Notes under the pieces: model-generated
The model's database searches: none
The model's input: the letters and a program-made list of their open reading frames with translations, nothing else
What the model was told of the DNA's origin: nothing
Made by a program: the position numbers and the translations under genes
NCBI GenBank assembly: GCA_012840395.1
Contig: DULL01000057.1
Span: 1-51,124, forward strand
DNA: 51,124 bases
Direction of reading: 5' to 3'
Source: Clostridiaceae bacterium
Lineage (GTDB): Bacteria; Bacillota; Clostridia; Acetivibrionales; DULL01
Part shown: piece by piece, positions 1 through 51,124 of the stretch
How the letters are laid out: the number at the start of each line of letters is the position of its first letter
Numbering within the stretch: position 1 is the stretch's first letter

Positions 1-266
1 TACATAGAAGATGATCTCCTTTTCTGTTATTTTTTGTTGAGAACTATATTTTAACAGGATTTCATCTTCTTTTCTATTTATTTGGAACTATATTCCAATT
101 TATCCCTACAGTAATTTTACTCTATGCAACCAAATTAATACATGCCGTTGGCAATTAAATAAATTTGATTTAATATTATTGATACATTATCATATATAGT
201 CAAATAGTATAATGAATATATTATGAAATCCAAGGAAAAAGATTTGATGGATGAGGCATCAAATGT
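1..266. other. AT-rich upstream region, possible divergent gene start
   Basis: No gene is supported inside this stretch. On the minus strand an AGGAG-like site lies about 10 bases before an ATG whose first base is position 5, so a divergent gene may begin at the left edge and run out of the window. A short direct repeat (GAACTATATT near 41 and 84) is present. The rest is AT-rich and probably holds the promoter of the DUF951 gene, but no convincing -35/-10 pair stands out. Confidence 0.35.
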
Positions 267-284
267 TTGGAAGGAGGAGATTTC

Positions 285-476
285 ATGGCTGATAAATTCA
301 AAATCGGAGATATTGTAGAACTGAAAAAGGAACATCCTTGTGGCAGCAAACAATGGGAAATAACAAGAACAGGAGTGGATTTTAAAATAAAATGCCTGGG
401 CTGCTCTCATTTAGTAATGCTTCCCAGGACTAAATTTGAAAAAAGTGTAAAGAAAATAGTAAAACCTTATATGTGA
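285..476 (+). CDS. DUF951 domain-containing small protein
   Basis: A 63-residue protein of the DUF951 family (COG4481-like). Family hallmarks are visible: an N-terminal FKIGDIVELKK, a HPCGS motif, IKCLGC, and a C-terminal LPRTKFEKSVKK. The CxG...CLGC cysteines suggest a small metal-binding or nucleic-acid-binding fold, but the family has no established function. The start is the ATG at 285, because AAGGAGG at 271-277 lies 7 bases ahead; an upstream in-frame TTG at 267 overlaps that site and is less likely. It is followed by the htrA gene on the same strand after about 95 bases. Confidence 0.9.
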   Translation: MADKFKIGDIVELKKEHPCGSKQWEITRTGVDFKIKCLGCSHLVMLPRTKFEKSVKKIVKPYM

Positions 477-506
477 GACTTTGTATCTTTTACTCATTTT
501 TTGAAA

Positions 507-557
507 TAATAAGTATGAATGCTTAAGTATAAATACTATAAGTAAAAATACTTATTA
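507..557 (+). promoter_or_regulatory. Long imperfect hairpin just ahead of htrA
   Basis: A perfect 10-bp inverted repeat (TAATAAGTAT at 507-516 and ATACTTATTA at 548-557) encloses a second one (AGTAT/ATACT). The structure ends 2-3 bases before the AAGGATGG ribosome binding site of htrA. It is almost purely A/T in its pairs, so it would be weak and temperature-sensitive. Whether it regulates htrA is inference; it could also be an operator palindrome or chance in AT-rich DNA. Confidence 0.35.
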
Positions 558-571
558 TGAAGGATGGTAAA

Positions 572-1738
572 ATGTACGAAAGAAAAAGAAGATACAATTT
601 TTTAGGGATATTAATTACCTCTCTTGTAACTTCATTTATTACGAGTATACTCGTTTTTTATTTTGTATCAGGCTACTACCAGAGACGGGACTATTCTCCC
701 GATAATAGCAGCCGTAATACTGTGGATATGCCTCAACCTCAGCAAATGGCAGTTCAGACACAGGTTGATGAGCATGTAATTGCAACAGTGGCAAAAATGG
801 CTACTCCTGGAGTAGTGGGAATATCAGTATTAAGGGTGGACGGAAATAGTATATTTGAGCAAAATGCCGCTGAAAAATGGGGAGTAGGTTCAGGGGTTAT
901 TATAAGCTCTGACGGCTATATTCTGACAAACAATCACGTTGTTGGCGGAAAAAGCAAACGAATTATCGTTTCTTTAGCAGATGGCAGAGAGGTTGAGGGA
1001 GTAGTTTTATGGACTGAGCCAGTATTGGATCTGGCAGTGATAAAAATTAATCTTACGGGACTGACTCCAATTCCTTTTGGAGACTCGAACGAATTACAGG
1101 TGGGTGAACCTGCAATAGCCATAGGTAATCCGCTGGGACTTATTTTCCAGAGAACTGTTACATCAGGTATTATCAGTGCTCTAAACAGGACAATTAAAAT
1201 CGATACCGAACAGGGTCCTAATTATATGGAGGATTTAATTCAAACAGATGCAAGCATAAACCCCGGAAACAGCGGAGGCCCGCTTCTTAATTCAAAAGGC
1301 CAGGTAATAGGTATCAATACTATTAAAGTTACCAGCGCAGAAGCAATTGGTTTTGCAATACCAATAAATGTAGCAATTCCAGTGATTAAGCAGTTTATAG
1401 AAAGAGGAGAGTTTATAGAGCCTTATCTGGGTATTTTTGCATATGATAAAGAAATTATACCTTATGTTAATAAAAATATCAGTGTAGATAATGGTATATA
1501 CGTTGCAAATGTAGATAAAAATGGTCCCGCCTTCCAAAAGGGTATTGACGTGGGCTGCATAATTAGACAGGTAGATGGTAGGGATATTAATACAATGATC
1601 CAATTAAGAACATATTTATACTCAAAGAGACCAGGAGATGTGATAAACGTTACTCATATCTCCAAAAAAGATGGAAAAATAGTTACAGTGCCCATAAGAC
1701 TTGCTGCCAAAGAGAGAGATGGGCTGATCACCAGATAA
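572..1738 (+). CDS. htrA: HtrA/DegP-like membrane-anchored serine protease with PDZ domain
   Basis: Envelope quality-control protease of family S1C (HtrA/DegP/DegQ). From the ATG at 572 (388 aa) it has a short basic N-terminus, one membrane segment at about residues 9-34 and an extracytoplasmic linker. The trypsin-like domain follows with the full triad: His122 in TNNHVVGG, Asp153 in VLDLAV and Ser234 in the GNSGGP motif. One C-terminal PDZ domain lies at about residues 280-375. The ATG at 557 lies inside a hairpin and has no ribosome binding site; the ATG at 572 follows AAGGATGG. The length fits the one-PDZ HtrA of Gram-positives. It degrades or chaperones misfolded proteins outside the membrane. 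It is a single gene, not visibly in an operon with the T-box-controlled genes downstream. Confidence 0.95.
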   Translation: MYERKRRYNFLGILITSLVTSFITSILVFYFVSGYYQRRDYSPDNSSRNTVDMPQPQQMAVQTQVDEHVIATVAKMATPGVVGISVLRVDGNSIFEQNAAEKWGVGSGVIISSDGYILTNNHVVGGKSKRIIVSLADGREVEGVVLWTEPVLDLAVIKINLTGLTPIPFGDSNELQVGEPAIAIGNPLGLIFQRTVTSGIISALNRTIKIDTEQGPNYMEDLIQTDASINPGNSGGPLLNSKGQVIGINTIKVTSAEAIGFAIPINVAIPVIKQFIERGEFIEPYLGIFAYDKEIIPYVNKNISVDNGIYVANVDKNGPAFQKGIDVGCIIRQVDGRDINTMIQLRTYLYSKRPGDVINVTHISKKDGKIVTVPIRLAAKERDGLITR

Positions 1739-1837
1739 TACTTGCTGCTTTGGGCAAAAGGGCTTGTCTGCTGATTTTATAGCAATAAACATTATAAAAA
1801 AATATATTAAATGAGCAAGAAACATATAAAAATTAGC

Positions 1838-1867
1838 TTGACACTGGTTTTGAAGCTTTGATACAAT
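1838..1867 (+). promoter_or_regulatory. Sigma-A promoter of the ilv-leu operon
   Basis: TTGACA at 1838-1843, an 18-base spacer and TACAAT at 1862-1867, a near-consensus vegetative promoter. Transcription would begin near 1874 and give a leader of about 385 bases that contains the T-box element before ilvB. Confidence 0.7.
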
Positions 1868-1939
1868 ATTAGTCAATTACACAAAAATTTGACTCTGAAT
1901 TAAACTTTGCGGGAATCATATATACAAATAGTTTATGAG

Positions 1940-2240
1940 AATTAAATAACTGGGTATTTAGTAATGAAGGAGAAAAGATGCATCCAAAGTGTACAAGAGA
2001 GCCGGTGGATGGTGTAAACCGGTACACGGGATTGCATGTATAGCTCACTCCGGAACTCTACCATTGAAAGCTTTAACTTGTTAAGGCAGATAGATGATAG
2101 CGGTGACTACGTTATAGTCGAGTACTGACTGTACTACTGAGAATACACAAGCAATTGTGTGTTTAAGTAGGGTGGTACCACGTAGAGGATCTATTCCCTT
2201 CGTCCCTGCATCATATTCTGCAAGGATGAAGGGTTTTTTA
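1940..2240 (+). promoter_or_regulatory. T-box riboswitch leader of the ilv-leu operon
   Basis: The conserved T-box sequence AGGGTGGTACCACG is at 2169-2182. It is preceded by a Stem I-like region with the GCCGGTGG...AAACCGG pairing near 2001-2022 and followed by a strong terminator at 2196-2239. This tRNA-sensing leader lets the operon be transcribed when its cognate tRNA is uncharged. A candidate specifier codon is CTC (Leu) at 2056-2058 within GAACTC, which fits a leucine-responsive ilv-leu operon; the assignment is tentative because Stem I was not folded. The boundaries are approximate. Confidence 0.88.
2196..2239 (+). terminator. T-box-controlled intrinsic terminator
   Basis: The 5' arm CCCTTCGTCC with CTGCA pairs with TGCA and GGATGAAGGG, followed by TTTTTTA. 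The 5' arm can instead pair with the T-box sequence at 2169-2182 to form the antiterminator, the standard T-box switch. ilvB starts 21 bases further on. Confidence 0.85.
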
Positions 2241-2260
2241 CTATACAAAGGGGTAGGATT

Positions 2261-3904
2261 ATGAAGATAACAGGTGCGGAAGCAATTCTGAGGTCGTTGG
2301 AAAAAGAAAATATTGAAGTAATATTCGGATATCCTGGTGCTGCAATATGTCCATTTTATAATTATTTGATAGACAGCAAAATAAAACATATATTAACAAG
2401 ACATGAGCAAGGAGCTGTACATGCTGCAAGCGGTTATGCAAGAATTACAGGTAAAACGGGAGTATGCGTGGCTACATCGGGTCCTGGGGCAACCAATCTG
2501 ATTACAGGTATTGCAACAGCTTATATGGATTCTATTCCTATTGTGGCTATTACAGGTCAGGTTCCCACAGACCAGATAGGGAAAGATGTTTTCCAGGAAG
2601 CAGATATAACTGGAGCCACTGCTCCTTTTTGCAAGCATAATTATCTTGTAAGCAGTGCAAATGATTTGCCCAGGATTTTAAAGGAGGCTTTCCATATTGC
2701 TTCTACAGGAAGGCCGGGACCAGTGCTGATTGATGTTCCTATTGATATCCAGGAAAGCATGATTGATTACGAATATCCTCAAAGCCTTGATATGAAAGGT
2801 TATAAGCCAACTTATAAAGGTCATGTGCTTCAGATAAGAAAAATATCCGAGGCTATTGAAAAGGCAAAAGCGCCGGTAATTTGCGCCGGTGGAGGAATAA
2901 TAAACGCTGATGCATCTGATCTGCTTATAAGGCTTGCAGAGAAGTGCAGGATTCCTGTAACTACAACTTTAATGGGAATAGGTGCTATTCCTTCCTGTCA
3001 TGAATTAAACCTGGGTATGATAGGTTCCCATGGCAGCTATATAGCAAACTATGCAGTAAACAACTGTGATTTATTAATAATCATAGGTGCCAGGGTTGGC
3101 GACAGGGCAATGGGATCGGCCAGCAGGATAGCTAAAAAGGCTAAGATTGTTCATATCGATATTGATCCGGCAGAAATTGGGAAAAACGTAGAGGTTTCTA
3201 TACCAGTAGTGGGAGATGCCAGGTATATACTTGAAGAACTATTGGAGATAGTTGAAAAAGGTGATACTGAACATTGGGAAACAATAATTGCAGAGAAAAA
3301 ACGGGAGCATCCTTTGTCAAAGGGTAGCTTTTCCCATAAAAATCAAGAACAGTCTGAAACTATAGATCCGAGATACTTAATTGATTTGCTTTCTGACATG
3401 GCCGGAGATAATGGGGTTATTACAACAGAAGTAGGACAGAACCAGATATGGGCGGCGAATTATTTTAAAATAAAGAAACCAAGGACATTTGTTACCTCAG
3501 GTGGAATGGGTACTATGGGATACGGACTTCCTGCAGCCATAGGAGTAAAAATAGGAAGCCCCGAATCAAAAGTAATAACCATAAGCGGAGATGGAAGTTT
3601 CCAGATGTCCATGCAGGAGCTGGGAACCATAAAGCAATATAAGCTTGGAATTAAACTGGTTATTTTAAATAATTCCAGGTTAGGTATGGTCAGAGAGGTA
3701 CAAAAAAAGAAATATTGCGGACGTTATTCCCAGGTTTTTCTGGATGATAACCCTGATTTCATAAAACTGGCAGAGGCATACGGTTTCAGGGGCCAGAGAA
3801 TTAACAGCAACCATCAGGTTCCTGAAACGCTGGAAAAAATGCTATCTGACGATAAACCCTTTATTCTGGAATGTATCGTGGATCCAGAAGAACCAACTCT
3901 TTAG
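2261..3904 (+). CDS. ilvB: Acetolactate synthase, large catalytic subunit
   Basis: Thiamine-diphosphate enzyme that condenses pyruvate to 2-acetolactate (or pyruvate plus 2-oxobutyrate to acetohydroxybutyrate), the first common step to valine, leucine and isoleucine. The 547 residues hold the three ThDP-enzyme domains. The N-terminal pyrimidine-binding domain has the catalytic Glu49 in [10 protein letters not shown]. The central domain follows. The C-terminal PP domain has the metal/ThDP motif starting GDG at residues 443-445 and ending in NN. Length matches IlvB. The start ATG follows GGGGTAGG. It is first in the T-box operon and is followed by its regulatory subunit gene. Confidence 0.97.
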
Positions 3905-4008
3905 GTCAAATAGAGATACTATCACATGACCGAAGTAAAGACGACAACATAGCGGAAATGGAGGAAAAGACATTGAGTGGATTAAATAATTCTAAAGGGG
4001 GTAGCAAA

Positions 4009-5519
<1,511 letters not shown>

Positions 5520-5595
5520 TTGGTTTTAACCTAAAAGCTCATTACATGTCAGCATATTGAATTTTGTAACACTTCATCTTACATTTTATGGGCCC

Positions 5596-5646
5596 GTGCT
5601 GATTCAACATCGTGTTTCAACAGCACTTTCTACGCCATCCGTGGCG
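5596..5646. repeat. Two adjacent hairpins in the ilvC-leuA gap
   Basis: The 251-base gap between ilvC and leuA holds a hairpin with arms GTGCTG (5596-5601) and CAGCAC (5621-5626). A GC-rich one follows at once, CGCCA-TCCG-TGGCG (5633-5646). TTTCAAC occurs inside the first and directly after the second. There is no T-run after either, so they are not classical terminators. They may be an intergenic repeat element or an RNA-processing/stability structure separating ilvBNC from leuA-cimA. Confidence 0.45.
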
Positions 5647-5770
5647 TTTCAACCCTTAAAATACTGCGATTTCAGTGACAAATTTTGCAATATGCTTCCA
5701 ATTTCATTCGCTTTTAGATCAAACCTGACTTAATGGAGAAATTTATCTTGTATGGAAGAGGAGGTCTTAT

Positions 5771-6919
5771 ATGCCTGCAAAAATAAAAATATTCGATACT
5801 ACATTAAGAGATGGGGAACAAACTCCGGGTGTTAACCTTAATATACATGAGAAATTAGAAATCGCAAGACAGCTTGCCCGACTGGGAGTTGATATTATAG
5901 AAGCGGGCTTTGCCATAGCCTCTCCTGGAGATTTTGAGGCTGTAAAAACCATAGCACAAAATGTGAAGGGAGTTGTTGTTGCAAGCCTAAGCAGAGCTGT
6001 TCAAAAAGATATAGACAGGGCTTGGGAAGCTCTGCAATATGCAGAGAATCCAAGAATACACACATTTATAGCAACATCTGATATTCATATGAAATATAAG
6101 CTTAAAATGTCAGAAGAAGAAGTACTGGACAGAGCTGTAGCTATGGTCAAATATGCCAGGAAATACTGCAGTGATGTAGAATTTTCAGCTGAAGATGCCA
6201 GCAGGACAAGGGAAGAGTTCCTTTACAGAGTATTTGAAGCTGTTATCAATGCCGGGGCAACAGTTATTAATATACCGGATACGGTAGGTTATGCTGCACC
6301 CAAAGAGTTTGGAAGACTTATTAGGAATATTAAAGAAAACGTTTCTAATATTCATAGGGCAGAAATAAGTGTTCACTGCCATAATGATTTAGGACTCGCT
6401 GTGGCAAACACTCTTGCAGCTATGGAAAATGGAGCAACCCAGTTGGAGTGTACGATTAACGGCCTTGGAGAAAGAGCTGGAAATGCTGCTCTAGAAGAAA
6501 TAGTTATGGGAATTGAAACAAGAAAGGATTATTACAATGTCACTCATAGTATAGATACCACTCAAATATATAGAACCAGTAAGCTAATCAGCAGCTATAC
6601 AGGAATTAATGTACAGCCCAATAAGGCAATTGTAGGAGCAAATGCATTTGCCCATGAATCGGGTATTCATCAGCATGGTCTGCTGGCAGAAAAGTCAACT
6701 TATGAGATAATGAGACCAGAATCGATCGGTCTTCCCAAAAATAAAATGGTATTAGGCAAGCTTTCTGGAAGACATGCTTTTGAGGAGAAAGTAAAGGAAA
6801 TGGGTTACGTTCTGACAGAAGAAAAGTTGAAAGATGCATTTGAAAAGTTTAAAAATCTGGCCGACAGGAAGAAGGAAGTTACTGACCGGGATATTGAAGC
6901 ATTAATAGGTGAGAAATAA
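5771..6919 (+). CDS. leuA: 2-isopropylmalate synthase, truncated at an in-frame stop (catalytic and linker part)
   Basis: Condenses acetyl-CoA with 2-oxoisovalerate, the first committed leucine step. These 382 residues contain the HMGL-like TIM barrel with [12 protein letters not shown] at residues 9-20 and the metal-binding HCHND at 202-206. The linker subdomains follow, with HESGIHQHG and ending in [10 protein letters not shown]. The usual enzyme is about 510-530 residues and continues into a leucine-sensing domain. Here a TAA at 6917-6919 stops translation exactly at that boundary, and the missing domain follows in the same frame (6920-7354). As it stands the product lacks the feedback domain. 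The start ATG follows GAGGAGG. It lies between ilvC and cimA in one direction. Confidence 0.93.
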
Positions 6920-7354
6920 TTTGAAGTTCCTGAAATCTTTGAACTGGAAAGTTTCCAAATAAGCAGCGGTAATAGAGTTGTAGCTACTTCCACAATATCT
7001 ATTAAAAGAGAAGGCAAAACCATTACTGAGGCAGCCACCGGTTCAGGTCCCGTTGATGCCGCATTTAATGCTTTGGACAGAGCCGTAGGAATTAGCTTTA
7101 AATTGGAAGAATACAGGATTAGAGCTGTTACAGAAGGAAAAGATGCCCTGGGTGAGGTCACTGTAAGAATTTCTAAAAATGATGAGAATTTTCTTGGGAA
7201 AGGTGTAAGTACCGATATTATTGAGGCAAGCGTAAGGGCTTATTTGAATGCAATTAATAAAGCTATCAGTGAATTTGGAGAAGAAATAATAGGAACAAAC
7301 GGAAATGAGAATGGTGGCAGAAATGACAATAGTGTTGCACAGGCAATCAACTAA
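6920..7354 (+). pseudogene. leuA: Severed C-terminal (LeuA regulatory) domain of 2-isopropylmalate synthase
   Basis: The frame of leuA continues after the TAA without any further break for 144 codons, starting FEVPEIFELESFQISSGN. It ends 19 bases before cimA. It encodes a complete LeuA dimer/allosteric domain, with TGSGPVDAAFNAL and GVSTDIIEAS as hallmarks. No credible start codon or ribosome binding site lies near its beginning; the first in-frame start-like codon is TTG at 7073, already inside the domain. Read with the upstream part the gene would be 527 residues, the normal size. Explanations are a recent nonsense mutation, a base-call error or stop-codon readthrough; the TAAT context argues against efficient readthrough. 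Confidence 0.85.
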
Positions 7355-7373
7355 ATAGGAAGGGGTGATTCCT

Positions 7374-8981
7374 ATGAAAAAAATAGTTATATATGATACA
7401 ACATTAAGAGACGGAGCTCAAGCTCAGGGAGTATCCTTTACCGTTGAAGATAAGCTGAAAATTGCCAAGGCATTAGATAGGTTGGGAATAAGCTATATTG
7501 AAGCCGGTAACCCAGGTTCAAATCCTAAGGACTTGGAGTTTTTTGAAAGAGTTAAAAAGATGAATTTTAAAAATGCAAAAATTATTGCTTTTGGAAGCAC
7601 CAGGAGAGTAAATATAAATGTAAAAGATGATGAAAACGTAAAATCCTTGCTTAAAGCTGGTACAGATGCCGTGGCAATATTTGGAAAGTCCTGGGATTTT
7701 CAGGTTACCGAGATACTAAAGACTACTCTGGAAGAAAATTTAAACATGATATATGATACCATTAAGTACTTTAAAGATCTTGGAAAAGAAGTTGTATATG
7801 ACGCTGAGCATTTCTTCGACGGATATAGGGCAAATCCTGAATATACAATGAAAACTTTGGAATATGCCGCAAAAGCCGGAGCTGACAGCATATGTCTTTG
7901 TGACACAAAAGGAGGCTCACTGCCTCTTGAGATATATAATATTACCAAGATGGTTGTTGAGAAATTTCCGATACCAATTGGCATACATTGTCACAATGAT
8001 AATGGCATGGGAGTGGCTGGATCTATAATTGGTGTAGAAGCCGGAGCTACTCAAGTCCAGGGTACTATCAATGGTTATGGTGAAAGATGCGGAAATGCTA
8101 ATTTATGTACAATAATTCCTACTTTGCAATTACAAATGGGATATAACTGCATACCTGAAGAAAATATGAAGACACTGACACCATTTGCCAGATATATTAG
8201 CGAAATAGCAAATATAATTCATGATGAAAGAGCACCTTTTGTAGGGAACGCAGCTTTTGCCCATAAAGCTGGTATGCATGCTGACGCTGTAAACAAAAAC
8301 ACTTTTGCCTATGAGTTAATAGATCCTGAAGCTGTGGGCAATAAGAGAATTTTCCTTATGTCAGAGGTAGCAGGCCGCAGTGCAGTTCTGCATACTTTAA
8401 ATGAAGTTGATCCGGATATTAAAAAGGATTCACCTGAGACAAAAGCCGTGATTGAAAAACTTAAAGAAATGGAATTTAAAGGATATCAGTATGAAGGGGC
8501 TGAAGGATCATTTAAACTTCTTGCAAGAAAAATTTTGGGCAAATATATACCTTCTTTCGAATTAAAGGAGTTTAAAGTTATTGTTAACATGCCTTCTGTA
8601 GGTAAATACAGTTCCTCAGCAATGATAAAGATAAAGGTTGGAGACCAGGAGGAAATAACCGCCGCAGAGGGAGAAGGTCCGGTTAACGCACTGGATTATG
8701 CTGTGAGAAAAGCTCTGGGCAAATTCTATCCTCAGATTCAGAATATGAAATTAACGGATTACAAGGTTAGAGTATTAGATTCAGAGGCAGCCACAGCAGC
8801 AAAGGTAAGGGTATTAATTGAATCAACAAATGGCAAAGAAGTATGGAGTACCATAGGTGTATCTACAGACATTATTAATGCCAGCTGGATAGCCCTGGTA
8901 GATTCAATAGAATATATGCTGAGTGCCGAGAGAAAAAATGGCGCAAACGGTATGAATGGCGCAAACGGTATGTTTGAATAA
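7374..8981 (+). CDS. cimA: (R)-citramalate synthase
   Basis: Condenses acetyl-CoA and pyruvate to citramalate, giving a threonine-independent route to 2-oxobutyrate and isoleucine. The protein has 535 residues with a TIM barrel (DTTLRDGAQAQG near residue 8, HCHND at 205-209), linker and a complete LeuA-type C-terminal regulatory domain (GEGPVNALDYAVRKAL, GVSTDIINAS). The early DTTLRDGAQ rather than DGEQ and the DLEFF region fit the CimA branch rather than LeuA or homocitrate synthase. The ATG at 7374 is chosen, 9 bases into an open frame that begins with GTG inside the ribosome binding site. The C-terminus ends in a duplicated NGANGM hexapeptide. It is the last gene of the operon. Confidence 0.93.
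   Translation: MKKIVIYDTTLRDGAQAQGVSFTVEDKLKIAKALDRLGISYIEAGNPGSNPKDLEFFERVKKMNFKNAKIIAFGSTRRVNINVKDDENVKSLLKAGTDAVAIFGKSWDFQVTEILKTTLEENLNMIYDTIKYFKDLGKEVVYDAEHFFDGYRANPEYTMKTLEYAAKAGADSICLCDTKGGSLPLEIYNITKMVVEKFPIPIGIHCHNDNGMGVAGSIIGVEAGATQVQGTINGYGERCGNANLCTIIPTLQLQMGYNCIPEENMKTLTPFARYISEIANIIHDERAPFVGNAAFAHKAGMHADAVNKNTFAYELIDPEAVGNKRIFLMSEVAGRSAVLHTLNEVDPDIKKDSPETKAVIEKLKEMEFKGYQYEGAEGSFKLLARKILGKYIPSFELKEFKVIVNMPSVGKYSSSAMIKIKVGDQEEITAAEGEGPVNALDYAVRKALGKFYPQIQNMKLTDYKVRVLDSEAATAAKVRVLIESTNGKEVWSTIGVSTDIINASWIALVDSIEYMLSAERKNGANGMNGANGMFE
8937..8972 (+). repeat. 18-bp tandem duplication at the 3' end of cimA
   Basis: Two identical 18-base units (8937-8954 and 8955-8972) encode NGANGM twice at the extreme C-terminus of CimA. 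The duplication is in frame and lies beyond the regulatory domain, so it is probably neutral and length-variable. Confidence 0.85.
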
Positions 8982-9075
8982 AGTCAAAACATTTTTACCA
9001 AGCGTCAAGAAGTCTCTCGCTTCTGTAAGCGGAAACTAAGCGGGAACTGAATTAATGTAAATTATATAATAAAAA

Positions 9076-9133
9076 CCTTTTTCAGTGGAAACTGCAAGAC
9101 CCCCACTGAATCCCGGGAGAAGCGAGTCTGCTG
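9076..9133. repeat. Dispersed clover-like intergenic repeat, copy A
   Basis: ACCTTTTTCAGTGG...CCCCACTGAA, then CCCGGGAGAAGCGAG. It matches copy B at 14719-14782 closely through three blocks: CCTT-TTCAGTGG, TGCAAGA-CCCCACTGAA and CCCGGG-GAAGCGAG. TTCAGTGG at 9081-9088 pairs with CCACTGAA at 9103-9110. AGAAGCGAG (9118-9126) is also complementary to CTCGCTTCT at 9017-9025, which could enclose a larger fold. It lies in the 456-base gap after cimA. Confidence 0.6.
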
Positions 9134-9164
9134 AAGAAGGAATATAATGTCAGATTATTTGAAG

Positions 9165-9208
9165 GTAGTCTGCTGGTTTGGCTATTCCAGACCGGGGACT
9201 ACTTTTAT
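9165..9208 (+). terminator. Probable terminator of the ilv-leu-cimA operon
   Basis: A two-tier hairpin. GTAGTC (9165-9170) pairs with GACTAC (9197-9202). Inside, GGTTTGG (9175-9181) pairs with CCAGACC (9187-9193) with one G-T wobble around a 5-base loop. A short imperfect T-run (TTTTATGTTTT) follows. It stands about 185 bases after cimA. Confidence 0.55.
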
Positions 9209-9437
9209 GTTTTCAATATTCTGTTTAAATAAATACTATTAATGTAAAACTCTATTGAGTCAAGCTTCTATGTTTTATAGAGTAATGTGCTTATTGCATT
9301 TTTTCACTCCAATAGGAAACTTGTACTCTGGAAACATTGCTTTCTATATGGTAATATGTAATGAGCTATAGAGTTTAAAAATAATATTGGCCTTCTAATA
9401 TTATTCTAAAGTTTAGTAATATGCAGGGAGGTAAAAA
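9209..9437. other. AT-rich gap before the PHP hydrolase gene
   Basis: No gene is seen. It holds a 9-bp perfect hairpin, AATAATATT at 9380-9388 with AATATTATT at 9397-9405, about 30 bases before the start codon. It also holds a long-range inverted repeat AAACTCTAT/ATAGAGTTT (about 9246 and 9366). It probably contains the promoter and operator of the downstream pair; no clear -35/-10 pair was found. Confidence 0.35.
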
Positions 9438-11825
9438 ATGTCCAAGCATGAGAAGATAGAAGATTTCGCTGTGAATCTAAGGAAAGTTTTTCACTATCCT
9501 AAAATAAATGAAAACCGCTATGAACGCCGGACTACTTCAACAGTGGATTCTGAAGGTAACATCTGGAGTTTAATAAGTTTTGAAGAAGAGGGACAACGTA
9601 AGTTATTACTTAGATATACAACTGATAGTAAAGGCTTGGAAAGTACATGCAAGATACTTGCTGACAAGTTTTTACCTTCCAGACCTTTCATTATTGCCAG
9701 GGATAAGGGAAGGATATCCGCCAGTTGGATTGAAATTGACCAGGGAGAATGGAAGGTTGTATATGCAGAAATAGGAGAGAATGGAAATATCCTGAGCCAT
9801 GAGTATGTTCATATTAGCGCTTATGCATGTATGCACCCCACAATATGCATAGCAGCAAATAAGCCATATGTGATATGGGCTGGCTGCGATGAGTCAGATA
9901 ATTCATTTGCCATATATTCTTCTGTATTGGGTCCCCAGGGCTGGAGTAAGCCCAGAAGGCATTCAAATGGACAGGGGAATTGTTTCAGGCCGGCTGCCTG
10001 CAGTAATGGCAAAAGTATTCTTATTGCCTGGGATCAGTGTATGGGAGGATTGCAGCATGTAATGATTCAGGAAATCTCCATGGATGGCAGCAAAATATGT
10101 GAATATACCATTAGCCGGGAATCTGAGAGAGTATTATATCCTCAGGTGGCGGTCCGGGACAATACAACTTATTCTATAGCATGCATTGCTATTTCTGATA
10201 TAGTAGATGAGGAATTAGGAATAGTTGATCATAGCACAGGAATAGTGTTTTCAGAGATAAGCAATGGCATACATAATATAAATCCTGACTGGATTGCATA
10301 TTTAAATGAAGGATTATTGGGAATAGAAAACTATACACCCTATTTTGGCATCCGGCGGAAATGCAGCCTCGTAGCAGAAGAACAGGGAAGTTTATGGCTG
10401 CTGTGGGAAATGCGCTTTGAAAAGGAACGGGAAGATATTATTATAGATTTCGAAAAAGACAAGCTTTGTTATGAACATTATGGTTATCTTGTTGGAGAAA
10501 GGTTTAATGGACAGAACTGGGAAAAGCCAGTAATACTGCACCAGGGAGGAACTTGTTATAGCGTTGCCGGGTTTACGAATGAAAGGAAACTAGGCATTGC
10601 ATATTTGGATCAGGCAAATGTATACGAGTTGCCTTATTTAAAACAAAAATATATAGATGTTAACAATGGTATTAAGCTTGAAATCAACAGAGAGGGAGAG
10701 ACACGCTGGAATAAGAAATTAGAGCCAGAGATAAATGAAAATAAAGATCAACGTTATTTTGCAGTAATAAAAGAGGAAAAACTAAACCTTTATTGGGCCG
10801 ATACTCATGTCCATTCAAATTTCAGCCCCGATGCAGAGGGAGAGCCGGATGAACTAATTCATTTTGGAAGGGATATTGCAGGTCTGGATGTAATGGCCAT
10901 GGTTGATAATGATTATTATCCTCATGCCGGTTTAATGTCAGCCGAATGGCTGATACAGCGGGAACTTGCCAGGGTTTATACTGTGCCAGGAAAGTTTGTT
11001 GTTTTTCCCGGTTATGAATTTACCTGCCATGAAAAGGAATTGGAGCCTAACTTTAATCACAGGTATGTAATATTTCCTGAGAAGGGACTATATTTTAGCA
11101 GGCTTGATCCGGAAACAAGGGATGTAAAATCTCTGGCAAGAAAAATTAGCAAGACCGATGGTATTATGGTCGCCCATCATCCAAGCTGGAAACTTACAGG
11201 AGAGCAAGCAGACCAGTTTGTAGAGGTATGTTCATCCTGGAGAATATCAATTGAAGAGAAGAATTTTATTAAGAAGAGACTTTTGGAAGGACAAAAATTT
11301 GCATTTATAGGTTCGAGTGATACTCACAGAGCCTGCCCAGGTCTGGGAGGCGCTTTAACCGGCATTTTTGCGGAGGAACTGGAACCCAAAAAACTTTTTG
11401 AAGCCTATAAGAAAAGAAGAACTATTGCTACGCAAGGATTGCGCATACTGATAGATTTTAGAATTGGTAACTTGTTTATCGGAGATGAAGGCATAATTAA
11501 TAAAAATACTCCTGCCAGGATTAAAGTAGTTTCTCCTGAGGAACTTGAATATATAGAGGTATTTTGTGATGACAGGATAGTAAGAAGATATGAAAGACCT
11601 GGCAAAAAACTTATTGATGAGTTTATTGACCCTTATTTATTCAGTGGACAGCATTTTTATTATGTACGCGTAAAAGCAATAGGAGATCCATCATTTAATG
11701 AACCTGACAGCAATAGAAACCAATATAGCGGACCATTTATAAGGGAAGGAAAATATTCCTTTAACTTCGCCAGAGCTAAAGGACCCTTTGCCTGGAGCAC
11801 TCCAATATGGGTAAGTAAAAGTTAA
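9438..11825 (+). CDS. CehA/McbA-like PHP-domain metallohydrolase with propeller-like N-terminus
   Basis: A 795-residue protein in two halves. About residues 40-430 are rich in spaced strands of the type hhxxW (GNIWSLISF, RISASWIEI, PYVIWAG, ILIAWDQ, LWLLWEM), which suggests a BNR-like beta-propeller. About residues 450-700 form a PHP/CehA-type metal-dependent phosphoesterase-like domain. Its putative metal ligands are His457 and His459 in DTHVHSNFSPDAEGE, His580/581 in AHHPSW and Asp628/His630 in SSDTHR. The last 100 residues look like a beta-sandwich. No signal peptide is seen, so it appears cytoplasmic. The start ATG follows GGGAGG. The substrate is unknown; CehA-like members hydrolyse diverse esters. 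It is followed by a radical SAM gene after 110 bases. Confidence 0.8.
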   Translation: MSKHEKIEDFAVNLRKVFHYPKINENRYERRTTSTVDSEGNIWSLISFEEEGQRKLLLRYTTDSKGLESTCKILADKFLPSRPFIIARDKGRISASWIEIDQGEWKVVYAEIGENGNILSHEYVHISAYACMHPTICIAANKPYVIWAGCDESDNSFAIYSSVLGPQGWSKPRRHSNGQGNCFRPAACSNGKSILIAWDQCMGGLQHVMIQEISMDGSKICEYTISRESERVLYPQVAVRDNTTYSIACIAISDIVDEELGIVDHSTGIVFSEISNGIHNINPDWIAYLNEGLLGIENYTPYFGIRRKCSLVAEEQGSLWLLWEMRFEKEREDIIIDFEKDKLCYEHYGYLVGERFNGQNWEKPVILHQGGTCYSVAGFTNERKLGIAYLDQANVYELPYLKQKYIDVNNGIKLEINREGETRWNKKLEPEINENKDQRYFAVIKEEKLNLYWADTHVHSNFSPDAEGEPDELIHFGRDIAGLDVMAMVDNDYYPHAGLMSAEWLIQRELARVYTVPGKFVVFPGYEFTCHEKELEPNFNHRYVIFPEKGLYFSRLDPETRDVKSLARKISKTDGIMVAHHPSWKLTGEQADQFVEVCSSWRISIEEKNFIKKRLLEGQKFAFIGSSDTHRACPGLGGALTGIFAEELEPKKLFEAYKKRRTIATQGLRILIDFRIGNLFIGDEGIINKNTPARIKVVSPEELEYIEVFCDDRIVRRYERPGKKLIDEFIDPYLFSGQHFYYVRVKAIGDPSFNEPDSNRNQYSGPFIREGKYSFNFARAKGPFAWSTPIWVSKS

Positions 11826-11935
11826 TGATGTTTTGAAAATTGAACAAGCGACTTTGTCAAGGAATATTGAAACTATAATAAAAATATTGTAATATTCATA
11901 ACTAAAATACAATTTTTTGGGAAAGAGAATATTAA

Positions 11936-13054
11936 ATGCCTCCTTTAAGTGTGCTTATAAAGCCTTCATCCAGTATGTGCAATTTAAGATGTAAATACTG
12001 TTTTTATCATGATGTGAGTGAAAGAAGAGAGATTAAATCTTTTGGTTATATGAATTATGATGTTATGGAAGAACTAATAAGAAAATCTCTTAACTTTGCA
12101 GATCTGTATTGTACATTTGCCTTTCAGGGAGGAGAGCCGACCCTTTCAGGTTTGCAGTTTTATAAGGATTTTTGTGCTGTTGCTGACAGATATAATAGAA
12201 AAAATATTGATATACACTATTCTATTCAGACTAATGGAATGCTGATTGACGACAACTGGGCGAATTTTTTTAAGGAACATAATTTTCTTGTGGGGCTTTC
12301 CCTTGATGGGTATAAGGATATAAATGATTCCTTGAGGATAAGGCCTGATGGAAAAGGCACTTTCAATCAGATAATGAAAACTGTATCAATTTTCAAAAAA
12401 TATAAAGTGGACTATAATATCCTCTGCGTGGTTACAGGTTATGTGGCAAGACATATAAGAAAAATCTATTCTTTTTTTAAAGAATGTGATTTTAGATATC
12501 TTCAGTTTATACCATGTATTTCTCCTCTTGAAACTGATGAAGAAGAGGGGTTTTTTCTTTCCTCTAAGAGATATGAATATTTTCTGAACACTCTGTTTGA
12601 CGATTGGTACAATGATTTTGTAAAAGGAAATTATGTAAGCATACAGCACATTGATAATAATATCCTAGCTTTAAACGGTCAGCCACCTTTGCTTTGCGCC
12701 CTGACAGGCAAGTGCTCCTGTCAGTTCGTTATAGAAGCCGATGGAGGGGTATACCCTTGCGACTTCTATGTAACAGACCAGTGGTGTCTGGGCAATATCA
12801 CTGATTTGACAATGAGTTTTAAAGAATTCAGAGAAAGTGATAAGGGACAGAAGTTTTTATCTGTCAACGATAACCCTGTCAATGAGTGTACCGGCTGCAA
12901 GTGGTTTTTTATATGCAGGGGAGGATGCAGAAGATACCGGGAACCTGTTAAAGGAAATACCATGTCTCAAAATAAATTCTGTGAAGCATATAAAAGTTAC
13001 TATACTTATACTTTTGAAAGAATGCTGCAGGTCGCGAAAATAGTAAGAAGATAA
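11936..13054 (+). CDS. Anaerobic sulfatase-maturating enzyme-type radical SAM protein (SPASM)
   Basis: A 372-residue radical SAM/SPASM enzyme. It strongly resembles clostridial anSME, which oxidises a Cys or Ser in a sulfatase to formylglycine. The N-terminal MPPLSVLIKPSS is followed by the SAM cluster cysteines C15-x3-C19-x2-C22. AFQGGEPT is the SAM-binding GGEP motif. The auxiliary-cluster cysteines run from CALTGKCSCQF to CTGCKWFFICRGGCRR. Asp276 in YPCDFYV aligns with the catalytic base Asp277 of C. perfringens anSME as I recall it. No sulfatase gene lies in the window, so the target is either elsewhere or not a sulfatase; the adjacent PHP protein shows no CxPxR sulfatase motif. Confidence 0.88.
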   Translation: MPPLSVLIKPSSSMCNLRCKYCFYHDVSERREIKSFGYMNYDVMEELIRKSLNFADLYCTFAFQGGEPTLSGLQFYKDFCAVADRYNRKNIDIHYSIQTNGMLIDDNWANFFKEHNFLVGLSLDGYKDINDSLRIRPDGKGTFNQIMKTVSIFKKYKVDYNILCVVTGYVARHIRKIYSFFKECDFRYLQFIPCISPLETDEEEGFFLSSKRYEYFLNTLFDDWYNDFVKGNYVSIQHIDNNILALNGQPPLLCALTGKCSCQFVIEADGGVYPCDFYVTDQWCLGNITDLTMSFKEFRESDKGQKFLSVNDNPVNECTGCKWFFICRGGCRRYREPVKGNTMSQNKFCEAYKSYYTYTFERMLQVAKIVRR

Positions 13055-13078
13055 ATAGCAGAATTTAAAGAAGGATAA

Positions 13079-13153
13079 ATGCGAAAGAATTACCCTAATG
13101 AAAATAACAAATTGGATGTAATAATAGAAAGGTATTCAGAAAAAGGTAAATAA
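13079..13153 (+). CDS. Possible 24-aa small ORF after the radical SAM gene
   Basis: ATG at 13079 with AAAGAAGGA just ahead (only 3 bases of spacing) opens a 24-codon reading frame beginning MRKNYPNENNK and ending YSEKGK. It is hydrophilic and resembles nothing I recognise. It begins 25 bases after the radical SAM stop codon. Coding status is uncertain. Confidence 0.2.
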   Translation: MRKNYPNENNKLDVIIERYSEKGK

Positions 13154-13188
13154 ACATAATCTTTATTGATAATTAAAAATATGTTATG

Positions 13189-13220
13189 ATACCTGTATAT
13201 GCAAATATGCAGGTATTTTA
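13189..13220 (+). terminator. Hairpin, weak terminator candidate
   Basis: ATACCTG (13189-13195) pairs with CAGGTAT (13210-13216), followed by TTTTATGTTTATA. The T-run is broken, so this is a weak terminator for the radical SAM unit or simply an inverted repeat. Confidence 0.35.
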
Positions 13221-13232
13221 TGTTTATATGGC

Positions 13233-13331
13233 ATGGTTGAAAGAACAACTTACTCTAAAGGAGAAAAACCACCTATAGATATAGGAAGTCTGTTTTACGG
13301 AATAATAAGTTCAGGTTTCTGTGCGGCCTAA
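13233..13331 (+). CDS. Possible 32-aa small ORF
   Basis: A 32-codon frame beginning MVERTTYSKGEKPP and ending ISSGFCAA. The composition (charged start, hydrophobic glycine-rich end with one Cys) looks protein-like. There is no good ribosome binding site and the family is unknown. It lies in the 451-base gap between the radical SAM enzyme and the chromate transporter pair. Confidence 0.22.
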   Translation: MVERTTYSKGEKPPIDIGSLFYGIISSGFCAA

Positions 13332-13505
13332 TTAAGTGTAAGGGGGGATTAATAAGTAACAAAATATTGCAGAATGACAGAATAAGAAGAAAAATATAGT
13401 TGACAAGCATTAACAGTAAACATTGATAGCTAATGTGATTTAAAACATAAGAGTACAAAAATAAGTGTACAATAATAAGAATACAACTGCAAGGAGACTA
13501 TTGTG

Positions 13506-14099
13506 ATGGATCAAAAGATTGGTATTAAAGATTTGTTTAAAATATTTATAACTTTCTTTAGAATTGGTGCTTTTACTTTCGGTGGAGGATATGCTATGCT
13601 TCCTATTATGCAAAGAGAAGTAATCGATAGAAAAAACTGGATAAAGGAAGAGGAACTAATTGATATTTATGCAGTTTCACAATCTCTGCCTGGTGTTATT
13701 GCAATTAATTCTTCTACCTTTATTGGTTATAAATTAGCCAAGAAAAAAGGTGCAGTTGCAGCAACTTTAGGGATGATAATGCCCTCATTTATTATTATTA
13801 CTATTATTGCTATGCTTTTTAAAAGGCTTGAGGATATACCTATTGTTCAGGCTATATTTAGAGGAATCAGACCTACAGTGGTTGCTTTAATTTCTACAGC
13901 AGCCATAAAAATTGCGAAATCAGCCATAAAAGACAAGGTAGCTTTACTTATAGCAGTTGCAGCTTTTATAACCTCCATTGTATTTGATATTCATGTAATA
14001 TTCATAATAATAGCAGGAGCAATTCTTGGGATAGTACTGTGCAATTTATTCCCCGGTTTGCTTAACTCCAATGCTAAGAAAGGAGTTAAGAATAAATGA
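13506..14099 (+). CDS. Chromate transporter, first half (CHR domain)
   Basis: An integral membrane protein of 197 residues with a single CHR domain. The signature TFGGGYAMLPIMQREVI lies near the N-terminus, followed by SLPGVIAINSSTFIGYK and about five to six hydrophobic segments. Single-domain CHR proteins are usually encoded in pairs and work together as one transporter for chromate or, more probably in the native setting, another oxyanion. The second gene overlaps by four bases (ATGA), so the two are translationally coupled. ATG 13506 follows AAGGAGA by 9 bases; a GTG at 13503 is also possible. Confidence 0.9.
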   Translation: MDQKIGIKDLFKIFITFFRIGAFTFGGGYAMLPIMQREVIDRKNWIKEEELIDIYAVSQSLPGVIAINSSTFIGYKLAKKKGAVAATLGMIMPSFIIITIIAMLFKRLEDIPIVQAIFRGIRPTVVALISTAAIKIAKSAIKDKVALLIAVAAFITSIVFDIHVIFIIIAGAILGIVLCNLFPGLLNSNAKKGVKNK

Positions 14100-14686
14100 T
14101 TTTTATAAAACTCATATATGTATTTTTCAAGATAGGGTTATTCAGCTTTGGGGGAGGGTATGCCATGCTCCCCTTAATCCAGAAAGAAATTGAGATTAAC
14201 GGATGGTTAACAAGTTCAGAATTTGCAGATATTATAGCTATAGCAGAAATGACACCAGGTCCTGTTGCGATTAACACTGCTACTTTTGTAGGATATAAAG
14301 CTGCAGGTATACTTGGAGGCGCACTGGCAACAACCAGTGTTGCATTGCCATCTCTCATACTGGCTTTATTGGTTTCGAGAATATTTTTTAAATTTCAGAA
14401 ACATCCACTAAAAGAGACTTTCTTTTATGGGATAAGGCCGACAATTTCAGCACTTATTATGACAGCGGCTATATTTGTGGCAGAAACCTGTATTTTTACA
14501 CAGAAGTTTTCATTAGAACTTTTCAAGCTTCTGTTTACAAAGCCATTTGAAGCAATAGATATACCAAGTGTAATTATTTTTATAACAGCAATTATTGCAT
14601 TGAAAAAGTTTAAGATTCATCCTATACTCGTCATTATTGGCTCAGGGATACTTGGCGGTATAGTTTTTGGATTTGTGGGAATATAA
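14096..14686 (+). CDS. Chromate transporter, second half (CHR domain)
   Basis: 196 residues with the same CHR plan as the gene before it: SFGGGYAMLPLIQKEIE near the N-terminus, EMTPGPVAINTATFVGYK, and several membrane helices ending in a glycine-rich hydrophobic segment. It starts inside the stop codon of the first half (14096-14099). Together the pair corresponds to the N- and C-terminal halves of the long ChrA transporter. Actual substrate is unproven. Confidence 0.9.
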   Translation: MIFIKLIYVFFKIGLFSFGGGYAMLPLIQKEIEINGWLTSSEFADIIAIAEMTPGPVAINTATFVGYKAAGILGGALATTSVALPSLILALLVSRIFFKFQKHPLKETFFYGIRPTISALIMTAAIFVAETCIFTQKFSLELFKLLFTKPFEAIDIPSVIIFITAIIALKKFKIHPILVIIGSGILGGIVFGFVGI

Positions 14687-14718
14687 TGGAATATATTGAC
14701 CTAATTACATAATATAAC

Positions 14719-14782
14719 AACCTTGTTCAGTGGGGGATTGCAAGATCCCCACTGAAAACCCCGGGCGAAGCGAGGTTGCTTC
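14719..14782. repeat. Dispersed clover-like intergenic repeat, copy B
   Basis: CAACCT (14719-14724) pairs with AGGTTG (14773-14778) as an outer stem. Inside, TTCAGTGGGG (14726-14735) pairs with CCCCACTGAA (14747-14756). A short CCCCGGGCGAAGCGAGG block completes a clover-like layout. It shares three sequence blocks with copy A (9076-9133). It sits between the converging chromate-transporter and purine operons, where it might also end transcription in both directions, although no long T-run is present. Confidence 0.65.
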
Positions 14783-14789
14783 AACATTT

Positions 14790-16208
14790 TTATATTATTT
14801 CAAATACATTTTTATTACTTGTTTTTGGAATATTGGTCTTGTATTTTCCGTCGAAACAGGCGGTACAGTAGCCGTGAGTACCTGTTTCATCAACAAATCT
14901 GCTTAAATATTTTAATTTCAGATATCCAAGGCTGTCTGCGCCTATAATTTTTCTAATTTCCTCTTCTGTATACTTGCATGCAATAAGGTTTTCACGGGAA
15001 TCTACATCAGTTCCGTAATAGCAGGGGTTAGTAAAAGGAGGAGATGTAATTCTCATATGCACCTCTTTCGCTCCTGCATCCCTTAAAAGCTTTACAATTC
15101 TTGCACTGGTTGTACCACGAACAATTGAATCATCTACAAGCACAACCCGTTTTCCACTTATTGTTTCCGAGAGCGGGTTCAGTTTAATCCGTACCTTATC
15201 TTCGCGAGTTTTCTGCCCTGGTGAAATAAATGTTCTTCCTATATATTTGTTCTTGATAAAACCAATTCCATAAGGAATACCGGAGCGGCGTGAATAACCT
15301 ATGGCAGCGTCAATTCCTGAATCAGGCACACCAATAACCACATCGGCATTTACAGGATATTCTTCTGCCAGAAATTCTCCTGCCTTGAGTCTTGAATGGT
15401 GTACGGAGACGCCATCAATCACCGAATCAGGACGAGCAAAGTAAATATATTCAAAAATGCATATAGATTCTTCTGCTTTTCCACAGTTTATGTCTACACT
15501 GTGGACACCTGCTTTGTCAAATACAACTATTTCTCCTGGCTTAATATCTCTTATAAATTCTGCATCTACCGCATTCAGGGCACAGCTTTCAGAGGCTATT
15601 ATATAATCGCCATTTTCATTCTTTCCAAAACAGAGAGGGCGGAAGCCATTTTTATCTCTCAATGCAATCAATTTATCTGATAACATTAAAATAAGGGAAT
15701 AGGCACCTTCAAGCAAATTCATTGCTGAAAGTACAGCCTCTATATCTGAACCGCACCGGATTCTTTCTCGGGTTATAATATAAGAAATAATTTCAGTATC
15801 ACTGGTGGTGTGAAAGATGGAACCTGAAAGCTCAAGCTCCCTGCGGAGCTCTGCCGCATTTACCAGGTTGCCATTGTGTACGGTGGCCATATTGCCTACT
15901 CTGTGACGGACAAATATGGGTTGGGCGTTGGCCCGTCCTGAATCACCAGTGGTGCCATAACGTACATGTCCTACTGCTATGGTTCCCTTACTGAAGTTTT
16001 CCATACAGTCAGGTGTAAAAACTTCATTGACAAGCCCTATGTCTTTATGAATTTGTATATTGTCCGGACCACATACTGCTATGCCACAGCTTTCCTGGCC
16101 TCTGTGCTGAAGGGCGTAAAGCCCGTAATAAACGGTATGGGCAACATTGGAAGGAACTGAGGAATAAATGCCAAAGACACCACACTCCTCATGAAGTTCA
16201 CCGGTCAC
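14790..16208 (-). CDS. purF: Amidophosphoribosyltransferase
   Basis: First enzyme of purine synthesis: PRPP plus glutamine to phosphoribosylamine. It has 472 residues. A short propeptide precedes the catalytic N-terminal Cys in [11 protein letters not shown] (Ntn glutaminase domain). The PRTase domain has the PRPP loop [14 protein letters not shown]. Cysteines in [13 protein letters not shown] and YCTACF match the four ligands of the [4Fe-4S] cluster in Bacillus-type PurF. GTG 16208 is chosen because AGGAGG at 16217-16222 lies 8 bases ahead; a GTG at 16217 overlaps that site. It overlaps the end of purC by 11 bases and is last in the operon. Confidence 0.95.
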
Positions 16209-16923
16209 CCCGTTCACCTCCTAAAAGGCGCTTCATTATCTCCTTATATGCCTCTTCAACATCGCCAAGATCAAACCTGAAGCGGTCTTTGTCCAGTTTT
16301 TTACCGGTTTTGGAATCCCAGAAACGACAGGTATCAGGAGATATTTCGTCTGCCAATAGGATGGTTCCATCTTCTGTTCTGCCGAACTCAATTTTAAAAT
16401 CAATAAGATCGATATGGATATCCTTCAAATAATTACGCAGGAAATCATTGATTTTAAAGGAATAACCGGCAATAAGCTCCAATTCCTCTTCGGTTGCCAA
16501 ACCAAGGGCTTTAATATGTGATTCATTGACCATGGGGTCACCAAGGGCATCATTTTTATAGCAGTATTCAAGAACCGGGTGTTTCAAAGGAGTACCTTCC
16601 GGCAGCCCAAGGCGTTTGGTAAGTGAACCAGCGGCAATATTGCGTATAATTACTTCCAGAGGAATAATAATGACCTTTTTTACAAGTGTTTCCCTATCAC
16701 TAAGTTCTTTTACGAAATGGGTGGGTATGCCTTCCTTTTCAAGAAGGCCCATTAGATGATTGCTTATAAGGTTATTGATTGCGCCTTTTTCTTTAATACT
16801 ACCTTTCTTAAGACCATTGAAGGCAGTGGCATCATCCTTATAGGAAATAATGTATAAGTTTTTATCCTCAGTTGTATACACTTTCTTAGCTTTACCCTCG
16901 TATAAAAGTTCTTTTTTTGTCAT
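16198..16923 (-). CDS. purC: SAICAR synthetase (phosphoribosylaminoimidazole-succinocarboxamide synthase)
   Basis: ATP-dependent ligation of aspartate to CAIR in purine synthesis. It has 241 residues, the usual size. Typical blocks are [11 protein letters not shown] at the start, [22 protein letters not shown] and [12 protein letters not shown] near the C-terminus. The ATG at 16923 follows GAGGT; an upstream in-frame ATG at 16944 would overlap the end of purA. It lies 17 bases after purA and is coupled to purF downstream. Confidence 0.95.
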
Positions 16924-16940
16924 ATTTATTACCTCACTTT

Positions 16941-18215
16941 TCACATTTCAAAATATTCGTCCCTTCCGGCACCTACAGAAACATACTTTATTTTGCAGTT
17001 GACAGAATCCTGCAGGAACATGATGTAATCCCTTGCAGCCTTTGGCAGATCATTGAAGCTTCTGCATCCAGATATGTCTGTTATCCAGCCTTCCAGATAT
17101 TCATAAACTGGCTTTGCGCGGAAAAGGGCTTCTCCGGTGGGAAACTTGTCTGTAATTACACCATCTATATCATATTTGACACATACAGGTATTTTTTTCA
17201 TATATGACAATACATCTAGTTTTGTAAGAGCTATTGCATCAGCCCCTTGTATTAATACGCCATATTTTGAAGCGGGGACATCAAATCCTCCTACTCTTCT
17301 GGGTCTTCCTGTGGCCGCTCCATATTCTGCACCGGCTTCCCGCAGTTTATCACCTTCCGGTCCGAACAGTTCACAGGTGAAAGGTCCTTCTCCAACACAA
17401 CTGGAATAAGCTTTCATAACACCTATTACGTTAGTTAACTTCTGGGCAGGAATTCCGGAACCTATACTTGCATATGCAGCAATGGTAGAAGAAGATGTAG
17501 TATAAGGGTAAATACCATAATCTATATCACGTAGCGCACCCAGTTGTGCTTCAAATAAGATGGATTTTCCCGAATTTATTGCTTCAGTCAGAAATTGGGT
17601 GGTATCACAAATATAATCTTTAAACGGCATGCCATAAGCATCCAGCCATTTAAGCATATCTTCCCATTTTAGAGCTTCAGCTTTATATCCCTCATGAACA
17701 ATAAGGTTTTTCCATTCAATAATATCAGGAAGTTTTGTCTTTAATGCGTCATAATAAAAAAGGTCACCCATGCGCAGAGCTTTTTTCATAAACTTATCTG
17801 CGTATACAGGAGCAATTCCACGCCTTGTTGATCCAAATTTTTTATCTCCAAGCCTGTTTTCTTCCAGACAGTCCAATAATTTATGGTACGGCATACTAAT
17901 TACTGCTTTGTCACTGATTTTTAAATTTTCGGGAGATATTTTAATGCCTGCATCCACTAATTTCTTTATTTCATAAAAAAGGTGTTCAACATCAATTACC
18001 ATGCCAGGACCCATAACGTTAATGGTCTTGTCTCTTAAAATACCTGACGGAAGAAGATTTAGTATAAATTTTCCTTTTTCATTTACAACAGTATGTCCTG
18101 CATTGTTTCCACCCTGATAACGGACAACAATATCATATTTTTCCGACAGTAAATCAACCATACGACCTTTTCCTTCGTCTCCCCAATTAATACCAACAAT
18201 AGCTGTTAACATCAT
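16941..18215 (-). CDS. purA: Adenylosuccinate synthetase
   Basis: GTP-dependent conversion of IMP and aspartate to adenylosuccinate, the first step to AMP. It has about 424 residues. The N-terminal P-loop-like NWGDEGKGR, the [10 protein letters not shown] motif, and [11 protein letters not shown] and [13 protein letters not shown] near the end are all family hallmarks. Three ATGs stand close together after AAGGAG; those at 18215 and 18212 have sensible spacing (6 and 9 bases). Ten bases separate it from purB. Confidence 0.95.
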
Positions 18216-18225
18216 GATCATCTCC

Positions 18226-19656
18226 TTATACGCGAACTTCAACGGATAATCCCAACAGGTTTTTATTTTTCTCCAGTAATGGATTCACATAGTTTTCGAT
18301 AAATTCTTCAGTCTGTGAGGGAGCGCATCCTATAAACTTTTTGATATCCAGTATCTCCTTAAGAGTTTCTTTGTCCAGGGAGAACTGAGGATCATTAAGA
18401 AGATTTTCCAGTAAATTATTATCCTCACCATAAATCTTTACACGCTGAGCAGCCTCTACTGAATATCTGCGGATAGCTTCATGTAATGCCTGACGGTCTC
18501 CACCACAGCTTACTGCATGCATAAGAATATTTTCACTGGCAATAAAGGGCATTTCCTCTGCAATATGTTTCTCCATAACTTTAGGATATATACGTCCTCC
18601 CCGAATTATATTTATAACAAGTGAAAGGATAGAATCTGTTGCAAGGAATGCCTCAGGAATGCAAATACGCCTGTTCGCAGAATCATCCAGTGTACGTTCC
18701 AGCCACTGGTTGGCTGCCGTAAAAGCAGGATTCTGGGAATTGGTAATAACATATCTTGCCAGTGAAACAATGCGCTCACATCTCATGGGATTACGCTTAT
18801 AGGCCATTGCTGATGAACCTACCTGTCCGGTTTCAAAAGGCTCATCAAATTCTTTTAAATGTGCAAGCAGCCGGAGGTCAGTGGCAAATTTTGATGCGCT
18901 TTGTGCAATTCCTGAAAGAACGTTAAGTATAAAAGAGTCTACTTTTCTGGTATAGGTTTGCCCGGAAACGGCTATACAATCTTTAAAGCCAACTTTTTCA
19001 GCTATTTTCTTTTCCAGTATCTTAACCTTTTCAATATCTCCATCGAAAAGTGCAAGGAAACTGGCTCCGGTCCCAGTGGTACCTTTACATCCCAGTAATT
19101 TAAGGTGAGATAGCTCAAAATCTAACCTTTCAAGATCAAACATGAAATCCTGAATCCATAAGGTTGCTCTTTTTCCAACCGTAGTGGGCTGAGCTGCCTG
19201 AAAATGTGTGTAGGCAAGAGTAGGAATGTCCTTGTATTTAATAGCAAATTCTGCAATAGCTGAAATTGCATTTATAAGCAATGTACGAATTTGCAACAAG
19301 CCTTCCCGCATTTGTATAATATCTGTATTATCTCCTACATAACAGGATGTTGCCCCTAAATGAATTATTGGTTTAGCCTTTGGGCAGACTTCTCCAAAGG
19401 CATGTACGTGAGCCATAACATCATGGCGCAGGATTTTTTCATATTTAGAGGCTGTATCATAGTCGATATCTGATACATGAGCTTTCATTTCAGCTATCTG
19501 TTCATCTGTTATTGGAAGCCCAAGTTCTTTCTCACTTTCTGCCAGGGCAATCCATAGCCTACGCCATGTTGAAAACTTAAAGTCAGGTGAAAATATATAT
19601 TGCATCTTTTCAGAAGAATAACGTGAACATAAAGGATTTTCGTATTTGGTTTTCAT
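18226..19656 (-). CDS. purB: Adenylosuccinate lyase
   Basis: Fumarase/aspartase superfamily enzyme acting twice in purine synthesis (SAICAR to AICAR and adenylosuccinate to AMP). It has 476 residues. The superfamily signature SSAMAYKRNPMRCE holds the flexible catalytic loop, and TTGTGASF and YTHFQAAQPTTVGKR are further family blocks. The start ATG follows AAAGGAG. It is the second gene of the guaA-led operon, so both branches from IMP (GMP and AMP) are co-transcribed here. Confidence 0.95.
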   Translation of the reverse strand: MKTKYENPLCSRYSSEKMQYIFSPDFKFSTWRRLWIALAESEKELGLPITDEQIAEMKAHVSDIDYDTASKYEKILRHDVMAHVHAFGEVCPKAKPIIHLGATSCYVGDNTDIIQMREGLLQIRTLLINAISAIAEFAIKYKDIPTLAYTHFQAAQPTTVGKRATLWIQDFMFDLERLDFELSHLKLLGCKGTTGTGASFLALFDGDIEKVKILEKKIAEKVGFKDCIAVSGQTYTRKVDSFILNVLSGIAQSASKFATDLRLLAHLKEFDEPFETGQVGSSAMAYKRNPMRCERIVSLARYVITNSQNPAFTAANQWLERTLDDSANRRICIPEAFLATDSILSLVINIIRGGRIYPKVMEKHIAEEMPFIASENILMHAVSCGGDRQALHEAIRRYSVEAAQRVKIYGEDNNLLENLLNDPQFSLDKETLKEILDIKKFIGCAPSQTEEFIENYVNPLLEKNKNLLGLSVEVRV

Positions 19657-19677
19657 ATTGACTCCTTTCTTTTATAC

Positions 19678-21204
19678 TTATTCCCATTCTATTGTTGCCG
19701 GAGGTTTGCCTGTAATATCATATACAACACGGTTTATGCCTTTAACTTCATTAGTTATCCTTGAAGATATCCGGCTAAGTAGTGAAAAGGGAAGTTTGGC
19801 GAATTCACATGTCATAAAATCATTGGTTCGTACTGCACGTACTGCAAGTGTATATTCATAGGTGCGTCCATCGCCCATTACACCTACGCTTTTTGTATCT
19901 GTCAGCACCGCAAAATATTGATCAACCTTACACCGTGAACTTTCTATTTCCTGCCGTAGTATAAAATCAGCTTCACGCAGCATAGAAAGTTTCTCTTCAG
20001 TTACTTTACCTATTATACGGATGGCTAGTCCCGGGCCGGGAAAAGGCTGACGGAATACGAGTTTTCGGGGAAGCCCCAACAAAAGGCCAAGTTTTCGCAC
20101 TTCATCCTTGAACAACCCACTGAGAGGCTCTATTATTCCTTGGAATTTAAGATCTTCAGGAAGACCTCCTACATTATGATGGCTTTTGATAGTAGCAGAT
20201 TTATTTTTACCTGATTCTACTATATCAGGATAGATAGTACCCTGAGCCAGAAATTCAGGGTAGCCGTGCTTTCTTGCCTCATCTTCAAAAGCTCTGGCAA
20301 ACTCATCTCCGATAAGTTTGCGTTTTGCTTCAGGGTCTGTAATACCTTTTATCCTTTCCATAAAACGTTCCTTTGCGTCTATATAGAAGACATTCAGATT
20401 TCTTTTTCTGAATGCTGTCCGGATTTCATCTGTTTCACCTTTGCGCATAAAGCCATGATCTATATAAATGCAGATCAATTGATTTTGAATGGCTTTAGAT
20501 AGAAGAGCAGCACACACAGAAGAGTCTACTCCTCCGGAAAGGCCCAATAAAACCCTTTTTTTCCCAATTCTCTCACGTACATTATTGATCTGACATTGCA
20601 GATAGTCTTCCACGGAATAGTCACCAATGGCCTTACAGATAACATAAAGAAAGTTTCTTAGAATTTGTTTCCCGTTAGTTGTGTTTTCTACTTCAGGATG
20701 GAACTGTAATCCATAAATTTGTTTTGAAGGATTCTCAAAGGCAGCAATGGAACAATGAGGTGTTTGCGCAATTGGATGAAACCCATCCGGAAGCTTTTCT
20801 ACCATGTCTGAATGACTCATTAGTACAGGCTGATTTCTGTCAAGACCGGAAAACAGTTCAGAAGACTGGTCAAGGCAACACATAACAACTCCATACTCAC
20901 TTTTTTCACAGGGAATTACTTTTCCTTTCAGAAGATGGCATATAAGCTGCATGCCATAGCAAATGCCCAGTATTGGAATCCCAAGGTTAAGAATTTCCGG
21001 CTGGCAGGTAGGTGCGCCTGGTTTGTAAACACTGTCGGGTCCTCCGGTGAAAATAATACCGATAGGATTAATACTTCTTATTTCATCAACTGTAATTGTA
21101 TTTGGCTTTATGATTGAGTACACTCCACACTCGCGAACCCGGCGTGCAATAAGTTCCTTATATTGGCCTCCGAAATCTATTATCAAAATAGTCTGATTAC
21201 TCAT
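19678..21204 (-). CDS. guaA: GMP synthase (glutamine-hydrolysing)
   Basis: Converts XMP to GMP using glutamine and ATP. The 508 residues comprise a class I glutamine amidotransferase domain with the nucleophile Cys82 in GICYGMQ and the His in LQFHPEVENT. An ATP-pyrophosphatase domain has the PP-loop GLSGGVDSS, and the C-terminal dimerisation domain ends in KPPATIEWE. The ATG at 21204 follows TTGGAGAG; an upstream in-frame ATG at 21252 lies inside a leader hairpin and would add a 16-residue tail absent from the family. It is the first gene of the minus-strand purine operon. Confidence 0.96.
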   Translation of the reverse strand: MSNQTILIIDFGGQYKELIARRVRECGVYSIIKPNTITVDEIRSINPIGIIFTGGPDSVYKPGAPTCQPEILNLGIPILGICYGMQLICHLLKGKVIPCEKSEYGVVMCCLDQSSELFSGLDRNQPVLMSHSDMVEKLPDGFHPIAQTPHCSIAAFENPSKQIYGLQFHPEVENTTNGKQILRNFLYVICKAIGDYSVEDYLQCQINNVRERIGKKRVLLGLSGGVDSSVCAALLSKAIQNQLICIYIDHGFMRKGETDEIRTAFRKRNLNVFYIDAKERFMERIKGITDPEAKRKLIGDEFARAFEDEARKHGYPEFLAQGTIYPDIVESGKNKSATIKSHHNVGGLPEDLKFQGIIEPLSGLFKDEVRKLGLLLGLPRKLVFRQPFPGPGLAIRIIGKVTEEKLSMLREADFILRQEIESSRCKVDQYFAVLTDTKSVGVMGDGRTYEYTLAVRAVRTNDFMTCEFAKLPFSLLSRISSRITNEVKGINRVVYDITGKPPATIEWE

Positions 21205-21230
21205 TTTTTCTCTCCAAGCAAAAAGATTAA

Positions 21231-21275
21231 GATCCATAATTTTCTGAATCATCTAATTAAAGAAGATTATGGATC
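21231..21275 (-). promoter_or_regulatory. Leader hairpin of the guaA operon
   Basis: A perfect 10-bp inverted repeat (GATCCATAAT at 21231-21240 and ATTATGGATC at 21266-21275) lies in the 5' leader, 27 bases ahead of the guaA start. Read on the minus strand it is followed by TTAATCTTTTT, so it may act as an attenuator. No purine-riboswitch core was recognised. Function is inference. Confidence 0.45.
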
Positions 21276-21360
21276 GAAAAATAAAAAACAGAATTATTTT
21301 AAGCAGAAATCTGTCTGTTTGTCCGTTAATGAGCACTGTTACTGCTGATATAACACGTAT

Positions 21361-21389
21361 AATATACTAAAATACCTGGGCTCTGTCAA
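21361..21389 (-). promoter_or_regulatory. Sigma-A promoter of the guaA-purBACF operon
   Basis: On the minus strand, TTGACA (21389-21384), 17-base spacer, TATATT (21366-21361). Transcription would begin near 21354 and give a leader of about 150 bases. This is among the clearest promoters in the window. Confidence 0.8.
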
Positions 21390-21480
21390 TGGTTTTTGCA
21401 GGATATAAATATAATTCTTGCATTATAAACATATTTTTAATATGATTTTGTTCGGGCAATTATATAAATTGAAGTTTACT

Positions 21481-21540
21481 TTTAACTAAAATTCATTTGA
21501 CTTAACCAAAATTAACTCGACTTAACTAAAATCAACTCGA
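21481..21540. repeat. Three 20-bp tandem direct repeats
   Basis: Three adjoining 20-base units (21481-21500, 21501-21520, 21521-21540) share the pattern TTAACTAAAAT followed by an A/T stretch ending in TCGA or TTGA; the last two differ at only a few positions. They lie between the divergent guaA promoter and the 88-aa gene. The regular 20-base spacing (about two helical turns) suggests protein-binding sites, but no regulator is identified. Confidence 0.65.
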
Positions 21541-21710
21541 CACAGCTTCATTTATGAGAGGTAAAAGTCATATCCCAATTGCATATGTTTTAAACTTCAA
21601 AGGTAAAAGAACCTATGTTCGCATATAAATATAATGCCATATATGGTATTATAAAACAATAAGATATTTTTGCTCGAGTAATTCTTGTGTATCAACAGAG
21701 GTGGATTATT

Positions 21711-21977
21711 TTGAAACTAAACGGTAAATTAATTCAAGGTACAAAAATATTAAAGGAAGCAACAGTAGAGTCAAAACCCCATGAAAAAGAAAATTCTTTT
21801 AGAGAAACTCTGGAAGAATGCTTAATTTCTGTATGCAAAGAATTGGATATTCAGGTGCCAATATGGCTTAAGAAAAACACAACCGAGTTTGTAAATTATG
21901 GCAGAACCTCTTTTACTGAAGAGCAATTTATTGAAAAAGTTAATTTTCAAAGACTAGAAATCAAATACATTAGGTAA
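21711..21977 (+). CDS. Small protein of unknown function
   Basis: 88 residues from a TTG start at 21711, chosen because GAGGTGG lies 5 bases ahead; an upstream in-frame start at 21687 has none. The protein is mostly charged and helical, beginning MKLNGKLIQGTKIL, with two cysteines around residues 38-43 (ECLISVCKE). No membrane segment and no recognised domain are seen. It ends 76 bases before the flavoprotein gene on the same strand, and may share its transcript. Three tandem repeats lie upstream. Confidence 0.75.
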   Translation: MKLNGKLIQGTKILKEATVESKPHEKENSFRETLEECLISVCKELDIQVPIWLKKNTTEFVNYGRTSFTEEQFIEKVNFQRLEIKYIR

Positions 21978-22053
21978 GCCTGGATATTATCATATAAATC
22001 TGACTGACATGTACTTAATATAGCAGATGAGAATATATTAAGGGGGTAAGGTC

Positions 22054-23751
22054 ATGAGTTTAAAGGTAGAATATGAATGCACAACTGATATTTTAATTAT
22101 CGGTGGAGGAGCAGCAGGGATAAAGGCCGCTATTAAAGCCGTAGAAAGTGGAGCAGAGGTTCTTATTGTTTCAAAATTCCCTTTTGGCCGCACTGGAGCG
22201 ACTTTCTATCCAGGAACACCTGGCTGGGGTATGAACGCAATTATATTCGAAGGAGATTCGGCTGATTATTACTATGAAGAAATTTTGGAGGCAGGAGCAG
22301 GAGCTGCAAACAGATCTCTTGCCAGAATACTGGCGGATGAATGCACAGCACGTTTTCATGAATTGGAGGATTATGGTCTTGAATTTTCAAAGGATCCCCT
22401 GACAGGGGAATACAATGGTGTAATACCTTGTTTCGGAAAGAGAAAAAGAGGATCTTCTACATATGGTATGGATAAAATACGGAACGTCATGTGGACTCAG
22501 TTAAAAAAGCTAAATGTGTCCGTAAGGACAGGTATTAATATAATTTCACTCGTCATGGACGGAGAAACTTGCGTTGGAGCAGTTGGCTTTGACGAACTTT
22601 CCCATGTAGTTTTCTTCCGCTCAAAAGCTGTAATACTCTGTACCGGAGGGGGATGCGGCATATATAAATATGGCCTTGCGACTCCTGACCAGACTGGTGA
22701 CGGGTATATGCTTGCCCTTGACGCTGGCGCTAGATTAACCAATCTGGAATTTATACAGTTTATACCCGGACTTACTTGGCCTGTAAAGAAGCTTTTATTC
22801 CAGGAAAAGAACTTAGATACAATACCAACCTTTACAAATAGAAATGGAGAAGATATATTAAAAAAATACCTTCCTTCCAACATTTCTGTTGAACATTGCC
22901 TTATTGAAAGAGCAAAACATGGTCCTTTTAGCAATGCCACAATAAGCCGTTATTTAGATATCGCAATGTATGAGGAATGGCTGAAGGGTTTGGCTTTTGA
23001 TTCCGGCGGAATACATGTCCATTATTCTCCCAAAGTACTGGAAGATAAGCGTTGGGTAATTACTGCGTGGCTGAACTGGATGAATGAGAGAGGAGTGGAC
23101 CCAGTAGGTCAGGGATTTGATATGATTCCTCATGCCCAGTGTTTTAATGGCGGAATATATATAACAGAGGATGCAGGCACAGGAGTTCCGGGACTTTATG
23201 CTGCCGGAGAAACTGCAGGGGGACCTCATGGTGCAGACAGGCTTGGAGGAGCAGCCATAGCTGCTACACAAGTATTCGGAGCCCGGGCGGGTTTATATGC
23301 TGCCAAATATGCAGCAGGCAGGACCCACAGCCAGTTAAGCATTAAAGATGCCGAAGCTTCTGTTTATGACCGTTATCAGAAAAAAGGAGGCGGAATAGTT
23401 GATATTAAAAAAGCCTTTGAAGAAATCCGTGAAATAATGTGGAGAAATGGGGCTATAGTAAGAAATGAAGTCAGATGCAGGGAAGGCCTTGCCCAGATAA
23501 GCAGGATAGAATCTGCTTTTAATCCTATGGCTCACTTTGAGAAAGGCTGTCAGATAAGAAATGTAAGTGAATTATGCAGTTATATTGAATTAGGTAAGTG
23601 TATTCTCCAGCTTATTGCCTACAGAAAAGAAAGCAGAGGTCCTCATTATAGGGATGACTACCCTGAAATGAATGATGCCTACAGAGGAATGGCTACCATT
23701 TATAAGAAGGAAGGAGAAATAAAAATTGACTTTATCAGGGCAGATTATTAA
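22054..23751 (+). CDS. FAD-binding fumarate reductase/succinate dehydrogenase-like flavoprotein
   Basis: A 565-residue FAD-dependent oxidoreductase of the SdhA/FrdA/NadB group. The dinucleotide-binding GGGAAG is at residues 17-22. The substrate/FAD blocks include GWGMNA, HAQCFNGGIYI, GLYAAGETAGG and PHGADRLGGAAIAATQVFGARAG, and the C-terminal ESRGPHYRDDYPE is typical. No iron-sulfur or cytochrome partner gene is adjacent, so it acts alone or with a distant partner. Candidates are a fumarate-reductase-like, aspartate-oxidase-like or other alpha,beta-enoate-reducing activity; sequence reading alone cannot decide. The start ATG follows AAGGGGGTAAGG. Confidence 0.85.
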   Translation: MSLKVEYECTTDILIIGGGAAGIKAAIKAVESGAEVLIVSKFPFGRTGATFYPGTPGWGMNAIIFEGDSADYYYEEILEAGAGAANRSLARILADECTARFHELEDYGLEFSKDPLTGEYNGVIPCFGKRKRGSSTYGMDKIRNVMWTQLKKLNVSVRTGINIISLVMDGETCVGAVGFDELSHVVFFRSKAVILCTGGGCGIYKYGLATPDQTGDGYMLALDAGARLTNLEFIQFIPGLTWPVKKLLFQEKNLDTIPTFTNRNGEDILKKYLPSNISVEHCLIERAKHGPFSNATISRYLDIAMYEEWLKGLAFDSGGIHVHYSPKVLEDKRWVITAWLNWMNERGVDPVGQGFDMIPHAQCFNGGIYITEDAGTGVPGLYAAGETAGGPHGADRLGGAAIAATQVFGARAGLYAAKYAAGRTHSQLSIKDAEASVYDRYQKKGGGIVDIKKAFEEIREIMWRNGAIVRNEVRCREGLAQISRIESAFNPMAHFEKGCQIRNVSELCSYIELGKCILQLIAYRKESRGPHYRDDYPEMNDAYRGMATIYKKEGEIKIDFIRADY

Positions 23752-23773
23752 TGAGGAAGCAAGGAATCATTAA

Positions 23774-23804
23774 GGCAGTCGCCCATTTACAAAGGGCCAT
23801 TGCC
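23774..23804. repeat. Hairpin after the flavoprotein gene
   Basis: GGCA and GCCC (23774-23777, 23781-23784) pair with GGGC and TGCC (23794-23797, 23801-23804 by position) around an ATTTACAAA loop, with a 3x3 internal bulge. No T-run follows. It is probably a transcript-end or stability structure in the 208-base gap before the aldo/keto reductase gene. Confidence 0.4.
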
Positions 23805-23959
23805 TATTTGCGGCAGGCACATTGAAAACAGCAGCATTAATTCATATAATAAAAATATACAGATATAAAAAACATACAGAGTATAAAGCACAAAATAATA
23901 AGAAGCATAAATTTACATACAACATAGTTTATGCTTGATGCCATTGAGGAGATGAAAAA

Positions 23960-24970
23960 ATGAAATACGGAATTCTAGGTACTACCGGACTTAAAGTATC
24001 TTTAATCGGCTTTGGGGGTATACCTATTCAAAGATGTTCAAAGGAAGAAGCAGTCAAAACTATTTCCAGAGCCCAGGAACTAGGAGTAAATTTTATTGAT
24101 ACCGCAAGGGGGTACACAGTATCTGAAAGTTATATTGGAGAGGCGTTGAAAGGCAATAGAGACAAGTGGATAATTGCCAGCAAGTCAATGGCCAGGGACA
24201 GAAACTCCATGGATAAAGATATTGAGACTACCTTGAAGAACCTTAATACCGATTACATTGATTTATATCAATTACATAATGTAAGAACAGAAGAGGAGCT
24301 TAATAAAGTATTAGATGAAGAGGGCGCATACCGCTCACTGGAAAGAGCTAAGGAGAAAGGGTTGATAGGCCATATTGGCATAACATCCCACAGTGTGGAT
24401 GCTCTTGAACTTGCTTTGGATACCGGCAAATTTGAAACTATAATGTATCCTTATAATATAGTTGAAACTCAGGCGAGGGCTTTATTTAAAAGAGCATCAG
24501 GACTTGGTGTAGGAGTAATAGCAATGAAACCTCTTGCAGGTGGACTTTTACAGGATGTTTTGCTGGCTTTGAAGTTTGTGCTGGAAAACCAGGACATTAG
24601 TGTAGCTATCCCCGGCATGGCTACTGTTGAGGAGTTGGAAGCCAATTTAAAGGTGTTTGACAATGATATGTTCCTTTCGGAGGATGAAAAGATTAAAGTA
24701 CAAAAAATGGCTGAGGAACTTGGATCTGATTTTTGCAGAAGATGCGGATATTGCCAGCCTTGTCCTGCAGGGATTGATATGCCGTCTATATTCACATTTC
24801 AGGCCTATAAAGAAAGATATGACCTTGCTGACTGGGCAGAGGGGAGATATTTCAATCTGAAAAAAACGGCAAAGGATTGCGCCAAATGCGGTGAATGTGA
24901 AACAAAGTGCCCATACAATCTGCCAATAAGGAATATGCTGGAAAAAGTGAAAGAAGTATTTGGAGGATAA
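23960..24970 (+). CDS. Aldo/keto reductase with C-terminal ferredoxin-like [4Fe-4S] region
   Basis: A 336-residue protein. Residues 1-255 form an AKR TIM barrel with the catalytic tetrad Asp47, Tyr52, Lys75 and His106 (FIDTARGY, ASKS, QLHN). Residues about 250-320 carry two cysteine clusters, CRRCGYCQPCP and CAKCGECETKCP, of the type that binds iron-sulfur clusters. Such AKR-ferredoxin fusions are common in anaerobes and are thought to couple NAD(P)H or ferredoxin to carbonyl reduction; the substrate is unknown. The start ATG follows GAGGAG. Confidence 0.93.
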   Translation: MKYGILGTTGLKVSLIGFGGIPIQRCSKEEAVKTISRAQELGVNFIDTARGYTVSESYIGEALKGNRDKWIIASKSMARDRNSMDKDIETTLKNLNTDYIDLYQLHNVRTEEELNKVLDEEGAYRSLERAKEKGLIGHIGITSHSVDALELALDTGKFETIMYPYNIVETQARALFKRASGLGVGVIAMKPLAGGLLQDVLLALKFVLENQDISVAIPGMATVEELEANLKVFDNDMFLSEDEKIKVQKMAEELGSDFCRRCGYCQPCPAGIDMPSIFTFQAYKERYDLADWAEGRYFNLKKTAKDCAKCGECETKCPYNLPIRNMLEKVKEVFGG

Positions 24971-25082
24971 TTGATTTTTAATAATAAAAAATAAAAATAA
25001 AAAACTTAAAAAACTGAATGAAATAAGAAAGAAATAAGAACAAGAAAAAATGAACAAGAGAAATTACAGGAGGTTGAGACAG

Positions 25083-26621
25083 GTGTTAAGCCAGGAATGG
25101 AAAGAATTACAAAATGGAAGTGATATACGAGGAGTTGCTTTGGAGGGTGTTGAAGGAGAGAAGGTTAACCTTACTCCGGAAAAATGCAGAAGAATTGCCT
25201 GTGCTTTCGGTATATGGCTTTCAAGGAATAAAGGCAAGGGTTTACAGGACTTGCGGGTTTCTATTGGAAATGATTCAAGGTTATCTGCCCAGTCACTCAG
25301 AGAGGCAGCAATTGAAGGTTTGACTGGCATGGGTATAAAAGTTTTTAATTTTGGATTATCTTCTACTCCGGCGATGTTTATGTCCACTATTTTTGAGGGA
25401 TACCAGTATGATGGTGCAATAATGCTTACAGCAAGCCATCTTCCCTTTAACAGAAATGGAATGAAATTCTTTACCCGGGAGGGAGGCCTTGAAAAACAAG
25501 ATATTACTGCTATTTTGGAGTTGGCAGAGACAGAAGAGTTTCCGGAGGCAAAATTTAAAGGGACTGTTCAGGAAGTGGATTTTATATCAGTTTATGCAAA
25601 AGACCTGGTGGAGAAAATCCGGAAAGGCGCGAATGACCCTGAGAATTATGAGCAGCCATTAAAAGGACTACGGATTATAGTTGATGCAGGAAATGGCGCC
25701 GGAGGTTTTTTTGCGAGTAAAGTTCTTGAGCCATTAGGAGCAGATACCAAAGGGAGCCAGTTCCTTGAACCTGACGGTTCATTCCCGAATCATATACCAA
25801 ACCCTGAAGATAAAAAAGCAATTGAATCTATAAAAGAGGCAGTCCTTAAAAATAAGGCCGATTTTGGAATAATTTTTGATACAGATGTAGACAGGGCAGG
25901 AGCGGTAGATAAAAACGGAAAAGAAATCAACAGGAACAGAATTATTGCCCTAATGGCTTCTATCGTCCTTGAAGAGCATCCGTCCTCTGTGATTGTTACC
26001 GATTCAATAACTTCTGACGAATTAAAAGTTTTCATTGAAGAAAAACTGGGAGGAATACACCATAGATTTAAAAGAGGATACAAAAATGTTATTAATGAAG
26101 CTATAAGACTAAACAATGAGGGCAAAGAATGCCATTTGGCAATAGAAACTTCAGGCCATGGTGCTCTTAAGGAAAACTATTTCCTTGATGATGGTGCATA
26201 TCTTATTGCGAAAATACTTATTAAAATATCAAAGCTCAAGAGAATAGGAAAAACTGTGGATATTCTGCTGGAAGAGCTGGAGGAACCTGCAGAAGCAAAA
26301 GAGTTCAGAATGAATATATTAGAAAAAGATTTTAAAACTTATGGCAATAAAATAATCGAAGATTTAACTAAATATGCTGATGAGAAAGAAGGCTGGATGC
26401 CTGCCGCGGAAAATTATGAAGGAATAAGGGTTTCTTTTGGGAAAAATGAAGGAGATGGATGGTTCCTGCTAAGAATGTCTTTACATGATCCCTTAATGCC
26501 TCTGAATATTGAATCCAGGGTTTCCGGAGGAATAAAGACCATAGCTTCCAAACTGGTTCCATTTTTAAGTAATTATTCACAATTGGACATAATTCCACTA
26601 AAAAAATATTTGAATGAATAA
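25083..26621 (+). CDS. Phosphohexomutase (phosphomannomutase/phosphoglucomutase family)
   Basis: 512 residues of the alpha-D-phosphohexomutase family, which interconverts hexose 1- and 6-phosphates. The phosphoserine loop is TASHLP (Ser118) where most members have TASHNP. The Mg-binding loop DTDVDR has Asp266, 268 and 270. A sugar-specificity loop ETSGHGAL and a C-terminal phosphate-binding domain (ESRVSGG) follow. GTG 25083 is chosen because AGGAGG at 25068-25073 lies 9 bases ahead; an ATG at 25050 would add 11 basic residues. Whether it prefers glucose, mannose or glucosamine phosphates cannot be read from the sequence. Confidence 0.9.
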   Translation: MLSQEWKELQNGSDIRGVALEGVEGEKVNLTPEKCRRIACAFGIWLSRNKGKGLQDLRVSIGNDSRLSAQSLREAAIEGLTGMGIKVFNFGLSSTPAMFMSTIFEGYQYDGAIMLTASHLPFNRNGMKFFTREGGLEKQDITAILELAETEEFPEAKFKGTVQEVDFISVYAKDLVEKIRKGANDPENYEQPLKGLRIIVDAGNGAGGFFASKVLEPLGADTKGSQFLEPDGSFPNHIPNPEDKKAIESIKEAVLKNKADFGIIFDTDVDRAGAVDKNGKEINRNRIIALMASIVLEEHPSSVIVTDSITSDELKVFIEEKLGGIHHRFKRGYKNVINEAIRLNNEGKECHLAIETSGHGALKENYFLDDGAYLIAKILIKISKLKRIGKTVDILLEELEEPAEAKEFRMNILEKDFKTYGNKIIEDLTKYADEKEGWMPAAENYEGIRVSFGKNEGDGWFLLRMSLHDPLMPLNIESRVSGGIKTIASKLVPFLSNYSQLDIIPLKKYLNE

Positions 26622-26664
26622 CCTGATTTTTTCTTCCTTTAAATTAATAATGGGGGTGCTGCGT

Positions 26665-27675
26665 GTGAAGAGGTTAGGAATTATTGGTACCGGGATAATA
26701 GCTCATGAGAATTATAAAGGTATTGAGCAGACAGGCAAGGCTGAGGTCGTTGCCCTTTGCAACAGAACATACAGTAAGGGAGTGGACTTTGCCAATAAAT
26801 ACGGCCTTAAATGTCCGGTATATTCCGATTACCGTAAGATGGTAGATGAAGTGAAACCTGATATTGTCTTAATAAATACACCTCATGACCTGCATGAAGA
26901 GATGTTTATTTATTGTGCGGACAGGAAAATTGACATAATAATTGAAAAACCTCTTTCGGATACCGCAGCATCTTCTGAAGCTATTGTAGAATCTGCAAAT
27001 AAAAATGGTATTAAGGCAGCAGTATGCCATACTCAGAGATTTAATACAGCTTTTATTACAGCAAAGAAATTTATTAAAAATAATAATCTGGGTAAATTGA
27101 TAGCCATTAGCGACTTTATTACATACAATTACTTCTGGGAAGGAAGGCCGGAGTGGTTTCTTGAGCCTGCAAGGGCCGGAGGAGGAATTGTAATGAACTA
27201 TGGAGTCCACCAGTTTGACAGGGTACATTATATGGCTGAAGGAAAAACGGTAAGCCTTTTTGCCCATATTGACTGGGAGAAAGAAGGAATTGCCGTGGAC
27301 AGCTCCTACCAGATAATGGGTATAATGGATAACGGAGTGACCTATACAATTGCTTGTACAGGATATACAGGACCATTTGCCAACGGAATGGAGCTGCGTT
27401 TTACAGGTGGTATCTTAAGGGTGTATCTTTGCGATACCGGCATAGAATCCTATGGCGTGTATTATGGTGATAATAATTTTAAAAACTTTGTGAAACTTCC
27501 TCTGGTTGAGAGTGAAAACAGACCGTATTATAATGAGATGAAAGCCATAATGGATTACATGGAGGGAAGCACAGAGGAAACTCCTGTAAGCGTTGAATAT
27601 GCTGCCCAAATGGTAAAGTTGGTAGAGGCAGCCAAAATGTCACATGAGCGGCAAGTTTCAATTAATACATTATAA
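26665..27675 (+). CDS. Gfo/Idh/MocA-family oxidoreductase
   Basis: 336 residues with an N-terminal Rossmann fold (RLGIIGTGIIAHENY), the family EKP motif in IIIEKPLSDT, and a C-terminal domain including GGGIVMNYGVHQFD. These enzymes oxidise or reduce sugars or inositol-like substrates with NAD(P); the substrate here is unknown. The frame is open from 26614 inside the preceding gene, but GGGGGTG at 26652-26658 lies 6 bases before GTG 26665, and that start puts the Rossmann motif at the very N-terminus as usual. It directly follows the phosphohexomutase, so the two may share a transcript. Confidence 0.9.
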   Translation: MKRLGIIGTGIIAHENYKGIEQTGKAEVVALCNRTYSKGVDFANKYGLKCPVYSDYRKMVDEVKPDIVLINTPHDLHEEMFIYCADRKIDIIIEKPLSDTAASSEAIVESANKNGIKAAVCHTQRFNTAFITAKKFIKNNNLGKLIAISDFITYNYFWEGRPEWFLEPARAGGGIVMNYGVHQFDRVHYMAEGKTVSLFAHIDWEKEGIAVDSSYQIMGIMDNGVTYTIACTGYTGPFANGMELRFTGGILRVYLCDTGIESYGVYYGDNNFKNFVKLPLVESENRPYYNEMKAIMDYMEGSTEETPVSVEYAAQMVKLVEAAKMSHERQVSINTL

Positions 27676-27745
27676 ATTTCAACTCGTATAAATTATTATT
27701 TTCCTTCATATATTTACTAAGTGAAATATATGGAGGAGAGGAACT

Positions 27746-28483
27746 TTGGCAAGCAGGATAATTATATTCTCAAAAAGGAATATATTATTAATTAATATTA
27801 TAATTTTTGTATTGGCATGTACTCAGATAATGCTGGATCTAAAGTATTCTGAAGACTTAAGGCATACTGATTTAGAGCAGGAAACCAACAGTGTTCTTAA
27901 AGAAAAAGGATACTGTATATTTATTGAGATCGAAGACAAACGGTTATACCTTCTTTATGACGGAAAATGTATCAAAGAATATGTGATAGCTACAGGGAAG
28001 TCTGGATTGCCCTCTCCCATTGGATATTGGAAGATAATACAAAAGGCAGACTGGGGAGAAGGTTTCGGTGGAAGATGGATGGGTCTAAATGTTCCCTGGG
28101 GAATGTACGGTATACATGGAACCATATATAGTGAATCTATAGGAAGCGCATCCAGCCATGGATGCATAAGAATGTATAATAAAGATGTTGCTGAACTTTA
28201 CAGCATTGTTCCCCATGGTACTCCCGTGGTAATAGTCAACGGTTCTTTTGGCCCTTTTGGAAGAGGTTTTGATGACATAAACCCTGGAGACAGGGGAGCT
28301 GATGTGAGAGCCATACAAATAAGGCTTAAACAATTAGGATATTTTAATGGTTATGCTTCAGGCATTTATGAAGATGATTTAAAATATGCCCTTCACAGAT
28401 TTCAGAAGGATAAAGGCCTGGAGGTGAAGAATACCATATCAAGAGAAGACTGGCTTGAAATGGGATTTATGGAATTTGAATAG
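27746..28483 (+). CDS. L,D-transpeptidase (YkuD) with peptidoglycan-binding domain
   Basis: Cell-wall cross-linking or remodelling enzyme of 245 residues. An N-terminal membrane anchor or signal (residues 8-30) leads into a YkuD domain (about residues 50-165) with the conserved HGT and the active-site motif SHGCIR, nucleophile Cys140. A C-terminal PG_binding_1 domain follows (about 178-240, DRGADVRAIQIRLKQLGYF). The TTG start at 27746 follows GGAGAGG. It probably acts outside the membrane on vegetative or spore peptidoglycan. Confidence 0.93.
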   Translation: MASRIIIFSKRNILLINIIIFVLACTQIMLDLKYSEDLRHTDLEQETNSVLKEKGYCIFIEIEDKRLYLLYDGKCIKEYVIATGKSGLPSPIGYWKIIQKADWGEGFGGRWMGLNVPWGMYGIHGTIYSESIGSASSHGCIRMYNKDVAELYSIVPHGTPVVIVNGSFGPFGRGFDDINPGDRGADVRAIQIRLKQLGYFNGYASGIYEDDLKYALHRFQKDKGLEVKNTISREDWLEMGFMEFE

Positions 28484-28824
28484 AGTGTCCTCTAAAAATA
28501 TATATTTCTTTTATAGCTTTTTCTTCTGATATTCTTTTTTTATATGCTTGTTATTTTCATTATAAGCTATTTCATGAATTTATTTTCAAATCTGTTTTCA
28601 CATTTTTTGATAAAAAATTGCCAAATAATAAGAAATATGTTTTAACAAACAGGACAACAGATTATTTTTATTTATTATTACTAAAAATATGCAAAGATCT
28701 TACTTGAAAATAAAACTAATTAGGCATAAAATATTTTAACGTTCATTTTGTGAACATGTTTTTTATTATTTACATGAAAATAAAGCGAATAATAAATGTT
28801 GAAAAAAATAAAGGATATAAATAT
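28484..28824. other. AT-rich gap before the MFS gene
   Basis: About 340 bases of extremely A/T-rich sequence with no supported gene, no strong terminator and no clear promoter. The open frame of the MFS gene extends back to 28750 but without a ribosome binding site. Confidence 0.4.
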
Positions 28825-30048
28825 ATGACAAAAAAAATAATAAAAAAATCTATAGAAAAAAATAGATATCCCTATGAATTTTTGCTGATGTACGCAATTT
28901 ACTTTGGAGGAAGTGCCGCCTTCTCACCATATATTCCTTTGTATTTGAAAGAGATTGGCCTTACTCAGGTTCTTATTGGGATATTGTTTGCCATAGGTCC
29001 GCTGGTAGCCATGCTAAGCCAGCCGGTCTGGGGGATTGTTGGAGACAGGTCAAAATCAAAGAACAGGGTTCTCTTAATTTTATTGGCAGGAGCTGCAGTT
29101 TCAATAATCATTTTTCCAGTTTCAACCGCAGTATGGTATGTGTTTTTTGCATATATTATGTTTACTTTTTTTAATTCTTCCATTAATCCGCTTATTGATA
29201 CAATTGCCCTTGAAGGGATTGAAAAAACCAAGTGGAAATTTGGTCCAATAAGAATGGGAGGAGTATACGGCTATTCTTTAGTAGCTATATTGTCCGGAAT
29301 AGTATTGAAGAACAATTTAAGCTGGATGTTTTTAATATATGCCATAATTTTAATGTTAAATTTTGCCATGGTTTTTAAACTTCCTGTAGTTGAGGGACAC
29401 CAGCATGGAGATAAAAAAGTATCACTCTGGGTGCTTTTAAAGAATAAGAGACTTGTGCTAATGCTTGCTTTTGGACTTATAATCCAGTCAACATTAGGCT
29501 TTTACTTCAGCTTTTTTTCAATTTATTTTGAAGAGTTGGGAGGAGACAGCGCTCTTCTGGGATGGGCAATGAGTGTATCGGCTTTAGCAGAAATACCTTT
29601 TTTAATGTTTGCAGATAAGATTGTTAATAAACTGGGTATTATAAAAACAATGACACTTGCTTCCATTGTAACTTCAGCAAGATGGGTGGTGTTTTTCTTC
29701 CTAAATTCTGCCATGCAGGCAGTTTTTGTTAACCTTTTGCATGGATTTACCTATATTGTGGTAATTTATTGTATGGCAATATATATCAATGAGAATGTAC
29801 AAAAGGAGCTGAGGGCTTCAGGTCAGGCTCTTAACGGAGTTGTGACGGTAGGCATTTCAAGAATAATTGGAAGTGTGATAGGAGGCTATTTCAGCGATAT
29901 TGTAGGTTTAAGGGAAATGTTCTTATATTGTTCAGTATTTGGATTTATTGCAACGCTGGTAATCAATTATTTGTTCCTCAGAATAAATAAAGTATCAAAA
30001 GCAAGCTTTGCTGCGGAATTTCAGTGTAGTACGGATATCATGGCATAA
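28825..30048 (+). CDS. MFS transporter (LacY/nucleoside-permease-like)
   Basis: 407 residues with about 12 hydrophobic segments and the MFS loop motif GDRSKSKNRV between helices 2 and 3. The arrangement (IPLYLKEIGLTQVLIG early, two six-helix halves) resembles the MFS_1-like/LacY-related group. The substrate is unknown. ATG 28825 follows AAAGGA; an in-frame ATG at 28750 would add 25 residues. It ends 13 bases before the first V-ATPase gene, so read-through into that operon is likely. Confidence 0.88.
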   Translation: MTKKIIKKSIEKNRYPYEFLLMYAIYFGGSAAFSPYIPLYLKEIGLTQVLIGILFAIGPLVAMLSQPVWGIVGDRSKSKNRVLLILLAGAAVSIIIFPVSTAVWYVFFAYIMFTFFNSSINPLIDTIALEGIEKTKWKFGPIRMGGVYGYSLVAILSGIVLKNNLSWMFLIYAIILMLNFAMVFKLPVVEGHQHGDKKVSLWVLLKNKRLVLMLAFGLIIQSTLGFYFSFFSIYFEELGGDSALLGWAMSVSALAEIPFLMFADKIVNKLGIIKTMTLASIVTSARWVVFFFLNSAMQAVFVNLLHGFTYIVVIYCMAIYINENVQKELRASGQALNGVVTVGISRIIGSVIGGYFSDIVGLREMFLYCSVFGFIATLVINYLFLRINKVSKASFAAEFQCSTDIMA

Positions 30049-30061
30049 GGGAGAGGATTGG

Positions 30062-30373
30062 ATGGAAAGCATAATTAAAAGAGTAATAGAAAGTGAATAT
30101 AGAGCTCAGAGACTAATTGATGATGCCAAGGAAGAAAGCAAAAAAATGCTTATTAAAGCTGAAGAAGACATAAAAAAAATTGAGCAGGATATGTTGGAAT
30201 CAGTAAAAAAAAGAATTAAGGAAATAAAGATTGAAAAGCAAAAACAAGCATCTGAGCAGGTGGAGAAAATACGTTCCGAAACTGAAAGAAAATGTGAAGC
30301 TATGCATTCGAAGTTCAACAAAAATAAAAATAAATGGGTGCAAGAAATTCTGCAGGAAATTATAAGTAGGTGA
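30062..30373 (+). CDS. V/A-type ATPase subunit G/H (peripheral stalk)
   Basis: 103 residues, almost entirely a charged coiled coil (RAQRLIDDAKEESKKMLIKAEED). It is the peripheral-stalk partner of subunit E in archaeal/bacterial V-type ATPases (AhaH/subunit G-like). ATG 30062 follows GGGAGAGG; the frame is open upstream into the MFS gene. It is first of nine ATPase genes in the order G/H-C-I-K-F-E-A-B-D. Confidence 0.85.
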   Translation: MESIIKRVIESEYRAQRLIDDAKEESKKMLIKAEEDIKKIEQDMLESVKKRIKEIKIEKQKQASEQVEKIRSETERKCEAMHSKFNKNKNKWVQEILQEIISR

Positions 30374-30377
30374 AAGT

Positions 30378-31430
30378 GTGGCTTTGGCACTGTTAAATTA
30401 TATTTCGACTAATACAAAAGCAAGGGTATTATATGGCAGGCTGCTGTCTATGGAGGACTATAATAACCTGCTTGAGAAAAGAACTGTCCGCGAAGTGGCA
30501 GCTTATCTTAAAAAGCATACATATTGTAAAGAAATATTCGGCCAGGTAAACGAAAATAATATTCATAGGAGCGAACTGGAGGTATTACTTAAGGTTTCAC
30601 TTTATGATGATTTTGCAAAACTGCTTAAGCATTTAAGAGGTAATGCTAAAAAATATCTGCAGGCGGCTTTTTTAAGGCATGAAATCGAAGACTTAAAAGT
30701 ACTTCTCAGGAGAGTAAGTGTACAAAAATCGGGAAGTAATCCTGACTACCTTCTGAGCTTTCTGAATGATTTAAGTTCTCTTGACTATTATAAGCTTGCA
30801 GGCTCAAAAGATATTACAGAGTTTATATACAATTTAAGGGATACTCAGTATTATAGGGCTCTTCGCACTTTTGCAGATAATAAGGAACGCCAAAATCTTT
30901 TTGATATGGAAAAGGCCCTTGATCTCCATTATTATTCGAACATTATGGACCTGAAAAACAAATTGTTGGGCAGTTCTGATAACAAGGCTGTTACCAGAAT
31001 ATATGGCACAGAAATTGATATTATGAATCTGATGCTTATATACAGGTGTAAGAAGCTTTTCAATCTTCCAAAAGAACTGACCTTAAATCGTATAGTTCCT
31101 TATTGGTGCTATTTAAGCAGAAAAAAACTTGTAGAATTAGCTGAATGCAGGGATGTCCAGGAATTTAGAGAATCGGTTTCAAATACAAGGTACTCTTTTA
31201 TTTTTAAGGTAGAGAAAGAGCAATTGTGGGAAATAAATGCAAAAACTTACTTATATAATTTTTACAGAAGAATATTGAAAAGAGGAAAATTTTCAATGGG
31301 ATCGATAATAGCCTATATACATCTTAAAGAGTTTGATATTAGTAATATAATTACGATAATTGAAGGAGTAAGATATCAATTGCCCCCTGAAGAAATAAAA
31401 AGTTATTTGATTGGTATTAAAGGGCAATAA
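30378..31430 (+). CDS. V/A-type ATPase subunit C (central stalk socket)
   Basis: 350 residues of the vATP-synt_AC39 family (bacterial subunit C, yeast Vma6-like). It is a funnel-shaped helical protein that links the rotor ring to the central stalk. The N-terminal YISTNTKARVLYGRLLSMED and the repeated three-part helical pattern fit the family, and the length matches. GTG 30378 follows AGGTG. Its placement before subunit I differs from the common I-K-E-C-F-A-B-D order. Confidence 0.9.
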   Translation: MALALLNYISTNTKARVLYGRLLSMEDYNNLLEKRTVREVAAYLKKHTYCKEIFGQVNENNIHRSELEVLLKVSLYDDFAKLLKHLRGNAKKYLQAAFLRHEIEDLKVLLRRVSVQKSGSNPDYLLSFLNDLSSLDYYKLAGSKDITEFIYNLRDTQYYRALRTFADNKERQNLFDMEKALDLHYYSNIMDLKNKLLGSSDNKAVTRIYGTEIDIMNLMLIYRCKKLFNLPKELTLNRIVPYWCYLSRKKLVELAECRDVQEFRESVSNTRYSFIFKVEKEQLWEINAKTYLYNFYRRILKRGKFSMGSIIAYIHLKEFDISNIITIIEGVRYQLPPEEIKSYLIGIKGQ

Positions 31431-31447
31431 AAAGCGAGGTGATATTA

Positions 31448-33373
31448 TTGTCAATATTAAAAATGAAATTTATAAGCATAGTGGGGAAAAGGGAGTTCTT
31501 TAACGACTTTGTTACAAAATATATTATTAACAGCGGAATACAATTGGAAAATGCCATGTTGTTTCTTGATGGAATCAAGGGATTGTCGCACTATGTAGAT
31601 GAAGATTATTATAGCGATATATTGAAGCAAAGCACCAACCTTTTAGAACGTATGGGAATTAAAGCAGAAAGAAGCATTATAAAGGTTTCAGAAGCCTGTG
31701 AAGAGAGGTATAAGTCGCTGTCTTTGGAAGAAATCAGCCAGGAGCTTGCAGAGCTTGAGAATGAACTTAATGGTTACAGTGAAAAGATAGAAAAAATTAA
31801 TGAGAAGCTGAAACAGTATACCCATATGAAAAAGCAGCTGGAGCTGTTGTCTAGTTATGATATAGATGTTGATCTGTATACTTTTTTTAATTTTAAATTT
31901 ATAAAATTCCGGTTTGGTAGAATATCGAGAAAGCTATATCAGCAGTTGCAGCTATATCTTGAAGATCTCCAGGTAATTGCCTTACCAATATCACAGGATA
32001 AAGATTATGTGTGGATGATTTATTTTACTCCAGAAACATATAGTGAAAGAATTGATGGGATTTTTTCCTCTTTACATTTTGAAAGAATCTGGCTGCCGGG
32101 AGAGTTTAAAGGGACTCCGGCTGAGGCCTTGATTCAGTTACAAGAAAAAATTGAGGCTTACCAGAAAGAACTTGAAAGTACCAGGGAAAAGATAAAGAAT
32201 TTTAATGATACAAATAAAGAAAAAGTCTTATGTATACATGATATGGCAGTAAAATTAAACCGTATAGTAGAAGTAAGGAAATATGCCGCATATACAAAAG
32301 AATCTTTTTATCTGACAGGTTGGATACCTGAAGATGAACTGGAGGTTCTTAAACCTGTTCTGGATAAATTGAAAGATATAACATTTATTGAGAGAGAACC
32401 GGAAGCAATTTCCGAATCCCAGCCGCCAACTCAACTGAAAAACAACAGGCTCATAAAACCTTTTGAAACCCTGGTGAAAATGTATGGGCTTCCGTCCTAC
32501 AATGAAGTAGATCCTTCATTCTTTATAGCTGCAACATATTTTATAATGTTCGGCTTCATGTTTGGAGATGTGGGACAAGGACTTATACTCCTTGCAGCAG
32601 GCTTATTTGCATTAAAACGGGGGGTATCTTTGGGAGGAGTGGCTGCAGGAGTTGGTATTTCTTCTATAATTTTTGGATTTGTATATGGAAGTGTATTTGG
32701 TTTTGAGGATTGGCTTCCTGTAAGACTAATAAGTCCTATGGAAGACACCAATACAATGTTGGTTATAGGCGTGATCATTGGTGTACTCATGATGACAATT
32801 GCTATGGGGATTAATATTGTAAATGGCATTAGAAGGAAGAATTTTTCTAAAATCTTTCTTGATCGAAACGGTGTTGCAGGATTTTGCTTTTACTGGATTA
32901 TATTATTGACTGTTTTGTATTATGTTTTAAAGCAAAAACTGCCCTTTTCCACAGGAATTTTGTTGATATTATTGATACTTCCAATTTTAGCCATGATTTT
33001 TAAAGAACCTTTAGAAGAATATATTCATAACAGAAAGATTTCTGTTGAAGGAAAAGGCATGTTTCTTGTGGAGGCATTCTTTGAAATGTTTGATACTGTA
33101 TTGTCCTTTATGAGCAATACTATATCTTTTATAAGGTTAAGCGCTTTTGCGTTAAACCATATCGGACTGTTTATGGCTGTCAGGATACTTGCGGAAATGT
33201 CCAGGGGTTCAGGAAAGGTAGTTACCATTATAATAGGCAATATAATAATTATTGGACTGGAAGGATTGATTGTGGCCATCCAGGCTCTCAGGCTTGAATA
33301 TTATGAATTATTCAGCAGATTTTTTACAGGTGGCGGGAGAATCTACGAGCCAATAAAGGATAAGACTTATTAA
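31448..33373 (+). CDS. V/A-type ATPase subunit I (membrane stator)
   Basis: 641 residues. The N-terminal half is cytoplasmic with two coiled-coil stretches (around residues 95-145 and 230-265). The C-terminal half from about residue 360 has seven to eight membrane helices and forms the ion half-channels. The conserved SFIRLSAFALNH near the end carries the essential Arg. The TTG at 31448, 7 bases after GAGGTG, gives the family-typical start MSILKMKFISIVG; a GTG at 31439 lies on the ribosome binding site. Confidence 0.93.
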   Translation: MSILKMKFISIVGKREFFNDFVTKYIINSGIQLENAMLFLDGIKGLSHYVDEDYYSDILKQSTNLLERMGIKAERSIIKVSEACEERYKSLSLEEISQELAELENELNGYSEKIEKINEKLKQYTHMKKQLELLSSYDIDVDLYTFFNFKFIKFRFGRISRKLYQQLQLYLEDLQVIALPISQDKDYVWMIYFTPETYSERIDGIFSSLHFERIWLPGEFKGTPAEALIQLQEKIEAYQKELESTREKIKNFNDTNKEKVLCIHDMAVKLNRIVEVRKYAAYTKESFYLTGWIPEDELEVLKPVLDKLKDITFIEREPEAISESQPPTQLKNNRLIKPFETLVKMYGLPSYNEVDPSFFIAATYFIMFGFMFGDVGQGLILLAAGLFALKRGVSLGGVAAGVGISSIIFGFVYGSVFGFEDWLPVRLISPMEDTNTMLVIGVIIGVLMMTIAMGINIVNGIRRKNFSKIFLDRNGVAGFCFYWIILLTVLYYVLKQKLPFSTGILLILLILPILAMIFKEPLEEYIHNRKISVEGKGMFLVEAFFEMFDTVLSFMSNTISFIRLSAFALNHIGLFMAVRILAEMSRGSGKVVTIIIGNIIIIGLEGLIVAIQALRLEYYELFSRFFTGGGRIYEPIKDKTY

Positions 33374-33399
33374 AAAGTATTTTCAGGAGGGACAGTATT

Positions 33400-33825
33400 A
33401 TGGGTTTTATATTAACAACAACTATTTTTCTAGTATTATCTGTTATAGGAATGGGATTATATTGTATTAAAAAAGGTATTTCAGGCAAATCCGGAAAAAG
33501 AATACTGGGAATTAATATTTTGAGTGTCTTCGGGCTGCTGGTTATTACTACTGTTTTAGTTTTTTCAGGAACAGTATTTGCACAGGGAGAAGAAGCTGCA
33601 GCGGCCGGAGAGGTAAATGGGCTGGGACTTTTAGCGGCTGCTTTGTCAACCGGGCTTGCCACAATAGGCGCGGGAATTGCTGTTGCAGTTTCAGCTTCTG
33701 CAGCGCTGGGAGCAATAAGTGAAGATTCCAGCCTTCTTGGTAAAACCTTGATATTCGTCGGGCTGGCTGAAGGTATTGCTATTTATGGATTAATAGTATC
33801 AATTCTTATTTTGGGAAGGTTGTAA
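33400..33825 (+). CDS. V/A-type ATPase subunit K (rotor proteolipid)
   Basis: 141 residues with four hydrophobic segments (about 2-22, 36-60, 74-104, 114-140). The ion-binding carboxylate is Glu124 in GLAEGIAIYG of the last helix. The first hairpin carries no acidic residue in its membrane part and ends in VFAQ, resembling a signal/anchor extension on a two-helix proteolipid. The third helix lacks the Gln and Glu124 lacks the following Ser/Thr that mark Na+-binding rings, so protons are the more likely ion (inference). The start ATG follows AGGAGGG. Confidence 0.9.
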   Translation: MGFILTTTIFLVLSVIGMGLYCIKKGISGKSGKRILGINILSVFGLLVITTVLVFSGTVFAQGEEAAAAGEVNGLGLLAAALSTGLATIGAGIAVAVSASAALGAISEDSSLLGKTLIFVGLAEGIAIYGLIVSILILGRL

Positions 33826-33826
33826 A

Positions 33827-34135
33827 ATGAGATTATTTTTGATTAGTGACAATATTGATACCAAAATGGGAATGCGGTTAGCGGGAATAGAAGGTGTTGT
33901 GGTACACCAAAAGGAAGAAGTTATAGAAGCACTGGAAAAAGCCCTGCAGGAAAAAGACATTGGCATAATTATGATAACTGAAAAACTTGCAGGTCTTATA
34001 CCTGAACGTATTAAGAATATGAAAATTGATACCAGTCTTCCATTAATCATCGAAATACCTGACAGACATGGCACCAGCAGGCCTCGGGACTCTATAACCA
34101 GGTATGTTAAAGAGTCTATTGGTTTAAAGATATGA
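33827..34135 (+). CDS. V/A-type ATPase subunit F (central stalk)
   Basis: 102 residues with the CheY-like alternating strand/helix fold of subunit F: an N-terminal LFLISDN, GIIMITEKLA in the middle and the C-terminal helix SITRYVKESIG that inserts into the A3B3 headpiece. It begins one base after the subunit K stop codon and is translationally coupled to it. Confidence 0.92.
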   Translation: MRLFLISDNIDTKMGMRLAGIEGVVVHQKEEVIEALEKALQEKDIGIIMITEKLAGLIPERIKNMKIDTSLPLIIEIPDRHGTSRPRDSITRYVKESIGLKI

Positions 34136-34145
34136 GGTGATTTTT

Positions 34146-34763
34146 TTGAATACTTTTGAAAAAAAACTACGGCATTTCAATAAGGTTATCTTAAGAGATG
34201 CAAATAGCATAAGAGATGAAATACTAAAACGTACCAGCGAAGATATTGAGAAGCAAAAAGAACGCAGGCGAAATGAAATGCAGGCGTTGGCTGAAGAAAC
34301 CCTAAAAAAAGAAATCAGCAAGGCAGAAAAGGAAAAAAACTATGCTATTTCAAAAGCTATTATTGAAAGCAGGCAAAAATTAATGAAAACCAGGGACGAA
34401 GTTATCGAACAGGTTTTTGAGCAGGTAATGGTGAAGCTTTATGATTTCATTCAGGGAGATGATTATTATACTTTTCTGGCTGGCTTGATCAGAGAATCCT
34501 GCACAATAGCAGGGCAAGGTGAATTATTAGTTTATATTACTTCACGGGACATGGAAAAATACAAAGACAGAATTGATGAATTATCAAAGTCAATGCCTTA
34601 TACACCTGTATTTCATGAAGCAGAAGAAGATATTATCGGAGGATGCAGAGTAATAAACAAGACCTTGAATATTGTAGTGGATAATACAATAATAAGAAAG
34701 CTTAATGAATCACGGGAAAAATTTTTTGAATCCTCTGGTCTTATAATGAGTGAAGTAATATGA
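34146..34763 (+). CDS. V/A-type ATPase subunit E (peripheral stalk)
   Basis: About 205 residues. The N-terminal half is a long charged coiled coil that pairs with subunit G/H. The C-terminal half (EDIIGGCRVINKTLNIVVDN) is the globular head that binds subunit B. TTG 34146, 6 bases after GAGGTG, is the likely start; the GTG at 34137 is part of the ribosome binding site. It overlaps neither neighbour. Confidence 0.9.
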   Translation: MNTFEKKLRHFNKVILRDANSIRDEILKRTSEDIEKQKERRRNEMQALAEETLKKEISKAEKEKNYAISKAIIESRQKLMKTRDEVIEQVFEQVMVKLYDFIQGDDYYTFLAGLIRESCTIAGQGELLVYITSRDMEKYKDRIDELSKSMPYTPVFHEAEEDIIGGCRVINKTLNIVVDNTIIRKLNESREKFFESSGLIMSEVI

Positions 34764-34793
34764 TTCGAATTGGTTAAAGTGGGTGAATTGAAG

Positions 34794-36569
34794 TTGATTT
34801 TAAATAATAAAACCGGTAGCGGTACTATATGCAGAATTAACGGCCCTGTTGTTAAGGCTGCAAATGCTGCAGAGTTTAGAATGCATGAAACAGTTTTAGT
34901 AGGAGAGATGAAGCTGATAGGCGAAGTTATAGGCCTTGATGAGGACATAGCTACTATTCAGGTATATGAAGTAACTACAGGCCTTAAGACAGGGGAACCT
35001 GTTGTTCCCACAGGAAAGCCATTGTCTGTTACGCTTGCACCAGGGTTAATAGGAAATATTTTTGATGGAATAGGAAGGCCTTTAATTATCCTTGAAGAGA
35101 AATCAGGGAGTTTTATTGCCAGGGGAATAGATGTTGAACAGCTAAATACAGATATTAAATGGCCTGTTAGAATTCTTGTGAAACCTGGAGATAGAATTTT
35201 TGAAGGTATGATCATTGCTGAAGTAAATGAAACTTCTCTTATAAAACACAAGGTCCTTGCGCCTGTACATGTTGAAGGTACGGTGATGGAAACAGTCCCT
35301 GATGGTGAGTATACTATACAGGATGTTCTGATGAAAGTATCTTCTGCTTCAGGTAAGATACATGAAATAAAGATGGCTCAGGAGTGGCCTGTCAGGAAAC
35401 CAAGGCCTTACAGGGACAGGCTCCCTATTGACGAGCCTCTGATAACCGGCCAGCGGGTAATCGATACATTTTTCCCCATAGGAAAGGGCGGAGCAGCAGC
35501 TATCCCGGGCAGCTTTGGAACCGGAAAGACCATGACCCAGCATCAGCTTGCGAAATGGTCCAATGCAGATATTATTGTCTATATCGGCTGCGGTGAAAGG
35601 GGAAACGAAATGACAGAAGTGTTGGAGGATTTTCCTAAACTAATAGATCCTAAATCAGGGAGACCTCTTATGGAAAGGACCATATTGATTGCCAATACTT
35701 CTAATATGCCTGTCGCTGCAAGGGAAGCTTCTATATATACCGGAATTACCATTGCTGAATATTACAGGGATATGGGATATGACGTGGCTGTAATGGCTGA
35801 TTCTACTTCAAGATGGGCGGAAGCATTAAGGGAAATATCCGGAAGACTTGAAGAAATGCCTGCAGAGGAAGGATTCCCGGCTTACTTGTCTTCCAGATTG
35901 TCTGAATTTTATGAGCGTGCAGGAAAAACAGAGAATTTATGTGGATTTCCAGGTTCAGTTACCATAATTGGTGCTGTGTCGCCTCAAGGAGGAGATTTTT
36001 CTGAGCCGGTAACCCAGAATACCCGCCGGTATACAAGGTGTTTCTGGGCACTGGACAGGCAGCTTGCTTATTCAAGACATTATCCTGCCATTAACTGGTT
36101 GTCCAGCTATAGTGAATATACTGCTTCATTAAGTGAGTGGTACGAGAAAAATATAAACCCCCTTTTCGACAACCATAGGAAACAGATGATGGGGATTCTT
36201 CAAGAAGAAAGCAGGCTTATAGAGATAGTCAAGTTAATAGGAAGTGACATTTTGCCGGATGAACAAAAACTAATACTTGAAATTGGCAGGGTTATCAGGC
36301 TTGGTTTTCTACAACAGGTTGCATCTCATTCTGTGGATACATATGTTCCAATGGCAAAACAGTTTGCTATGATGGATGTTATTTTGTATTTGTACAACCA
36401 GGTAAATGATATAGTAAAAGAAGGAACTCCTGTTTCCATAATTAAGGGAACGGGAATTTTTGAAGAAATAATTAATATGAAATATACAATCGGTAATGAA
36501 GAACCTGATAAATTTAGTGATTTAAAAGAAAAGATACGCAGGGTGCTGCTGGAAATTAAGCAAATATAA
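34794..36569 (+). CDS. V/A-type ATPase catalytic subunit A
   Basis: Nucleotide-hydrolysing subunit of the A3B3 headpiece, 591 residues from TTG 34794. The Walker A motif is GSFGTGKT (from residue 239; most A subunits have GAFGCGKT). GCGERGNEM contains the catalytic Glu, and [18 protein letters not shown] is a further hallmark. The frame is open from 34770; TTG codons at 34770, 34788 and 34794 are possible starts. The last has the best spacing from GGGTG and gives the usual family length. A hairpin separates it from subunit B. Confidence 0.95.
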
Positions 36570-36572
36570 CTA

Positions 36573-36602
36573 AGCAAACTAAACGGACAAGGTAAGTTTG
36601 CT
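36573..36602 (+). promoter_or_regulatory. Hairpin in the A-B intercistronic gap
   Basis: AGCAAACT (36573-36580) pairs with AGTTTGCT (36595-36602), ending just before the AAGGAGG site of subunit B. It may tune translation of B or stabilise transcript ends; no T-run follows, so it is not a terminator. Confidence 0.4.
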
Positions 36603-36618
36603 GCAAGGAGGTAAAATC

Positions 36619-38001
36619 GTGGCTGTTGAATTTTTGGGTTTGAAAAATATAAATGGTCCATTGCTTGTAATTGAGGGATTAAAGGGAGCTTCATATGAAG
36701 AATTGGTTGAAGTTGTAATTGATGGTAAGGATACCCGCCTTGGCAGGATTATGGATATATCTGATGACGTAGCTGTTATACAGGTTTTTGAAGGAACTTC
36801 TGAAATATCTTTAAAGAATACAAGCATTAGACTAAAAGGGCATCCTTTGGAAATTCCTTTATCCGGTGAGATTTTAGGAAGAACCTTTGATGGTTTGGGA
36901 CGGCCTATTGATGGCCTGGGAAAAGTGTATCCAAAAGTACGCCGTGATGTTAATGGTACTCCTATGAATCCCGTATCCAGGAAATATCCCAAAGATTATA
37001 TAGAAACAGGTATCTCTGCTATAGATGGACTTACTACTCTTATCAGGGGACAGAAATTGCCGGTTTTTTCAGGTAACGGCCTTCCTCATAATGAACTTGC
37101 AGTTCAGATTGTACGCCAGGCTAAGCTACCGAGAGAAAAAAACAGCGGTTTTGCTATAGTATTTGCTGCAATGGGAGTTAAACATGATGTTGCTGAATAT
37201 TTCAGAAAATCCTTCGAACAAAGTGGAGTGCTTGAAAGGGTGGTAATGTTTTTAAACCTTGCCAGTGATCCTCCTGTAGAAAGAATAGTTACACCACGAT
37301 GTGCCCTTACAGCAGCAGAATATCTGGCTTTTGAAATGGGAATGCACATACTGGTTATACTTACTGATATGACGGCATACTCTGAGGCTTTAAGAGAAAT
37401 ATCATCTACAAAAGGCGAAATACCCAGCAGAAAAGGGTTTCCCGGCTATATGTACAGTGATTTGGCTTCTATATATGAAAGAGCAGGAATGCTTAAGGAT
37501 AGGGAAGGTTCTATTACTCAGATACCAATATTAACTCTTCCTAATGATGATATTACTCATCCTGTACCTGATCTTACAGGTTATATAACTGAAGGACAAA
37601 TTGTTCTGGACAGAGGGCTATACCAGAGCGGCATTTATCCTCCGATTTCAGTACTTCCATCTCTTTCCAGACTGATGAAAAGCGGAATAGGGGAAGGATA
37701 TACCAGAGAAGACCATGCTTCCTGTGCAACCCAGTTATTTGCCTCTTATGCGAGAGTCCATGAAGTAAGAGCTCTTGCATCGGTTATCGGGGAGGAAGAA
37801 TTAAATAATACTGACAAGCTTTACATGGAATTTGGAAAACGTTTTGAAAGAGAATTTATTTCCCAGGGATTTGATGAAGACAGAACCATCGAGCAAACCC
37901 TTGATTTGGGGTGGAAACTCCTTGGAATTTTGCCGGAAAGTGAACTTGACAGGGTGGACAGGGGAATACTTGAAAAATACTACAAGCCAAAAGAGAGATA
38001 G
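36619..38001 (+). CDS. V/A-type ATPase subunit B (non-catalytic)
   Basis: 460 residues, the usual size. It is an ATP-synthase alpha/beta-type fold in which the P-loop position is degenerate ([17 protein letters not shown]), as is normal for B subunits. [14 protein letters not shown] and [20 protein letters not shown] are hallmarks. GTG 36619 follows AAGGAGGT by 7 bases; an in-frame TTG at 36598 lies before that site. A palindromic repeat element separates it from subunit D. Confidence 0.95.
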
Positions 38002-38013
38002 GGGGCAGGGACA

Positions 38014-38099
38014 GAGGGACACTCCTTTACTTTTATGGAACATAAGTAAAGGAGTGTCCCTCTACCACAGCACCTCCTGCTCGAGAAAGGAGTGTCCCT
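38014..38099. repeat. Palindromic REP/MITE-like element between ATPase genes B and D
   Basis: A 19-bp perfect inverted repeat (arms 38014-38032 and 38044-38062, 11-base spacer) carries GGGACACTCCTTT and its complement. A third, direct copy of AAAGGAGTGTCCCT stands at 38086-38099. A partly duplicated CCTTAGTACCTTAG and the AAAGGAG ribosome site of subunit D follow. The composition (GGGACA...TGTCCC with AAAGGAG) resembles dispersed palindromic repeats of Clostridia and related bacteria. Its place inside an essential-looking operon suggests it does not block transcription. Confidence 0.75.
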
Positions 38100-38128
38100 A
38101 TACCTTAGTACCTTAGAAAGGAGTTAAA

Positions 38129-38749
38129 ATGGACGTTTCAACCTTTCCTACTAAATCTAATCTTATATGTGCAATTAGAAAACTTGAGCTTTCAAAGCAA
38201 GGTTATAGCTTGCTGGACAAGAAGAGGAACATCCTGATAAATGAAATGATGTCACTTATAGAAAAGGCGGAGGAAATACAATCCAGTATAGATAGTACCT
38301 TCAGTAATGCATATAGGGCTTTGCAAAGGGCAAATGTTTCACTTGGAGCCAGTACAGTCCAGCAAGTAGGTTATTCCATACCTGAAGAAACTAATGTAGA
38401 AATAAGACTGAGAAGTGTAATGGGAGTTGAAATACCAAAAGTAATAATTAAAGAACATAATGCTGCACCTGTCAGTTATAGTTTTTTCGGAACTAATTAC
38501 TTTTTTGATGAAGCTTACGAAAATTTTAACCGTGTAAAAAAACTCACTATAGAGTTAGCAGAAATTGAAAATACTATTTGCAGGCTGGCAGATCATATAA
38601 AAAAGACTCAGAAAAGGGCAAATGCACTAAAAAGTATAATAATACCCAGATATCAGTCGCTGGTAAAATTCATACAAGATTCCATTGAAGAAAAGGAACG
38701 AGAGGAATTTACCAGACTTCATGTGATAAAAGAAAGAAATAGCAAGTAA
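38129..38749 (+). CDS. V/A-type ATPase subunit D (central rotor shaft)
   Basis: 206 residues, mostly two long helices forming the coiled-coil rotor (functional counterpart of F-ATPase gamma). The N-terminal FPTKSNLICAIRKLELSKQG and C-terminal LKSIIIPRYQSLVKFIQDSI are characteristic. The start ATG follows AAAGGAG, which is also the core of the repeat element directly upstream. It is the last gene of the ATPase operon. Confidence 0.93.
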   Translation: MDVSTFPTKSNLICAIRKLELSKQGYSLLDKKRNILINEMMSLIEKAEEIQSSIDSTFSNAYRALQRANVSLGASTVQQVGYSIPEETNVEIRLRSVMGVEIPKVIIKEHNAAPVSYSFFGTNYFFDEAYENFNRVKKLTIELAEIENTICRLADHIKKTQKRANALKSIIIPRYQSLVKFIQDSIEEKEREEFTRLHVIKERNSK

Positions 38750-38880
38750 CATTTTTATACTTAAGCAATTTATCATTAATTTTACCACCCTGTAGATTTC
38801 TGTTTAATAAAATACTTGAAAATGCAACCATCCTCATATTTAAACCTGAGAGGGGCATATAATAAGATGTGGGGGAATAC

Positions 38881-38933
38881 CACTCCCGTGCCGGGAATGT
38901 CCTCAACAATAATATTGATCATCAATAATATTG
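38881..38933 (+). promoter_or_regulatory. Two hairpins before yabM, one ending at its ribosome binding site
   Basis: CACTCCCG/CGGGAATG (38881-38888 with 38892-38899, one C-A mismatch) is followed by a 13-bp near-perfect arm pair. CAATAATATTGAT (38907-38919) pairs with ATCAATAATATTG (38921-38933) around a single base. The second ends where the GAGGAG ribosome site begins. The first, without a T-run, is not a clear terminator. A translation-control or operator role is inference. Confidence 0.4.
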
Positions 38934-38945
38934 AGGAGCAGAAAG

Positions 38946-40529
38946 TTGAAAAGAAAACAATCCTTTTTTATGGGGGTAATTCTTCTTGCCTCGGCAGGTA
39001 TTATCGTAAAGTTGCTGGGTTTCGTCTATAGAGTTGCACTTACCAACCTCCCAGGTTATGGAGATGAAGGCAATGGTATATATGGAGCCGGTTTTCAAGT
39101 ATATCTTCTCCTTTACGCTTTTTGCTCTACAGGTTTTTCATCTGCCATTTCAAAGATGATTGCTGAGAGGATGGCAGTGGGCAATTGGAGAGCAGCCCAT
39201 AAAGTATTCAAAGTTGGTTTCTGGCTTCTTTTCATGACAGGTTTGGTATGTTCTACCTTATTTTTTACTAGTGCAGAATATATTGCAAACCTTATTTCTA
39301 ATCCCAGAGCCTTTTTCACTATGGCTGCACTTTCACCGACAATATTTTTTGTATCAGTCATGTCTGCACTTAAGGGATATTTCCAGGGAATGCAGAATAT
39401 GGCTCCTCTGGCAGTGTCTCAGATTCTTGAGCAGATGGTAAAAACAGTAGTTGCCATTTTCCTGGCCTACCTGCTTATACCTCATGGGGCAGAAATAGCC
39501 GCGGCAGGTGCAACTGCAGGTACTACAATTGGGGCTGCAGCAGGAGCATCTTATCTATGGGGCCTGTATTATATTAAAAAAAGAGAGCTTTGGACGAATA
39601 TAAGGAATTTTTCTATCAGAAAAAAGAGTGAATCAATATTACATATAATAAAGAATATTATTAAAATATCCTTTCCCATTTCTCTGGGCGCCATAGTTAT
39701 GACTGCTGCAAATATAATTGACTTGGCAACGGTAATGAGGTTGCTGGAGAAGGCAGGTATGGACAATGATACTGCAAACAGGCTGTATGGCATATTAACA
39801 GGAAAGTGCTATGTTCTAACAAATTTTCCTGTATCTATAACAATGGCTCTTTCCACAAGCCTTGTTCCTGCGATAGCGTGGGCAGTAGCGAAGAAGGACC
39901 TGAAGTCAGCTTCAGAAAAAATAATTGCGGCAGTAAGATTAACATTAATAATCTGTCTGCCTTCCTCCGTGGGCATGGCAATACTATCTAAACCAATACT
40001 GCTGATGTTATTCCCAAGTTCAAGTGATGGTGCGTATCTTCTATCAGCCAGCGCTTCAGTTATAGTTTTTATAGGACTAACACAGATTATGTCAGGTGTG
40101 CTTCAAGGCTTAGGAAAGCCTTATATTCCTACAATAGGGCTTTTCGCAGGAGCGTTGGTTAAGTTGTCTGTAAATTATTATCTTATGCCTGTGCCATCCA
40201 TAAATATAAAGGGTGCTGTATACGGAACTCTTGCATGCTACATTGTTTCTACACTAATATGTATTATAGGACTAATTTTTAATTTCAGGTTGAATCTGGA
40301 TACAAGAAACTCTATAATTAAACCAATGATTGCAGCTGCTTTGATGGGTATTGCAACATATTATACATACTTCTGCCTGTATGATGTAACAGGCAGCAAT
40401 ACAGTAGCTGCAATAATTTCCATATTAATATCTGCATGTGTGTTTTTTATACTTTTATTTGTTTTTGGTGCCTTGAATAAAAAGGATTTATCAAGGATAT
40501 CTTTTGGAAATAATATAGCGAGACGGTAA
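38946..40529 (+). CDS. YabM-like polysaccharide/lipid flippase (MOP superfamily, MurJ/SpoVB-related)
   Basis: 527 residues with about 14 hydrophobic segments. The N-terminal LASAGIIVKLLGFVYRVALT and QVLEQMVKT-like blocks are typical of the SpoVB/MurJ/YabM group of exporters that flip lipid-linked wall or polysaccharide precursors. The position directly before mazG, rqcP, yabP and yabQ matches Bacillus yabM. TTG 38946 follows GAGGAG by 7 bases; TTG 38931 precedes that site. Two hairpins lie just upstream. Confidence 0.85.
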   Translation: MKRKQSFFMGVILLASAGIIVKLLGFVYRVALTNLPGYGDEGNGIYGAGFQVYLLLYAFCSTGFSSAISKMIAERMAVGNWRAAHKVFKVGFWLLFMTGLVCSTLFFTSAEYIANLISNPRAFFTMAALSPTIFFVSVMSALKGYFQGMQNMAPLAVSQILEQMVKTVVAIFLAYLLIPHGAEIAAAGATAGTTIGAAAGASYLWGLYYIKKRELWTNIRNFSIRKKSESILHIIKNIIKISFPISLGAIVMTAANIIDLATVMRLLEKAGMDNDTANRLYGILTGKCYVLTNFPVSITMALSTSLVPAIAWAVAKKDLKSASEKIIAAVRLTLIICLPSSVGMAILSKPILLMLFPSSSDGAYLLSASASVIVFIGLTQIMSGVLQGLGKPYIPTIGLFAGALVKLSVNYYLMPVPSINIKGAVYGTLACYIVSTLICIIGLIFNFRLNLDTRNSIIKPMIAAALMGIATYYTYFCLYDVTGSNTVAAIISILISACVFFILLFVFGALNKKDLSRISFGNNIARR

Positions 40530-40591
40530 AAATTTACCGCTGTGTTAAAACCAGACTGATAAAGAATGGAAAATAACAAGGAGATGAAAAA

Positions 40592-41392
40592 ATGCTTAAG
40601 GATAAATATACATTTTCCGACTTGAAGGAAATAATGGCTTTGCTCAGGAGTGAAAAAGGATGTCCCTGGGATAGGGAGCAAACTCATGAAAGTCTCAAAA
40701 AATACCTGATAGAAGAAACCTATGAAGTACTTGAAGCTATAGATTTAAATGATAAGAAAAAGGTATGCGAGGAATTGGGAGATCTGCTTCTTCAGATTGT
40801 ATTCCATGCCCAAATAGGAGCTGAAGAGGGCACTTTTAATATGGATGATGTTATTACCGGCATATGCCGTAAAATGATATTAAGACATACCCATGTTTTT
40901 GGACATGCCAAGGCAGATACGCCAGAAGAAGTTATTGAGAATTGGGAGAGCATAAAGAAGAAAGAAAAGGGTATAACTAACCATACCGGAATACTGAAAG
41001 ATGTACCTGCCAATCTTCCTGCCCTTATGAGAAGTTATAAGGTGCAACAAAAAGCAGCTCAGGTAGGTTTTGACTGGGATAATATAGAAGATGTTTTTGC
41101 AAAGGTTGATGAAGAAATACAGGAGCTGAAGGATGTATATAAAAGTAAAAATGTGGAAAGAATAACAGATGAGACAGGAGATGTATTATTTGCACTTGTA
41201 AATCTGGCAAGGTTTCTTAATGTCCAGCCTGAACTTGCCTTAACAAAGACAATAAATAAGTTCATTAACAGGTTTGAATATATTGAAAAAGAAAGTGTCA
41301 GGATGGGTAAAAAACTTGAGGATATGAACCTTGCTGAGATGGACAAGTTATGGAATGAGGCAAAAGTACATATTTCCGGTGATACCAAATAA
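40592..41392 (+). CDS. mazG: MazG/YabN-type nucleoside triphosphate pyrophosphohydrolase
   Basis: Hydrolyses NTPs and dNTPs to monophosphates, a housecleaning function. The 266 residues contain two MazG helical-bundle domains. The first has the catalytic EExxE...ExxD pattern in EETYEVLEAID and EELGDLLLQIVFHA; the second has DEEIQELKD and DETGDVLFALVNLAR. Bacillus YabN carries an extra N-terminal methylase domain that is absent here. The start ATG follows AAGGAGATG. It is part of the yab block. Confidence 0.94.
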   Translation: MLKDKYTFSDLKEIMALLRSEKGCPWDREQTHESLKKYLIEETYEVLEAIDLNDKKKVCEELGDLLLQIVFHAQIGAEEGTFNMDDVITGICRKMILRHTHVFGHAKADTPEEVIENWESIKKKEKGITNHTGILKDVPANLPALMRSYKVQQKAAQVGFDWDNIEDVFAKVDEEIQELKDVYKSKNVERITDETGDVLFALVNLARFLNVQPELALTKTINKFINRFEYIEKESVRMGKKLEDMNLAEMDKLWNEAKVHISGDTK

Positions 41393-41419
41393 ATATTCTA
41401 TAGAAAGGAAGGAATGTGT

Positions 41420-41695
41420 ATGAATAAAGCTGAATTAGTAGCAAAAATGGCTGAAAAGAGCCAGATGTCTAAAAAAGATGCTGAGAAAGCACTTAATGCT
41501 TTTATGGAAAGTGTGCAGGAAGCCCTTAGCAAAAACGATAAAGTACAGCTTGTTGGTTTTGGTACTTTTGAGGTAAGGCATAGGGCTGCAAGAAAGGGAA
41601 GAAATCCCCAGACTAAAGAAGAAATTATTATACAAGCTACAAAAGTACCTGTTTTCAGGGTTGGTAAAGCTTTGAAGGAGGCAGTTCATAAATAA
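41420..41695 (+). CDS. hup: HU-family DNA-binding protein
   Basis: 91 residues. The histone-like dimer fold is recognised by MNKAELVAKMAEKS at the start, VQLVGFGTFEVRHRAARKGRNP (the DNA-intercalating arm with its conserved RNPQT) and FRVGKALKEAV at the end. It bends and compacts DNA. ATG 41420 follows AAGGAAGG by 7 bases; ATG 41414 is too close. Its place between mazG and rqcP is an insertion relative to the Bacillus yab order. Confidence 0.96.
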   Translation: MNKAELVAKMAEKSQMSKKDAEKALNAFMESVQEALSKNDKVQLVGFGTFEVRHRAARKGRNPQTKEEIIIQATKVPVFRVGKALKEAVHK

Positions 41696-41734
41696 TCCTG
41701 ACAACCTTGAATTATTTACAAGGGGGATATTAAA

Positions 41735-41974
41735 GTGAGGATAGATAAATATTTAAAAGTATCAAGACTTATAAAAAGACGTACGTTAGCTAATGAAGCC
41801 TGTGAAAATGGCCGGGTAAAAATTAATGGAAAAATTGCCAAACCCGGCTCGGAAGTTAAAGTCGGAGATATTGTAGAGATACAATTTGGAAGTGGTACGG
41901 TTAAGGTAAGAGTTAATTCGGTATCTGAACATGTTACTAAAGATGAGGCAAAGGAGATGTATACAAACTTATAA
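41735..41974 (+). CDS. rqcP: RqcP/YabO S4-domain RNA-binding protein
   Basis: 79 residues, a single S4 RNA-binding domain (MRIDKYLKVSRLIKRRTLANEAC, GRVKINGK, PGSEVKVGDIVEI). In Bacillus the homologue RqcP (YabO, Hsp15-like) binds the obstructed 50S subunit and helps RqcH add alanine tails during ribosome quality control. GTG 41735 follows AAGGGGG. An intrinsic terminator follows, separating it from yabP. Confidence 0.93.
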   Translation: MRIDKYLKVSRLIKRRTLANEACENGRVKINGKIAKPGSEVKVGDIVEIQFGSGTVKVRVNSVSEHVTKDEAKEMYTNL

Positions 41975-42031
41975 GGATACTTCAGATGCCTCGGTAAAGA
42001 TATTTGCTAATATGTTTTTACAAAGTAAAAA

Positions 42032-42067
42032 AATGGCCTCAATTTATAATATAGAGGTCATTTTTTT
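42032..42067 (+). terminator. Intrinsic terminator between rqcP and yabP
   Basis: AATGGCCTC (42032-42040) pairs with GAGGTCATT (42054-42062, one G-T wobble), and the pairing runs into TTTTTTT. It ends the mazG-hup-rqcP transcript and implies a separate promoter for yabP, in line with sporulation-specific expression. Confidence 0.8.
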
Positions 42068-42134
42068 GTGTCTGCATACATATCTATTAATGGACATGGT
42101 TTTACATACAAAAAAGTCGGAAGGAGGATTAAAA

Positions 42135-42425
42135 GTGGCTGATGAAAAAAAGATAGTGAAAGCAAAGGCACAGAATCTGATACTGGAAAACAGAGAAAAG
42201 CTAAGCATAACAGGCGTTATTGATGTGGAGAGTTTTAATGATGAATGTGTAGTAATAGATACTGAACTTGGAATACTGATAATAAGAGGGGAAGATTTAA
42301 GAATCAACAAGCTAAATATTGATAATTCAGAACTGAATATTGAAGGAGATATATATTTATTAGAATACAGTGACAAGGACGGTTCAAGGTCTAAAGGCGG
42401 TTTCTTCGGGAAAATGTTCAGGTAA
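42135..42425 (+). CDS. yabP: Sporulation protein YabP
   Basis: 96 residues of the YabP family: ENREKLSITGVIDVESFND, ELGILIIRGEDLRINKLNID and the GDIYLLEYSD strand. In Bacillus YabP is made in the mother cell and affects cortex/coat formation. The frame is open from 41931, but AAGGAGGATT lies just before GTG 42135 and that start gives the family length. It is followed by yabQ after 30 bases. Confidence 0.92.
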   Translation: MADEKKIVKAKAQNLILENREKLSITGVIDVESFNDECVVIDTELGILIIRGEDLRINKLNIDNSELNIEGDIYLLEYSDKDGSRSKGGFFGKMFR

Positions 42426-42455
42426 AATGTTTTGTGAGGGGCCGGTGATTATTAA

Positions 42456-42965
42456 TTGCCAATTCCAGTTAGCATCCAGGCACTTATATTTCTATATTCA
42501 GTTGCCGGAGGAATAGCAATAGCCTTTGTTTATGATATCTTCAGAATTAAGAGAAAGACTGTAAAAACAAGTAATTTCATTACCTATGTTGAGGATATTA
42601 TATATTGGCTAATAGTAGCTTTAATAATGTTTGTTGTTCTATACTATGGAAATGAAGGGGAAATAAGAGGATACATTTTCATAGGTGCAATAATAGGTGT
42701 AATACTTTATGCATTGCTTCTCAGCAGAATTATTATGAAAATACTTCTTACGACAATAAAAATATTGGGTATTATTATAAGGGAAACATGGAGAGTCATA
42801 TCTTATCCTTTTAAAATAATATTCAGAATACTGAGGATCCCTGCAAGATTTCTATTAAGGCAATCCAAAAAAATTTTCCGGAAGGCAAGAAAATTGGGAC
42901 GAAAAGGGGCAGATAAGGCAGCTCTTTGGAAAAGAATTTTCAGAAACACTTTAAAAAAAATATGA
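42456..42965 (+). CDS. yabQ: Sporulation protein YabQ
   Basis: 169 residues. Several membrane helices occupy about residues 8-28 and 47-100 (LIFLYSVAGGIAIAFVYDIFR is the family opening). A strongly basic tail follows (SKKIFRKARKLGRKG). In Bacillus YabQ is a mother-cell membrane protein of the forespore outer membrane needed for cortex formation. The TTG start at 42456 has only a weak ribosome site (GGTGA 11 bases ahead), in line with coupling to yabP. Confidence 0.88.
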   Translation: MPIPVSIQALIFLYSVAGGIAIAFVYDIFRIKRKTVKTSNFITYVEDIIYWLIVALIMFVVLYYGNEGEIRGYIFIGAIIGVILYALLLSRIIMKILLTTIKILGIIIRETWRVISYPFKIIFRILRIPARFLLRQSKKIFRKARKLGRKGADKAALWKRIFRNTLKKI

Positions 42966-43071
42966 TATTAATATAGAAGGAATTATCATTTTTATATAGA
43001 ATATTAAACACCAGATAATAAAGGTTTGTTATGAAATATACTTTAAGCACATATATCAGGAGTGCATTAAA

Positions 43072-43350
43072 ATGAGCAAAAGAAAAAAACCAATGCTATC
43101 TTTAATATTGGTTACGGGCTTTTTTATATACTTTATTATTACGCTGATAGAGCAGCAAAGAATAATTAATTTTAAAAATAATGAGGCAAAGAATATTCGT
43201 GCAAAAATTCAATCAGAGATGCAGTTAAATGAAGAACTAAAGAAGTTTAAGGAGAATCTTTACAGTGATGAGTACATAGAAAAAATTGCCCGTGAAAAAT
43301 TAGGAATGGTTAAACCAGGCGAAAAGATATTTTTTGATATTGATAAATAA
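43072..43350 (+). CDS. divIC: Septum formation initiator DivIC/FtsB-like
   Basis: 92 residues: a short basic cytoplasmic end, one membrane helix (about residues 9-26), a coiled-coil leucine-zipper-like stretch and the conserved C-terminal EYIEKIAREKLGMVKPGE. It is a bitopic divisome protein that forms a complex with FtsL and DivIB. The position between yabQ and yabR matches Bacillus divIC. Confidence 0.92.
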   Translation: MSKRKKPMLSLILVTGFFIYFIITLIEQQRIINFKNNEAKNIRAKIQSEMQLNEELKKFKENLYSDEYIEKIAREKLGMVKPGEKIFFDIDK

Positions 43351-43434
43351 CTTTTGGCAGTATATTTTAATATATTAATATAGATAATTTTTAATAATAA
43401 AAGTTTAAATTATATTGATGTAAAAAAATGGATG

Positions 43435-43562
43435 GTCTCTTTATGGAAACCTTCCCAAATATGCCGAAATGGTTTAAAAAGGTTTGGGAATCCTTATATT
43501 AGGTGCTTGACGAAATATTAGGCATGCTATATAATCAAATTACTTTATAAACATAAAGAGAC
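43435..43562. repeat. Element bounded by 11-bp inverted repeats between divIC and yabR
   Basis: GTCTCTTTATG (43435-43445) and its exact complement CATAAAGAGAC (43552-43562) bound 128 bases. Inside lies an 8-bp hairpin TTCCCAAA (43452-43459) with TTTGGGAA (43483-43490). The element is non-coding. It could be a miniature inverted-repeat transposon remnant or a structured RNA with a closing stem; it ends about 18 bases before the ribosome binding site of yabR. Confidence 0.55.
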
Positions 43563-43598
43563 GGTTCATAAGCATAATTAAGGAGGATTTTTTATTTT

Positions 43599-44024
43599 AT
43601 GCTGCTCGAAGTAGATAAAATAGTTGAAGGGAAAGTTTCCGGTATTACGAATTTCGGAGCCTTCATTCAACTACCTGGTGGGAAAACAGGGTTAGTGCAT
43701 ATCTCTGAGATTGCTGAGGAATATGTGAAAGACATTAAGACACATCTAAAAGAAAATCAAACAGTAAAAGTTAAAATTTTATCGGTAGACAGTAATGGAA
43801 AGATAAGCTTATCCATCAAGAAAGCCTTACCAAGTACTCCAAAGGTCAAATCAAGCAGGCCAGTAGAAATTGACTGGACCAAACCCACTTCTGAAGACCT
43901 ATCTTTTGAAGATCGGTTGGCTAAGTTCATGAAGGATAGTGATGAAAAACTTCAAGACTTAAGAAAAAGTTTTGAATCTAAGAGAGGTAGCGGTAGTTAT
44001 AGAAGGTCTGCACAATTTTATTAA
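43599..44024 (+). CDS. yabR: S1-domain RNA-binding protein YabR
   Basis: 141 residues. An N-terminal S1 RNA-binding domain (VEGKVSGITNFGAFIQLPGGKTGLVHISEIA, residues 8-75) is followed by a basic, low-complexity tail ending in serine, glycine and arginine. It is related to the general stress protein/YabR group, thought to associate with RNA or ribosomes. AAGGAGG lies 12 bases before the ATG, slightly long. It is the last gene of the yab block; spoIIE, often next, is not here. Confidence 0.9.
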   Translation: MLLEVDKIVEGKVSGITNFGAFIQLPGGKTGLVHISEIAEEYVKDIKTHLKENQTVKVKILSVDSNGKISLSIKKALPSTPKVKSSRPVEIDWTKPTSEDLSFEDRLAKFMKDSDEKLQDLRKSFESKRGSGSYRRSAQFY

Positions 44025-44095
44025 TTCTCTCACTGTTATATTAATATCGTTAATATTTTAAAAAAGGTTAATATAAAAACCTGCTGTATTTGTAT

Positions 44096-44133
44096 AAGAA
44101 AAACAGGTGAAGATTGTTTATTCCCCACCTGTT
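44096..44133 (-). terminator. Intrinsic terminator of the L25 gene
   Basis: On the minus strand AACAGGTG (44133-44126) pairs with CACCTGTT (44109-44102), followed by a T-run (TTTTTCTT). It lies about 50 bases after the L25 stop and also faces the yabR transcript from the other side. Confidence 0.75.
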
Positions 44134-44180
44134 AGTTCTTAAGTCAGGTTCAAGCTGCTCTTTTTTTGGGATAGACATTT

Positions 44181-44783
44181 CTATTCTTCAGGAGTATTTT
44201 CTTCTTCTGGTGTTTCAGATTCTGCTGTTTCAGATTTAGCAACTATAATTGATAACACTATTTGTTCAGGTTCGGTTAAAAGAGTAACTGATTCAGGCAG
44301 TTTTAAATCACCAGCAGTTAATGCCTGGCCGGGAATTAAGTTGGAAATATCTGCTTCAATATATTGAGGTGTGTCCTGGGGCAAACATTCTATTTCAACG
44401 CTATTTATTTGTTGTGCTACCACTCCTCCTGCTCTTTCAACGGATTCCCTGCCTATAACTCTGATTGGGACTTCACTACGTACCTTTTCATTCATAGAAA
44501 CTTGATGAAGATCTATGCTAAGGTATTCGTCTTTCAGTATGCCATATTGAATTTCCTTAATCAGAGCAGGAACACTCTCGCCATTTTCAAATGTAGCTGT
44601 GATTAATGATGTTTTACCATGTGCAGATAATAAAGTTCTTAAATCAGAAGCTTTTACTTTAATGGACCTGGATCCTATCCCTTTTCCATAAATAACTCCA
44701 GGCACATAACCTTCTCTACGTAATTTATTGGCTTTATTACTGGCATCATTAAGCCTTTCTTCAAGCTTTAAAGTAATTGCCAT
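44181..44783 (-). CDS. rplY: 50S ribosomal protein L25/general stress protein Ctc
   Basis: Binds 5S rRNA in the large subunit. The 200 residues comprise the N-terminal L25 domain (ITLKLEERLNDASNKANKLRREGYVPGVIYG) and the C-terminal TL5/CTC domain (PIRVIGRESVERAGG, AGDLKLPESVTLL). An acidic tail of glutamates, serines and threonines ends it. ATG 44783 lies 7 bases after AGGAGG (44791-44796); ATG 44789 is too close. In Bacillus the homologue Ctc is stress-induced and lies near the yab genes, consistent with this context. Confidence 0.94.
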   Translation of the reverse strand: MAITLKLEERLNDASNKANKLRREGYVPGVIYGKGIGSRSIKVKASDLRTLLSAHGKTSLITATFENGESVPALIKEIQYGILKDEYLSIDLHQVSMNEKVRSEVPIRVIGRESVERAGGVVAQQINSVEIECLPQDTPQYIEADISNLIPGQALTAGDLKLPESVTLLTEPEQIVLSIIVAKSETAESETPEEENTPEE

Positions 44784-45035
44784 AAGCATACCTCCTATTC
44801 TATTACTTTAATAGCTTATTGCATACTGAAAAACTTATCCTAAATAATTTTACCATAACAGAACAAATTTTGTATAACTTACTATATATTATTACCAACA
44901 GTTGAACACTCATTATCAAAATTATGGACAAAAAATGGTACAATTATAGCAAAATAATAATATAAATTTTGATACATTGGAAATATTTATAAAAAATGAA
45001 TTAAATGCCTTAAAATTCATATATATTTATGTATA

Positions 45036-45064
45036 TTGATTAAGCAATAGTATAAAGATATAAT
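45036..45064 (+). promoter_or_regulatory. Sigma-A promoter of the paralogous pair
   Basis: TTGATT at 45036-45041, 17-base spacer, perfect TATAAT at 45059-45064. Transcription would begin near 45071, about 64 bases before the first gene. The rest of the 350-base divergent gap (from 44784) is A/T-rich with no gene. Confidence 0.75.
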
Positions 45065-45134
45065 ATTTATTGTAAGCAGGCAATCAGATTGTGCATATTG
45101 AAGATTAAATATTAAAACGGGAGGAGTTCTAGGG

Positions 45135-45608
45135 ATGGCTAAAGAAATAATGGATAGGAGGGCCTCTGACAACAAGTATCTGCACAGGGATTTCCATAAT
45201 TTTATGAACCTTGGTATAAATTATGTGCAGGAACTTTACGGAGAAGAAGGAGTACGGGAGTATCTGAGGGATTTTGCAATGGCTTTCTATGCTCCTTTAA
45301 AAGAAGACATCAAAAAAAGAGGGCTTGCGGCAATAAAAGACCATTATGAAAAAATATATGCAATTGAGGAAGCTTCAAATGATGTAGAATTTACACTTTC
45401 TGAGGATGAATTAATCATAAAAGTAAATAAATGTCCGGCTGTAACACATATAAGAAGCTGCGGAATTGAAATGGCGCCATTATATTATGAAACCTTTAAG
45501 ACCACCAATGAAGTTATTTGTGAAGGAAGCCCATTTGCTTATGAGTTGGTGGAATACGATAAAGATACCGGAAGATCTTTGGAACGTTTTTATAGGAAGG
45601 AGAAATGA
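45135..45608 (+). CDS. Conserved small protein, tandem paralogue 1 (possibly ATC-hydrolase-like)
   Basis: A 157-residue cytoplasmic protein. The N-terminal half is helical (YVQELYGEEGVREYLRDFAMAF). The C-terminal half has a strand ELIIKVNKCPAVTHIRSCG with two cysteines and a His. The layout is reminiscent of the L-2-amino-thiazoline-4-carboxylate hydrolase-like family, but this assignment is from memory and weak. The next gene encodes a clear paralogue three bases later, so they are one operon and may form a heteromer. A strong promoter precedes it. Confidence 0.8.
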   Translation: MAKEIMDRRASDNKYLHRDFHNFMNLGINYVQELYGEEGVREYLRDFAMAFYAPLKEDIKKRGLAAIKDHYEKIYAIEEASNDVEFTLSEDELIIKVNKCPAVTHIRSCGIEMAPLYYETFKTTNEVICEGSPFAYELVEYDKDTGRSLERFYRKEK

Positions 45609-45611
45609 TAT

Positions 45612-46058
45612 ATGATATCATGTACTGAATTTATACCGGCATATAGCGAGCTTTTTAAATTCCTGGAAAAAAAGGGAGGAAAAGAAGCTGTAATTGCTTA
45701 TTGGGAGTACATCGCAAAGAATGGGCTGAATAATTTAAGGGACCTTGTTAAAGAAAATGGTATTCGCGGATGCTTTATGTATTGGTCACATACTTTGAAT
45801 GAAGAAGCTGCCGATTTTACAATGACCCTTGATGAAGAAGAAGGTACTTTTAGAATTGATATGCATTATTGTCCCTCAAAAGGAAGATTGCTGGAGTTTA
45901 AACATATAGAACCATATCGTGATTATTGTGAACATTGTGATTTACTGTATCGGCGTGTTCTTGAGCCTATGGGATACAAGTATGACTATGATATGAGCCA
46001 GGTAGATAAGGCAAAATGCAGCCTTAAAGTTACAAAATTAAATTCTCAGCAGGAATAA
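45612..46058 (+). CDS. Conserved small protein, tandem paralogue 2 (cysteine-rich)
   Basis: 148 residues with the same plan as its neighbour: helical start (AYSELFKFLEKKGGKEAVIAY) and a strand FRIDMHYCPSKGRLLEF aligned with IIKVNKCPAVTHI of paralogue 1. It has extra cysteines and histidines (YRDYCEHCD) that could bind a metal. The start ATG follows GGAGAA and sits three bases after the first stop, so the two are translationally coupled. Function unknown; a terminator follows. Confidence 0.8.
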   Translation: MISCTEFIPAYSELFKFLEKKGGKEAVIAYWEYIAKNGLNNLRDLVKENGIRGCFMYWSHTLNEEAADFTMTLDEEEGTFRIDMHYCPSKGRLLEFKHIEPYRDYCEHCDLLYRRVLEPMGYKYDYDMSQVDKAKCSLKVTKLNSQQE

Positions 46059-46104
46059 GGACTTATAGGAAAATTGTAAAATAAGAATTTATTAATAAAT
46101 TCTG

Positions 46105-46157
46105 AGCAGAGACAGGATATTAATAACCAGAAAAAGTCTCTGCTTCTTCGTTTTTTG
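46105..46157 (+). terminator. Intrinsic terminator after the paralogous pair
   Basis: AGCAGAGAC (46105-46113) and GTCTCTGCT (46136-46144) form a perfect 9-bp stem with a 22-base loop, followed by TCTTCGTTTTTTG. It ends the 45135-46058 transcript. Confidence 0.7.
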
Positions 46158-46261
46158 ATTAACTTAATGAACGAGAGGAAAAATGCAAGACTATTCTCGG
46201 CAGAACAGTTAAAGCCGGGATATTCCAGGTAAACTTGTCAACAATTGAGTAAAAATAACAC

Positions 46262-46290
46262 TTGACAGCTAAGGATAATAGTGTTACTAT
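46262..46290 (+). promoter_or_regulatory. Promoter of tRNA-Leu
   Basis: TTGACA at 46262-46267, 17-base spacer, TACTAT at 46285-46290, 13 bases before the mature tRNA. Typical strong stable-RNA promoter. Confidence 0.8.
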
Positions 46291-46303
46291 ATTAGAGCAA
46301 TGC

Positions 46304-46392
46304 GCCGGAGTGGCGGAACTGGCAGACGCACAGGACTTAAAATCCTGCGGTCCGTGAGGGCTGTACCGGTTCGAGTCCGGTTTCCGGCACCA
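46304..46392 (+). tRNA. tRNA-Leu (anticodon TAA)
   Basis: An 89-base class II tRNA with CCA encoded. The acceptor stem is GCCGGAG with TTCCGGC. The anticodon stem CAGGA/TCCTG encloses CTTAAAA, anticodon TAA. A long variable arm (CGGTCCGTGAGGGCTG) follows, then a T-arm with GGTTCGAGTCC. It reads UUA codons, which are frequent in this AT-rich genome. Confidence 0.97.
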
Positions 46393-46419
46393 ATTGCATT
46401 CAATCATTATAAATATATT

Positions 46420-46450
46420 AAAAGCACTTGATATTTAAGTGCTTTTATGT
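46420..46450 (+). terminator. Terminator between the two tRNAs
   Basis: AAAAGCACTT (46420-46429) pairs with AAGTGCTTTT (46437-46446), then TATGTT. It is a modest terminator for tRNA-Leu; the T-run is partly within the stem. Confidence 0.6.
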
Positions 46451-46493
46451 TATTATAAATGATGTGGCTTTTAAATTGAATATTATTATATAT

Positions 46494-46570
<77 letters not shown>

Positions 46571-46580
46571 AAATTTACAA

Positions 46581-46619
46581 AAAGTAGCTAAAATCATTAA
46601 GATTTTAGCTACTTTTTTA
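46581..46619 (+). terminator. Strong terminator after tRNA-fMet
   Basis: A 15-bp perfect stem, 46581-46595 with 46601-46615, a 5-base loop ATTAA, and a T-run. It works in either direction because the arms begin with AAA and end with TTT. Confidence 0.9.
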
Positions 46620-46800
46620 CTACATTATGTCTATATCTGTACGCAGTCTCAGCAAATTTATCATACATTGACAAATAATAACATTAACAATAGAATAAAA
46701 TCGCAGATTTAATATAAACGTGATGGTAAGAAGTTAACAATGGGTTTTTCAATACATGATAATGTTAATTAATTTCTTTTTTATATTAGGAAGAAGCTCT

Positions 46801-46908
46801 ATGGAGAAGAAAATATTATACACGACTTCATTTGAAGATATAATTGAATCAATTTCAAATATCTGTAATTGTAGTGAAACTGAATATGAAGGTTGTAAAG
46901 GAGATTGA
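46801..46908 (+). CDS. Possible 35-aa small ORF overlapping the next gene
   Basis: ATG 46801 with AGGAAG about 9 bases ahead opens a 35-codon frame (MEKKILYTTSFEDIIESI, then CNCSETEYEGCKGD) with three cysteines near its end. It overlaps the 85-aa ORF by 23 bases in another frame, which would allow coupled translation. Unknown family; coding status uncertain. Confidence 0.3.
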   Translation: MEKKILYTTSFEDIIESISNICNCSETEYEGCKGD

Positions 46909-47143
46909 GGAATCTACGGATCCAAATAGCAGGTGGCCTTATATAATAACATTGGAATGGGAAATCGGACCGAAGCAGGGGATAACCTTTGCAGATGCCG
47001 GCCTTGATATTCGTCCAAGGGTAGGGGATACCCTTTATGCTATTACTTATGACAAAGCAAAAGAAATTATTGACCTCTTAAATGACCAACCTGACCTACC
47101 AAAGAGTACTATTGAATTTTTGGCAAACGAGTATAAAGAATAG
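46886..47143 (+). CDS. Small hypothetical protein
   Basis: 85 residues from ATG 46886 (an open frame extends to 46844). It contains tryptophans and a beta-rich look (RWPYIITLEWEIGP, FADAGLDIRPRVGDTLYAI) followed by a helix and acidic end. No recognised domain; no strong ribosome site, but an overlapping small ORF upstream might couple its translation. It is the first gene of the accessory region after the tRNAs. Confidence 0.55.
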   Translation: MKVVKEIEESTDPNSRWPYIITLEWEIGPKQGITFADAGLDIRPRVGDTLYAITYDKAKEIIDLLNDQPDLPKSTIEFLANEYKE

Positions 47144-47167
47144 GTTTGCTGGGAGAAAATTGTATAT

Positions 47168-47248
47168 ATGATATCAAAAGACGTATTAAAAGTATTGAAA
47201 ATAACCAGACCCACACTTACGAAGTATGTAAAAGACGGCATAATTTGA
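47168..47248 (+). pseudogene. IS607-type serine recombinase, N-terminal stub
   Basis: 26 codons, MISKDVLKVLKITRPTLTKY followed by VKDGII and a TGA. This closely resembles the N-terminal MerR-like helix-turn-helix of clostridial IS607-family transposase A (serine recombinases), where the text normally continues into a YDYxE loop and a resolvase domain. Nothing of the catalytic domain follows in any frame. It looks like a remnant of a mobile element. Confidence 0.55.
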
Positions 47249-47267
47249 AATTCCGTATTCAGACTGG

Positions 47268-47441
47268 ATGGACACACCTCATTTTGTGTACAAGCTGAGC
47301 TCTGGGTTTACTCCAAACAAAATAGTCAAGACCGGTACTATTTATAAAAACGGCAGAGTCTGGTGTATGTTGGACACCTTGTTTATCTGCGATACTATTT
47401 CAGAAGCTCGGTATGAAACAAAGAGAAGACTACAACAGTAG
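47268..47441 (+). CDS. 57-aa ORF, unrecognised fragment
   Basis: ATG 47268 to TAG 47441 (MDTPHFVYKLSSGFTPNKIV ... WCMLDTLFICD ... TKRRLQQ). The frame is open a little further upstream without a start. It looks protein-like, with strand and helix patterning, but no family is recognised. It lies directly after the recombinase stub and may itself be a fragment. Confidence 0.3.
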   Translation: MDTPHFVYKLSSGFTPNKIVKTGTIYKNGRVWCMLDTLFICDTISEARYETKRRLQQ

Positions 47442-47560
47442 TTTATACATGCACAGATAGATTTCTGATAACGATGTTAACGAAAGCAATGTAAGGACTA
47501 CGTAATTAATGGTATTTACTTTCTTTATTACATGCATTGTTAAATGAGGGTGATGATTAC

Positions 47561-47823
47561 ATGAGAAATAGTACACAAGTAACGAAGAATCAGCGCTATG
47601 TTCCATGTTGTGTACTTAAGTTTTTAAAGAATCAGATGAAGCCTTTAAGAAAAAGAAAAAGCGGATATTTCATGTAATCCACAAGAAAAATAAGATTTTT
47701 CCATCAACAATAAATGATGTGATGTCAGCTCAATTGTTTTATGAACATGGTAAGCTCCAGAATAATGAAATTGAAAAAAGACTTAAGAAGTTTGAAGCAT
47801 GGTACAATAAAAAACATGGATAA
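47561..47823 (+). pseudogene. Frameshifted small gene of unknown function
   Basis: ATG 47561 with GAGGGTG ahead starts MRNSTQVTKNQRYVPCCVLK. At the T-run near 47621-47625 the frame needs one extra T to continue as FKESDEAFKKKKKRIFHVIH and on to a clean stop at 47821-47823 (ending FEAWYNKKHG). Without the extra base it stops at 47677. Joined, the protein would be about 87 residues. The stop overlaps an ATG (47824) opening a 24-codon ORF (MITLIEEYEAGKVKFSKVRH). Probably a decaying gene; a sequencing indel is the alternative. Confidence 0.4.
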
Positions 47824-47894
47824 ATGATAACATTAATTGAAGAATACGAAGCGGGGAAAGTAAAATTCAGTAAAGTAAGGCACAAGCTTTCAAT

Positions 47895-48737
47895 TTGATT
47901 GAGCCAATGATTAAAATGCATTTAAGAAGTGGCGCAATAATGTATGAACTTAACTATTGGCAAGAAAGAAACCACTCGAATTATAGTTTATTCCGGATGC
48001 TTGACAGGTTATTAAATCATAATTATTCTATTAGATTTGCTAATGCACTTATCAATTTTCATGAATTCTTTATAATAAAAAGTTCTAGTAAAAATTTTAT
48101 AATATCGGATCAATTCATAGCAACAGCTTCACTTTCCTTTAAAGCACATTTTATGAATGCTACAAATCGAACAATTGGGTTAAGAGACGTTATAGTATTT
48201 TTACCTTTGTCAAAGGTATATTACATTTGTTTTTATAACGGAAACAAGCCCACATATATTAAAGAAAATCAGCTTAAGCAATTAACAATTGACCAAACAA
48301 ATGAAGTTAATAGCGTTATAATGAATAATTCATATATGCAAACAGCAGGGCCAACTTATGATACGCTAGATAGAGCTCTACAGAAATTTAAAGATGATGA
48401 ACCTACCGCTATCTATTATGGTGGCGGCAAGGTAAGTGGTGGAGTGGAACGCCGCAAAGAGGTTTTCTATTATGATAGAGATAGGTTAATATATGACTTT
48501 GTGGTATCAGCGTTTGATTATCATCGATTTTTTGGAGTTAAAAAAAGTGAACCTTGTCCATGTGGAAGTGGAAACTCGTTTGGAGAGTGTTGCAGGTTTA
48601 AAGTGAGACAATTTGACAAGTTTTTGGAGAGGGTAAAGCTGCAGAGTGAGAATAAATATTATGACCCTTATGGCATTCCGGATTGTGATTTTCATCAAGA
48701 AAATATAATTGAATATCATACTAGAAACAGAGATTAA
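47895..48737 (+). CDS. SEC-C motif (zinc-binding) protein
   Basis: Up to 280 residues. The C-terminal part contains a SEC-C zinc motif, EPCPCGSGNSFGECC (about residues 220-234), as found at the end of SecA and in many stand-alone proteins of mobile and defence regions. The first 210 residues match no family I recognise; they mix helices (MLDRLLNHNYSIRFANALI) and strands. The start is uncertain: the frame opens with TTG 47895, and ATG 47907, 47916 and 47940 are alternatives, none with a strong ribosome site. Confidence 0.75.
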   Translation: MIEPMIKMHLRSGAIMYELNYWQERNHSNYSLFRMLDRLLNHNYSIRFANALINFHEFFIIKSSSKNFIISDQFIATASLSFKAHFMNATNRTIGLRDVIVFLPLSKVYYICFYNGNKPTYIKENQLKQLTIDQTNEVNSVIMNNSYMQTAGPTYDTLDRALQKFKDDEPTAIYYGGGKVSGGVERRKEVFYYDRDRLIYDFVVSAFDYHRFFGVKKSEPCPCGSGNSFGECCRFKVRQFDKFLERVKLQSENKYYDPYGIPDCDFHQENIIEYHTRNRD

Positions 48738-48776
48738 TTACATTATATTGCAGATAATTTTCATAACAAATTATAA

Positions 48777-48805
48777 TTGACTAATCAGTTACTAATTAGT
48801 ATAGC
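48777..48805 (+). promoter_or_regulatory. Promoter with palindromic operator-like spacer
   Basis: TTGACT at 48777-48782, 17-base spacer, TATAGC at 48800-48805. The spacer contains the palindrome ACTAATTAGT (48791-48800) and a second ACTAAT half at 48780-48785. A repressor bound there would block the promoter. It probably drives the two genes at 48838 and 49132. Confidence 0.5.
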
Positions 48806-48837
48806 ATGAGTATCTTATAAGATGAGGAGGCATTTTC

Positions 48838-49089
48838 ATGGCACAAACAAGAGTTGTGGTATTAAACGAAACTAAAAAAGGGAATCCCGGTGAATGGACA
48901 CTTTGTTTCCAATATTGTCGTTATGAGTATGAAGATGGGACTGAGGAAAATGGTTATAGGTTTATCTGGCAACGGCCGGATGGAACTTTACAAGCAGCAA
49001 GAGGCCAGTCGCGGATACCGTCTATCGCTGATATCCTTTTGTTGGTGAGTGAGGCGATTAAAGGTGGATGGGGAAATCATTGTGAGTAA
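48838..49089 (+). CDS. Small hypothetical protein, partner of the nuclease-like gene
   Basis: 83 residues with a beta-rich, tryptophan-containing core (EWTLCFQYCRYEYEDG, YRFIWQRPDGTLQAARGQ) and a C-terminal helix. It resembles no family I recognise. The start ATG follows GAGGAGG at good spacing. It lies 42 bases ahead of the PD-(D/E)XK-like gene under the same promoter, so an accessory, antidote or specificity role is possible but unproven. Confidence 0.75.
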   Translation: MAQTRVVVLNETKKGNPGEWTLCFQYCRYEYEDGTEENGYRFIWQRPDGTLQAARGQSRIPSIADILLLVSEAIKGGWGNHCE

Positions 49090-49131
49090 CTTTTAAAAGG
49101 TATAGAATAGACGATAGGGGGGTCTGAGGTC

Positions 49132-49827
49132 ATGAAGCTATTGTCTGAAGGTATAATTGAAAAGTATCTTATTAAGTATATAAACAACAAATGGACAAGC
49201 ATGCAACTGGAAGATTTTCAATATCCAGGGAGAAGATTTCCGTTTGTTATTGAAGAAGCAGTTTTAAATACTGCTCTTACCGGAAGCATCTTCCAATATA
49301 TGCATGATAATAACGATTATTCTTCTACATTGGTATCTGAAGCGAAGGTTAAACGGACAGGAGATAGAAACGGTCGATGTGACATCATTTGGTATTCCGG
49401 TGACACAGTACACTATATTGAGCTTAAAAGTGTATTTTTATATGATACAGCTGAAGAAAATCTAAATAAAGCCTTGTATTTTCTTAATGAAGCAGTTGAG
49501 CAAGCATATTCAATTGTTCCAAAGGACATGTTTAAAGATGGCGTGACAGAAAATGAACGTTGGTATGGATACACCCCTAAACACCGATATGGATTTGTGG
49601 GTGGGTTTATATTCTCTGAGATAAATAATAGAGATAAGAGCTTCATCAATTATCAGAAATTACTTAATAATGATAAATTAGTAATCGGAAGCAGCATTAA
49701 ACCAATTGTTTATGAAAACCAGTTTACAGGTGAACCTTTAGACATTTCGTATTACAGGCAAGAAGGCCAAAAAGTAACTATTAAATCAGATGGTTATTTC
49801 TTTATATGTGCAGAGTTTGAAATCTGA
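49132..49827 (+). CDS. Protein with PD-(D/E)XK nuclease-like signature
   Basis: 231 residues. Residues 65-100 read as a restriction-endonuclease-like core: Glu70, Asp84 in GRCDIIWYSG and Glu97-x-Lys99 in HYIELKS. This gives the spacing D-x12-ExK typical of PD-(D/E)XK folds, preceded by a helix with FVIEEAVLNTAL. The rest is alpha/beta with aromatic strands. It might be a defence nuclease, a transposon-linked nuclease or a non-catalytic relative. The start ATG lies after a GGGGGG-type ribosome site. The gene follows a small unknown gene and precedes zinc-ribbon debris. The nuclease call rests only on the motif. Confidence 0.65.
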   Translation: MKLLSEGIIEKYLIKYINNKWTSMQLEDFQYPGRRFPFVIEEAVLNTALTGSIFQYMHDNNDYSSTLVSEAKVKRTGDRNGRCDIIWYSGDTVHYIELKSVFLYDTAEENLNKALYFLNEAVEQAYSIVPKDMFKDGVTENERWYGYTPKHRYGFVGGFIFSEINNRDKSFINYQKLLNNDKLVIGSSIKPIVYENQFTGEPLDISYYRQEGQKVTIKSDGYFFICAEFEI

Positions 49828-49920
49828 GATACAATGGAGAGAAGGTGATTGAATAATTGGGTTGAGAATGTAATTTCATAATTTTTCACACAGACCTTTA
49901 TTCTAATCCATCCATACATT

Positions 49921-50001
49921 TTTTGCATACATTTTTTGCCTTTATATTCTTTTACATCTCTTGCCTCACCACAAAATATGCAACTGGATTATATTTTTTA
50001 G
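49921..50001 (-). pseudogene. Decayed AbrB-type zinc-ribbon tail, copy 1
   Basis: Read on the minus strand with two frameshifts it gives KKYNP, CIFCGEARDVKEYKGK and NVCKKCMDGLE-stop. The CxxC...CxxC pattern is like the C-terminal zinc ribbon of clostridial AbrB/SpoVT-like regulators. The 81 bases align without gaps to copy 2 (50350-50430). It begins 12 bases after the end of the small membrane protein gene. Confidence 0.55.
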
Positions 50002-50012
50002 AACTATATGGA

Positions 50013-50300
50013 TTATTGTTTTTGTCTAAGCAATTTAACACATCCCAATATTACGAACATGAATCCCAGAAGCATAAAAACAACATAGACCACAGGAATT
50101 ATCGGATGACCCCAAGGACCAATATATGAAGTGTCTCTTCCACTTTCTTCAAGCAATTGCCAAAGCAAATACATTGACAAACCAGAGCACACAGATGTAA
50201 AAATTCCAAATATTATACTTATCAAAGGTTTATCTTTCATAGCGATGGCAGAAATACAAAAACATGTGAAAGCAAAAAAAGCGAACATAATAGCTTCCAT
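50013..50300 (-). CDS. Small membrane protein, three predicted helices
   Basis: 95 residues with hydrophobic segments at about 3-21, 26-48 and 66-90 separated by a short GPWGHP loop. The C-terminus is basic (CVKLLRQKQ). No family recognised. AGAGGGAT stands 5-6 bases ahead of the ATG; the stop of the decayed zinc-ribbon copy 2 lies two bases ahead, so the two were once translationally coupled. It is flanked on both sides by the 81-base repeat. Confidence 0.75.
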   Translation of the reverse strand: MEAIMFAFFAFTCFCISAIAMKDKPLISIIFGIFTSVCSGLSMYLLWQLLEESGRDTSYIGPWGHPIIPVVYVVFMLLGFMFVILGCVKLLRQKQ

Positions 50301-50349
50301 AACTATCCCTCTACCACAGTTGATATTTTAGCGGCTTCCTTCATGCAGT

Positions 50350-50430
50350 TTTTGCATACAGTCTTATTCCTATAAGTTCCAACATATCTTGCCTCACCGC
50401 AAAATACTCAACCTGGATAATATTTTTCAG
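50350..50430 (-). pseudogene. Decayed AbrB-type zinc-ribbon tail, copy 2
   Basis: Minus-strand reading EKYYPG-stop-VFCGEARYVGTY followed by RNKTVCKNCMKEA and running to a TAG just before the membrane protein start. A TGA (50410-50408) stands where the first zinc cysteine would be. It is the paired copy of 49921-50001. The DNA-binding part of an AbrB protein is absent upstream. Confidence 0.55.
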
Positions 50431-50526
50431 TATAATGTTATTTCCATCTATAAATATTTATAAAGGGTCATTTATTGCATAAAAAGTCTCTTCTAGTTTC
50501 TAGCAGTGGATTTTTGTCATTTTCGA

Positions 50527-50826
50527 CTATGGCAAATACTTTATAATTTTAATAGTACTAATAATATTAAATATTATGCCGATAGCTCCTAATATTGACC
50601 AAAATATCATCAGCCATTTTATTATATTGATTGATGACAATAATGATGATAAATAATACTTGTTTATATCCAGCAAATCATTTATCCCTGATGCAGTCTT
50701 TATCCTAGTATGGAGTATAATGTCTTCATTGGATATGTCGCTTGTATTGACATTAGGATAACTTCCTTCGTAAATTCCATTATTTTTTATGTAGTCATCA
50801 ATAATTATTTTGAGTTTACGGTTCAT
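50527..50826 (-). CDS. Small membrane-anchored protein
   Basis: 99 residues. A hydrophilic N-terminal 60 (MNRKLKIIIDDYIKNNGIYE, then NVNTSDISNEDIIL) is followed by one or two hydrophobic helices (about 65-95, WLMIFWSILGAIGIIFNIIS). AGTGAGGT precedes the ATG. No family recognised; composition is A/T-rich like its neighbours. It might be transcribed together with the membrane protein at 50300. Confidence 0.7.
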   Translation of the reverse strand: MNRKLKIIIDDYIKNNGIYEGSYPNVNTSDISNEDIILHTRIKTASGINDLLDINKYYLSSLLSSINIIKWLMIFWSILGAIGIIFNIISTIKIIKYLP

Positions 50827-51056
50827 ATCGGTACCTCACTTTTTGCTTATATCATTTGTTTATATCATATAACAAAATTTTACATATAACAATAATAGGG
50901 AAGAATGTATTTAAAAGGTTTTATTTTTGACAACTATTTGACTACTATAAACGCAAAATAGAGGTCAAAAATGCTAAAAAATAAAACGTGCTACAAAATA
51001 TAATGATACCAGAAATTAAGACAGACAAAACGGCCAAAATAAGTTAGTATGGAACT
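50827..51056. other. Gap before the transposase, probable IS left end
   Basis: About 230 bases without a gene. TTGACA and TTGACT occur at about 50927 and 50937, and a TATAAA at about 50945, but spacing is poor. The left inverted repeat of the insertion sequence should lie here; it cannot be fixed without the right end. Confidence 0.3.
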
Positions 51057-51124
51057 ATGGAAAAGAGAAGAAATTTTACACCGGAAGAAAAAGCAAAAAT
51101 AGTGATTGAGGTCTTAAGGGAAGA
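51057..51124 (+). mobile_element. IS3-type transposase OrfA, 5' end (cut by window edge)
   Basis: 22 complete codons, MEKRRNFTPEEKAKIVIEVL followed by RE, the N-terminal helix-turn-helix of IS3/IS911-type OrfA transposases (pattern RRxFTxEEKxxIV). The reading frame is open at the window end. It marks the right side of the accessory region as a mobile-element boundary. Confidence 0.7.

Follow-up and report, generated by a model that had tools for sequence, protein, structure and literature searches.

Three open reading frames lie in a row on one strand of contig C57, which belongs to a draft genome of 2.84 Mb and whose 51,124 bases make up the whole window analysed here; they encode proteins of 280 aa (47895-48737), 83 aa (48838-49089) and 231 aa (49132-49827). 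An earlier note, which had placed these three frames correctly, took them for an undescribed cassette, of which the last two genes would share a repressed promoter. Does this locus hold a three-gene unit, or is the live element a smaller one?

A small family carried as a single gene

The 83-aa protein, encoded at 48838..49089 on the plus strand, matches no family in Pfam, NCBIfam, PHROGs or PADLOC, and its family motif RGQARIP occurs in none of the papers searched. Its relatives (40-78% identity) occur on 6 of the 72,556 plasmid records, in six genera—Sphingomonas, Clostridioides, Acinetobacter, Sulfitobacter, Methylobacterium and Furfurilactobacillus—on 20 IMG/VR viral contigs recovered in three scans, and on one chromosome, that of Sphingomonas gei. 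The 398 sampled genomes of the phylum gave, besides the own genome, one partial match (G456), at which no clear reading frame of the family was found. The family is thus rare yet very wide, being present in Clostridia, Bacilli, Alpha- and Gammaproteobacteria. Its conserved residues include L22, Q25, Y29, G39, R41, F42, W44 and G49 in the first part of the protein, and R55, G56, R59, P61, L69, A73, G77 and W78 further on.

The neighbours of these relatives vary among plasmids, viral contigs and chromosome. In the group of the window copy (L010-L013, L025, L033) the gene is antiparallel to the phage genes on either side; in L017-L019 and L028 it stands among late tail and lysis genes; and the annotated genes of the Furfurilactobacillus plasmid (2,020 bp) are a relative and a replication gene only. 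By reading of the loci, a promoter of TTGAC(A/T) type precedes many copies as their own, several have a terminator-like stem just past the stop, and some (L010, L014, L018) are adjoined by toxin-antitoxin-like pairs. A moron is a phage cargo gene which bears its own promoter and terminator, and the relatives of the 83-aa gene are indeed solo transcription units amid unrelated phage genes. The 83-aa family is an undescribed family of small proteins, which travels as a single gene on phages and plasmids.

The promoter, its array and the predicted fold

A promoter-like site, recognised by resemblance to the consensus only, precedes the 83-aa gene at 48777..48805 (plus strand), with TTGACT at 48777 and TATAGC at 48800 separated by a 17-nt spacer which contains CTAATTAG. 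The palindrome of this spacer had been taken as the mark of a tightly repressed promoter. The palindrome is there and repression is likely, but it is not isolated: we found four 8-bp near-palindromic elements spaced by exactly 11 bp (48781..48821, no strand assigned), namely CTAATCAG at 48781, CTAATTAG at 48792, the degenerate AGCATGAG at 48803 and CTTATAAG at 48814. They are laid out as CTAATCAG-TTA-CTAATTAG-TAT-AGCATGAG-TAT-CTTATAAG and overlap both TTGACT and TATAGC; ACTAATTAGT contains the second of the four. We propose this array as an operator, from its sequence and because the six closest relatives share its type.

The 51-kb window contains the doubled element CTNATNAG-N3-CTNATNAG a single time, where shuffles give an expectation of 0, and in the 69 loci compared it appears immediately upstream of family genes and nowhere else. 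In L010, L011, L013 and L014 no 11-bp array elsewhere in the locus is as strong as the one lying at most 90 nt upstream of the 83-aa relative, and the same is true of the 9-bp array of L019 and of L006, a complete plasmid. Loci of the gammaproteobacterial type (L005, L023, L057, L060) have arrays with a spacing of ~20 bp, with elements such as TTAAGATCTTAA or AACTGTACAGTT, and the sequences of the elements differ from clade to clade. Combined over 20 loci by Fisher's method, the periodicity gives a p of 5e-12, or 1.5e-7 against AT-matched windows, values which overstate independence because these loci are related. By the periodicity score the array of the window itself is a borderline case (AT-matched 0.12), and at least six loci, including L015, L016, L017, L018, L028 and L003, display a weak array or none.

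In a maximum-likelihood tree of the proteins, the seven loci with 11-bp arrays, and no others, make up a clade (96/94), the loci with ~20-bp arrays grouping in another (99/99); the array type, which has three states, requires two changes on this tree, the minimum. That the array type tracks the protein clade points to a repression specific to this gene, probably exerted by its own product, and an array which moves and changes with its gene matches the prediction of autoregulation. Since the gene stands solo, the simplest candidate for a partner that always accompanies the array is moreover the 83-aa protein. We consider it likely, from these sequence comparisons, that the promoter is under gene-specific repression; most likely the 83-aa protein itself binds the iterated elements, a self-repression which we infer from the co-variation of array and protein. 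The palindrome first noticed would then belong to an operator array that is specific to the gene of this undescribed single-gene family.

Could the array rather be the operator of another repressor, from the host or from a phage, the function of the 83-aa protein being unrelated to its own control? The presence of an array is after all a property of the DNA only, and the model of the 83-aa protein shows no recognised DNA-binding domain. However, the array type shifts with the protein clade and arrays are kept across distinct phages and on small plasmids, L006 among them, while the element sequences differ between clades, and we hold control by another repressor to be rather unlikely.

Viral contigs were also scanned with the tripled element, which retrieved in addition 24 contigs lacking the 83-aa gene, mostly plain 11-bp tandem repeats; the motif alone is thus not diagnostic. 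Used as a key to other target genes, the operator led mostly to such plain repeats in unrelated phages, and this use was discarded. In the unrelated viral contigs L070-L093, the CTNATNAG-N3 tandem arrays at 11 bp lie nearly all outside long ORFs; in L070, L074, L078, L080 and L093 the N positions vary and the palindrome is kept, like in real operators.

The structure prediction that had been advised for the 83-aa protein gave a confident model but no significant match to a known structure. AlphaFold2, with 15 family members (mean pLDDT 86.9, pTM 0.75), predicts strands at 5-14, 21-30, 36-45 and 51-53 and a helix at 63-75, i.e. a beta-beta-beta-beta-alpha order devoid of helix-turn-helix. Foldseek found nothing significant, either in the PDB—the best matches, to RAD52 chains, are at E 0.08, with a TM of ~0.33 and an rmsd of ~10—or among viral models, and the model has no significant match to a known DNA-binding or anti-CRISPR protein. 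Should the 83-aa protein bind its array, it would represent a kind of compact repressor not recognised so far.

The predicted order of elements is also that of PC4-like proteins, a group which includes AcrIIA22 of clostridial prophages (PMC8545432); no PC4 structure figures among the best 50 Foldseek matches, all at E >= 0.08. With RAD52 chains among the top Foldseek matches, it might suggest a small helper of phages and plasmids, PC4-like or RAD52-like, acting in single-stranded DNA binding or recombination. This function appears decidedly improbable: the Foldseek E, TM and rmsd values argue against it; hhalign gives a probability of 0.1% between the family and the clostridial PC4/YdbC profile; PF02229 matches none of 16 family members; and the family profile retrieves no chain among PDB sequences at E<=10. 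As homology to PC4/YdbC is supported neither by hhalign nor by the PF02229 and PDB profile searches, we keep a possible PC4-like kinship as a lead only.

The neighbouring genes and the decayed island

The 231-aa gene (49132..49827, plus strand) begins 42 nt after the 83-aa gene. No terminator was found between the two, 49087-49140 folding no better than shuffles; with so short a gap the 231-aa gene probably shares the 83-aa promoter and is probably co-transcribed from it, as the earlier note had proposed. The nuclease-like E...D-x12-ExK core claimed for its product is present too, as D84-x12-E97-L-K99, with E41/E42. The core of PD-(D/E)XK proteins is ordered alpha-beta-beta-beta-alpha-beta, with the D on beta2 and the ExK on beta3. 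A single-sequence model of the 231-aa protein (H42-59, E68-75, E82-89 with D84, E92-104 with E97 and K99, H107-128, E153-160) gives, at low confidence, this same order through residue 160, with D84 on the second strand and E97/K99 on the third. The order of elements is compatible with a PD-(D/E)XK fold, but the pLDDT is 45 and Foldseek found no match, an uninformative result because the model is poor. The NERD profile of PADLOC matches residues 71-177 weakly (E 8.7e-4), no Pfam family passes its cut-off, and neither NCBIfam nor the PDB gives a match. We regard this orphan as a probable PD-(D/E)XK-like protein, which may cut DNA.

Relatives of the 231-aa protein were found neither in plasmids, in phages and in the genomes sampled from its class and phylum, nor by exact-peptide scans of viral contigs and of a species-genome collection. 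The next gene of pCd1_2 (229 aa) is unrelated, and the match in G661 arises by chance, in a glycogen-branching-enzyme-like ORF. When viral contigs were searched with a degenerate pattern of the nuclease core, three matches came up; one of them, L064, has a similar D...ExK core without clear homology overall.

The 83-aa and 231-aa genes might nevertheless make a two-gene unit, where a small autoregulator, resembling the controller protein of a restriction system, or an inhibitor would accompany a PD-(D/E)XK nuclease, both being expressed from a single repressed promoter. Such a unit would fit the common strand, the uninterrupted 42-nt gap, the single promoter with its operator array and the nuclease-like core, and in L016 a fragment of cytosine methyltransferase (5281 onward) directly follows the 83-aa relative. 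On the other hand, the frame of this methyltransferase is broken after ~89 codons, the 83-aa relatives are usually solo, and a relative of the 231-aa protein lies near 0 of the 33 family loci, and searches of phage, plasmid and sampled-genome sequences returned none either; a functional pair is, in our opinion, clearly unlikely.

The first ORF (47895..48737, plus strand) had been read as a SEC-C zinc protein. The SEC-C motif is real (PF02810, residues 219-233 of the 280-aa ORF, 22.7 bits for a cut-off of 20.4), but the ORF is not a whole gene: its TTG start is situated within a DUF4238 gene, whose 5' pieces occupy 47561-47895 and are read in two further frames, which rules out an entire zinc protein. 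The 5' piece (MRNSTQVTKNQRYVPCCVLKF..., 47561..47677, plus strand) is ended by a frameshift and a stop, and the second piece (ESDEAFKKKKKRIFHVIHKKNK..., 47629..47895, plus strand), in another frame, has an internal stop at 47821-47823. The 3' part alone matches PF14022 with 30.1 bits (profile 174-272), and the first 64 residues of the second piece alone match positions 12-71 (E 1.6e-4). Joined with an X at each break, the pieces reach 39.6 bits, for a curated cut-off of 27, over 4-272 of the 281 profile positions; membership of DUF4238 is therefore established across most of the profile. An intact DUF4238 frame is absent, as 47561-47900 needs three frames and contains stops. Gene 1 is thus the pseudogene of an already described type of gene, and the sole DUF4238 match in the host genome; its weak profile matches to E2 are limited to the C-terminal SEC-C region. 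Because another DUF4238 protein, encoded in a hotspot of P2 phages, is a single-gene defence which protects against T7 (Rousset et al. 2022, PMC9122126), gene 1 was probably a defence gene and is now dead.

A new three-gene defence cassette, which the adjoining of the genes, the tested anti-phage protein of DUF4238 (PMC9122126) and the nuclease-like third protein could evoke, is extremely improbable, gene 1 being broken by frameshifts and a stop and tblastn over 33 loci that bear the family (288,693 bases, with some overlap) detecting gene 2 in 33/33 but neither gene 1 nor gene 3 in any. The lack of a conserved neighbourhood in other genomes had been set beforehand as refuting the proposal; it is what these 33 loci display, and the cassette as a conserved unit is refuted.

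The locus lies 3' of a tRNA-Leu (46304-46392) and a tRNA-Met (46494-46570), among decayed genes (~46800-47143, 47150-47480) and with a transposase ORF at the contig end; the mobile debris described around the three genes is thus borne out. At 46800-47143 a gene has a 5' frameshift, with MEKKILYTTSFEDIIESISNICNC in one frame and the next frame carrying on as a 99-aa TTG ORF, and 47150-47480 consists of short gene remnants. The transposase ORF (MEKRRNFTPEEKAKIVIEVLRE, 51059-51124, a weak HTH_Tnp_1 match) is cut just after its start by the contig end at 51124, which is probably a break at a repeated insertion sequence. On the minus strand a short zinc-ribbon-like piece is present twice in decayed form, as FCGEARYVGTYRNKTVCKNCMKEA and as a diverged copy (49900-50030 and 50290-50440), with small membrane-protein ORFs nearby. 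Elsewhere in the window, two tandem proteins at 45135-46058 have a weak likeness to ATC_hydrolase (PF14196), under the curated cut-off, and a TwoAYGGAY RNA motif (5545-5702, minus strand) and a T-box leader (1955-2210, plus strand) are over the Rfam cut-offs.

Possible role and comparison with known systems

Taken as a whole, we find it somewhat probable that the 83-aa gene is an autorepressed single-gene cargo of phages and plasmids, perhaps anti-defence, left in a decayed island. The live element would be the 83-aa gene together with the promoter and operator array that precede it, brought by a phage or plasmid as a moron with a self-regulated promoter. The carrier would then have decayed, leaving this copy stranded 3' of tRNA-Met, after the dead DUF4238 gene. 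No terminator is found 3' of the gene in the window, unlike in several relatives: the cargo terminator may have been lost, and an unrelated PD-(D/E)XK-like gene captured downstream, which would now be under the 83-aa promoter. On entry into a naive cell the gene would be highly expressed, until its accumulating product, by binding the iterated elements across its own promoter, shuts it down.

A burst of expression at entry is typical of anti-defence genes. As this burst-then-repress logic is theirs, the role that we favour for the 83-aa protein is that of an anti-defence or host-takeover protein which would also be its own repressor; an anti-defence function, suggested by the solo, mobile and burst-then-repress anatomy of the gene, is nonetheless a tentative proposal. 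If it were correct, repressor and anti-defence roles would be united in one gene. That the whole family forms a new, broad-host-range class of single-gene anti-defence proteins, self-repressing through a fold other than helix-turn-helix, with an array co-evolving in each clade, is a bolder extension and an unlikely one. The host has a CRISPR-cas operon, with Cas1 confirmed, on contig C59 (L068 9451-17245 and 17674-20000, running into L069), which we take to be type I-B-like from its gene order and the families of its genes. Its array comprises 54 repeats and 53 spacers, and these spacers have only short chance matches, none convincing, to the window and the fetched phage loci.

Gene 1 resembles the DUF4238 defence of the P2 hotspot (PMC9122126) in covering PF14022 4-272 of 281, once its pieces are joined with X; it differs by its SEC-C motif and its breakage, and the tested protein is another DUF4238 member. 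With the PD-(D/E)XK superfamily, which includes NERD, the 231-aa protein shares the D-x12-E-x-K motif and the predicted order of elements, but it passes no Pfam cut-off and its model has a pLDDT of 45.

AcrIIA22, a 54-aa PC4-like nickase found in clostridial prophages and in hypervariable islands (PMC8545432), is like the 83-aa protein small, sheet-rich and prophage-borne, in an island with unconserved neighbours—in the window for the 83-aa gene. The 83-aa family differs by its C-terminal helix, its promoter array and its reach into Pseudomonadota, and the AcrIIA22 structure 7JTA is not among the best 50 Foldseek matches of the 83-aa model. At the level of control, the closest parallels are AcrIF24, an autoregulated anti-CRISPR (PMC9638941), and the Aca repressors (PMC9410906). 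The 83-aa family departs from both by a model without helix-turn-helix and by having no partner gene; what it has in common with them is to be phage cargo, with a promoter that would be repressed by its own or a partner product.
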